From: Balneolaceae bacterium
GTDB taxonomy: Bacteria; Bacteroidota; Rhodothermia; Balneolales; Balneolaceae
DNA length: 39,406 bases
Direction of reading: 5' to 3'
NCBI GenBank assembly: GCA_007123715.1
Contig: SKKO01000041.1
Location: 1-39,406 of the forward strand
A program made the position numbers and the translations under genes. The notes beneath the pieces are model-generated. The model was not told where the DNA came from and made no database searches. It was given only the letters and a program-made list of their open reading frames with translations. Shown in pieces: positions 1-39,406 of the stretch (positions are counted from its first letter, which is position 1; the number at the start of each line of letters is the position of its first letter).

Positions 1-801
1 AATTTCCAAATGAAGGTGCGAGCCGCTGCTTAATAGTCCGCGATCACCCACCACACCGAGAATATCCCCTTTCAACACGAGGTCCCCGGGTTCTTTATAC
101 AGCCTTTCGGCATGTTTGTAAATACTCATGATTCCATCAGAATGCTGTACATAAATAATATTTCCATAATTAATAGTCCAGTTGGTATTCACAACTGTTC
201 CGTCTGCGATAGTTCTGAAATGAGAATTTCGCTGTGCTGCTATGTCTATACCGTAATGGCCTACATTTGGGGAGAAGCCCTGTGTCAATGTTCCCTGGAC
301 CGGAATAAATGATGGGAAGTCGGGTTTTCGTTCGCGTGTTTTTGCCGTCATAATTTCATTTCTGGTAAGTAATTCAAATGTTTGAACTACCAAAGGTTCC
401 CGAAAAACGGATTGTATCCCCGGAGAAAGTTCTGCTTCATAATGTAGATTAACCTGAAAGATTGTATCCGGAACATTTCGGACAAAATCTTTCAAATCAT
501 TCAGTTGAACTTCCCTTGCCAGCAATGAATCCTGCAACGCCATTACTCTCTGATTGATGGATATCACTTCATCTCGAAATTTATCATCAATCTGTTTATA
601 GTAAATAGACCTGAGAGGTGTTGCAAAAAAAATGAGAACAGCAAACAGTAACGTAGCTATTACAATACCTCCACCCAGCATATAGATATCAAGAGGTTTT
701 ACACTGTACGTGCTGGCAGTATCCGGATCATTTTCATCCAGAACCACTACAGCAACCTCACCATCTTCTTTTGATATAATTCGTTTTATAAATTCCCACA
801 T
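1..801 (-). CDS. M23 family (LytM-type) peptidoglycan endopeptidase, 3' end cut by window edge
   Basis: The reading frame opens at an ATG at 799-801 and stays open to the window edge, giving 267 codons with the C-terminus missing. The N-terminal 35 residues are cytoplasmic in character. A single membrane segment follows at about residues 40-62, then a short helical/coiled-coil stretch to about 115, and then the LytM fold. The zinc-binding motif HYGID is visible, and the frame runs out in SGSHLHLEI, which carries the HxH ligand. Proteins of this plan are membrane-anchored periplasmic hydrolases or regulators that cut or bind peptide cross-links in peptidoglycan. All visible metal ligands are intact, so I infer an active enzyme. 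It lies 71 bp downstream of guaB on the same strand, with no obvious Shine-Dalgarno sequence before the ATG. Confidence 0.85.
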   Translation of the reverse strand, partial: MWEFIKRIISKEDGEVAVVVLDENDPDTASTYSVKPLDIYMLGGGIVIATLLFAVLIFFATPLRSIYYKQIDDKFRDEVISINQRVMALQDSLLAREVQLNDLKDFVRNVPDTIFQVNLHYEAELSPGIQSVFREPLVVQTFELLTRNEIMTAKTRERKPDFPSFIPVQGTLTQGFSPNVGHYGIDIAAQRNSHFRTIADGTVVNTNWTINYGNIIYVQHSDGIMSIYKHAERLYKEPGDLVLKGDILGVVGDRGLLSSGSHLHLEI

Positions 802-855
802 AGCTTAAAACGGGATAAACTCATAAATGATTATTAATGAGAAATTTCAGTAAAC

Positions 856-893
856 CCCAATCATTTCATTTCTTATGAAACTGAATAATTGGG
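856..893 (-). terminator. Possible imperfect hairpin at the guaB stop codon
   Basis: On the minus strand CCCAA, TCA and TTTCAT pair with ATGAAA, TGA and TTGGG, with bulges, around the guaB TAA. No T-tract follows, so termination or mRNA-end protection is only a guess. Confidence 0.25.
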
Positions 894-2348
894 AGCTTCT
901 TTCGTTATTTGTACAGAGTGAGGATGGCTCTCCCTGTAGCTCGCAGCGGATATTTGAACGAACTCCGCACGTTTCAGTTCCTCAATATTTTTGGCACCAA
1001 CATAGCCCATGGCTGCCCTAAGCCCACCCACCATCTGGTGTGCTACTTCGCCGAGGTATCCTTTATACGGAACCCGTCCCTCAATTCCTTCAGGAACAAG
1101 TTTCAGGTCGTCTTCAACATCCTGAAAGTAACGGTCTTTTGAACCTTTGCTCATAGCTCCGAGACTGCCCATACCCCGATATGATTTGTATTTTCTTGCC
1201 TCATAAATGATGGTTTCTCCGGGACTCTCATCCACACCTGCAAACATCGACCCCATCATTACCGCATCGGCACCACCGGCAATGGCCTTGGGAATATCGC
1301 CGGTCTGTTTGATACCTCCATCGGCAATTAAACCAATGTTATTCCTGCCTGTATATTCGGCAATTTCCATAATGGCAGAGAGCTGAGGCACACCCACACC
1401 GGTAACCACTCGCGTGGTACAGATTGAACCCGGCCCAACACCTACTTTTACAACATCTGCACCTGCTTCGGCAAGTGCTTCGGCAGCAGCTCTTGTGGCA
1501 ATGTTCCCGCCTATAACATTCAAATCTTTGTAGGCCGCCTTGATTGTTTTCACCATTTCAAGCACACCCCTCGAATGGCCGTGTGCTGTGTCAATAGTAA
1601 CCATATCCACACCCGATTCAACCAGTGCATCTACACGGTCCATCGTATCGGGTGTTACACCAACAGCCGCTCCAACCCGAAGCCTCCCCATGTCATCTTT
1701 ACAGGCATTCGGAAAATTCATCTTTTTCTCAATGTCTTTAAATGTGATGAGGCCAACCAGCACTTTATCTTTATTGACGATCGGAAGTTTTTCAACCTTG
1801 TATTGCTGAAGAATTTCCTCAGCCTCTTCAAGGCTTGTATTTTCTTTTGCGGTAATCAGGTTTTTGCTTGTCATTATGTTACCTAGCTTTTTGTCAACAT
1901 AATGTTCGAAACGAAGATCCCGGTTTGTTACGATCCCGATAAGCCTGTTACCGTTTTCAACAATGGGTATTCCACCGATTTTGTGCCTTTTCATCAAGGC
2001 TCTTGCGTCTTTAACTGTTGCATCAGGTGGTAAAGTAACAGGATCTACAATCATGCCACTTTCACTTCTCTTCACCAGGCGTACATGCTCGGCCTGTTCT
2101 TCTATAGTCATATTTTTGTGAAGCATGGCTATGCCACCTTCACGTGCCAGTGCAATAGCCATTCTGTATTCCGATACGGTGTCCATTGCTGCGCTTAATA
2201 TGGGAATATTCAAAGTAATGGTTGGCGTAAGCTGCACTTTGGTGTCTACTTCGCGCGGCAAAACGCTTGAATAAGCCGGAACAAGCAGAACATCGTCATA
2301 GGTTAAACCCTGGCGTGTAATGCTTGCGAAGGGTGAAGAGTTCGTCAT
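873..2348 (-). CDS. guaB: Inosine-5'-monophosphate dehydrogenase
   Basis: This enzyme oxidises IMP to XMP with NAD+, the committed step of guanine nucleotide synthesis in the cytoplasm. I start it at the ATG at 2346-2348 (491 aa, the usual family length) because the conserved [14 protein letters not shown] begins only 14 residues later. The open frame extends 27 codons upstream to 2429, but those residues are not family-like. The TIM barrel is interrupted by a CBS pair at about residues 95-208. The catalytic loop GPGSICTTR places the nucleophilic cysteine at residue 310. The NAD/IMP region [11 protein letters not shown] and the flap [11 protein letters not shown] follow. A TATCTTTA element at 2380-2387 lies inside the rejected extension, which also favours the shorter start. 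All key residues are present. Confidence 0.96.
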
Positions 2349-2379
2349 CGGGAAAAAATTCGCTTGGTTTACAGTTTGG

Positions 2380-2387
2380 TAAAGATA
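2380..2387 (-). promoter_or_regulatory. Possible -10/-7 element upstream of guaB
   Basis: The minus strand reads TATCTTTAC about 32 bases before the chosen guaB ATG. This is one base off the Bacteroidota-type TAnnTTTG element. No partner box at a proper distance is convincing: TTG triplets lie 13 and 25 bases upstream. Confidence 0.3.
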
Positions 2388-2521
2388 AAAAAATCCCGCC
2401 CAACTTATTTGCCAAATCTGAAAATTCATTCCACAGAATCTGGTCTATATGCATTCCTTACTCATCCTTCTGACATTCGCCGTCTGAAGCCTGCATTCAG
2501 TGCCAGATAAATTACTGCTAC

Positions 2522-2845
2522 CTACAGTTTTGTTACCCTCAACGCATTTACGGCTGTTTCAAGCGAGCATATGTTATCCATGAAGCTCTTTACCCAGAAG
2601 TCTACACTCTCTCTCCTTCTCTGTACAAGTGCACAGCTGGTGGAATATCGCCCTTCCAGTTCATCTACGTAACCTTTTACATCCGCTTCAATCACGAATT
2701 TCAGTTCAGAGGGAAGCTCTCCCCATCCCAGCAGGCCGAACATCTCCTGTGTGTTTCTGTAATCCTGTTCGGCTTTTTTGAAAATAGAAAGGAGTGCGGA
2801 CTTTGGCGCTTTTCTTTTAACGGATTTTTTTGCTGCGTTCATCAT
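2522..2845 (-). CDS. Small conserved-looking protein of unknown function
   Basis: A 107-residue protein that I do not recognise. The first 16 residues are strongly basic (several Lys/Arg with Ala and Ser). The rest looks all-helical and amphipathic, with aromatic residues near LLGWGELP and DFWVKSF. There is no signal peptide or membrane segment, and two cysteines lie far apart. It could begin at either of two adjacent ATGs (2843-2845 or 2840-2842). It stands alone between guaB and the DUF697-like gene on the same strand, with a 7-bp dyad 47 bp upstream. The basic head suggests nucleic-acid or membrane-surface contact, and the helical body vaguely recalls phasin-like or four-helix proteins, but neither assignment is supported by a signature. 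Confidence 0.55.
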   Translation of the reverse strand: MMNAAKKSVKRKAPKSALLSIFKKAEQDYRNTQEMFGLLGWGELPSELKFVIEADVKGYVDELEGRYSTSCALVQRRRESVDFWVKSFMDNICSLETAVNALRVTKL

Positions 2846-2891
2846 TGCTTTATGGGTTTCGTTGAAGTTTAAAGCAAACTACACAGCGGTA

Positions 2892-2909
2892 GTGACATCT
2901 TAATGTCAC
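2892..2909. repeat. Inverted repeat GTGACAT-N4-ATGTCAC
   Basis: A perfect 7-bp dyad with a 4-base centre lies 47 bp upstream of the 107-residue gene and about 75 bp beyond the end of the DUF697-like gene. No T-run follows on either strand, so an operator-like protein site is as likely as an mRNA hairpin. Confidence 0.4.
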
Positions 2910-2982
2910 CCCATTGCTAAATTATTTTTACTACCCGTAAATTAATCTTATTCCCTCTTCTGTTTGCTAATCTATTCCCTGA

Positions 2983-3915
2983 TTATGGCCTCCACAAATC
3001 CCTGAATTTATTCCCGATACTTTTTGATGCATCCATTGTTTTCTTAAATGGGGCACTGCCAATCAGTTTCATTAGATCATAGGTACCTTTGGTCACGATT
3101 GCTCCCAGTTTCTTCGCGGCGGCTGCCGTGGCTGAGTTTCGCAAGGTGATCCGCTCCGGCCTGATCAGCGAATTGCAATAGCGTTGGGTAATGATTCCCA
3201 CACGAAGCGTCAGAAATGTGTTTGATGCGCCGGAAAGTGCGGAGTTTACAATCAGGGATGTTCCCGGCAGCATTGACACCGCAGATCCCACCCCGGTATT
3301 GATGGCACTCTCAATCATTTCAAGATATTCGGCCTCATCAAGCTGGGAGGCGATCAGGGCCGTTGCCAATACATTGGTATAGAGAAAACTCATATCGTTT
3401 ATGGTGGGACGCTGGCTGTACACATGGGCTATATCCCAGATCAGCTTAAGCTGGAGTGCAATCATAAATAAAGCATCAAGTGCCCCGTTTTGAGATATTG
3501 CCGTAGTGTAAAACGCACGTTTTGCATATAGCCTGATCTTTTCGTCGGCTATTTCATTCAGCAGAGACAGCGCCTGTTCAATTTCTTGCTGCGTCTTGAT
3601 TGCCTGTATGGCTGGAAGATTTTTATTGCGCGTCAGCCTTCGCGACAACTGCCTGAGATGCTTTTCATATTCCCTGCCTTTTTTTTCTTTAGGCGGAACG
3701 AGTGGCGCCGGCATCAGTAAAAATAGCGCCAATGGCAGCAGAATCAACACGGCAAATAATGTGAGTGAAAGAATCAGGATCACCTGGCCGGCAACCGGGC
3801 TCAGCTGGCTCACAGTTGCCGAAAACTGGATCACCTGGTTTAGCAAAAACAACATGAACAGCAATCCGGCGGAGATCGATATGGCCGCTAAAATTCGTTT
3901 TGACGATGTTGACAT
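2983..3915 (-). CDS. DUF697-type (YcjF-like) inner-membrane protein
   Basis: I take the ATG at 3913-3915 (310 aa). A GTG 51 bases upstream is possible but adds a Cys-rich, non-family leader. Two strong membrane segments lie at about residues 8-30 and 40-66. A basic linker follows (several Lys/Arg after a PPKEKKG patch), then a helical region. At about residues 133-175 is the pattern typical of DUF697/YcjF proteins: FYTTAISQNGALDALF followed by a helix ending in IAHVY. A Gly/Ser/Ala-rich hydrophobic region (GTSLIVNSALSGAS) follows. The biochemical role of DUF697 proteins is not settled; they often accompany Era-like GTPases, but none is adjacent here. It begins 76 bp after purB on the same strand and may be cotranscribed with it. 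Confidence 0.7.
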   Translation of the reverse strand: MSTSSKRILAAISISAGLLFMLFLLNQVIQFSATVSQLSPVAGQVILILSLTLFAVLILLPLALFLLMPAPLVPPKEKKGREYEKHLRQLSRRLTRNKNLPAIQAIKTQQEIEQALSLLNEIADEKIRLYAKRAFYTTAISQNGALDALFMIALQLKLIWDIAHVYSQRPTINDMSFLYTNVLATALIASQLDEAEYLEMIESAINTGVGSAVSMLPGTSLIVNSALSGASNTFLTLRVGIITQRYCNSLIRPERITLRNSATAAAAKKLGAIVTKGTYDLMKLIGSAPFKKTMDASKSIGNKFRDLWRP

Positions 3916-3991
3916 AGTATCGCGTTCAGAAGTACAAATATTCGCAGAACTGCAGGCAAGAACCACCGGAATGCCCGGGGAATTGTCATTC

Positions 3992-5284
3992 TTACAGGCC
4001 TACTCTTTCAAAAATTTCATCTACCCGGCGGATGTGGTAGTCTACATCAAAAGCGTCATCAATCTCGCCGGAGTTCAGGTTCTCTTTGATGATATTATCC
4101 TGTTCTGCAAGATCCCGGAAAGACCGTCTTTCCTCCCACGCTTTCATTGTCAGCGGCTGAACAGTATCGTAGGCATTCTCACGTGAAAGGCCTTTTTCGA
4201 TCAGCATCAACAGCAGCCGCTGGGAATATACCAGCCCGTGTGTTTTTTCCATGTTTTCTTTCATGTTTTCCGGATATACCATCAGCTTTTCGATCACACC
4301 CGCAAAACGGTTCAGCATGTAATCCAGCAGAATTGTTGCATCTGGCAGGATAATGCGTTCCACTGATGAGTGGGAAATATCACGTTCGTGCCAGAGAGGG
4401 ATATTCTCAAAAGCGGATACCATATAGCCGCGCAGCACACGCGCACAACCGGTAATATTTTCGGAACTGATGGGATTGCGCTTGTGCGGCATCGCTGAGG
4501 AACCTTTCTGTCCTTTACTGAAAAACTCTTCTGCCTCACGAAGCTCGGTTCGCTGAAGGTGACGGATTTCCACGGCAATTTTTTCCAGTGTAGACCCAAT
4601 CAATGCCAATACAGACATATAAAATGCATGACGGTCGCGCTGTAGGGTCTGGGTGGAAATGGGAGCCGGACTAATACCCAGAATATCACAGGTTATTCTT
4701 TCAACTTCCGGGGGAATATGCGCAAACGTACCAACTGCCCCGGAAATTTTCCCGAATTCCACACCGGCAGCAGCCATTTCGAATCGCTCTGTGTTTCGCT
4801 CCATTTCAGCATACCAAAGAGCACATTTCAGGCCAAATGTAGTCGGTTCTGCATGAACTCCGTGCGTGCGTCCCATCATAACGGTAAACTTGTGCTCCCG
4901 TGCTTTCTGCCCGAGCGCGCCTGTGATGCGTTCCAGTCCCTCTCTCAAAAGCCGGTTGACCTGCTTTAGCTGGTAACCGTTGGCTGTATCCACAACATCT
5001 GTAGAAGTAAGCCCATAGTGAATCCATTTCTTTTCATCACCCAGCGTTTCGGATACGGCCCGTGTGAAAGCCACCACATCATGGCGGGTTTCTTTTTCAA
5101 TTTCTTTGATCCGCCCGATGTCAAATGAAGCTTTTTTATAAAGCAGGTCCACATCCTCAGACGGTATTTTTCCGATTTTGCTCCATGCTCGGCACGCAGC
5201 CAGTTCCACATCGAGCCATGCCTGGAAATGATTTTGTTCAGACCAGATGTCGGCCATTTCTTTACGGGAATATCTTTCGATCAT
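3992..5284 (-). CDS. purB: Adenylosuccinate lyase
   Basis: PurB cleaves adenylosuccinate to AMP and SAICAR to AICAR, releasing fumarate, in purine biosynthesis. The 430-residue length and ATG start match the short bacterial PurB type. Visible signatures are TSTD (93-96), [10 protein letters not shown] with the catalytic histidine at 141, and the fumarase/aspartase superfamily signature [11 protein letters not shown] (261-271) carrying the catalytic serine loop. It sits at the head of a minus-strand group that continues with the DUF697-like gene. It is divergent from the four-helix-bundle gene across a 133-bp AT-rich gap. No Shine-Dalgarno sequence precedes the ATG (CGCCAAAC). Confidence 0.96.
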
Positions 5285-5313
5285 GTTTGGCGAAAAATTT
5301 TGGGTTGTTCAGA

Positions 5314-5341
5314 ATGATAAATGTAAGCTGTGGACTTTAAA
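5314..5341 (-). promoter_or_regulatory. Candidate promoter for purB
   Basis: On the minus strand TTTAAA (5336-5341) is separated by 16 bases from TATCAT (5314-5319). The expected transcription start would lie about 25 bases upstream of the purB ATG. The -35 match is only four of six. Confidence 0.4.
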
Positions 5342-5417
5342 ATAAATATTCTTTCTGTAAGGGATTCGGTTTTTTGGGTTCATATATATAGTAAATAATA
5401 ACAAAATGACAGGCTGA

Positions 5418-5780
5418 ATGAGCTACAGAAATTTAAAAATATGGAATCTCGCAGTAGAGCAATCGATTCTTATCCATGAGGTATCTTTCATACTGCCCCC
5501 TTTTGAGCATTATGAAACAGGAAGTCAAATCCGGCGATCATCAAAGTCGATCCGTTCAAATATCGTCGAAGGTTATGGGCGCCGGAGATATAAATCTGAC
5601 TATATCCGATTTTTAACTTACGCACACGCTTCCGTTCTTGAGACGATTGACCATCTCGACACCCTGACTGATACAGGATCTTTAAGCGATCATGAACTAT
5701 ATTCCTGTATCCGGAAACTACTGGATGAGTGCGGAAATAATCTTATAAGTTTTATTAGCGGAGTTGAGCGTGAATATTAA
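5418..5780 (+). CDS. Four-helix bundle protein (S23 / 23S intervening-sequence type)
   Basis: A 120-residue protein with the hallmark pattern of the S23-ribosomal-protein-derived four-helix bundle family. It starts [12 protein letters not shown], then has [20 protein letters not shown] at residues 38-57, then a helix with [16 protein letters not shown]. Family members form homopentameric helical bundles. They are encoded within 23S rRNA intervening sequences or, very often in Bacteroidota-like genomes, as single scattered genes; their function is unknown. Here the gene stands alone between purB (divergent) and the M48 gene (convergent), with no rRNA nearby, so it belongs to the free-standing class. 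The surface is rich in Arg and Lys, which fits nucleic-acid contact, but that is inference. Confidence 0.88.
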
Positions 5781-5818
5781 CAATATATACCCTCCTCCCC
5801 TTTCCACAATTCATTCAA

Positions 5819-7306
5819 TTATTGTACCGGTATTTTTACAAAGGTGCCTGCGGGTATGGTATCATCAAGATAGACCTGGTTAACGATAGCTATCTCCTCC
5901 GGAGCGATATTCATAGGCAGGCTTTGGGGCAGCAAATCACGAAAACGGGTATCCCGATCCAATTGCCGAATGGACAATCTCACAGGATTAATATTCAAAA
6001 TTCGCTGGTCATCAAGCTGCCTGAATCCCCCGGTGGTTTCCGCGAACCGGGGTTTCATCGAGTCAAATTTATTCCGTTCCGTGTAGTTGATGAAGCGGTA
6101 TACTCTGCTTCCATATTCAAGAGCATAAATATTCACTCCGAGATTCTGATTTTCATCCTGAATAAAAAAGTTAGCTTCGTAGGCGGTCAAATTACCGCTC
6201 TGATTCGCACGCTGGTCATCTGTTTCAATATTGTTGGCACTCAGAAAAGACTGTACAGATTCGCGCGCATTGGATGATTCATTATCTATCCTCAAAATCA
6301 TAACGGCATCCTGTTCCGGGCTCAGCAAGACCACCTGCGAGGGCTGATTGATCATTATCCAGTTCTGCGGTATAGGGAAATGGAATGCAAGTTCGGGATG
6401 AAAATAGGTGTTTTCTTCCCTGAAGCCATTGCGGGGGTTTTCGCCATAAATCATTCCATCGAGAATCTCCATGTATGTTTCGGTATTCAGGATAGTTTGT
6501 TCATACCCGTTTTCTTCCCATTCCCGTGCTTTTCGCGGGATGTTTCTTTCCCTTTCACCCGGATCAGGGTGAGTTGATAGCAGGGATGGTATCGACTGGC
6601 CTGCTCTCTCGGAAATCCGTTTCAGGCTGGTAAAGAAAGCAGCTCCTTCCGCTGCCACATAGCCGGTTTTGGCAGCATATTCTACACCGAGCCGGTCCGA
6701 TTCACGTTCATGGTTACGGCTGTAGCTCAAAAAAAGGAGTCCGGCCGCCTGGCTGCTTAAGTTCAGGATGGTCTCGCCGGGCAGCCCCAGAAGTTCCTGC
6801 CCCAGGATAGCGCCGCCCAGAACCACTACAGAACCGATCGTCTGCTGCAAACCACGCTGTGATGCATGGCGTGCAGCCACGTGACCAATCTCATGCCCGA
6901 TAACCACAGCTAACTGTGCTTCGTTGTTCATGTGAGCCATCAGTCCCCGGGTTACATATACATAGCCTCCGGGCAAAGCAAAAGCATTCACTACGGGACT
7001 ATCCAGTACGCGAAACGTAAAAACGGTTTCTCTGAATTGGTCTGCCGTTTCTTCCCGTCGCATATGACTATTCTCAAGTATTACCTTGCTAATTTCATTG
7101 AAATAATCAGCAACACCTTCGTCATCATACAATCCGAACTCCCTGACAATTTCACTGTCCACATCTTTTCCGATTTGTACTTCCTGATCCCAGGAGTAGG
7201 CATAAGCCCTTTTTTGCCCGGTAATCGGGCTTTGCTGAACCACACAGGACGGAATAATAAATGAGATAAATAGTAGAGGTAAAAAAAGTCGTGTAAGCCT
7301 TTTCAT
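5819..7306 (-). CDS. M48 family zinc metalloprotease, lipoprotein
   Basis: A 495-residue lipoprotein with a signal peptide ending in a lipobox-like IPSC, giving the acylated cysteine 21. The peptidase domain has HEIGH at 138-142 and the third zinc ligand at Glu202 in a NHERESDRLG segment, so the active site is intact. A middle domain (about 290-420) follows. The C-terminal stretch of about 60 residues (LRDLLP... ending VNQVYLDDTIPAGTFVKIPV) resembles the LysM-like tail seen in long BepA/YfgC-type M48 proteases. Such proteins are periplasmic and act in outer-membrane protein quality control. It is a single-gene transcript with its own near-consensus promoter at 7354-7382, convergent with the four-helix-bundle gene. 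Confidence 0.9.
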   Translation of the reverse strand: MKRLTRLFLPLLFISFIIPSCVVQQSPITGQKRAYAYSWDQEVQIGKDVDSEIVREFGLYDDEGVADYFNEISKVILENSHMRREETADQFRETVFTFRVLDSPVVNAFALPGGYVYVTRGLMAHMNNEAQLAVVIGHEIGHVAARHASQRGLQQTIGSVVVLGGAILGQELLGLPGETILNLSSQAAGLLFLSYSRNHERESDRLGVEYAAKTGYVAAEGAAFFTSLKRISERAGQSIPSLLSTHPDPGERERNIPRKAREWEENGYEQTILNTETYMEILDGMIYGENPRNGFREENTYFHPELAFHFPIPQNWIMINQPSQVVLLSPEQDAVMILRIDNESSNARESVQSFLSANNIETDDQRANQSGNLTAYEANFFIQDENQNLGVNIYALEYGSRVYRFINYTERNKFDSMKPRFAETTGGFRQLDDQRILNINPVRLSIRQLDRDTRFRDLLPQSLPMNIAPEEIAIVNQVYLDDTIPAGTFVKIPVQ

Positions 7307-7353
7307 AACAGGTACGTTTTATGATTGGATATCCGCAGATGAACTCACCATCT

Positions 7354-7382
7354 TGTATATCTAAACAAAGGTAAGGTTTCAA
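7354..7382 (-). promoter_or_regulatory. Sigma70-type promoter for the M48 protease gene
   Basis: On the minus strand TTGAAA (7377-7382), a 17-base spacer and TATACA (7354-7359) match the housekeeping promoter in both boxes and spacing. The predicted start at about 7347 leaves a leader of about 40 bases before the ATG at 7306. Confidence 0.6.
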
Positions 7383-7387
7383 ATAGT

Positions 7388-9232
7388 TTATTTCGATAAT
7401 GATCCTTCAAAGATAACAAAATCACTGCCATCCGCCATTCCTCCAAATTTTTGGAGGTGTTTATAAAGATACAGCAATGCGTAGGAATCAAGGGTACAAT
7501 ATTTTGATAATAAATCGGGAATGAAGCTTTCTTCGCCCGGAGTCAGCAGCCCGTTCTTAAGTGAAATCCAGGCATTCATGGCTGAAGAGCCATCAAAAAT
7601 GGCGGAATCGTATTCATGGGTCTCATTAAAATCTCTTACGTTTGCCATACACACTGATTCTTTATTGCTGTATTTTTTCTCCCACATTTTAACAGCCCCG
7701 AAAACCTGTTTTAAACCAAGCCCTTTTGTTAGAAAGCAGTTATAGTAATAGCTCCTTATTAATTCGTTGATATCAAAAAAACGATGCTGATACTCCCTAT
7801 TTTTACCACGGCGAATTGTTTCCAGGATTTCAATCTGCCTTGGATAAAGCATCGAATTTTTTTTAAAAGTGTTGATAAGATTGTTGATACCCTGCCTCTC
7901 AAATGGTGAAAACTGAATCAGGGTGCCATGCAAGATTCCGGGTATTCGGCTAATCTCGTCTGTAAAACGAATATGAGGATCCGGGTTATGCGGATCCAGA
8001 TCGATCCATTCTGTGTGATGAACGATACCACTGGTTTCGAGTGTATGGCATGAAAATTGAAAATAAACCGGTTCATACGGCCGCATACCACGCTTAAAAG
8101 GCAGTGCATAGGTTGCAGCTTCAAAATCAATAAAGTGTAGCGGATATTCCAGTTCATCCATTTTCCTGATTCCTGGTTTTATCCATAAAAGCGGTGTTTC
8201 ATGATCACCTGCCTGTAAAATTTGCAGGTTTCTGCGTTGCTGGATGGTAATGGATGGACCTCCAAACTTCTGCATCTTATCAAATGAATCGAGGCCGTCC
8301 TGTATTTCAGCCTGCTCCTGGAAGTACACCCCGTTTCCGCTTTGGCTTTGATTACCATGGCCAACCAGTTCATGAATATGCCTGGCTGGCTTTTTGATTG
8401 TCTCATCAACAAAATATGTTTGCCAGCAGCCCGGGTGATCATTTTGACCTTTTCGAAAATCACACCACCTGCATCCATCATGCCTGCTGAGATCAGCTGA
8501 GGGAAACGGAAGTTCTGTAGTACTGATTATATCTAACACCGCTTTTACGGGTTGCTCCGAAAAGAGTGAATGCGAAACAGATCCCGGAATGGAAGCATGA
8601 ACTTTCAATGTACCGGGTGTTGCATCAACGCTTGAAAAAAGGCGATTCAAATCAGCAAGTTTCTCCTTTTTTTTCGTTTTAAAATAGTCTGACACCCTGT
8701 TCAGGTTATCTGTGGACGCCCTGAACCCGGTTCCCGGAAAATAAAACTGAACGGAAACTTCTGCTTCCGGATATGCACGTTTCAATACCTCAAGTCTGTA
8801 GGCTGCCTTAAGCAGGTAAGTAGCCGTAGTACGTTTTCTATCCGCGTTATCTATAATATTCCGTTCCGATTCTTTCCTGAGTTTTCCGTGTATCTGAATG
8901 ATCACAAAACGGTCTCCCTCCTTAACGAGAATTGGAATTCTTGTCACCAGCCTTCCTGCAATGATGACTGCACCGCTAATTACAGCGTCACTTTCACGAA
9001 GCCATGAACTCGTTTCCTCTGCAGCTGTCCGGAATGAATCGGATGTATTTCGTATACCAGAGAATCGCAAAGCTACTGCATCGCGCAGGTTCAGTTTATT
9101 TCGCTGCCGGTAAACAGGCTTTTCCGTAAACAGGGATTCATCACCGGCCATAAAATTCATTTTCAGCGGACAGCTCACCGCCTGTTGAAAATAGTGGTCG
9201 TTAATCAGGTCTGGGGTAAATTTTCCGGCCAA
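7388..9232 (-). CDS. DUF2779-type protein: degenerate Cas4/RecB-like domain fused to DEDD-type exonuclease-like domain
   Basis: A 614-residue two-part protein. The N-terminal half has cysteines arranged as in Cas4/AddB iron-sulfur nucleases: C21 in CPLKMNF, then C254, C257 and C269. The nuclease core between them looks eroded. Where the family has a catalytic Asp and a Glu-x-Lys, this protein appears to read RIPIL (residues 98-102) and QIH (113-115). The C-terminal half is DUF2779, an RNase H-fold 3'-5' exonuclease-like region with LHFIDFEAA (D369, E371), FSPFE (about 441-445), FFDINELIRSYYY (D487) and CTLDSYALLYLY (D582). All four acidic positions are present. The start is TTG at 9230-9232, two bases after the murB stop; ATGs at codons 25 and 28 would cut off C21. 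Its role is unknown; DNA/RNA processing is inferred. Confidence 0.8.
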   Translation of the reverse strand: MAGKFTPDLINDHYFQQAVSCPLKMNFMAGDESLFTEKPVYRQRNKLNLRDAVALRFSGIRNTSDSFRTAAEETSSWLRESDAVISGAVIIAGRLVTRIPILVKEGDRFVIIQIHGKLRKESERNIIDNADRKRTTATYLLKAAYRLEVLKRAYPEAEVSVQFYFPGTGFRASTDNLNRVSDYFKTKKKEKLADLNRLFSSVDATPGTLKVHASIPGSVSHSLFSEQPVKAVLDIISTTELPFPSADLSRHDGCRWCDFRKGQNDHPGCWQTYFVDETIKKPARHIHELVGHGNQSQSGNGVYFQEQAEIQDGLDSFDKMQKFGGPSITIQQRRNLQILQAGDHETPLLWIKPGIRKMDELEYPLHFIDFEAATYALPFKRGMRPYEPVYFQFSCHTLETSGIVHHTEWIDLDPHNPDPHIRFTDEISRIPGILHGTLIQFSPFERQGINNLINTFKKNSMLYPRQIEILETIRRGKNREYQHRFFDINELIRSYYYNCFLTKGLGLKQVFGAVKMWEKKYSNKESVCMANVRDFNETHEYDSAIFDGSSAMNAWISLKNGLLTPGEESFIPDLLSKYCTLDSYALLYLYKHLQKFGGMADGSDFVIFEGSLSK

Positions 9233-9234
9233 AC

Positions 9235-10263
9235 CTACTCCACTATATTCACTTCAGGTACCAGTTCCACTCCAAACATATTTTTCACGGATTCCCTAAT
9301 CCTCATTGCATATTGATAAATCTCATCTCCCGTAGCGCCTCCGTGATTCACAATCACCAACGCCTGGTTACTATAGGTGCCTACATTCCCAACTTTTTTT
9401 CCCTTCCAGCCGGCTTTTTCAATTAGCCATCCCGCCGGAATCTTGATAGAACCATCTGCAACAGGGTAAGACGGTATATCGGGATAATCGATACATATCC
9501 TTTGATGAACTGATTTTTCTACGACCGGGTTTTTGAAAAAGCTGCCTGCATTTCCCAATAGTACGGGATCCGGCAGTTTCGATCTTCGTATTGCGACTAC
9601 CGCTTCATACACATCCCTGATGGTTGGGCTGGTAATTTTTCTATTCTCAAGATATGTAGCCAAAGCATGATAAGAGGTATTTGGAGTATGATTTTTCTTT
9701 TTGAGACGAAGAAATACCTTTGTTATAATTACCCGGTCTTTTAATTCCCTTTTAAATATACTGTCCCGGTATCCGAAACCGCAATCACTGTGGCGATAAA
9801 TTTTTTCCGAATGATCCCTCAGATCAAAACAGTGCAGTGATTCAAAAACCTGCTCAAGTTCCACCCCGTAAGCCCCAATGTTCTGAATGGGTGCTGCGCC
9901 CACGGTACCTGGTATCAGGGCAAGGTTTTCGATGCCTCCGTAATGATAATCCACTGTCCGGAAAACCAGGTTGTGCCAGTTTTCTCCTGCACCCGATTCA
10001 ATCAATGCGGTATCATCATCTTCTTCAGTTACACTGATACCGGGAATCGAGATTTTGAGTACGGGCCTCGATAAATTCTTTTTAAACAAAATATTGCTGC
10101 CGCCACCGAGTATAAATGGATTCTCCTTTTCAAAAAAACCTTCCCGAGAAAGTTCATGAAGGTCGTTAATGGAAAAAATTTCAACCAAATAAGATGTAAC
10201 TGCTGGCAGGCCGAGTGTATTCAGATGAGTAAGATCTGCGTCTTTCGTAATTCTGATAGCCAT
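9235..10263 (-). CDS. murB: UDP-N-acetylenolpyruvoylglucosamine reductase
   Basis: This FAD enzyme reduces UDP-GlcNAc-enolpyruvate to UDP-MurNAc with NADPH, the second committed step of peptidoglycan synthesis. It is 342 aa, type I in layout. The FAD-binding residues LGGGSNIL lie at 52-59 and the IPGTVGAAPIQNIGAYG block at 117-133. The active-site Arg166 sits in GYRDSIF, the proton-donating serine at 241 in GNAGSFFKNP, and the catalytic glutamate near 337 in VPEVN. All three catalytic residues are present. Its ATG overlaps the stop of the upstream gldE-like gene by one base (TAATG), and the DUF2779 gene starts two bases after its own stop, so the three are probably translated as a coupled unit. 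Confidence 0.97.
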   Translation of the reverse strand: MAIRITKDADLTHLNTLGLPAVTSYLVEIFSINDLHELSREGFFEKENPFILGGGSNILFKKNLSRPVLKISIPGISVTEEDDDTALIESGAGENWHNLVFRTVDYHYGGIENLALIPGTVGAAPIQNIGAYGVELEQVFESLHCFDLRDHSEKIYRHSDCGFGYRDSIFKRELKDRVIITKVFLRLKKKNHTPNTSYHALATYLENRKITSPTIRDVYEAVVAIRRSKLPDPVLLGNAGSFFKNPVVEKSVHQRICIDYPDIPSYPVADGSIKIPAGWLIEKAGWKGKKVGNVGTYSNQALVIVNHGGATGDEIYQYAMRIRESVKNMFGVELVPEVNIVE

Positions 10264-11639
10264 TAAAGTTTAGGATCTGTCAGCATTTTTACCCGGAGTT
10301 TTTTTACGCGGTTGTTTTTTACGGAATGAACGGTAAGTTCAAGATTTTTATAAGTCACACGTTCACCAACATTCGGGATACGTTCGGTTAGATGATAGAT
10401 AAGACCGCCGAGTGTTTCAAATTCATCATCATCTGTCGAAATCTCTGTTCCCAGGATTTCGTCGATATCATCAAGGTCAATCTTTGCATCAAAGATATAA
10501 ACACCGTTTTTAAATTTTGTGTAGAGTTTTTCTTCTTCTTCATCATACTCATCCCCAATGTCACCAACAATTTCTTCGAGGATATCATCAAGGGTAACAA
10601 TTCCTTCTGTCCCGCCATATTCGTCAACAACAATGGCAATATGTGTTTTTTCATGTTGAAAATCACGAAGCAGGTCATCCAGTTTTTTGGTAGCTGGAAT
10701 AAAAAGAGCTTTACGTGCAATTGTTTTCCAGTTGATTATACTCTCTTCCATATCGGTATTGATATATGGAAGCACATCTTTCGAATAGATAACACCTATA
10801 ATATTATCCAGGTCATTTTCATACAGAGGCATCCTTGAAAGGCCTTTTTCCCTGATAAGTTCAATTACTTCCGGTAATGTGGACTGAACTGCAACAGCCA
10901 CGATATTTACCCGTGAAGTCATTATTTCGCGGCCTGTGATATTTCCGAATTCGATCACGTTTTCGATAATTTCACGCTCATCCCCTTTAATGGAACCTTC
11001 TTTTTCACCCATTTCAGCCATATCCCTGAGGTCTTGTGCGGTCATTTTATTATCCGGCTTCGGTAGTTTTTTTTCCAGTGTCATGGTACTGTTGGCAATC
11101 AGACGGGATACTGGTGAAAGAAGGAAAAAGTTTACATAAATAAAACCGCTCATCATTCTTGCCACTTTGAGCGGATTATTTATTGCAATTATTTTTGGTG
11201 TGATTTCACTTAAAATCAAAATCATAAATGTAAGCACCACTATTTCTACCGTATATACAAGTGCGAGCGACAATCCATAATAAAGCGCAATTTTACCGGC
11301 AATTACTGCGGCAAGTACCGAACTCACAATGTTTGCAAATGTGTTACCGATGAGAATGGTTGCAAGCAGCCGTCTCGGTTTGTTGAGCATAGAATGAATA
11401 CGCAGATCTTTTTTTCCGTATTCGCCAACAAATTTCAGTTGATCGAGTTGATTTACGAGTGAAAAATATGCCACTTCAGAGCCAGAGTAAAGCGCACTGA
11501 TAACCAATCCGGCCAGCATCACAAGCAACAAGATGGTAATCTCTCCAAAATGAAGGGTATCGGTTTCTCCTGATATAAAGAAGAGAAATTGTGGTATCAA
11601 AGCAATAGGGCTACCCGGAGGTTCGTCTATCGTATCCAA
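10263..11639 (-). CDS. CNNM/CorC (HlyC) family membrane protein, GldE-like
   Basis: A 458-residue integral membrane protein: DUF21/CNNM transmembrane domain (about residues 25-190, four membrane segments), a pair of CBS domains (about 235-350, with RMPLYENDLDNIIGVIY), and a C-terminal CorC_HlyC domain (about 370-455) preceded by a run of Asp/Glu. Family members are linked to magnesium efflux/homeostasis, and the Bacteroidota member GldE to gliding. Its position next to ssb matches the ssb-gldE order known from Bacteroidota, but gldD does not follow. The start is TTG at 11637-11639: an in-frame stop lies two codons upstream, and the N-terminus (MDTIDEPPGSPI) resembles GldE openings. It is separated from ssb by a terminator. 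Confidence 0.88.
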   Translation of the reverse strand: MDTIDEPPGSPIALIPQFLFFISGETDTLHFGEITILLLVMLAGLVISALYSGSEVAYFSLVNQLDQLKFVGEYGKKDLRIHSMLNKPRRLLATILIGNTFANIVSSVLAAVIAGKIALYYGLSLALVYTVEIVVLTFMILILSEITPKIIAINNPLKVARMMSGFIYVNFFLLSPVSRLIANSTMTLEKKLPKPDNKMTAQDLRDMAEMGEKEGSIKGDEREIIENVIEFGNITGREIMTSRVNIVAVAVQSTLPEVIELIREKGLSRMPLYENDLDNIIGVIYSKDVLPYINTDMEESIINWKTIARKALFIPATKKLDDLLRDFQHEKTHIAIVVDEYGGTEGIVTLDDILEEIVGDIGDEYDEEEEKLYTKFKNGVYIFDAKIDLDDIDEILGTEISTDDDEFETLGGLIYHLTERIPNVGERVTYKNLELTVHSVKNNRVKKLRVKMLTDPKL

Positions 11640-11674
11640 AGATTAATTTATTGGTTAAAAAAAATATATAATAC

Positions 11675-11707
11675 AAAAAAGGTGACGATCAAAGAGCGAT
11701 CGCCACC
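11675..11707 (-). terminator. Rho-independent terminator downstream of ssb
   Basis: On the minus strand GGTGGCGATC and GATCGTCACC form a 10-bp stem (one G-T pair) with a 7-base loop, followed directly by TTTTTT. It ends the ssb transcript 36 bases before the TTG start of the gldE-like gene, so that gene is likely expressed by read-through or by its own promoter. Confidence 0.85.
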
Positions 11708-11735
11708 TGTCAAGTTACAAAAAGTTGTGTATTGA

Positions 11736-12176
11736 TTAGAACGGTAAATCATCGTCCATATCATCGAACTGGTCGTCAATTTCCACGGCTGCAGCAGATT
11801 TATTATTTTTTGCCTGCGGATTCGGGTTGCTTCCCCCCGAACTTCCACGTGAATCAAGCATCTGCATACTAAGGGCCTTAATTTCAGTGGTATACCTTTT
11901 TTGGCCGTCTTTATCTTCCCATTCCCTGGTTTGGATCGGGCCTTCAAAGTAAACAAGTGAACCTTTTTTCAGGTATTCCTGGCAGATTTCGGCAAGCCTG
12001 CCCCAGGCAACTACCCTGTGCCACTCGGTATTTTCCTGCAATTCTCCATTTCTGTCTTTATACTTTTCGGTGGTAGCCACACTTATTGTTGCCACAGCGG
12101 TATTACTTTGTGTATAACGAACTTCGGGATCTTGTCCTAATCTTCCGATGATCATTGCCTTGTTTAATGAACTCAT
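11736..12176 (-). CDS. ssb: Single-stranded DNA-binding protein
   Basis: A 146-residue SSB that protects single-stranded DNA and recruits repair and replication partners. The OB-fold opens with [20 protein letters not shown] and ends near residue 108. A Ser/Gly/Asn-rich disordered linker follows, then the acidic protein-interaction tip DDMDDDLPF. Unlike most genes in this window it has a Shine-Dalgarno-like AAGAGG eight bases before the ATG. It begins 74 bp after dapD on the same strand and may be reached by read-through from the dap operon, but the gap leaves room for its own promoter. It ends in a strong hairpin terminator. Confidence 0.95.
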
Positions 12177-12182
12177 AATAGT

Positions 12183-12193
12183 TTCCTCTTATT
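12183..12193 (-). promoter_or_regulatory. Shine-Dalgarno-like site of ssb
   Basis: The minus strand reads AATAAGAGG eight bases before the ssb ATG. It is the clearest purine-rich ribosome-binding site I found in the window; the other starts I inspected lack one. Confidence 0.45.
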
Positions 12194-12250
12194 TATTGTT
12201 AGTGTTCTACCTATAAGAACCGAAAAATCCGATTTCCTTACAGAATTTTT

Positions 12251-12997
12251 TTATCGCAGTGCATTTTCAAGTTCAAGTGAAGCATTGCTTCCTTCGTCAC
12301 GATACTTGACAATAAGCGGGCAATACATATTTAAACCCATTTTTGCAGCCCATTCGCTGCCTGCAGGGCGTGTACCCGGAACAACAACTGCCCCTTCGGG
12401 TATAGCAGAGCCCTTGCCCAAAATGATCTCATTTACACAATCGTAAACCGGCACCGCCTTTGATAAGATAACACCGGGGGCTATCACTGCACGCTTTTTA
12501 ACCAATATTCCTTCCACAATTACAGCGCCTGCTCCCACAAAGCAGTCATCTTCTATAACAACCGGACTCAGGCCTACCGGTTCAAGAACCCCGCCTATCT
12601 GCACGCCGGCAGACAGATGTACATTTTTACCGATTTGCGCACAAGAACCAACCAGTGCGTGGCTGTCTATCATCGTGCCTTCATCTATATATGCCCCGAT
12701 ATTAATATATGCAGGCGGCATGATGATTACTCCTTTTGCAACGTATGCACCTCTGCGTACGGAACTTCCGCCTGGCACCATACGAACTCCATCAGAAACG
12801 GAGAACATCCTGGGCGGCATATTATTTTTATCTACAAACCCTTCATAGATACCCCCATACTCCGCATTTTTCCCATTCCTGAATGCTTCCAGAATGGCCT
12901 CTTTTACATCAATATTGGCCTTCCAGAAATCTCCCGACGGCTCTGCCGCCCTGATCCTTCCTGTTTCCAGTTCGTCAAGGGTTTTTTTCCAATCCAT
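12251..12997 (-). CDS. dapD: 2,3,4,5-tetrahydropyridine-2,6-dicarboxylate N-succinyltransferase
   Basis: It transfers succinyl from succinyl-CoA to tetrahydrodipicolinate in the succinylase branch of lysine/diaminopimelate synthesis. The 248 residues form a short helical N-terminal domain (1-75) followed by a left-handed beta-helix of hexapeptide repeats. Diagnostic stretches shared with E. coli DapD are VNIGAY-like INIGAYIDEGTMID, VGSCAQIGKNVHLS and GGVLEP. It is roughly 25 residues shorter at the N-terminus than the E. coli enzyme. It lies 12 bp after dapA, last in the lysC-dapB-dapA-dapD operon. An acetyl-transferring DapH is unlikely given this motif set. Confidence 0.94.
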   Translation of the reverse strand: MDWKKTLDELETGRIRAAEPSGDFWKANIDVKEAILEAFRNGKNAEYGGIYEGFVDKNNMPPRMFSVSDGVRMVPGGSSVRRGAYVAKGVIIMPPAYINIGAYIDEGTMIDSHALVGSCAQIGKNVHLSAGVQIGGVLEPVGLSPVVIEDDCFVGAGAVIVEGILVKKRAVIAPGVILSKAVPVYDCVNEIILGKGSAIPEGAVVVPGTRPAGSEWAAKMGLNMYCPLIVKYRDEGSNASLELENALR

Positions 12998-13009
12998 AAA
13001 AATTTTTAC

Positions 13010-13885
13010 TTATCTGTTTTGTTGATACCAGCTATGAATTTTCTCATCTATCTCAAGGAGTGCCCCGGCTGAAGAAAGTTCTTTTTCGGTGAGGGGAGCC
13101 CTGAGTGTAGCCGAACTGATCCATCCTTTTTCCTTTAGCAGCCTTTTTACAGGGATAGGGTTCGATGCACTAAACATCGTTTTTACTGCAGTATGCCATA
13201 GCGGAAATAATGCATTTGTTTCGCCTTTCAGACATTTCTTCACGTACAAACCCACTTCTTCCGGCCAAACATTGGAACATACCGAAACCAGCCCGCGGCA
13301 GCCAGCCGCCGAGAAAAATGGCAGAAGTGCGTCATCACCGCTAAAAAGGGGAATATCCGGAACAGCTTCACGGAACTCCTGAAAATCGTGAAGGCTTCCG
13401 CTTGCTTCTTTCATCGCCCAAACATTAGGATGGCTGTTTAGCGAAATCATTACCTGAGGGAAAAGTTTTATACCAGTGCGGGATGGAATATTATAAATCA
13501 TACAGGGTTTTTCGGCTTCATCGAGCAAATCCCTGAACCATTCTGTCTGACCATTTAATCCCGGTTTCGAATAGAGTGGCGCAACCAATAAAAATGCATC
13601 CGTTTTGTCATTACAGTAGCTTATCCACTCCTTTTGTTTTTTCAGGTTATACCCGCCAACTCCAGTCATTACCGGTACCTTGAGGTCAAGAGTGGCCACA
13701 AAATCCACAATTGCTTTTTTTTCTTCATCATCCAGTGCCAGACCTTCACCGGTGCTGCCAAGTATCAATATTCCATTACCGGCAGCTTCCTGCCTGCGGA
13801 GAATATTTTCAAGATCTTCAAAGTGAACAGCTCCGTCTGCATGAAGCGGAGTTACAAGAGCTGTCCATAAAGTTATATTTTTCAT
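13010..13885 (-). CDS. dapA: 4-hydroxy-tetrahydrodipicolinate synthase
   Basis: DapA condenses pyruvate with aspartate semialdehyde through a Schiff base, the branch point to lysine and diaminopimelate. It is 291 aa, a single TIM barrel. The Schiff-base lysine is K159 in WAMKEASG. Tyr131 in MIYNIPSRTG is the proton relay, with Arg136 for substrate carboxylate. The GSTGEG loop (43-48) has Ser where many family members have Thr, a conservative change. Its ATG overlaps the dapB stop by four bases (ATGA), so translation is coupled. No cytosolic oddity is visible; feedback sensitivity to lysine cannot be judged from the sequence alone. Confidence 0.95.
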   Translation of the reverse strand: MKNITLWTALVTPLHADGAVHFEDLENILRRQEAAGNGILILGSTGEGLALDDEEKKAIVDFVATLDLKVPVMTGVGGYNLKKQKEWISYCNDKTDAFLLVAPLYSKPGLNGQTEWFRDLLDEAEKPCMIYNIPSRTGIKLFPQVMISLNSHPNVWAMKEASGSLHDFQEFREAVPDIPLFSGDDALLPFFSAAGCRGLVSVCSNVWPEEVGLYVKKCLKGETNALFPLWHTAVKTMFSASNPIPVKRLLKEKGWISSATLRAPLTEKELSSAGALLEIDEKIHSWYQQNR

Positions 13886-14577
13886 GTCAGTTGTTTAAAA
13901 GCCTGGTCAAAAATATCCTGGAATTGATACATTCCTGCATCAATGTAAGGATTTGCAAGCAGGTAATTGGCTGCCCAGATTGCTCCATGGGCAAATATAA
14001 TACGGGTGTGCGCTTCGTGTTTCAGGTAGATCGATTCGCCGGGCGTTTTAATGTGTAAATTGTGGATACCGATCACATCACCCTGGCGGTCGGATGATAT
14101 GGAAGCTTCCTGTGCAAGCCAATCGCGCCAGGAAAGAGCTGTTCCGCTTGGGGCATCCTGTTTCTGAATATGATGAACCTCATGAATATGAAATTCCGGA
14201 TTCACCAATAGCCCCGACCCTTTCCCTAGTATCTGTATTGCTTTTCTGACGAGATTCATCCCAAGACTGAAATTAGAACCGATAATCCACCGTGTATTCG
14301 CATTTTTTACCCGTTCGGGCAATCCGGCAGGCCACGGATACCCTGTGGTACCCCAGATGGCAGGAATTTTTGCTTCCAGAACGATTTCAATAACTTCAGC
14401 TGCGGCACTGCCGGGTACAAATACTATCGCAATATCGGTTTCCTGCAATTTTTCAGCAGTAGGCCGGTTAAATTCGTCAAAAGGAAGAGCATTATCTCCA
14501 AGGTGTTGGGCGATTGTGCTCCCTGTTTTTCCGGTTCCTATTACTGCGTATCTGATTTTTTTTTCCTGGCTTGTCAT
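13882..14577 (-). CDS. dapB: 4-hydroxy-tetrahydrodipicolinate reductase, compact form
   Basis: DapB reduces 4-hydroxy-tetrahydrodipicolinate with NAD(P)H. At 231 residues it is shorter than the roughly 270-residue E. coli enzyme; the region between the first nucleotide-binding strand and the substrate domain is reduced, as in Bacteroidota-type DapB. The Rossmann motif is VIGTGKTGS (12-20). The signature EVHHIQKQDAPSGTA (133-147) carries the catalytic His135/136 and Lys139. Both ends overlap neighbours by ATGA (with lysC upstream and dapA downstream), so the operon is tightly coupled. Active-site residues are intact despite the small size. Confidence 0.93.
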   Translation of the reverse strand: MTSQEKKIRYAVIGTGKTGSTIAQHLGDNALPFDEFNRPTAEKLQETDIAIVFVPGSAAAEVIEIVLEAKIPAIWGTTGYPWPAGLPERVKNANTRWIIGSNFSLGMNLVRKAIQILGKGSGLLVNPEFHIHEVHHIQKQDAPSGTALSWRDWLAQEASISSDRQGDVIGIHNLHIKTPGESIYLKHEAHTRIIFAHGAIWAANYLLANPYIDAGMYQFQDIFDQAFKQLT

Positions 14578-15926
14578 ACTGATATAAATTTTTTGTGTAA
14601 AACTCTGACTACTTCTTCTGCATCATCTTCCGCTACAAGGAAACAAAGATTATGAGAACTTGCACCATGGCAAATCATGCGGATGTTTACATTTTCAAGT
14701 GCCCCAAATACGGGGCCGCTAAGACCTGCAGTTTTATCAAGATTATTCCCGACAAGGGCAATCAGCGAAAGTTTACCCTCGATATCTACTTCACAAAATG
14801 AACGAAGCTCATTAAGTATTTTTTCAGTTAGTTTTTGATTGCCCGGTGCATTGAGATCGGAATCAAGGGTCAGTGCCACACTAACCTCACTTGTGGTAAC
14901 AAGGTCTACACTGATTTTGTAATCGGCTAAAACCTGGAAAAATTTGGCCAGAAATCCATGGCGATGCAGCATATCCAGGCTGTGTACAGTCAGAAGTGTT
15001 TGATTTCGCCGAAGGCTGATGGCCCTGATCACCGGTTTTTGGCGTGTTTCTTTTACGATCCATGTACCCGGTTTTTCGGGATGGATGCTCGAGCCAACAT
15101 ACACCTTTATATTTTTACGTATTGCAGGAACCATAGTAGCCGGATGCAATACCTTAGCTCCAAAAACCGAAAGTTCGGCTGCTTCATCAAAACTGATTTC
15201 CGTAATTGGTCTTGCATCTCCGGCAATTCGCGGATCGGTAGTATAAATAGCCGTAACATCCGTCCAGATTTCAAGAACATCAGCATTCATCGCTTCCGCA
15301 AACAACGCTGCAGAATAGTCGCTTCCCCCGCGCCCGAGAGTTGTGGAGGCTCCCTTAGAGTCAGAACCGATAAAACCCTGTGTTACAACACAGGCTTCCA
15401 CAACGAGAGGCTCGAGTAATACAGAGCATTTATCTGAAATTGCATCAATATCAGGCTCCGCATTTCCATAATTATCGTCGGTCTTAATACCATCCCTCGC
15501 GTCGAACAGGTGTACCTTTTCACCGGTTACCTCTTCCAGTATGGTTCGGAATATTACAGAAGACAATCGTTCTCCATAAGAGAAGATTTCATCCCGAAGC
15601 ATCAACGTCATAATCTGTTTTCTGGATGCGATTGCTTCCAATTCATCGCAGAGCGTTTCTACTTCACCGGGCAGGCTGCCCGGCTGATTCAGCTCACTAC
15701 AAATAGATATGTGTTTTTCCCTGACCTGTTTTGCAATAGCCATTCGTTGATCAACGGATATATCGGTTGCAAATTCCGACAGCAGGTTTGTGGTACCCGC
15801 TGTTGCACTTACCACAATAATTTTTTTATCGGGATCGCTGCTCACAATGTTAGCGCACCGTCTCATGGCGGTGGCATCGGCCATACTTGTACCGCCGAAC
15901 TTGGCTACTTTAAATAAATCTGGCAT
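14574..15926 (-). CDS. lysC: Monofunctional aspartate kinase
   Basis: It phosphorylates aspartate to aspartyl phosphate, the entry to the lysine, threonine and methionine family. The 450 residues comprise an amino-acid kinase domain, starting with VAKFGGTSMAD (Lys9) and continuing through TTLGRGGSDYSAAL and FDEAAELSVFGAKVLHP, followed by two C-terminal ACT domains (about 305-450). No homoserine dehydrogenase domain is attached. Being first in a lysC-dapB-dapA-dapD operon, this copy is probably dedicated to lysine/diaminopimelate supply. I saw no lysine riboswitch-like fold in the 270-bp leader, only a small dyad. Lysine inhibition through the ACT domains is expected for the family but not provable here. 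Confidence 0.95.
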   Translation of the reverse strand: MPDLFKVAKFGGTSMADATAMRRCANIVSSDPDKKIIVVSATAGTTNLLSEFATDISVDQRMAIAKQVREKHISICSELNQPGSLPGEVETLCDELEAIASRKQIMTLMLRDEIFSYGERLSSVIFRTILEEVTGEKVHLFDARDGIKTDDNYGNAEPDIDAISDKCSVLLEPLVVEACVVTQGFIGSDSKGASTTLGRGGSDYSAALFAEAMNADVLEIWTDVTAIYTTDPRIAGDARPITEISFDEAAELSVFGAKVLHPATMVPAIRKNIKVYVGSSIHPEKPGTWIVKETRQKPVIRAISLRRNQTLLTVHSLDMLHRHGFLAKFFQVLADYKISVDLVTTSEVSVALTLDSDLNAPGNQKLTEKILNELRSFCEVDIEGKLSLIALVGNNLDKTAGLSGPVFGALENVNIRMICHGASSHNLCFLVAEDDAEEVVRVLHKKFISV

Positions 15927-15972
15927 AATTGATTAAACATAAAATTACAGTTCGGAAAAATAGTGAAAATCT

Positions 15973-16009
15973 ATTCCGAATGCATTCATAACCCTGTAAA
16001 CCGGAATGC
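15973..16009. repeat. Nested inverted repeats in the lysC leader
   Basis: The leader contains ATTCCG (15973-15978) matched by CGGAAT (16002-16007), plus a perfect GAATGCATTC palindrome (15978-15987) whose right half pairs with GAATGC at 16004-16009. It lies 47-83 bp before the lysC ATG and could be an operator or alternative RNA hairpins. The rest of the 15927-16198 gap is AT-rich and shows no gene I would accept. Confidence 0.35.
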
Positions 16010-16152
16010 TTTCTTATGTTTCCATAATAGAAAAAGATGAGTGAATAAAATCTAAAATACTGTAAATAGTTTCGATTATTAACTTTAAATATACAATTCA
16101 AGAGTGCATTTACAGTATAGAATTATAAAAAACATTTTGTATTTTATGCTTC

Positions 16153-16161
16153 TGTTATAAA
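16153..16161 (+). promoter_or_regulatory. Extended -10 promoter for the 30-residue peptide gene
   Basis: TGTTATAAA has the TGn extension and a TATAAA box, with a predicted start near 16168 and a leader of about 31 bases. No good -35 box is present at the right spacing. Confidence 0.4.
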
Positions 16162-16198
16162 TAGAAGGTTAATTACTTAAGATATTCGGTGATTTTTC

Positions 16199-16291
16199 AT
16201 GCCAAGTGGAAAGAAAAGAAAAAGAGCAAAAATTGCAAAGCACAAGCGGAAAAAGCGTCTGCGTAAAAACAGGCACAAGAAGAAGAAGTAA
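16199..16291 (+). CDS. 30-residue AURKAIP1/COX24-type basic peptide, probable ribosome component
   Basis: A complete 30-codon frame (ATG 16199, TAA 16289-16291) that length cut-offs usually hide. It encodes MPSGKKRKRAKIAKHKRKKR followed by LRKNRHKKKK; about two thirds of the residues are Lys, Arg or His. This matches the short Bacteroidota peptides assigned to the AURKAIP1/COX24 domain, related to mitochondrial small-subunit protein mS38 and the actinobacterial bS22. Relatives sit in the ribosome, wrapped in rRNA. A ribosomal role here is inferred from sequence type, not shown. The gene has an extended -10 promoter candidate upstream, a weak GGTG before the ATG, and a strong terminator 24 bases after the stop, so it looks like an independent, highly expressed transcript. 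Confidence 0.85.
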   Translation: MPSGKKRKRAKIAKHKRKKRLRKNRHKKKK

Positions 16292-16314
16292 TTTTCCGGC
16301 TTCCAGAATTTTAT

Positions 16315-16340
16315 AGGGCACGCATTTTGTGCCCTTTTTT
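16315..16340 (+). terminator. Rho-independent terminator after the basic peptide gene
   Basis: AGGGCAC and GTGCCCT pair around a 7-base loop and run into a T-tract at 16335-16340. It stands four bases from the end of the convergent minus-strand gene and may also slow transcription from that side, though the T-run there is poor. Confidence 0.85.
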
Positions 16341-16343
16341 ATT

Positions 16344-16994
16344 TCAGGCAGCATGTACCACTACGCTGTCATCGGCAATTTTAATAATCCTGTTTGCTTT
16401 ATACAGCAGGTGCGTGAGTTTGCGGGCAACGTAATCATGTACTTCATTCAGGCTATCCAGGTTTCCGATGTTGAATTGAAAATAGGAGAGCAGGTTAATC
16501 GCCGTAAGATATTTTCCATATTCATCGCCATCAATCTCAATATGCCAGCGCGTGATAATGTCGTCCGATAAAAGCAGTTCATTTACTTTTTTACTCGCCC
16601 TTTCCATCCACTCGCTGGCCATCTGGATACGGTAATTATCATCATGATCGCCCGGCTGTGGCTGGCAGCGCTCAACGTCAAAATGCCAAACCAGCTCTAT
16701 ATCGAGGGCAAGATTTACATTGGCCTCGGTAAGATTTTTATTTTTAAGCATGGGATGTCCGTCAGTACCACTTAACTTATTGGCAAGTGTGGCCTCACGG
16801 AAACTGTCCCAATCGAAATTAATTGATAAATGTGTTAAATGATTTGTCGAATCTTTTAAATCAATGACAATTTCAAGGCCGGCCGCGTATATTTTGGATT
16901 CTTCCCAGGTTTTAAATTTTACAACATTAATGTTTCTCTTGCTTAATGAACTGTTGATCTTATTTACAACAGACTGAAAAATAGGATATGGCAT
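16344..16994 (-). CDS. Protein of unknown function
   Basis: A 216-residue soluble-looking protein that I cannot place. It has no signal peptide or membrane segment. It begins with a helix (VVNKINSSL), then probable beta strands around VKFKTW, LEIVIDLKD and LSINFDWD. A segment holding LVWHFDVERCQPQPGDHDD (His, Asp, Cys and Glu clustered at residues 103-121) follows, then two helices with WMERASKKVNEL. The acidic/His cluster could bind metal, but I see no recognised catalytic signature. Codon style resembles its neighbours. It is divergent from the rqcH-like gene across 40 bp and convergent with the basic peptide gene, sharing their terminator zone. Confidence 0.6.
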   Translation of the reverse strand: MPYPIFQSVVNKINSSLSKRNINVVKFKTWEESKIYAAGLEIVIDLKDSTNHLTHLSINFDWDSFREATLANKLSGTDGHPMLKNKNLTEANVNLALDIELVWHFDVERCQPQPGDHDDNYRIQMASEWMERASKKVNELLLSDDIITRWHIEIDGDEYGKYLTAINLLSYFQFNIGNLDSLNEVHDYVARKLTHLLYKANRIIKIADDSVVVHAA

Positions 16995-17034
16995 ATCAGT
17001 TTTGTTTTATCAGGTTACAATTTAACTCCGCTCA

Positions 17035-18624
17035 ATGAATAATTTTTATGTTCTGCATCACTTAATTAAAGAAATGCATGAAACCTGTACAGGCTTTTCA
17101 TTCAAATTCAGTGTGTCTCCCCATAAAAACGTCTGGGAAGGATATCTTGAAGACGATTATAAAAAATATCGCCTCATCTTTTCAGCAAATCGTTCGGAAA
17201 CCACTCTTTTTCTTGATCAATTCAGAGCATCCGGGAACAGTAATATTACCACATTTTTTAATGAGTTAACAAATCGGAAAATAATCAGCATAGAACTTGC
17301 TGCCAATGATCGCTATATATCCATTCATTTCTCTGATGGCTATATACTGCTTTTCCAGGTATTCGGAAATAAACCGAACATCTTTTTAATCCGGGAAAAC
17401 GTTATACGGGAATCTTTCAAATCACCAGGCGTATTTACCGGAACCATTCCGCCTGAACCGCGTACCGGCCGGGCTTCATCTTCAAAACCGGATGCTTCTC
17501 TGATTCCAAAAAAGCAGATTCTGGCAATAGATCCAAAATTTCCCCGGCATCTCATCCCCAAAATTATTGAAGAATATAACCTTGATAAAAAAAAACCTGA
17601 TGAAATCCAATCCCTGATTCACACTTCAGTGTCTGCGATGCTCGAAACCCCGCAATTCAGGATACTCGACGATGGGAACCTTTGCCTTTTGCCGCAACAC
17701 ATTTTACCAGCAGAAAATCTTGAAGTCTTTGAAGATGTGAATTCAGCTGTTCGTTTTGCCTATTATAAAACGTCGGGGGAGCGCAGGTTTTCTGCCAGGC
17801 TGCAATCCATCAAGCCAAAAATCGAATCACGAATACTAAAGCTTGAATCCTTGATGGCTCAGCTGCAGCAGGCAGACAAAGGACTGGAGAGAGCCGAGAC
17901 GTATGAACAGTACGGGCATATCCTCATGGCACATGCACATATATCGATCGATGGCGAATTGCAGGTTCTCGAACTGCCGAATTATTACAATAACGATGAA
18001 CCTGTAGACATTCCAATCGAAAGAGGGTTGTCGATCGCAGAAAATGCGCAAAAATATTACGAAAAGTCAGCGAAAGCGATCAGAAACGTTGAAGAATCTG
18101 TAAAAAGAGTGGAAGAAACCGGCAGCCAGTTGGCTGATCTGAAAACAATGGAGCGCTCCTTAAACAAGATTACAAAATCATATGAATTTGATAACTGGCT
18201 GAAAGAGCATAAAAATAAACTTTTGAGTCTGAGTGTTCTGACAAGTAAAACCGGGGGCATGAGCACCCCATACCGAAAACTACAATTAGATGGTTATGAC
18301 ATATGGCTCGGAAGAAATGCAAAAAGCAATGACAAGCTCACTACAGATGCCCACAAGGAAGATGTTTGGATGCATGCCCGCGGGGTAAGCGGTTCTCACC
18401 TCGTTATCCGCATGAATAATCAAAAAGAAATGCCCCCAAAAAGTGTACTTTTAAAAGCGGCAGCCATTGCGGCCTGGAACTCTAAAGCCCGGGGCGCTGG
18501 CCTTGTGCCTGTAAGCATTACAAAACGCAAGTATGTTACCAAACCAAGAGGCGCTCCTCCCGGCACGGTTCGTTTGCAACAGGAAGGTGTGGAAATGGTT
18601 GAACCGGCAGAGTTCAAAGGTTAA
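17035..18624 (+). CDS. rqcH: NFACT family protein (RqcH/Rqc2-like ribosome quality control factor)
   Basis: RqcH binds stalled 60S/50S subunits carrying peptidyl-tRNA and adds C-terminal alanine tails that mark the chain for proteolysis. The 529 residues show the family order. The NFACT-N domain starts MNNFYVLHHLIKEM and carries the Asp92-Arg93 pair (AANDRYISIHF) needed for tailing in B. subtilis RqcH. A long helical/coiled-coil middle covers about 255-385. The NFACT-R domain follows (about 405-515), with YDIWLGRNAKSND, DVWMHARGVSGSHLVIR and AAIAAWNSKAR. It leads a plus-strand run ending with rnr, so two RNA/ribosome quality-control genes share a neighbourhood. The gene symbol follows the family; function in this organism is inferred. 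Confidence 0.9.
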   Translation: MNNFYVLHHLIKEMHETCTGFSFKFSVSPHKNVWEGYLEDDYKKYRLIFSANRSETTLFLDQFRASGNSNITTFFNELTNRKIISIELAANDRYISIHFSDGYILLFQVFGNKPNIFLIRENVIRESFKSPGVFTGTIPPEPRTGRASSSKPDASLIPKKQILAIDPKFPRHLIPKIIEEYNLDKKKPDEIQSLIHTSVSAMLETPQFRILDDGNLCLLPQHILPAENLEVFEDVNSAVRFAYYKTSGERRFSARLQSIKPKIESRILKLESLMAQLQQADKGLERAETYEQYGHILMAHAHISIDGELQVLELPNYYNNDEPVDIPIERGLSIAENAQKYYEKSAKAIRNVEESVKRVEETGSQLADLKTMERSLNKITKSYEFDNWLKEHKNKLLSLSVLTSKTGGMSTPYRKLQLDGYDIWLGRNAKSNDKLTTDAHKEDVWMHARGVSGSHLVIRMNNQKEMPPKSVLLKAAAIAAWNSKARGAGLVPVSITKRKYVTKPRGAPPGTVRLQQEGVEMVEPAEFKG

Positions 18625-18706
18625 AATCAGGACAGGCTCATTTATAACAAATGGCTGATCAGAAACGATATAAGAAAAATAATAAACCAATCATTTTTAT
18701 CTGAAA

Positions 18707-19240
18707 TTGAAACGATTATCCATCTTCATATGCGGCATGATGGGATCCGGCAAATCAACAGCCGGAAAAATACTGGCCGATGAACTAAAACTCCCTTTTA
18801 ATGACCTCGATGAACTCATTGAACGTGAAGCCGGCATGCCGATTCCTGAAATTTTTAACCGGGACGGTGAGCATCAATTTCGAAGGCTTGAAAGGGATCT
18901 GCTGCTCAATTACTCGCAAAATCTTGACGGTGTTCTGGCTTTGGGAGGAGGTGGCCTCCAAAACCAGCATCTTTTGGATCACATTAAATTACAGGGATGG
19001 TTAATTTACCTTGAAGCACCCGCAGAAGTTCTTTTTCAGCGGTTACAAACCTCTGAAGGAAGGCCAATGCTGGGTGGCCGGGCAGAAGACGACCTTTTTT
19101 CACGGATTGATACACTGCTTAAACAGCGCAAACCATTATATCGCCAGGCTCAGATTACTATTAACACAGAAGGACTGAATCCACGGGAAGTTGTTCAAAA
19201 AATCATTCAGAAACTGAAAATTTATGATGCAATATCTTGA
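18707..19240 (+). CDS. aroK: Shikimate kinase
   Basis: It phosphorylates shikimate at the 3-hydroxyl in chorismate synthesis. The 177 residues are of normal length. The P-loop is GMMGSGKST (10-18), followed by NDLDELIE with the shikimate-contacting Asp, the arginine of GEHQFRRLE, LALGGGG, and the lid region EGRPMLGG. The start is TTG at 18707-18709: an in-frame stop lies 24 bases upstream, the first ATG would remove half of the P-loop, and LSIFICG is the expected first strand. Its 3' end overlaps aroB by 17 bases, so the two shikimate-pathway enzymes are translationally coupled. Confidence 0.94.
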   Translation: MKRLSIFICGMMGSGKSTAGKILADELKLPFNDLDELIEREAGMPIPEIFNRDGEHQFRRLERDLLLNYSQNLDGVLALGGGGLQNQHLLDHIKLQGWLIYLEAPAEVLFQRLQTSEGRPMLGGRAEDDLFSRIDTLLKQRKPLYRQAQITINTEGLNPREVVQKIIQKLKIYDAIS

Positions 19241-20339
19241 AGTTAAAACCCAAAGCCATTCTTATAAAATTGTTGTTGGCAGAGAAATTTTTGAAAAATC
19301 ACTGAGTGATATTCTGACTGACAGCAGCAACGACAGGCTTTTTTTGCTCGCTGATGAAAACCTGTTTCACCATCATGGTGAACAGTTACTGAAATCTCTG
19401 CAACATTTTTCGGGGGATGTACGGCATATGCTTGTGCCACAGGGCGAATCCAGCAAATCCGTCAAATTTTGGGAAAGTTCGGTAAATTTCCTGCTTACCA
19501 ACGGCGTGCGCAGAAATACGCCTTTGATAGTGGCAGGTGGCGGTGTTACCGGAGATCTCGGCGGTTTTGCAGCAGCTTCAGTTTTAAGAGGTATTCCGAT
19601 TATTCACATCCCCACTACCGTTCTTGCCATGGTAGATAGTTCCATAGGCGGAAAAACCGGGATCAATCATTCAACAGGAAAAAACCTGATTGGGGCATTC
19701 TATCAACCCAAAGCTGTGATCGCCGATACCCGGTTTCTCACAAGCTTACCTCGTCGTGAATGGATAAACGGCTTGAGTGAAATTTTAAAATACGGTGCCA
19801 TCAGCGATGCTGAAATTTTTAATGAAGCATCCATTTTTTTGTCAGCCGATTACCTCTCGACAGACAGGGAAAAGCTGATATCTCTCATCTTCAAATGCAT
19901 GAAAATCAAAGCCGATATTGTGGCAGCAGATGAGTTTGAAAGCGGAATTCGTGCTTTTTTGAATTTCGGGCATACATTTGCCCATGCATTGGAAAAAGCA
20001 TGTAATTATGACAGCATAAGCCACGGGGAAGCCGTTTACCTTGGGATGCTTGCTGCACAAAAACTATCCCGCTTATCCGGTTCTTCGTTAACCGGCGATT
20101 TCCTTGAAGCATACAGGCCACTCTACCAATTCCGTGTACAACCGGCTGAGGTTTCCCGGGATGATATTTATTCATTTATGTTTCAGGACAAAAAAAGAAC
20201 TGATGAGCATTTAAAATTTGTTTTATTGGATGAATGGCAATCTCCGGCCGTTAAAACAGTTACTAATAAAGAATATATTAAAGACGCAATTGAGCTTATG
20301 ATCCATCAATTAAAACAATCTCAACCCGGCAAGAGTTAA
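19224..20339 (+). CDS. aroB: 3-dehydroquinate synthase
   Basis: AroB converts DAHP to 3-dehydroquinate using NAD+ and a divalent metal, step two of the shikimate pathway. It is 371 aa. Signatures are GGGVTGDLGGF (105-115), VDSSIGGKTGIN (137-148), metal ligand Glu186 in NGLSEILKYG, and the histidines of NFGHTFAHALE near residue 250 and SHGEAV downstream. Two ATGs (19224, 19227) sit inside the aroK 3' end; either may be used. The stop is followed six bases later by the TTG start of tamB, placing aromatic biosynthesis and envelope genes in one transcript. Confidence 0.96.
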   Translation: MMQYLEVKTQSHSYKIVVGREIFEKSLSDILTDSSNDRLFLLADENLFHHHGEQLLKSLQHFSGDVRHMLVPQGESSKSVKFWESSVNFLLTNGVRRNTPLIVAGGGVTGDLGGFAAASVLRGIPIIHIPTTVLAMVDSSIGGKTGINHSTGKNLIGAFYQPKAVIADTRFLTSLPRREWINGLSEILKYGAISDAEIFNEASIFLSADYLSTDREKLISLIFKCMKIKADIVAADEFESGIRAFLNFGHTFAHALEKACNYDSISHGEAVYLGMLAAQKLSRLSGSSLTGDFLEAYRPLYQFRVQPAEVSRDDIYSFMFQDKKRTDEHLKFVLLDEWQSPAVKTVTNKEYIKDAIELMIHQLKQSQPGKS

Positions 20340-20345
20340 TCCTCT

Positions 20346-23300
20346 TTGATTCTCCGCTTTATACATATCATCTGGAAGTTTTTTTGGCGAACTGTATTTG
20401 TTCTGGCGGGTATTATTATATCCCTGCTGCTCATCACAGTTGTGGTGATTCAGTTACCCTCCAGTAAAAATTTTATCCAACAGGAAGTAACTGCCGCTTT
20501 TAATGCCCAGTTTGAGGGGACACTAGAAATGGATCAGATCGGCGGTTTTCTGCCATTCAATGCAAGTATTGGCGGTGGAAGAATTTACTCACCATCCGAC
20601 AGCCTGAACCCGGTTCTCACTTTTGCCAAGGCTCAGGCTACGGTTAGTTGGTGGGAACTATTTCAGCAAAATCTTGTTATTTCTTCATTCAATCTCATTT
20701 CTCCAACCCTATTGCTTCATCAGGAAGATGACAACCTTGGTATCATTCAAGCGTTCAGCCCGGTCGCAGAGCGTACAGACAGGCAGCAAGATGAAAGGCC
20801 CTTGTTTTTTAACCGATTCGGAATTTTTGCACCCAGTGTTGGCGTCGAAGATGGCAGAGTCAGGATTGACGAAACAATTGTTCTCCCGCCGCATTTAGAA
20901 CTTCCTGTACCACTTGTTGTAGAAAATCTGAGCTTCTCAGTATTTCTTGAGCTATCGGATAAGCTGGTTTTTTTTGACCTGCCAGATTTCATGGCAGAAA
21001 TTCCCGGCAGCCCGTACGATTTTGTACAGCTTAGCGGCCAGTTTTATAATGATAATGAATACTTCGAGCTAAACAGGTTCAGGATAGCCACCAGCAACGG
21101 TCATGCTGACTTTACTTTCGAAGCTTCTCCTGTCAATATCTTCGACGAAAACATTGGGCAACAATTTTTGGATGCCTCTTATAAACTCGATATCACCGAG
21201 AGCTCTTTCGAACCGGAACTGATCCGCCAGTTTATACCCGGATATCCTGTTTTTGATGATAATCTTGAAATTGAACTCCTTTCAGAAGGAACCTTTTCCG
21301 AATTTTTTATCGATAAACTGCAAGCCAATGTCGGGCCTTCGTCAGTATTGATTTCAGCAAGTGCAAGGCAGCTTTTGTCCGATGAGATTACATACATTGC
21401 CCATCTTGAAAATGTAGTTATCCATCCGGAAATGATGAACTGGCTATCAGACACATATTTCGATGGTACGGTAAACCTGAACCGGTACCAATTAAGTACA
21501 ATAAGAGGTGAATTATCCGGAAACAGGTCAGAACTTGATACTGAATTTATTGCTGAAACCCAGGCAGGAGCCTTCCGGCTTGAAGGTAATCTTGATTTCG
21601 GGGATCACCTGGGGTATAACCTCCGTTTTGAGGTAGATTCTCTCGATATCACCCCTTTCCTGGCAGATACTGTCAACAGCAGTATCATTCTCGGAGTTGT
21701 AACGGTTGACGGGAGCGGCTTGGCTGAGAATACGCAATTCAACAGCAGAGTAGACCTGAGCAACAGCCGGCTTTTCGGCCATGAAGCTGATACATTTACC
21801 GCTGATTTTTCGTACGCGGCTAATCAATTAACCTATAATATCAGAGGCGCGAGTAATCAGCTTCTTGTCTCTGCACAAGGCCTTTACGGAAATATAGACG
21901 AAAGGCAGGTTTTTGTAACCGAAGGTGTCGTTCAAAACTTTGACATAAAAAACTTTTATGATGACTTTCATGCCGATTCCACCAATTTCAACAGTACTTT
22001 CTCTGCAAACGTGGAATGGTCAACCCTGGATGACCTAACCGGCAGAATCAGTTTTGAAATGGATGAATCTACCATTAATGCCGATACACTGAGGCCTCAC
22101 CAATTCTATTCTGACATCAGCACTATCCGTGACCAAACACGGAGAATTCGTTTCACAAGCTCATTTTTTGACGGCGAAGTGTCCGGCAACCTTCAACAGG
22201 ACCTGATTCGTGATTTTACCAAACACTGGTCGCTTTACCTTCGTGAGAGAATAGCTGAAGAATTCATCTTTAACGAAGAATTTTCTGATGGAGAATCACC
22301 CTTTTCACCTTCCGGAGCATGGGATGAATCTCTTGCCGTTGATTTACAAATTGAAATGACGGTTAAAGACCTTTCCCTGCTCAGAAAATATCTGCCTGAA
22401 CTTCCAAATCTTCAGAGTACTGCCAGGTTTAATACTTCTGTTAATGCAACCAAAGAACGTTTGCTGATTACGGGCAGCCTTGCAGACCCTTATTTCAGAT
22501 ACGGAGAATACTCCGCTGAGAATTTCAATGCGGCATTTACAGGCAGTTTCCGCCACAGCAGCGATCTCAAAACATCGAACACAGTTGATCTTCAATTAAG
22601 CAGCGCTCAGACAGAGATTAGAGGAACTGAATTAAAGGAAAGTTACCTCAGTGTTACCATGCGCGATGACTCGCTTAGTATCCGGAACCGTTTTGAGAGG
22701 CTTCATGACGATCTTAAACTGGAATCGAGGCTAACGGGCTTTTTACGGCCCGGACGGTTTACTGTTTTTGTAGATGACCTTACGATAGGCACCACAACCT
22801 ATAACTGGCATACAGAGGGCTCGCCGAGATTCAGTTATACAGAACGAAAAGCTCTGGAAATTGAAAACTTTATTCTGACCAGCGATCAGGATTTTATTGA
22901 AATTAATGGTACCTACAGCACAGATCTCGATGACTCTGTTGAATATAACGTGCAAAATCTCGATCTCTCACGAATTTCGTCGCTCATCGGCGGGCGTATA
23001 CAGTTTTCGGGAATCATGAACGGTAATTTTGTCACACAAACCCTTACTCAGATACCATCCATCGAAGGTGACATCAATATCGAAGAAGGCCGGATTCTTG
23101 GGCGGATCATCGGTGATGTATCGCTCAACAGCCGTTTTAATTCCGAAACCAACCGTTTCGATACGGAAATTCATGTATTTACAAACCCCGATAAATATCC
23201 CCAATATTATCAGCGGAATGACGGTATTGGCCAGGATTTGAGATTAAGCGGTTACTTCCAGCTTCCCGATGAGAATACCGGTCCGGATGACGACCTGTTT

Positions 23301-25049
23301 TACTTTGATGCAGATCTGCGACAGATTGATATGTGGATTGTAACCTTTATCATCCCCAAGATCATGGAGGAAACGGAGGGGCGTTCAACCGGTACAGGTT
23401 TTGTACGTGCTACTCGCGAAGGGATTGATTTCAATGCCACCTTCAATATTGATGATGTATTTGCCCGCCCGGCATTTACAAATGTTGGCTACACACTGAA
23501 CGGTGAGCTTGATTTTAATATGTCAAACGGCATTATTTTCAGAGATATCCGTGTAAATGACAGTCTTAACGGCACCGGCTTGTTTTACGGTCAGATCGAT
23601 CTGAATCAATTCTCGGCATCACCTGCACTGAATATGACACTGGATCTGAATAATCTTCATTTCATGAATAATTCCTATGATCCGGATATCCCCTTCTACG
23701 GGAGCATATTTGGGACCGGCCAAATTCAAATCGCCGGACCAAGCTTTTCACCGTTGCTTCGCACTACCCGGCCATTGGTCATTTCCCCTAACTCAAGAAT
23801 ATCCATTCCGCTTGAACCTGAAATAGAATTTGAGCAGGACAGAAGATTTATCCAATTCGTGGAATCTTTCGACATACCGTTCTGGGAACGCCAGTTAACG
23901 CCGGGCGATCGTACTGTGACTGCCAACGGTGATATACCTGAACTAACGTTTCTGGAATTATTTACCATGGATCTGCAGTTTCAGGCGAATGATCCTTTAA
24001 ACGTACGCCTGATTTTTGATCCTGTTACGAATGACATCCTCAGTACGAACGGCACGGGCTTGATCCGGATACTTCTGGAGGACCAGGATGTAAGCATGTT
24101 CGGAAGATTTAACATCACCGGGGGTGAGTATCAATTTGTTAGCGGTGATGTTTTTACCCGCAGGTTTACACTTCAGGAAGGCGGCAATATCAGCTGGTCG
24201 GGTGACCTGGTTGATGCCGCACTGAATGTTACTGCTGTTTACAGGGCCAGGCCCAATATTTCCACACTCATATCCGGTACCGGCGCGGGTACCGGTGTAG
24301 ATCCCGGCCAGCGTATTCCTATTGAGCTTGTGCTGCAGATTGGAGGTACAATTATGTCTGTGGAAAATGAATTCTTTTTCCGTATACCAACCGGTATTGA
24401 GGGGACGACAGACCCGACCATTGCCACACAAATCAATAACCTCAATCAAAATGAGGATGAAAAACTGATCCAGGCCACCAGTATACTTTTGAGCGGTAAT
24501 TTTATCCCCTCATCTCAAGCACAGGGCCTTGGTATTGCAGAGGGTTTCTCAGGTACTGCTGCCGTGGTAAACCCGCTGATAACCAGCCAGGTTATTAACC
24601 CGCTATTATCGAACCAGATCAATTCCCTGCTGAGTAGTGACATCACGTTCGATATCGATTTCAATCTCACGGCATTAAATGAAGTTGACCTCGGTGTGGC
24701 ACTGCGGCTTTTTGATGACCGTGTAATTTTACGCCGCGAAGGCCAAATCACAGGGGAACAGAGTGATATTGGCGACCTTGGCGCCACCTACCGTATTAAC
24801 AGAACATTTTCGTTGACCGCATTTCACCGGCAAGACCCAACACTAACCTACACAAGCGGTGTCGAAACAAGACAGGCTCAGGAAATGAACGGCATTGGGC
24901 TTGAAGCCCAGGTACAATTTAATTCATGGCAAAACCTTCGGGCACGTATTTCCAATGCTTTTCGTTCACTGTTTGGAATAAAAGAAAAAGAACAAGAAGA
25001 AATCATGGCGATAACAAATGAGCGCCAAAACGAAAAAATAAATGAGTAA
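20346..25049 (+). CDS. TamB-like translocation and assembly module protein (AsmA/TamB superfamily)
   Basis: A 1567-residue envelope protein. An N-terminal membrane anchor (about residues 9-34, Ile/Leu/Val-rich) is followed by a very long run of beta-strand-rich repeats with alternating polar/hydrophobic residues, as expected for a lipid-conducting groove. The C-terminal roughly 400 residues form the DUF490/TamB_C domain (LNVRLIFDPVTNDILSTNGTG, GGEYQFVSGDVFTRRFTLQEGG). The family bridges inner and outer membranes and is linked to phospholipid transport and OMP assembly. The only plausible start is TTG at 20346-20348, six bases after aroB, because the first ATG is about 60 codons in, beyond the anchor. 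It overlaps rnr by eight bases. Confidence 0.92.
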   Translation: MILRFIHIIWKFFWRTVFVLAGIIISLLLITVVVIQLPSSKNFIQQEVTAAFNAQFEGTLEMDQIGGFLPFNASIGGGRIYSPSDSLNPVLTFAKAQATVSWWELFQQNLVISSFNLISPTLLLHQEDDNLGIIQAFSPVAERTDRQQDERPLFFNRFGIFAPSVGVEDGRVRIDETIVLPPHLELPVPLVVENLSFSVFLELSDKLVFFDLPDFMAEIPGSPYDFVQLSGQFYNDNEYFELNRFRIATSNGHADFTFEASPVNIFDENIGQQFLDASYKLDITESSFEPELIRQFIPGYPVFDDNLEIELLSEGTFSEFFIDKLQANVGPSSVLISASARQLLSDEITYIAHLENVVIHPEMMNWLSDTYFDGTVNLNRYQLSTIRGELSGNRSELDTEFIAETQAGAFRLEGNLDFGDHLGYNLRFEVDSLDITPFLADTVNSSIILGVVTVDGSGLAENTQFNSRVDLSNSRLFGHEADTFTADFSYAANQLTYNIRGASNQLLVSAQGLYGNIDERQVFVTEGVVQNFDIKNFYDDFHADSTNFNSTFSANVEWSTLDDLTGRISFEMDESTINADTLRPHQFYSDISTIRDQTRRIRFTSSFFDGEVSGNLQQDLIRDFTKHWSLYLRERIAEEFIFNEEFSDGESPFSPSGAWDESLAVDLQIEMTVKDLSLLRKYLPELPNLQSTARFNTSVNATKERLLITGSLADPYFRYGEYSAENFNAAFTGSFRHSSDLKTSNTVDLQLSSAQTEIRGTELKESYLSVTMRDDSLSIRNRFERLHDDLKLESRLTGFLRPGRFTVFVDDLTIGTTTYNWHTEGSPRFSYTERKALEIENFILTSDQDFIEINGTYSTDLDDSVEYNVQNLDLSRISSLIGGRIQFSGIMNGNFVTQTLTQIPSIEGDINIEEGRILGRIIGDVSLNSRFNSETNRFDTEIHVFTNPDKYPQYYQRNDGIGQDLRLSGYFQLPDENTGPDDDLFYFDADLRQIDMWIVTFIIPKIMEETEGRSTGTGFVRATREGIDFNATFNIDDVFARPAFTNVGYTLNGELDFNMSNGIIFRDIRVNDSLNGTGLFYGQIDLNQFSASPALNMTLDLNNLHFMNNSYDPDIPFYGSIFGTGQIQIAGPSFSPLLRTTRPLVISPNSRISIPLEPEIEFEQDRRFIQFVESFDIPFWERQLTPGDRTVTANGDIPELTFLELFTMDLQFQANDPLNVRLIFDPVTNDILSTNGTGLIRILLEDQDVSMFGRFNITGGEYQFVSGDVFTRRFTLQEGGNISWSGDLVDAALNVTAVYRARPNISTLISGTGAGTGVDPGQRIPIELVLQIGGTIMSVENEFFFRIPTGIEGTTDPTIATQINNLNQNEDEKLIQATSILLSGNFIPSSQAQGLGIAEGFSGTAAVVNPLITSQVINPLLSNQINSLLSSDITFDIDFNLTALNEVDLGVALRLFDDRVILRREGQITGEQSDIGDLGATYRINRTFSLTAFHRQDPTLTYTSGVETRQAQEMNGIGLEAQVQFNSWQNLRARISNAFRSLFGIKEKEQEEIMAITNERQNEKINE

Positions 25050-27192
25050 TAAAAAATTAAGTTCATTAGAAAAAAATATTATTGAAATCCTCAAATCCTA
25101 CCCGGATGCATCCATTCCCATTCCGTTGCTTGTGGATGCTTTAGGTTTATCCAAAAAAAAGGGAGGGGAGAAAATTAAACACTCCGTAAACCGGCTCAAG
25201 CTTCTTGGGCATATTATGGTTTCAAGAGGAAATCTTGTACGGCTGAATGAGCCAATTGCGAGTGATGCAAGCATTGTAGAGGGCAAAATTGATGTTACCA
25301 GCCACGGTGACGGGTACGTAATCGTTGAAGGCCGCGACCAGGATATTAAAATATCAAACAGGTATATGGGTACTGCCCTCAATGGTGATATTGTGAGGGC
25401 AAAGCTGATTGGGTATCACAAAAAAAGCAGTAAACCGCTTGGCAGAATTGAGGATGTTATCCGGCGGGCCAACACCCTTTTTGTGGGAGAACTTGAGGTA
25501 ATCGCCAAAAACACTTACCTGATAAGGGCAGATAAACAATCTTCACGAGCCGATTTCTTTGTAGATCCCGGCGATCTGAACGGCGCCAAACCGGGTGAAA
25601 AAGTCACATTTCGGCTTGTACAGTGGGACGATGTGCGTGGGTACCCCCAGGCTAAAGTTGAACAGGTTCTTGGCGATGCAGGCTCAAATGAAGCAAATAT
25701 TTTGTCAATTCTTGCGGAAAAGCAATTCCACGGCGCATTTCCGCGTGAAGTTGAGCAATTTGCTGAAAACATTTCCTATGATATTCCACAGCAGGAAATT
25801 GACCGCCGACGCGATATGCGAAATGAAGTGGTCTTGACGATTGATCCCGCTGATGCCAAAGATTTCGATGACGGACTCAGCATCAGTGTTCTTGACAACG
25901 GTAATTACTATCTCGGTGTGCATATAGCCGATGTAACCCACTATATGCCGCGTGGATCAGCTTTAGATGAAGAGGCATATGGCCGGGGAACCAGTGTATA
26001 TATGGTTGACCGTGTGATACCCATGCTGCCCGAACGTTTGAGCAACGGTGTATGCAGCCTTCGCCCGCATGAAGACAAACTCACTTACAGCTGTTTTATG
26101 GAAATTGCCCTTAACGGCAAGGTGGTCGATTATTCCATTGAAGAAACGGTAATTCACTCCAAACAGCGGTTTGTCTATGAAGAAGTACAGGAAATTCTCG
26201 ATGGCAAGAACGACCATCCGTTCATCAGCGAGCTGAGAACACTACAGTCTCTTGCCAACATTCTGCTTGAAAAAAGATTTCGGGAAGGGTCTATCAATTT
26301 TGAAACTCCTGAACCGAAATTTGTGCTCGATGAATCAGGAAAGCCTGTAGATGTTATTATTAAAGAACGAATTTTTGCTCATCGTCTGATTGAGGAATGT
26401 ATGCTGATGGCCAATAAAACAGTGGCCTATCATGTTAGTACATTGCGTAAAAAAGGTAACAAAAGAGAAAAAAATGATCATCCATTTCTCTATCGTGTAC
26501 ACGATAAACCCGACCTCGAAAAGCTTTACAACATACGGGAAACAGTGAAGCCACTGGGTATAAATTTCGAGACTGATGGCAGCATATCTTCAAAAAAAAT
26601 AAATTCATTATTAAAGGATATCGAAGATACTTCCATTGAAAATATCGTGAATGGCCTGGTACTGCGTTCGATGGCAAAAGCTGAGTATTCGCCAGCAAAC
26701 ATCGGGCATTTTGGATTAAGCTTTCCCAACTATGCACACTTTACCAGCCCGATACGGCGTTATCCCGATGTAGTTGTACACAGGCTTCTTAAACGATACA
26801 ACTCGGGAGCTAATGAGTACACCTTTACACAACTTGAAAAAATTGGTGAACACTGCAGCGAAAGAGAACGTTATGCAGTAGAAGCTGAAAGAGACTCTGT
26901 AAAACTGAAACAAGTGGAGTTTCTTTCTGAGCGGCTTGGCGAATCATTCCCAGGCACTATCAGCGGTGTAACAGAAAACGGAATTTATGTTATACTGGAT
27001 GATATTTATTGCGAAGGAATGATACGCGTTAGTGAATTGAAAGATGATTATTACATTTATCATCCTAAATTGCATTGCCTTATCGGCAGGTCTAAAGGAC
27101 GAAAGTACAGGCTTGGCGATTCAATCAATGCCAAAGTGATTAATACTGATTTAGAAAGAAGACAAATTGATCTTGTAATCTCTGATTTTTAA
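25042..27192 (+). CDS. rnr: Ribonuclease R
   Basis: RNase R is a processive 3'-5' exoribonuclease that degrades structured RNA and acts in rRNA and trans-translation quality control. The 716 residues show an N-terminal winged-helix-like segment (1-65), cold-shock domains (about 75-225), the RNB catalytic domain with the four-Asp metal site DPADAKDFDDG (about 268-278), SPIRRYPDVVVHRLL, and a C-terminal S1 domain (about 632-715). The S1 tail ends without the long Lys-rich extension of E. coli RNase R. The ATG lies inside the 3' end of tamB (8-bp overlap). Residues needed for catalysis are present. Confidence 0.95.
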   Translation: MSNKKLSSLEKNIIEILKSYPDASIPIPLLVDALGLSKKKGGEKIKHSVNRLKLLGHIMVSRGNLVRLNEPIASDASIVEGKIDVTSHGDGYVIVEGRDQDIKISNRYMGTALNGDIVRAKLIGYHKKSSKPLGRIEDVIRRANTLFVGELEVIAKNTYLIRADKQSSRADFFVDPGDLNGAKPGEKVTFRLVQWDDVRGYPQAKVEQVLGDAGSNEANILSILAEKQFHGAFPREVEQFAENISYDIPQQEIDRRRDMRNEVVLTIDPADAKDFDDGLSISVLDNGNYYLGVHIADVTHYMPRGSALDEEAYGRGTSVYMVDRVIPMLPERLSNGVCSLRPHEDKLTYSCFMEIALNGKVVDYSIEETVIHSKQRFVYEEVQEILDGKNDHPFISELRTLQSLANILLEKRFREGSINFETPEPKFVLDESGKPVDVIIKERIFAHRLIEECMLMANKTVAYHVSTLRKKGNKREKNDHPFLYRVHDKPDLEKLYNIRETVKPLGINFETDGSISSKKINSLLKDIEDTSIENIVNGLVLRSMAKAEYSPANIGHFGLSFPNYAHFTSPIRRYPDVVVHRLLKRYNSGANEYTFTQLEKIGEHCSERERYAVEAERDSVKLKQVEFLSERLGESFPGTISGVTENGIYVILDDIYCEGMIRVSELKDDYYIYHPKLHCLIGRSKGRKYRLGDSINAKVINTDLERRQIDLVISDF

Positions 27193-27207
27193 CGATTTAA
27201 TATATAT

Positions 27208-30200
27208 ATGCGCAAGTTTTATAAAACAATTCTTGTATCGATTCTTACCCTGTTTATTTCCACGTCGGCTGTTCAGGAACTGTTTGCCCAGTTTTTCTTT
27301 TTTGGAAAAAACCGGGTTCAGTACGAAAAATTTGACTGGAGGTATATCGAAACCGATCATTTTGACATCTACTATTACGATGCCAAAAACTACCATCTTG
27401 CACAATTTACAGCTGAGACGGTAGAATCGTCACTAAAACAGCTGGTTGAAGACATTGGCTCACCCCTAACCGACAGAATCCCGGTAATCATTTATGATTC
27501 TCACAGTGATTTCTCGCAAACCAATGTGGTGCGGCTTCCTGTAGATGCACAGGGTATTGGCGGGGTGACGGATAAATTCAAAAACAGGATGACCCAGCCC
27601 TTTATGGGCGATTATGCCGATTTTCGACGTACCATTCAGCATGAGCTTTTGCATGCGTATATTAATGATGTGTACTACGGCGGTTCTGTTCAGTCTATTA
27701 TGCAAAACAACATTCAGCTTGTATTTCCTTTGTGGTTTGAGGAAGGCCTGGCCGAATACCTTGCCCTTGGCTGGGATACGCAAACCGATATGTACATACG
27801 GGATGCTATCCTGAATAATTACCTGCCACCCATATCACAACTTGGCGGTTTTTTTGCTTACCGAGGCGGGCAGGCTTTTTGGTATTATATTGCCGAGCAG
27901 TATGGCCGGCCGAAAATTACCGAGATCATGCAGCGAATCAGAACAACCCGGAACATCCAGCAGGCACTTGTACAATCTCTTGGCCTCCAGGTTGATGAAT
28001 TATCAGAACGATGGAAAGAATACTGGCAACAGCGTTACTTCCCTGAAGTTGCTGAGAGACAGTCTTTAAGTTCAGTTGCCACGCATTTAACCCGGCATTC
28101 ACGTACACGCACTTACGATACCAGCCCTACCATATCTCCAAGAGGAGACCGTATTGCCATGATCTCAAACCGCAGAGGCGTGTTTGATGTTTTGGTATTG
28201 GATGCCAATACAGGCGAAAGGCTTAAAACGGTGATCAGCGGTGCAGACAATCCGATGTTTGAAGAACTCAACATCCTGAATCCGAATCTTTCCTGGTCGC
28301 CTGATGGAACACAGCTTGCGCTTTCAAGCAAATCGCAGGGGTCGTATAACCTCGCCATTGTAGATTATGAAACCCTGAATTCAAGAACCATCCGGTTCCC
28401 TGAACTGGATGCCATTAACTCTGTGGCATGGTCGCCAGACGGGCAGAAAATTGCTTTTGATGGCAATATTGGCCCCTATCAGGATATTTTTGTCTACAAC
28501 CTCGAAAACAGTGATTTCATAAATCTTACAGGTGATGTATTCACCGATAAAGAACCTGCATGGGGCCCGGATTCAGAAACCGTTTATTTTGTATCCAACA
28601 GGGGCGACCGTATTCAGCCCAATACCTACCTGGCAGGATATTCCACGATGCAGCACAATTCCTTTTATCAATCCGATCTATACAGGGTTAGAATTGGCAG
28701 CAACAGAATTGAAAGGTTAACCAATACACCAAACTGGTCGGAAACACAGCCTACTCTTACTGCTGACGGACGTCTATTGTTTGTTTCGGATCAAAACGGG
28801 ATCCCCAATATTTATGAGTATGATACTGAAAGCCGTTCGGTATATCCGATAACCGATTTACAATCAGGTATTATGCAGATCTCGGTTTCCAGGGATGGAA
28901 CGCGCCTTGCTTTTAACGCGCTGAACAGAGGTGCCCCGGATATTTATTTAATGCGTTCACCTTTCAGTTTGAGAAGAGATGCACCTCTTACGCCCAACAC
29001 ATGGGCTCAAAAACGGGATTCCATGGATCCCGGTGACCTTGTTCCCGCCATACATTATGCACAACAGATGATAGGTGCCAGAGACCACGGAAACGTGATT
29101 TCATCCAGACTGCTGACACCACAGCAGCAGGATGTAACCGCAGATCCGGGCGAAGAGGACGAAGAAACAGAACCAGAACCAGAACAGAATGATTTTGGCA
29201 GAATCGATTTCCGGAATTACCAATTCGGAGAGTCCGTAATAAGAGATACCACCATCAGGCTTCGGGACGATCCCAGAAATTTTGAACCGGAAGGTAATCT
29301 CACTGAAGACGGATATTTCCAGCCCAAAGAGTACAGGCTCCGGTTTTCACCCGATTTTAGTTATGCTGCCGGCCAGCTGAGTACATATTACGGTACTTCT
29401 GCATTTGCTTTTGTGACGCTTACTGACCTTTTTGGCGACCATCAGATTTCATTTGGGTCTAATCTTGTATTCGACCTTCGTAACAGTGATTATACATTTC
29501 AGTATGGTTACCTGCGAAACCGTACCAACTTTTTCACATCCTTCTTCCACCAGTCAAGAAATTATCAAACTTTCTTTGGCGAGTTATTGCGTTTCCGAAC
29601 CTACGGAGGAACCGTGGATTTTCAATATCCGCTGAACCGCTACCAGCGATTTGATTATGGTGTATCTGCCATTGGTATCGCCCGCGACTTCAGTACGGTA
29701 CAGGGTCTGGGCGGCAGAAATGTTAGTAACGAAACAGCCTGGTTTGTATACCCGCAGGTAACTTTTACCGGAGATTTTACCGTACCCGGCTTTATAACTC
29801 CTAGAGGCGGCAACAGGTACTCCCTTAGGCTTGCAGCGAGCCCGCCATTGGGAAATGAGACTCCCCAGTTTGCCACATTGATGGGAGACTACCGGCAATA
29901 CATCGATCTGGGCGTGGGCTACTCAATCGCATTCAGAGGATCAGGTGCCGTATCATACGGACGTGATTCGCAAACCTTTTTCATGGGTGGCATGCTTGGC
30001 TGGATTAACCAGCGGTGGTCGAATGCGGAGATTCCTTTTGAACGTTTGGCCGATACATTTTTCACTCTTCCGGCAACACCGCTAAGGGGCCATGAATTCA
30101 ACACTATTTTTGGTGATAAATTCACCCTGATTAATGCGGAATTCAGATTCCCGCTATTTGCAGCAGTACTGCCGGGTCCTCTTCCAATTTTACCACTTTG

Positions 30201-30570
30201 GAATATCACTGGCGTTGCATTCGTCGATGTTGGTTCGGCGTGGGGCTTTGACGTTCCTTTTTCCAGATTTACCGATCAGCAGGGTAATCCCATTGTCTAT
30301 TTTGAAAACCCTGCGCGTTTCCAAGGCAAAATCGGCACCAAACGCGAAGCTTTCATCAATCCTCAAACAGGTTTGCTGAGAGATGGAGCACCGCAACAGG
30401 GAGACATCCAAACCAACTTTGTTGAAGGCGATATTTTGATCGGTGCCGGTTTTGGACTGCGTACCATTCTCCTCGGCCTGCCTTTCCGGTATGATATAGG
30501 CTGGCCATACGGGCGCGACGGCTTCTCGGGAAGGCCTATTCACTACTTCTCGATCGGGATAGATTTTTAA
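27208..30570 (+). CDS. Outer-membrane fusion: MA-type metallopeptidase domain, TolB-like propeller and Omp85/BamA-like barrel
   Basis: A 1120-residue exported protein with a signal peptide (cleavage near LFAQ, residue 28). Domain 1 (about 35-285) is a peptidase-MA-like gluzincin domain with HELLH at 145-149 and the probable third zinc ligand Glu179 in WFEEGLAEY. Domain 2 (about 300-600) has six TolB/PD40-type blades, for example WSPDGTQLALSS and WSPDGQKIAFDG. A Glu-rich linker (about 645-665) follows. Domain 3 (about 710-1120) resembles the surface-antigen barrel of Omp85 proteins and ends in aromatic residue F, as outer-membrane barrels do. The peptidase and propeller should face the periplasm. 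The metal site is complete, so activity is possible. It is last in the rqcH-rnr run, 15 bases after rnr, and is followed by a terminator. Confidence 0.85.
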   Translation: MRKFYKTILVSILTLFISTSAVQELFAQFFFFGKNRVQYEKFDWRYIETDHFDIYYYDAKNYHLAQFTAETVESSLKQLVEDIGSPLTDRIPVIIYDSHSDFSQTNVVRLPVDAQGIGGVTDKFKNRMTQPFMGDYADFRRTIQHELLHAYINDVYYGGSVQSIMQNNIQLVFPLWFEEGLAEYLALGWDTQTDMYIRDAILNNYLPPISQLGGFFAYRGGQAFWYYIAEQYGRPKITEIMQRIRTTRNIQQALVQSLGLQVDELSERWKEYWQQRYFPEVAERQSLSSVATHLTRHSRTRTYDTSPTISPRGDRIAMISNRRGVFDVLVLDANTGERLKTVISGADNPMFEELNILNPNLSWSPDGTQLALSSKSQGSYNLAIVDYETLNSRTIRFPELDAINSVAWSPDGQKIAFDGNIGPYQDIFVYNLENSDFINLTGDVFTDKEPAWGPDSETVYFVSNRGDRIQPNTYLAGYSTMQHNSFYQSDLYRVRIGSNRIERLTNTPNWSETQPTLTADGRLLFVSDQNGIPNIYEYDTESRSVYPITDLQSGIMQISVSRDGTRLAFNALNRGAPDIYLMRSPFSLRRDAPLTPNTWAQKRDSMDPGDLVPAIHYAQQMIGARDHGNVISSRLLTPQQQDVTADPGEEDEETEPEPEQNDFGRIDFRNYQFGESVIRDTTIRLRDDPRNFEPEGNLTEDGYFQPKEYRLRFSPDFSYAAGQLSTYYGTSAFAFVTLTDLFGDHQISFGSNLVFDLRNSDYTFQYGYLRNRTNFFTSFFHQSRNYQTFFGELLRFRTYGGTVDFQYPLNRYQRFDYGVSAIGIARDFSTVQGLGGRNVSNETAWFVYPQVTFTGDFTVPGFITPRGGNRYSLRLAASPPLGNETPQFATLMGDYRQYIDLGVGYSIAFRGSGAVSYGRDSQTFFMGGMLGWINQRWSNAEIPFERLADTFFTLPATPLRGHEFNTIFGDKFTLINAEFRFPLFAAVLPGPLPILPLWNITGVAFVDVGSAWGFDVPFSRFTDQQGNPIVYFENPARFQGKIGTKREAFINPQTGLLRDGAPQQGDIQTNFVEGDILIGAGFGLRTILLGLPFRYDIGWPYGRDGFSGRPIHYFSIGIDF

Positions 30571-30595
30571 TCCGGACCTTTACATTCAGGAATAT

Positions 30596-30635
30596 TAAAA
30601 ACGGCAGCTGCTTTAGACAAAGTGGCTGCCGTTTT
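30596..30635. terminator. Strong bidirectional hairpin terminator
   Basis: AAAAACGGCAGC pairs with GCTGCCGTTTT around a 16-base loop. A-run and T-run flank the stem on opposite sides, so it can end both the plus-strand operon and, less directly, minus-strand transcription from the GH31-like gene. Confidence 0.85.
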
Positions 30636-30677
30636 AATTTACCCGGGGTGCTCTCAGGGATGTTTATTCGAAATGTC

Positions 30678-30738
30678 GGCCGTGCCGGAGGCATGTCCGT
30701 TGTTATCAGGTGTACCTCCGGCACTAACTACGGCCTTG
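30678..30738. repeat. REP-like imperfect palindrome
   Basis: GTGCCGGAGG (30682-30691) and CCTCCGGCAC (30715-30724) are perfect inverted arms 23 bases apart. An outer GGCCGT/ACGGCC pair encloses them with a short asymmetric insertion. No T-tract follows. The form is that of short extragenic palindromes; copy number cannot be judged here. Confidence 0.5.
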
Positions 30739-30803
30739 AATCTTTTGGCGGGAACAGGGTTTCTATGCGGAAATCTGGACTAACCAGCAGAGCCTTGCTT
30801 TTC

Positions 30804-30816
30804 CCTGCCGGGCAGG
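30804..30816. repeat. Palindrome CCTGCCGGGCAGG
   Basis: A perfect 13-bp GC-rich palindrome (6-bp arms, 1-base centre) in the same gene-free stretch (30636-30848). Apart from this and the larger palindrome I see nothing coding there. Confidence 0.5.
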
Positions 30817-30848
30817 CTGACCGGCGTAAATTTGTCAACAAAATTTTG

Positions 30849-32903
30849 CTAAAACTGAATATAAAAATCGGTTTTCTGATAGTGTGGCTGCAGCCTGTTC
30901 AGGTGTAATGTCCGGTTTTCATCATCGTAACTCCAGCTTTCTCTCCCAAGAGTTTCATCATTCACCGTAATCAGGGTCGGTTCATCCACGAATTTAAACG
31001 AAAGGTGCATTTCTTTATACTCCGGCTGACCCAAATACTCCCTCACTCTTCTGCCAATGGTAAACATGGCATAATCCTCATGTTCAAAATACCGGAATGC
31101 GGTGGTTGAAAATTCACCTAGCTGGTAACGTGTTGTAATGCCATCATCTTCGTATAAACGGAATGTCCCCCTGTCACCACCGTAAATATCCACTCTCATA
31201 GTTTCGATGCTTTCACCGGAAATGGTTTCTGAATTTTGTCGATAGGGAATGATTGACCCGGCTTTTACAAGTACCGGTATCTCATAAAGTGAGACATTTA
31301 CGGTAATTTTTTCTCCTCCCCGGTATGCCGTTCCATCCCGGTAATGGTACCATGTTCCTTGCGGCAAAAATACCTCTCTTTCAGTGGCTCCCTTTTTGTA
31401 AACCGGGGCAACAAGAAAAGAATTGCCAAGGAAAAACTGGTCAGGATGGTCAGCACTCCCGCGTACCGGTTTAACCCCTGTTGGCCTCACCAGGTGAGCA
31501 AGGCTATACAAGTACGGAAATAGCTGCCTTCGATGATCCAGCAATCCGCCAATATACTTTCGGGATTCCTCCGGCAGTTTTAAAATAGTTTCCAGCACAT
31601 CCTCATTCCCGGAATAGATATACATCATCGTATAAAATGAAAGAAACTGAAACCAACGAATGATTTCTTCTTCATCCATAAGGGATATATCCCTGTAGTA
31701 ACTGCCGATATTCAATGTTAAAAACGGAATTTCATAGGTTGACATTCGCGGATTGGCAACCATGCCGATACTCTCTTTTAATCCGGTGACATGGCCTTCA
31801 TAATCTCCCGATAGCAACAATTCAATATTTTTAGCTGATGACCAGCTGGCGGGATACTCTTTTATCTCCTGCCTGTAAATATTTTCCAGCCCCGACAGTA
31901 CAAAAGCTCTTCGCTGTTCAGCTGCACCAGCTTCAAGCATCAATCCAAATGAATGTTCAACCGCAGATAAGCCGGCACCGGGCCAAAGCTTTACTACATC
32001 ATAGACTCCCGATGAAAGGTACTCCTTTTCAGGGCCGTTCGCCGTAAACCCATCGCCACGGACCCTAACTGCATTTGGATCATCTGCGTCGAACAACATC
32101 ATACCCGGCCGTATATTTCTGTTATTCAAGTATGAACGGGAATTACTGTTACCCGGATCGCTTCCTTCAGAAATATACCCGGCTGTGTAAACCAGTGCAT
32201 TCGGGGTAATATTGTACCGAGACAGCAGTTCTATGGCAGTATGCAGATCATCACCCGAACTCGGGGTTCCGGCTACCATGCCAAAAGACCATGCCGGGGG
32301 AATCACCACCCGCTGATCCCTCCTGGATAAAACAGGATCAACCCGGTGGTTATTCGTTTCCGGGAATGCAAAGCCCTCCGGTTTCCGCCCATCATTTAGA
32401 CTCATAAATAATTTATCGATCACATAACCGTCGCGCCCTCCGGACTCAAAGATTACGGAATAATGACCCGGTTCCGGGAAAAAAACGCTGATTTCTTCTC
32501 CTGTCCGGGAATCCCGGTTCATCCACTCAAGAGCATGGGATTCACTCAGCTGAAGCCGGTAATCATCGACCAGAAACTGACGATTATCGAGTACACGCAA
32601 CGTGAGAGCATTTTCTGCAGGATTTGCTGAAGCTTGACTGGTAAGCGTCCATAGTGAATAAGTGCCGGGCCTGCGTATAAAAAAAGGGAAAGACAGCCGC
32701 CCGGTTGCCGCCAGTGAGTCTTGATACGAAATCTTCGATACCGAGGTGTAATATGGCAGTGTTATCCAGTTATTTTGATCAGGAAGACTCGCTGCCTCTA
32801 TAGAAACGATGCCGTTTACTTCATAAAAATCAGCCTCTGGGTAACTTTCGCAGGAAAGCAATATAAAAGTGGCCAATATGATGACGAGATAATTATTCCT
32901 CAA
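30849..32903 (-). CDS. GH31-like lipoprotein with sugar-binding-type N-terminal domain, catalytic residues apparently altered
   Basis: A 684-residue lipoprotein (lipobox LLSC, Cys18). Residues about 20-175 form a beta-sandwich of CBM6/35 type (GTYSLWTL, GHYSVIFES, VIDKLFMSL). The rest follows the glycoside hydrolase 31 order: an eroded barrel from about 200, then RWFQFLSFYTMMYIYSG, LFPYLYSLAHLVRPTG, FLGNSFLVAPVYKKG, EVFLPQGTWYHY and PVLVKAGSIIP. Where GH31 enzymes have their nucleophile (WLDMNE-like), this sequence reads VVKLWPGAG (303-311) with no matching Asp. SGDY (365-368) may keep the acid/base Asp. It could be a carbohydrate-binding pseudoenzyme or a divergent enzyme. The only possible start is TTG at 32901-32903, just upstream of the signal peptide. 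No transporter genes adjoin it. Confidence 0.75.
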   Translation of the reverse strand: MRNNYLVIILATFILLSCESYPEADFYEVNGIVSIEAASLPDQNNWITLPYYTSVSKISYQDSLAATGRLSFPFFIRRPGTYSLWTLTSQASANPAENALTLRVLDNRQFLVDDYRLQLSESHALEWMNRDSRTGEEISVFFPEPGHYSVIFESGGRDGYVIDKLFMSLNDGRKPEGFAFPETNNHRVDPVLSRRDQRVVIPPAWSFGMVAGTPSSGDDLHTAIELLSRYNITPNALVYTAGYISEGSDPGNSNSRSYLNNRNIRPGMMLFDADDPNAVRVRGDGFTANGPEKEYLSSGVYDVVKLWPGAGLSAVEHSFGLMLEAGAAEQRRAFVLSGLENIYRQEIKEYPASWSSAKNIELLLSGDYEGHVTGLKESIGMVANPRMSTYEIPFLTLNIGSYYRDISLMDEEEIIRWFQFLSFYTMMYIYSGNEDVLETILKLPEESRKYIGGLLDHRRQLFPYLYSLAHLVRPTGVKPVRGSADHPDQFFLGNSFLVAPVYKKGATEREVFLPQGTWYHYRDGTAYRGGEKITVNVSLYEIPVLVKAGSIIPYRQNSETISGESIETMRVDIYGGDRGTFRLYEDDGITTRYQLGEFSTTAFRYFEHEDYAMFTIGRRVREYLGQPEYKEMHLSFKFVDEPTLITVNDETLGRESWSYDDENRTLHLNRLQPHYQKTDFYIQF

Positions 32904-32911
32904 CGGTTACC

Positions 32912-32940
32912 GGTTTAATCCGCTATAAATGGGTTAAGCC
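32912..32940 (-). promoter_or_regulatory. Leader hairpin just before the GH31-like start codon
   Basis: GGTTTAATCC (32912-32921) and GGGTTAAGCC (32931-32940) pair with two mismatched/wobble positions around a 9-base loop, ending eight bases before the TTG. It may tune translation of this gene; there is no T-tract for termination. Confidence 0.35.
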
Positions 32941-32996
32941 ATTCAATATAGAAAGAAAACTCACCAAGGTTTTAAAAAATCCGGTAAAAAAAACGA

Positions 32997-33281
32997 TTAC
33001 ACGTTCGATTCGTTAACGGCTTTCTTGAAGTCTTTGGAAATTTTTAACATGGGTACATATTGCTCTGGAACGATAACCTCTTCATTTGTTTTCGGATTTC
33101 GCGCAACACGCTGTGCCCTTTTAACTACCTTAAAACTGCCAAAACCCCTTAGTTCGATGGTTTCACCTCGTTTCATAGCGTCAATTACAGTATCCAGAAA
33201 TCCCTTAACAACAGCCTCGGTTTCAACTTTTGTCAGGCCGGTCGATGATGATATGATATTTACGATATCTGCTTTGGTCAT
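32997..33281 (-). CDS. HU/IHF family DNA-binding protein
   Basis: A 94-residue nucleoid protein. Two N-terminal helices (ADIVNIISSSTGL, EAVVKGFLDTVIDAM) form the dimer body. The signature ELRGFGSFKVVKRAQRVARN follows at about 43-62, then the DNA-contacting arm with the intercalating proline in RNPKTNEEVIVP, then a C-terminal helix. It bends and packages DNA as a homo- or heterodimer; HU and IHF cannot be told apart safely here. It is a single gene with a leader hairpin about 30-55 bases before the ATG, and is followed by the GH31-like gene after 93 bp on the same strand. Confidence 0.93.
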   Translation of the reverse strand: MTKADIVNIISSSTGLTKVETEAVVKGFLDTVIDAMKRGETIELRGFGSFKVVKRAQRVARNPKTNEEVIVPEQYVPMLKISKDFKKAVNESNV

Positions 33282-33312
33282 TTTTATATATTAAGTCTGT
33301 GCTTGAGTTTAA

Positions 33313-33335
33313 CTTCTCCGTTGTGCCAGGAGAAG
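33313..33335 (-). promoter_or_regulatory. Leader hairpin of the HU-family gene
   Basis: CTTCTCC and GGAGAAG are perfect 7-bp inverted arms with a 9-base loop in the untranslated leader, 31 bases before the HU ATG. It could be an RNA regulatory hairpin or an operator. No T-run follows in either direction. Confidence 0.4.
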
Positions 33336-33475
33336 GGTTGATACAAATTACATTAATATCTTCAAATTGAAACAGAGCTTTAATCGTTCATTTCGACCCA
33401 AATTTTTCAAAAATATTGCCAAATCTTTTATACCTTCGATGCGGATGAAAATTATCATTAGATTATTGCCTCTAT

Positions 33476-35128
33476 ATGGAAACATTTGAACGCATCATTT
33501 TTACACTTGAAAGTATTGTGTGGAATTTCCCGGAGTCTGTTTTCGGGTATCAGTCGCTCCCTCTTCTTGTAATCGTGATTTTAGGTTTTGGAATATTTAT
33601 CACGATACGCCTCGGCTTCGTTCAACTATTCCAGTTTAAACAGGCGTTCAGAGTTTTGTCGGGAAAATATGACGATCCGAAAGACACCGGAGACATCAAC
33701 CATTTCCAGGCGTTAACCACCGCGCTTTCTGCAACAGTTGGTGTAGGCAATATAGCAGGTGTTGCACTGGCGATTCATGTTGGCGGGCCCGGTGCACTTT
33801 TCTGGATGTGGGTTACCGCCGTTTTCGGGATGGCTATTAAGTATACCGAATGTACACTTGGTGCCCATTACAGACAAAAAAACGTTGACGGAACTGTGTC
33901 CGGCGGGCCAATGTATTACATTGAGAAAGGCCTTGGCCCAAACTGGAAGTGGCTTGCCATTCTTTTTGCTATTGCCGGTTCGATTTGCGCACTGCTTACC
34001 GGCAATGCCATCCAGGCGAATACCCTTGCAGATGTAATGCTTACAGAATTTAACATCCCGGTTCATATTACCGGGTTTATCACGGCCACCCTTGTGGCTG
34101 CCGTAATATTGGGGGGAATTAAACGGATCGGGTATGTAACAGCCCGCCTGGTTCCGCTCATGGCCGTTATGTATGTGCTTGGCGGCCTCATTATTCTTTT
34201 GATTCACTACGATCAGATTATTCCGGGATTTATCACAATCATCGGTAACGCTTTTAATCCGCAGGCTGGCGTACTCGGGGTTGGGTCCGGTGCACTGATC
34301 CTTACACTGACCTACGGCGTACAAAGAGGCCTCTTTTCAAATGAAGCCGGCCAGGGTTCTTCCCCCATCGCAATGGCGGCAAGTAAGACCGAAGAACCGG
34401 TACATGCCGGGCTTGTAGGCCTCTTAGGGCCGTTCATTGACACTCTTGTTGTCTGCACCATCACAGGTCTTGTGATTGTTGTAACCGGTGCATGGGACAG
34501 TTATCATAAAACCAATCTTGATCCCGGCGGACCAAATCTCGTTTACATAACCGAATCACCGGATCAATATCAGATTATCTTTGAAAACGGATTACCGGTA
34601 AACGGACAGATGCAACGCTATTCTGTACCGGTTGATACCATGTTTGTAGACCCTGAATATTCGGTTCCGTTCAATGGATTGATCGACATCTCCCAGCGCG
34701 CTTCCGCATTCGATGAATCAGGGCTGCCGGTAGGCAGGCTCTATGGCGGAGTGGTGGAAAATGTGGCTTCACTCACCTCCGCGGCTTTCGCTAACGGCCT
34801 GCGGCCGCTTATGCCAGGGGGGCAGTTTATCGTTACACTGGCCGTATTCTTTTTCGTGATCTCCACATCCATCAGCTGGAGTTACTACGGTGAACGATCC
34901 ATTCACTACCTTCTGGGGCAAAAATCCATTTTCACCTACCGCCTTATATTTGTAGGGATGCACTTTTTCGGAGCGGTCGTCTCAGTTAGCGTAATTTGGT
35001 CGTTCGGTGATGTGATGCTTGGAATCATGGCCTTTACAAATATTATCGGTCTCATAGCCCTCTCAGGAGTTATCTACAAGATTACCAGAAAATATGTGCA
35101 GGATCAGAATAATCTTAATGACCGGTAA
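33476..35128 (+). CDS. Alanine/glycine:cation symporter (AGCS) family transporter with a large loop insertion
   Basis: A 550-residue membrane carrier that imports alanine or glycine with Na+ (or H+). Family marks include FQALTTALSATVGVGNIAGVA, GGPGALFWMW, GTVSGGPMYYIEKGLG, FSNEAGQGSSPIA and WSYYGERS. Ten or eleven membrane helices can be seen. Typical members are about 450-480 residues; the excess is an added segment at about residues 342-430, between the helix ending VVTGAW and the one starting near the PGGQFIV segment. It is polar, strand-like and reads as folded rather than low complexity. It leads a plus-strand group with upp (9 bp gap), lptC and the OstA-like gene. The ATG is preceded by an AT-rich leader without Shine-Dalgarno. 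Confidence 0.92.
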   Translation: METFERIIFTLESIVWNFPESVFGYQSLPLLVIVILGFGIFITIRLGFVQLFQFKQAFRVLSGKYDDPKDTGDINHFQALTTALSATVGVGNIAGVALAIHVGGPGALFWMWVTAVFGMAIKYTECTLGAHYRQKNVDGTVSGGPMYYIEKGLGPNWKWLAILFAIAGSICALLTGNAIQANTLADVMLTEFNIPVHITGFITATLVAAVILGGIKRIGYVTARLVPLMAVMYVLGGLIILLIHYDQIIPGFITIIGNAFNPQAGVLGVGSGALILTLTYGVQRGLFSNEAGQGSSPIAMAASKTEEPVHAGLVGLLGPFIDTLVVCTITGLVIVVTGAWDSYHKTNLDPGGPNLVYITESPDQYQIIFENGLPVNGQMQRYSVPVDTMFVDPEYSVPFNGLIDISQRASAFDESGLPVGRLYGGVVENVASLTSAAFANGLRPLMPGGQFIVTLAVFFFVISTSISWSYYGERSIHYLLGQKSIFTYRLIFVGMHFFGAVVSVSVIWSFGDVMLGIMAFTNIIGLIALSGVIYKITRKYVQDQNNLNDR

Positions 35129-35137
35129 CGAAACACT

Positions 35138-35770
35138 ATGGCATACAACAAGCTAACCATCGTAAAACACCCGGTTGTTGCGCGTGATCTTACCATACTC
35201 AGAAATAAGGAAACCAGAACGGCAGATTTCAGAATGGCTATGGGAAGGATTGCCACTATTCTCGCTTACTTTGCGCTGAAAGACCTTCCCCTGAAAGAAG
35301 TAGGCATATCCACACCCATTACTACGGTACAGGGTTATGAAATCGATACCGAAATCATCATTGTACCGATCCTGAGAGCTGGTTTAAGCCTTGTAACTGC
35401 CCTTCTCAATTTTATTCCGGATGCAAGTGTTGGCCACCTTGGCATGTACAGAGACGAAACTACCCACGAACCCGTTGATTATTATTCAAACATACCTTCC
35501 GGAATTGACAAGGCAATGGTTCTGCTGGTAGACCCGATGCTCGCCACAGGCGGCAGTGCCGATGATGCCATTGCATTTTTAAAAAAGAAAGGAGCGAAGA
35601 ATATCCGCTTTATTTCCTTAATTTCAGCACCGGAGGGGTTAAAACGAATATCAACCAAATATCCCGATGTTTCCGTTATCACCGCTGCAGTGGATGAAAA
35701 ACTTAACGACAACGCGTTCATCGTACCCGGGCTCGGAGACGCCGGAGACCGCTATTTTGGAACAACCTGA
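35138..35770 (+). CDS. upp: Uracil phosphoribosyltransferase
   Basis: It makes UMP from uracil and PRPP in pyrimidine salvage. The 210 residues match the bacterial enzyme: an N-terminal arm, PILRAGLSLV for uracil-pocket packing, the PRPP-binding loop LLVDPMLATGGSADDAI (about 128-144), and the C-terminal IVPGLGDAGDRYFGT that recognises uracil. It starts nine bases after the transporter gene. The last 14 bases overlap the predicted TTG start of lptC, linking a housekeeping salvage enzyme and LPS export genes in one coupled transcript. Confidence 0.96.
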   Translation: MAYNKLTIVKHPVVARDLTILRNKETRTADFRMAMGRIATILAYFALKDLPLKEVGISTPITTVQGYEIDTEIIIVPILRAGLSLVTALLNFIPDASVGHLGMYRDETTHEPVDYYSNIPSGIDKAMVLLVDPMLATGGSADDAIAFLKKKGAKNIRFISLISAPEGLKRISTKYPDVSVITAAVDEKLNDNAFIVPGLGDAGDRYFGTT

Positions 35771-36353
35771 ACACGCTGCTGCATCCAGTACCGAACTCAT
35801 AGCCAAATGGGGTCCGGTTTTATTACTGCCATTATTAGTAATTTTACCGCTCTCCTGTACAGACCTGTCCAGATATGATGAAGAACAAATCAGAACAACA
35901 CTCAACGATTCTCTGATAACCACTACCGAAAGCTGGGATGTGGAAATGGTGCTGATGCAGGATGGCACCACACGAATGTACATTGAAGGAAGCTATGCAA
36001 TCAACTACCAGTCCAATGACCGTAAAGAATCCCGGATTAGCGGCCCCGTCTACGTACAGATTTTTGATTCGCTAGGCAGTGTGGAAACCGAAGCATGGAG
36101 CAAACGTGCCATTTATCACGAAGAAGAGGCTGAATTTGAGTTGTTCGACTCAGTTCGTGTACAAACTGTTGATGACCGGTTCCTCTTCTCCGATCACCTG
36201 AAATGGTCGCAAAACACCGACCGGATCACATCACCCTATTTCGTTACCATTATTACTCCAACCGACAGTATTTCAGGGCGGGGGTTTGACGGGCTGACTG
36301 ATCTTTCTTCCTATACCATCACTGGACCGAGAGGCCGTCTAATTATCGATTAA
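35757..36353 (+). CDS. lptC: LptC-like LPS export protein
   Basis: LptC is a bitopic inner-membrane protein that passes LPS from LptBFG to the periplasmic LptA bridge. I begin it at TTG 35757-35759 (198 aa), which places a hydrophobic segment at residues 18-34 ending in LPLSC, so it may be a lipoprotein. In-frame ATGs at 35667 and 35694 would overlap upp by about 75-105 bases and add an unlikely leader. The body is a beta-jellyroll: ESRISGPVYVQIFDSLG, DSVRVQTVDDRFLFSDHLKW and GRGFDGLTDLSSYTI fit the Bacteroidota LptC pattern. Its stop overlaps the OstA-like start by one base (TAATG), typical of an LPS-export pair. Confidence 0.85.
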   Translation: MEQPEHAAASSTELIAKWGPVLLLPLLVILPLSCTDLSRYDEEQIRTTLNDSLITTTESWDVEMVLMQDGTTRMYIEGSYAINYQSNDRKESRISGPVYVQIFDSLGSVETEAWSKRAIYHEEEAEFELFDSVRVQTVDDRFLFSDHLKWSQNTDRITSPYFVTIITPTDSISGRGFDGLTDLSSYTITGPRGRLIID

Positions 36354-37771
36354 TGGGAAAACCGTTCCTCCGACTTTTACCTCTTTACATATTGATACTG
36401 ATGCTGAGTCTCCCTTATCAGATTGAAGCTCAAAGCAGGGTGAATATCCTTCAGGCAGACCGGGCCGAGGGCGGGATATTTGAAGGTCAGAATATCCGGA
36501 AAATTCTCGGCAGCGTGATCCTTCAAACCGATAAAATGCTGATGGAAACAGACAGCGTGTATCAGTTTGTTGACCGTAATCTTTTGATGGCTTTCAATGC
36601 ACAGATCGAAACGGAAAATGAGATGATCTGGGCGGATACCCTATTCTATAATTCGGTAACCGAGTTCAGCAGGCTTCGCGGCAGGGTTATCATTCAATCT
36701 GAACAAAACACGGTTTTTGCAGATTCTATGGATGTTGATCAGCAGCAAGAACTGGTGATATTCAATGTTCCCGTTCGCTTTGAAGATGAACAGGGTACAC
36801 TGATTGCAGAGAGCGGTTTATATTACCAGGCTGTTGACAGCGCCATTTTCAGGGGAAACGTACAACTGGCTGATACCACACAATATCTTGAAGCCGATTC
36901 GCTTTTTATGAACAGGTCGGCCGAACTTTACGAACTATTTGGGCGGGTATACGCCGATGATTACGAAGATAATGTGAGTTTCGCCGGCGAATATCTCTAT
37001 GCCGATTCCCTGGGGTACAGGCTGCTTCAGTATAGTGCATGGTTTATGGAAGTGAACGAAGCACAAACCGACACTACCCATCTTTTTGCTGAAAAAATCG
37101 AATTTTTTGAAACCGATACTACCTCCACCATGGATGCTTACCAGGATGTAAGAATCTGGTCAACAAAATTTTCAGCCATTGCCGATACGGTTCTTTACCG
37201 CGACGATATTGAACAATTTATACTTCGTTCAAATCCCATATTATGGCAAAAAAATATGCAGCTCACAGGCCCTTATATTGAAGCCCGGCTCGCAGATGGC
37301 GAAATCGAATTTTTACGGTCTTTCACAAAGCCTGTCATTGTTCAGCAGGATTCACTAACGGAGAGAATGCACCAGATGACCGGTGATACACTCCACGCGT
37401 GGTTCGACAGCGGGGAAATTTACCAGATCAGTGTGTTCAATAATACGGAGATCATTTTTCATCAAAAGGATGAAAATGACGAACCAGATGGCCTTGTGGA
37501 ACTGATATCCTTAGGCCCTGCCACTATGGATTTTCTGGATGGTGAACTCGATTTTTTTAAAGCGGAACAAAATATTGACGGATCGTACCTGCCCGAAGAC
37601 CCCTCAAATATTGAGCGCAGGCTCGACAATTTTCGCTGGGACCCCGACAGGAAACCGGAAAAACCCGAACCCCGGCAACCCCGGCTTCCGCCCGTTCCTG
37701 AAGAACGCCCGTTTGAAATGCCTCCCCGGTATGTAAACTACTTTTCAGCTCAGGAGAACGGGAACGAATGA
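36353..37771 (+). CDS. OstA/LptA-like LPS transport protein
   Basis: A 472-residue secreted protein (signal peptide about residues 1-26, ending IEAQS). It consists of repeated beta-jellyroll units of the OstA/LptA type: GSVILQTDKMLMETDSVYQF, LRGRVIIQSEQNTVFADSM, FRGNVQLADTTQYLEADSLF, and further copies. This is the long OstA-like form of Bacteroidota, longer than the roughly 185-residue E. coli LptA, and probably builds the periplasmic LPS bridge with LptC. The last 55 residues are Pro/Arg/Glu-rich and likely disordered. It is the last gene of the group and faces the PilC gene across 128 bp that holds no convincing terminator. Confidence 0.88.
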   Translation: MGKPFLRLLPLYILILMLSLPYQIEAQSRVNILQADRAEGGIFEGQNIRKILGSVILQTDKMLMETDSVYQFVDRNLLMAFNAQIETENEMIWADTLFYNSVTEFSRLRGRVIIQSEQNTVFADSMDVDQQQELVIFNVPVRFEDEQGTLIAESGLYYQAVDSAIFRGNVQLADTTQYLEADSLFMNRSAELYELFGRVYADDYEDNVSFAGEYLYADSLGYRLLQYSAWFMEVNEAQTDTTHLFAEKIEFFETDTTSTMDAYQDVRIWSTKFSAIADTVLYRDDIEQFILRSNPILWQKNMQLTGPYIEARLADGEIEFLRSFTKPVIVQQDSLTERMHQMTGDTLHAWFDSGEIYQISVFNNTEIIFHQKDENDEPDGLVELISLGPATMDFLDGELDFFKAEQNIDGSYLPEDPSNIERRLDNFRWDPDRKPEKPEPRQPRLPPVPEERPFEMPPRYVNYFSAQENGNE

Positions 37772-37816
37772 TGTACCTGAATACCGTATGTCGATGGCCG
37801 AAGGGAGAACGCAGTG

Positions 37817-37888
37817 CAAACCTGTAATGAGCGCCGCTTCGGTTCGCATTCACCGTGGGATCGGTATTTTTGATTGCAGGTTTATTTA
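37817..37888. repeat. Long-spaced inverted repeat between convergent genes
   Basis: AAACCTGTAAT and ATTGCAGGTTT are near-perfect inverted arms about 50 bases apart in the gap between the OstA-like and PilC genes. An extended mRNA-end hairpin is possible, but the spacing is large and there is no T-run. Confidence 0.25.
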
Positions 37889-37899
37889 CACACCGGGCT

Positions 37900-39228
37900 C
37901 TAATAGTTCGGCTGTATAATCGCTGCCTCTGAAGAGACCACGGTAATATAAATGAGCGCAATAAAAATGAAGATATTGATAAACAGGTTAATGAGATTAA
38001 TAACCGATTCCAGCTTGTATTCTGTCTGTTTTTCGTAATAATCGGCGAGCTGGCCCGCATTTTCTTTTAGTGAACCCGATTCTGCCCCGAGCCTGTAACG
38101 GCTCATGGCACTATTGGGAAACACCCCGGTGGCCTCAAGGGCTTCCACAAGCCCGGCACCGTCCTCTAGCATTCTGCGAATAGCTATCTCCTTGATCTGT
38201 TTCTCGATATAGGTATTGCGGCACGCCTCGGCTGCGATACGAATCACCTCGATATTCTGGCCGGAACCGCTGTAAAGCGTATTGAATACGCGTGAAAAAA
38301 TCTCAATGCTGATTTTATGCATCAGCTCACCGATAATTGGCAGCTTTATGAGCATATGGTCGAGGATAATACGGCCGTGTTTATTTTTCCACATCAGGAA
38401 AAATATCACCATCGGTGCCACATGTACAATAACAACAGGTATCCAATGTGCCTGAAGCCAGCGGCTCCAGCCGAGAGCCTGCGCGGTTAGGGGTGGCAGG
38501 ATAATGTCGAACTTCAGGAACATCTCCGCCGTAACAGGAAATACATAACCAATAAAAAAGAGCAGGGTTGCCATAACGGCCAAAACCGTCACCATCGGCA
38601 TAAACAGGGAGCGCCGCAGATTCTTTTTGAAATCGGCATCCCGTTCCATGAATTTGGCCGTGCTGGAAAATACGTTTGCCATATTACCGCTGGTAGATGC
38701 CACGCCCAGCATGTAAGAGGCAAACCTGCCAAAAACCCTTTGATGTTTTCCATATACCTCATTTCCGTCCTTACCGTCGCGAAGATCCTTCTGTAACTGG
38801 CGAATAACATCCTTCATCGATTTATTGGTGGTATCTTCGTAGAGGAGTGTAAGAATCTGGTCGTATGGCAGTTTCTGCCTCAGCAAGTCGGCCGACAGCC
38901 GGATAAATGTAACCACTTCTTCCTGTGGCACCATCCCTTTGAGATCGAACCATTTTTTTCGCACAAAATCTACCCGGTAGCCCATTTTTTTCAGGGCACG
39001 TTCTACATCCTGAGGGTTGTAAGCCTCCTGTTCACCCTCGGTAGCCGTGCCGTTTTTGCGAACCTTGTAGAGATACACCTTTTTCTCTTCGAGCGCCTGT
39101 ATGCTGATAGATCTGGCATCAGCAAGGCGTTTAATACGCTCATGGGCAATTTTCCTGGTCGGAGCCTCAAATTCCCTGAGCACGGTTTTTCCAGCCGTTG
39201 TTTGTCCTTTTAATCTAAAATGAGGCAT
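37900..39228 (-). CDS. Type II secretion/type IV pilus inner-membrane platform protein (GspF/PilC family)
   Basis: A 442-residue platform protein that couples the assembly ATPase to pilin polymerisation. It opens with a cytoplasmic domain (1-105) in which MPHFRLKGQTTAGKTVLREF recalls the usual PilC start. Two GspF repeats follow: the first at about 107-232 (FIRLSADLLRQKLPYDQILTLL, LGVASTSGNMANVF), the second at about 310-435 (FSRVFNTLYSGSGQNIEVIRIA, YRLGAESGSLKENAGQLADYY). Membrane helices lie at about 211-232, 262-280 and 410-435. No pilin, ATPase or secretin gene is in view upstream within the window. It has a near-consensus promoter 38 bases upstream, so it can be the first gene of a transcript here. 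Confidence 0.9.
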   Translation of the reverse strand: MPHFRLKGQTTAGKTVLREFEAPTRKIAHERIKRLADARSISIQALEEKKVYLYKVRKNGTATEGEQEAYNPQDVERALKKMGYRVDFVRKKWFDLKGMVPQEEVVTFIRLSADLLRQKLPYDQILTLLYEDTTNKSMKDVIRQLQKDLRDGKDGNEVYGKHQRVFGRFASYMLGVASTSGNMANVFSSTAKFMERDADFKKNLRRSLFMPMVTVLAVMATLLFFIGYVFPVTAEMFLKFDIILPPLTAQALGWSRWLQAHWIPVVIVHVAPMVIFFLMWKNKHGRIILDHMLIKLPIIGELMHKISIEIFSRVFNTLYSGSGQNIEVIRIAAEACRNTYIEKQIKEIAIRRMLEDGAGLVEALEATGVFPNSAMSRYRLGAESGSLKENAGQLADYYEKQTEYKLESVINLINLFINIFIFIALIYITVVSSEAAIIQPNY

Positions 39229-39265
39229 AATAAAAAAAGAAAAGTGTAGATATTAAATTATTTTA

Positions 39266-39294
39266 ATCATACAAATAAAAATCGGTTTGGTCAA
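39266..39294 (-). promoter_or_regulatory. Near-consensus sigma70 promoter for the PilC/GspF gene
   Basis: On the minus strand TTGACC (39289-39294), exactly 17 bases, then TATGAT (39266-39271): one mismatch in each box from TTGACA/TATAAT. The predicted start near 39259 gives a leader of about 31 bases to the ATG at 39228. Confidence 0.65.
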
Positions 39295-39325
39295 GACTTT
39301 TTATCGTACAGGAAACTTGGGAAAC

Positions 39326-39365
39326 AAATGAACAGAAGAACGGAAGAACCGATGAACTGATGAAG
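39326..39365 (+). repeat. Five degenerate 8-bp tandem units
   Basis: AAATGAAC, AGAAGAAC, GGAAGAAC, CGATGAAC and TGATGAAG follow each other without gaps, consensus nGAwGAAC. The unit is not a multiple of three, so coding is unlikely. It lies upstream of the PilC promoter at the window edge. Confidence 0.6.
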
Positions 39366-39406
39366 GTTTTGGGAGCGTGGATTTGGAGATGAGACGTTGA
39401 AAAAGG

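Follow-up and report, generated by a model that had tools for sequence, protein, structure and literature searches.

What might a single polypeptide do in the cell envelope if it carries a zinc metallopeptidase, a β-propeller and an Omp85-like barrel? The question is raised by a gene of a Balneolaceae bacterium, found on contig SKKO01000041.1 (assembly GCA_007123715.1), of which the whole analyzed stretch of 39,406 nucleotides is called the window here. Reading of the open reading frames in the whole window showed an intact frame of 1120 aa on the forward strand, from the ATG at 27208 to a stop codon ending at 30570. A preliminary description made from the sequence alone had placed a peptidase, a propeller and a barrel in this order, and Pfam, the AlphaFold model and Foldseek agree with it. 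The predicted protein (hereafter the fusion) begins with a signal peptide, followed by a zinc-peptidase domain of the gluzincin type and then by a TolB-like propeller with six blades; an acidic linker leads on to an Omp85 barrel of 16 strands. The features of the locus are as follows:

20346..25049, + strand: tamB, 1567 aa, overlapping rnr by 8 bp (PF04357, 105.6 bits; conserved linkage)
25042..27192, + strand: rnr (ribonuclease R), ending 15 bp before the start codon of the fusion (TIGR02063, 740.9 bits)
27208..30570, + strand: gene of the peptidase-propeller-Omp85 fusion, 1120 aa (open reading frame, Pfam, AlphaFold model)
27208..27291, + strand: predicted Sec signal peptide, residues 1-28 (ending in LFAQ), without a lipobox Cys (read from the sequence; helix 2-20 in the model)
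27337..28077, + strand: gluzincin-type metallopeptidase domain, residues 44-290 (PF13485; model and Foldseek matches to M9/M1 peptidases)
27640..27654, + strand: HELLH zinc motif, residues 145-149 (H145, E146 and H149 invariant in 78/78 homologues)
27742..27744, + strand: E179, presumed third zinc ligand, in W-x-x-E-G (invariant in 78/78)
28105..28977, + strand: TolB-like six-bladed β-propeller, residues ~300-590 (five PD40 stretches; TolB by sequence and fold)
28978..29331, + strand: linker, residues 591-708, acidic and mostly disordered, with a conserved DFRNYxF (AlphaFold model, alignment)
29344..30567, + strand: Omp85 β-barrel, 16 predicted strands, C-terminal Phe (PF01103; AlphaFold strands; BamA/TamA by profile and fold)
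30085..30090, + strand: R960-G961 motif, predicted to lie in the loop from strand 11 to strand 12, the Omp85 L6 position (model, alignment)

Domains of the fusion

Residues 73-272 matched the Pfam family Peptidase_MA_2 (PF13485) with 41 bits, above its cut-off of 32.4. A separate model of the peptidase domain reached a pLDDT of 87.6. In a fold search, the best PDB matches of this model were the peptidase domains of M9 collagenases (best E 9.7e-6), followed by M1 aminopeptidases. The sequence profile points weakly to M9/M1 as well. On its model, the domain is assigned a gluzincin fold of M9/M1-like type. It combines the features that define gluzincins (Peptidase MA), an HExxH motif and a downstream Glu in a thermolysin-like fold, as judged from the PF13485 score, the invariant ligands and the fold match.

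The zinc site read earlier in HELLH and Glu179 held in the alignment, where H145, E146, H149 and E179 are identical in all 78 homologues. Among them are L069, a divergent paralogue encoded in the source genome itself, and proteins of KSB1 and Gemmatimonadota contigs. Such invariance excludes chance, and a degenerate peptidase was rejected for the same intact site. Over all 78 homologues the peptidase is the most conserved domain (mean majority-residue share of 0.56, vs 0.48 for the propeller and for the barrel), whereas in clade B alone, described below, the barrel is about as conserved as the peptidase. The four unvarying residues and the high overall conservation of the domain around them indicate that selection probably acts on catalysis.

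The full-length AlphaFold2 model, built from a 30-sequence alignment (pLDDT 75.9, pTM 0.73), places a mixed alpha/beta domain at residues 44-290, followed by the propeller (~300-590) and, at 628-695, by an acidic stretch of low confidence. Six blades, as proposed before, were read from the predicted strand pattern. PD40 matched the propeller in five stretches (84 bits), and TolB was its top PDB match both by sequence profile and by fold (Foldseek E 4.6e-13). The propeller is therefore of the TolB type by these matches, but the full-length TolB family TIGR02800 scored 118.9 bits against a cut-off of 343, and the protein ends in a barrel; simple membership of the TolB family was rejected on this score. 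Profile and HMM searches matched the propeller part of TolB alone and gave no match to the TolB N-terminal domain.

Between propeller and barrel, the DFRNYxF motif is conserved in the linker of clade A (28978-29331 in the window), while the clade B linker is much shorter.

In a whole-genome search, Omp85 (PF01103) matched residues ~772-1120 of the fusion with 42.3 bits (cut-off 24), and the homologues L060 and L097 also score above the cut-off. Foldseek against the PDB retrieved BamA (E about 2e-10) and TamA (8us2, 1.6e-9), and the profile search agrees. As expected for Omp85, 16 main strands were counted from the predicted strand pattern, between residues 713 and 1116. R960-G961 (R in 77/78 and G in 76/78 homologues) falls in the long loop between predicted strands 11 and 12, which is the position of the L6 motif in Omp85 proteins such as BamA. 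Nearly invariant positions in the 78-homologue alignment are R960, E978, R980, D1007, G1081 and R1085. The preliminary description had named two observations that would count against it, the lack of an Omp85 fold at the C terminus and the loss of the zinc site in most orthologues. The first is contradicted by the BamA/TamA matches, and the second by the site's presence in 78/78 homologues and in 10/10 members of the more distant clade C.

No POTRA family was matched in the Pfam search of the fusion, in line with the earlier proposal that a propeller and a protease stand in its place. Omp85 members lacking POTRA domains are already described in an Omp85 survey, namely WD40-Omp85 and noNterm (PMC4104836). 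By sequence and model, the fusion is assigned to the Omp85 superfamily, as a WD40-Omp85 type of protein that has a zinc peptidase and a TolB-like propeller where other members have the periplasmic POTRA arm.

Distribution and gene neighborhood

Profile searches gave a strong match throughout the class of the window, in 49 of 49 genomes sampled (best E no higher than 3e-204), and in each of the 41 Gemmatimonadota genomes sampled (best E no higher than 1.5e-138). In several other families of the window's phylum, for example f18 and f21, the matches were weak and of the propeller type only. In the tree, clade A, which holds the window fusion, is apart from clade B. Clade A linkers have about 80-160 aa and those of clade B about 33 aa, and clade B proteins are mostly about 945 aa long. 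In clade C, the 10 members mentioned above carry HEFTH or HEYTH with an intact W-x-x-E-G. The source genome itself has a clade C-like copy (L069:1338-4154, contig C38), with HEFTH and the peptidase-propeller-barrel order, ended by the contig edge; intact relatives of this paralogue are L154-L163. Among the sequences compared, the fusion thus belongs to a widespread and already named family with three paralogous clades, in which the protease site appears never to have been lost.

Two broken copies were also seen. L016:5992-9366 lies in two frames with one stop, and G015:C151:408-3577 lies in two frames with a TAA inside; they are either pseudogenes or assembly errors.

The window has aroK, aroB, tamB, rnr and the fusion in succession on the same strand, either overlapping or separated by very short gaps. 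The location after tamB and rnr, already pointed out from the sequence, proved to be conserved: this order was found in 29/29 Balneolia loci having enough upstream sequence, and outside the window's class in families f12, f17, f20, f32 and f35. Several of these five are Ignavibacteria, going by locus names from the same genomes or families. Clade A genes of the Rhodothermia families f3-f11 are located apart from tamB. Clade B genes have the sugar-transport gene ptsI upstream (e.g., L060, L057, L051 and L124-L127), a link as consistent as that to tamB, and many are followed by a gene for a PQQ/BamB-like propeller. Lasting linkage to a functionally unrelated gene, ptsI, does occur in this family, and steady linkage is therefore weak functional evidence here.

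The source genome has a second tamB (L134, contig C362), whose immediate neighbor is an Omp85 barrel gene that runs off the end of the contig. This pair resembles the TamL2-TamB2 operon of Flavobacterium johnsoniae, a species in which the stand-alone TamB and TamL are essential (PMC12045153). POTRA-bearing Omp85 proteins are also encoded in the source genome: a TamA/TamL-like protein (L003) and an ordinary BamA (L002). In genomes with a single tamB, such as G024 and G032, the fusion is the only nearby Omp85 found. A tree of the last 700 residues of TamB was poorly resolved and did not settle whether the Balneolia and Ignavibacteria-type TamB proteins are orthologous. With POTRA-bearing Omp85 proteins present and the tree in this state, we did not adopt the idea that the fusion is the sole substitute for TamA. 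Scans for promoters and terminators gave no informative signal, with 32 promoter-like sites vs 27.2 expected.

Comparison with known systems

The WD40-Omp85 proteins were named in 2014 by Heinz and Lithgow, who count them as one of 10 Omp85 subfamilies and liken them to a fusion of BamA and BamB (PMC4104836). Like these proteins, the fusion has an N-terminal propeller closest to TolB joined straight to an Omp85 barrel, without POTRA, and we assigned it to the subfamily by the architecture as described there. Unlike it, the subfamily has no peptidase in its main-text description (PMC4104836). The same paper also assigns a "Metallo" (metalloprotease) subfamily by PF00149 (PMC4104836). The "metalloprotease" label looks mistaken. 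Since PF00149 is the calcineurin-like phosphoesterase family and not a protease family, the fusion does not belong there.

PlpD also carries an enzyme on an Omp85 barrel, in the periplasm (PMC11116518), but this enzyme is a lipase-like patatin domain with one POTRA, whereas the fusion has a zinc peptidase and a propeller and no POTRA. A zinc peptidase at the outer membrane is likewise found in BepA, which we propose as a working analogy (PMC8423444); BepA is a separate periplasmic M48 protein, and the peptidase of the fusion is M9/M1-like and barrel-fused. BamA and BamB together provide an Omp85 barrel and a propeller, but there the propeller is a lipoprotein of its own (BamB) and the barrel protein (BamA) carries POTRA domains. 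With TamA/TamL, the fusion shares an Omp85 barrel encoded near tamB; it differs in having no POTRA, no lipobox, rnr in between, and an extra peptidase and propeller. Simple membership of TamA was rejected, as the three POTRA domains of TamA/TamL are missing from its Pfam matches. TolB, the closest solved relative of the propeller, is soluble and has neither barrel nor peptidase.

The preliminary description had known of no described function for such proteins. This stands, as our literature search found no functional study of the fusion family and in 2024 a paper on PlpD still counted the WD40-like Omp85 proteins among the uncharacterized ones. It needs qualifying in that the propeller-Omp85 combination had already been named WD40-Omp85 in the earlier survey (PMC4104836) and that the family is ubiquitous in some lineages. 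New in the present analysis are the zinc peptidase with its invariant site, the division into three clades, the data on distribution and the linkages to neighboring genes. The "propeller barrel" thereby becomes a candidate enzyme of outer-membrane biogenesis, with a zinc protease seemingly never lost, three paralogous forms and a near-universal presence in whole lineages.

Possible roles of the fusion

Most likely, although we give this view a little less than even weight, the fusion acts in the periplasm as a protease and assembly factor anchored to the outer membrane, by analogy with BepA or PlpD. The N-terminal domains of Omp85 proteins face the periplasm. The barrel would hold the enzyme on the periplasmic side of the outer membrane, the propeller would dock partner or client proteins, and the peptidase would clip or remove stalled envelope proteins, or mature specific ones. 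In E. coli, BepA and BamB do this job beside BamA as separate proteins; here one polypeptide would unite insertion with quality control, provided that the protease acts on barrel proteins during their assembly. PlpD, likewise an enzyme joined to Omp85, had been taken for an exporter of its enzyme but was shown to retain the enzyme domain in the periplasm (PMC11116518). The periplasmic proteolytic or chaperone module of the preliminary description is well founded as a hypothesis, and PlpD offers the best precedent for an enzyme domain placed there. BepA, a separate periplasmic zinc peptidase, promotes the assembly of LptD on BAM or degrades it (PMC8423444), and the propeller that docks on BamA is likewise a protein by itself, BamB (PMC13067283). 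The periplasmic placement, the proteolytic activity and the substrate class are inferred, and so is any link to TamB. An invariant protease tethered at that face of the outer membrane, together with a docking propeller, would be best read as an assembly and quality-control factor. The adjacency to tamB-rnr in Balneolia (29/29) and in families f12, f17, f20, f32 and f35, and the BamB-like gene after many clade B genes, favor this role; rnr between tamB and the fusion, the ptsI link of clade B and the Rhodothermia clade A genes away from tamB weaken the argument from linkage. Insertase activity may have been lost, because the POTRA domains that handle substrates in BamA and TamA are absent.

The fusion could instead be a third component of the TamB system, its barrel being the outer-membrane dock of the TamB bridge, with propeller and protease regulating or proofreading the proteins or lipids that TamB delivers. 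We regard this as unlikely. It would account for the gene order shared by Balneolales and the families with genomes of Ignavibacteria type, for the 8 bp tamB/rnr overlap and the 15 bp rnr-fusion gap in the window, for the two tamB genes of the source genome, one beside its own Omp85 gene (C362) and the other near the fusion, and for the single-tamB genomes (G024, G032) with no other Omp85 found nearby; the essential role of TamB and TamL in F. johnsoniae adds to its appeal (PMC12045153). However, the POTRA-bearing L003 of the same genome could serve the window TamB, rnr intervenes, Rhodothermia clade A and clades B and C have no tamB linkage in the loci examined, and the TamB tree leaves the orthology of the linked TamBs unsettled. 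An equally doubtful, more ambitious version makes the fusion a core factor of outer-membrane biogenesis in Rhodothermia, Ignavibacteria and Gemmatimonadota, combining an insertase barrel, a docking propeller and a quality-control protease in a single molecule, clade A being partnered with the TamB bridge; such an integrated TAM-plus-protease machine is not known to have been described in Proteobacteria.

Self-export, in which the barrel would carry the propeller and the protease of the same chain out to the cell surface (the type Vd route formerly suggested for PlpD), is rather improbable. In its favor, fusions of an enzyme to Omp85 were initially interpreted in this manner (PMC4104836), and the peptidase fold resembles secreted collagenases. 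Against it, the PlpD enzyme stays periplasmic (PMC11116518), a folded peptidase of 250 aa plus a propeller of six blades would make bulky cargo for a barrel of 16 strands, and near-ubiquity in whole lineages better fits a housekeeping role. Less probable again is an envelope tether, in which the propeller would bind a Pal-like or peptidoglycan-linked partner as TolB does, the barrel would only anchor, and the peptidase would trim wall-linked proteins. Its attraction is that TolB is the nearest solved relative of the propeller; yet the match lacks the TolB N-terminal domain, TolB-like propellers are common and have many partners, and the conserved L6 motif would be left unexplained. An annotation or assembly artefact, or a peptidase that is a dead relic, is scarcely credible: a few copies do have broken frames (L016, G015:C151), but full-length open frames occur in most genomes sampled from the class and the zinc site is invariant across the three clades. 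Artefact or fused neighboring genes were rejected on this wide recurrence of full-length frames.

Default hmmscan missed both the window TamB (20346-25049) and, in a scan of the fusion alone, its Omp85 part, which the genome search detected with 105 and 42 bits, respectively. We attribute these misses to search filters, and such genes may go unannotated. The homologues L060 and L097 show all three Pfam domains in one scan.
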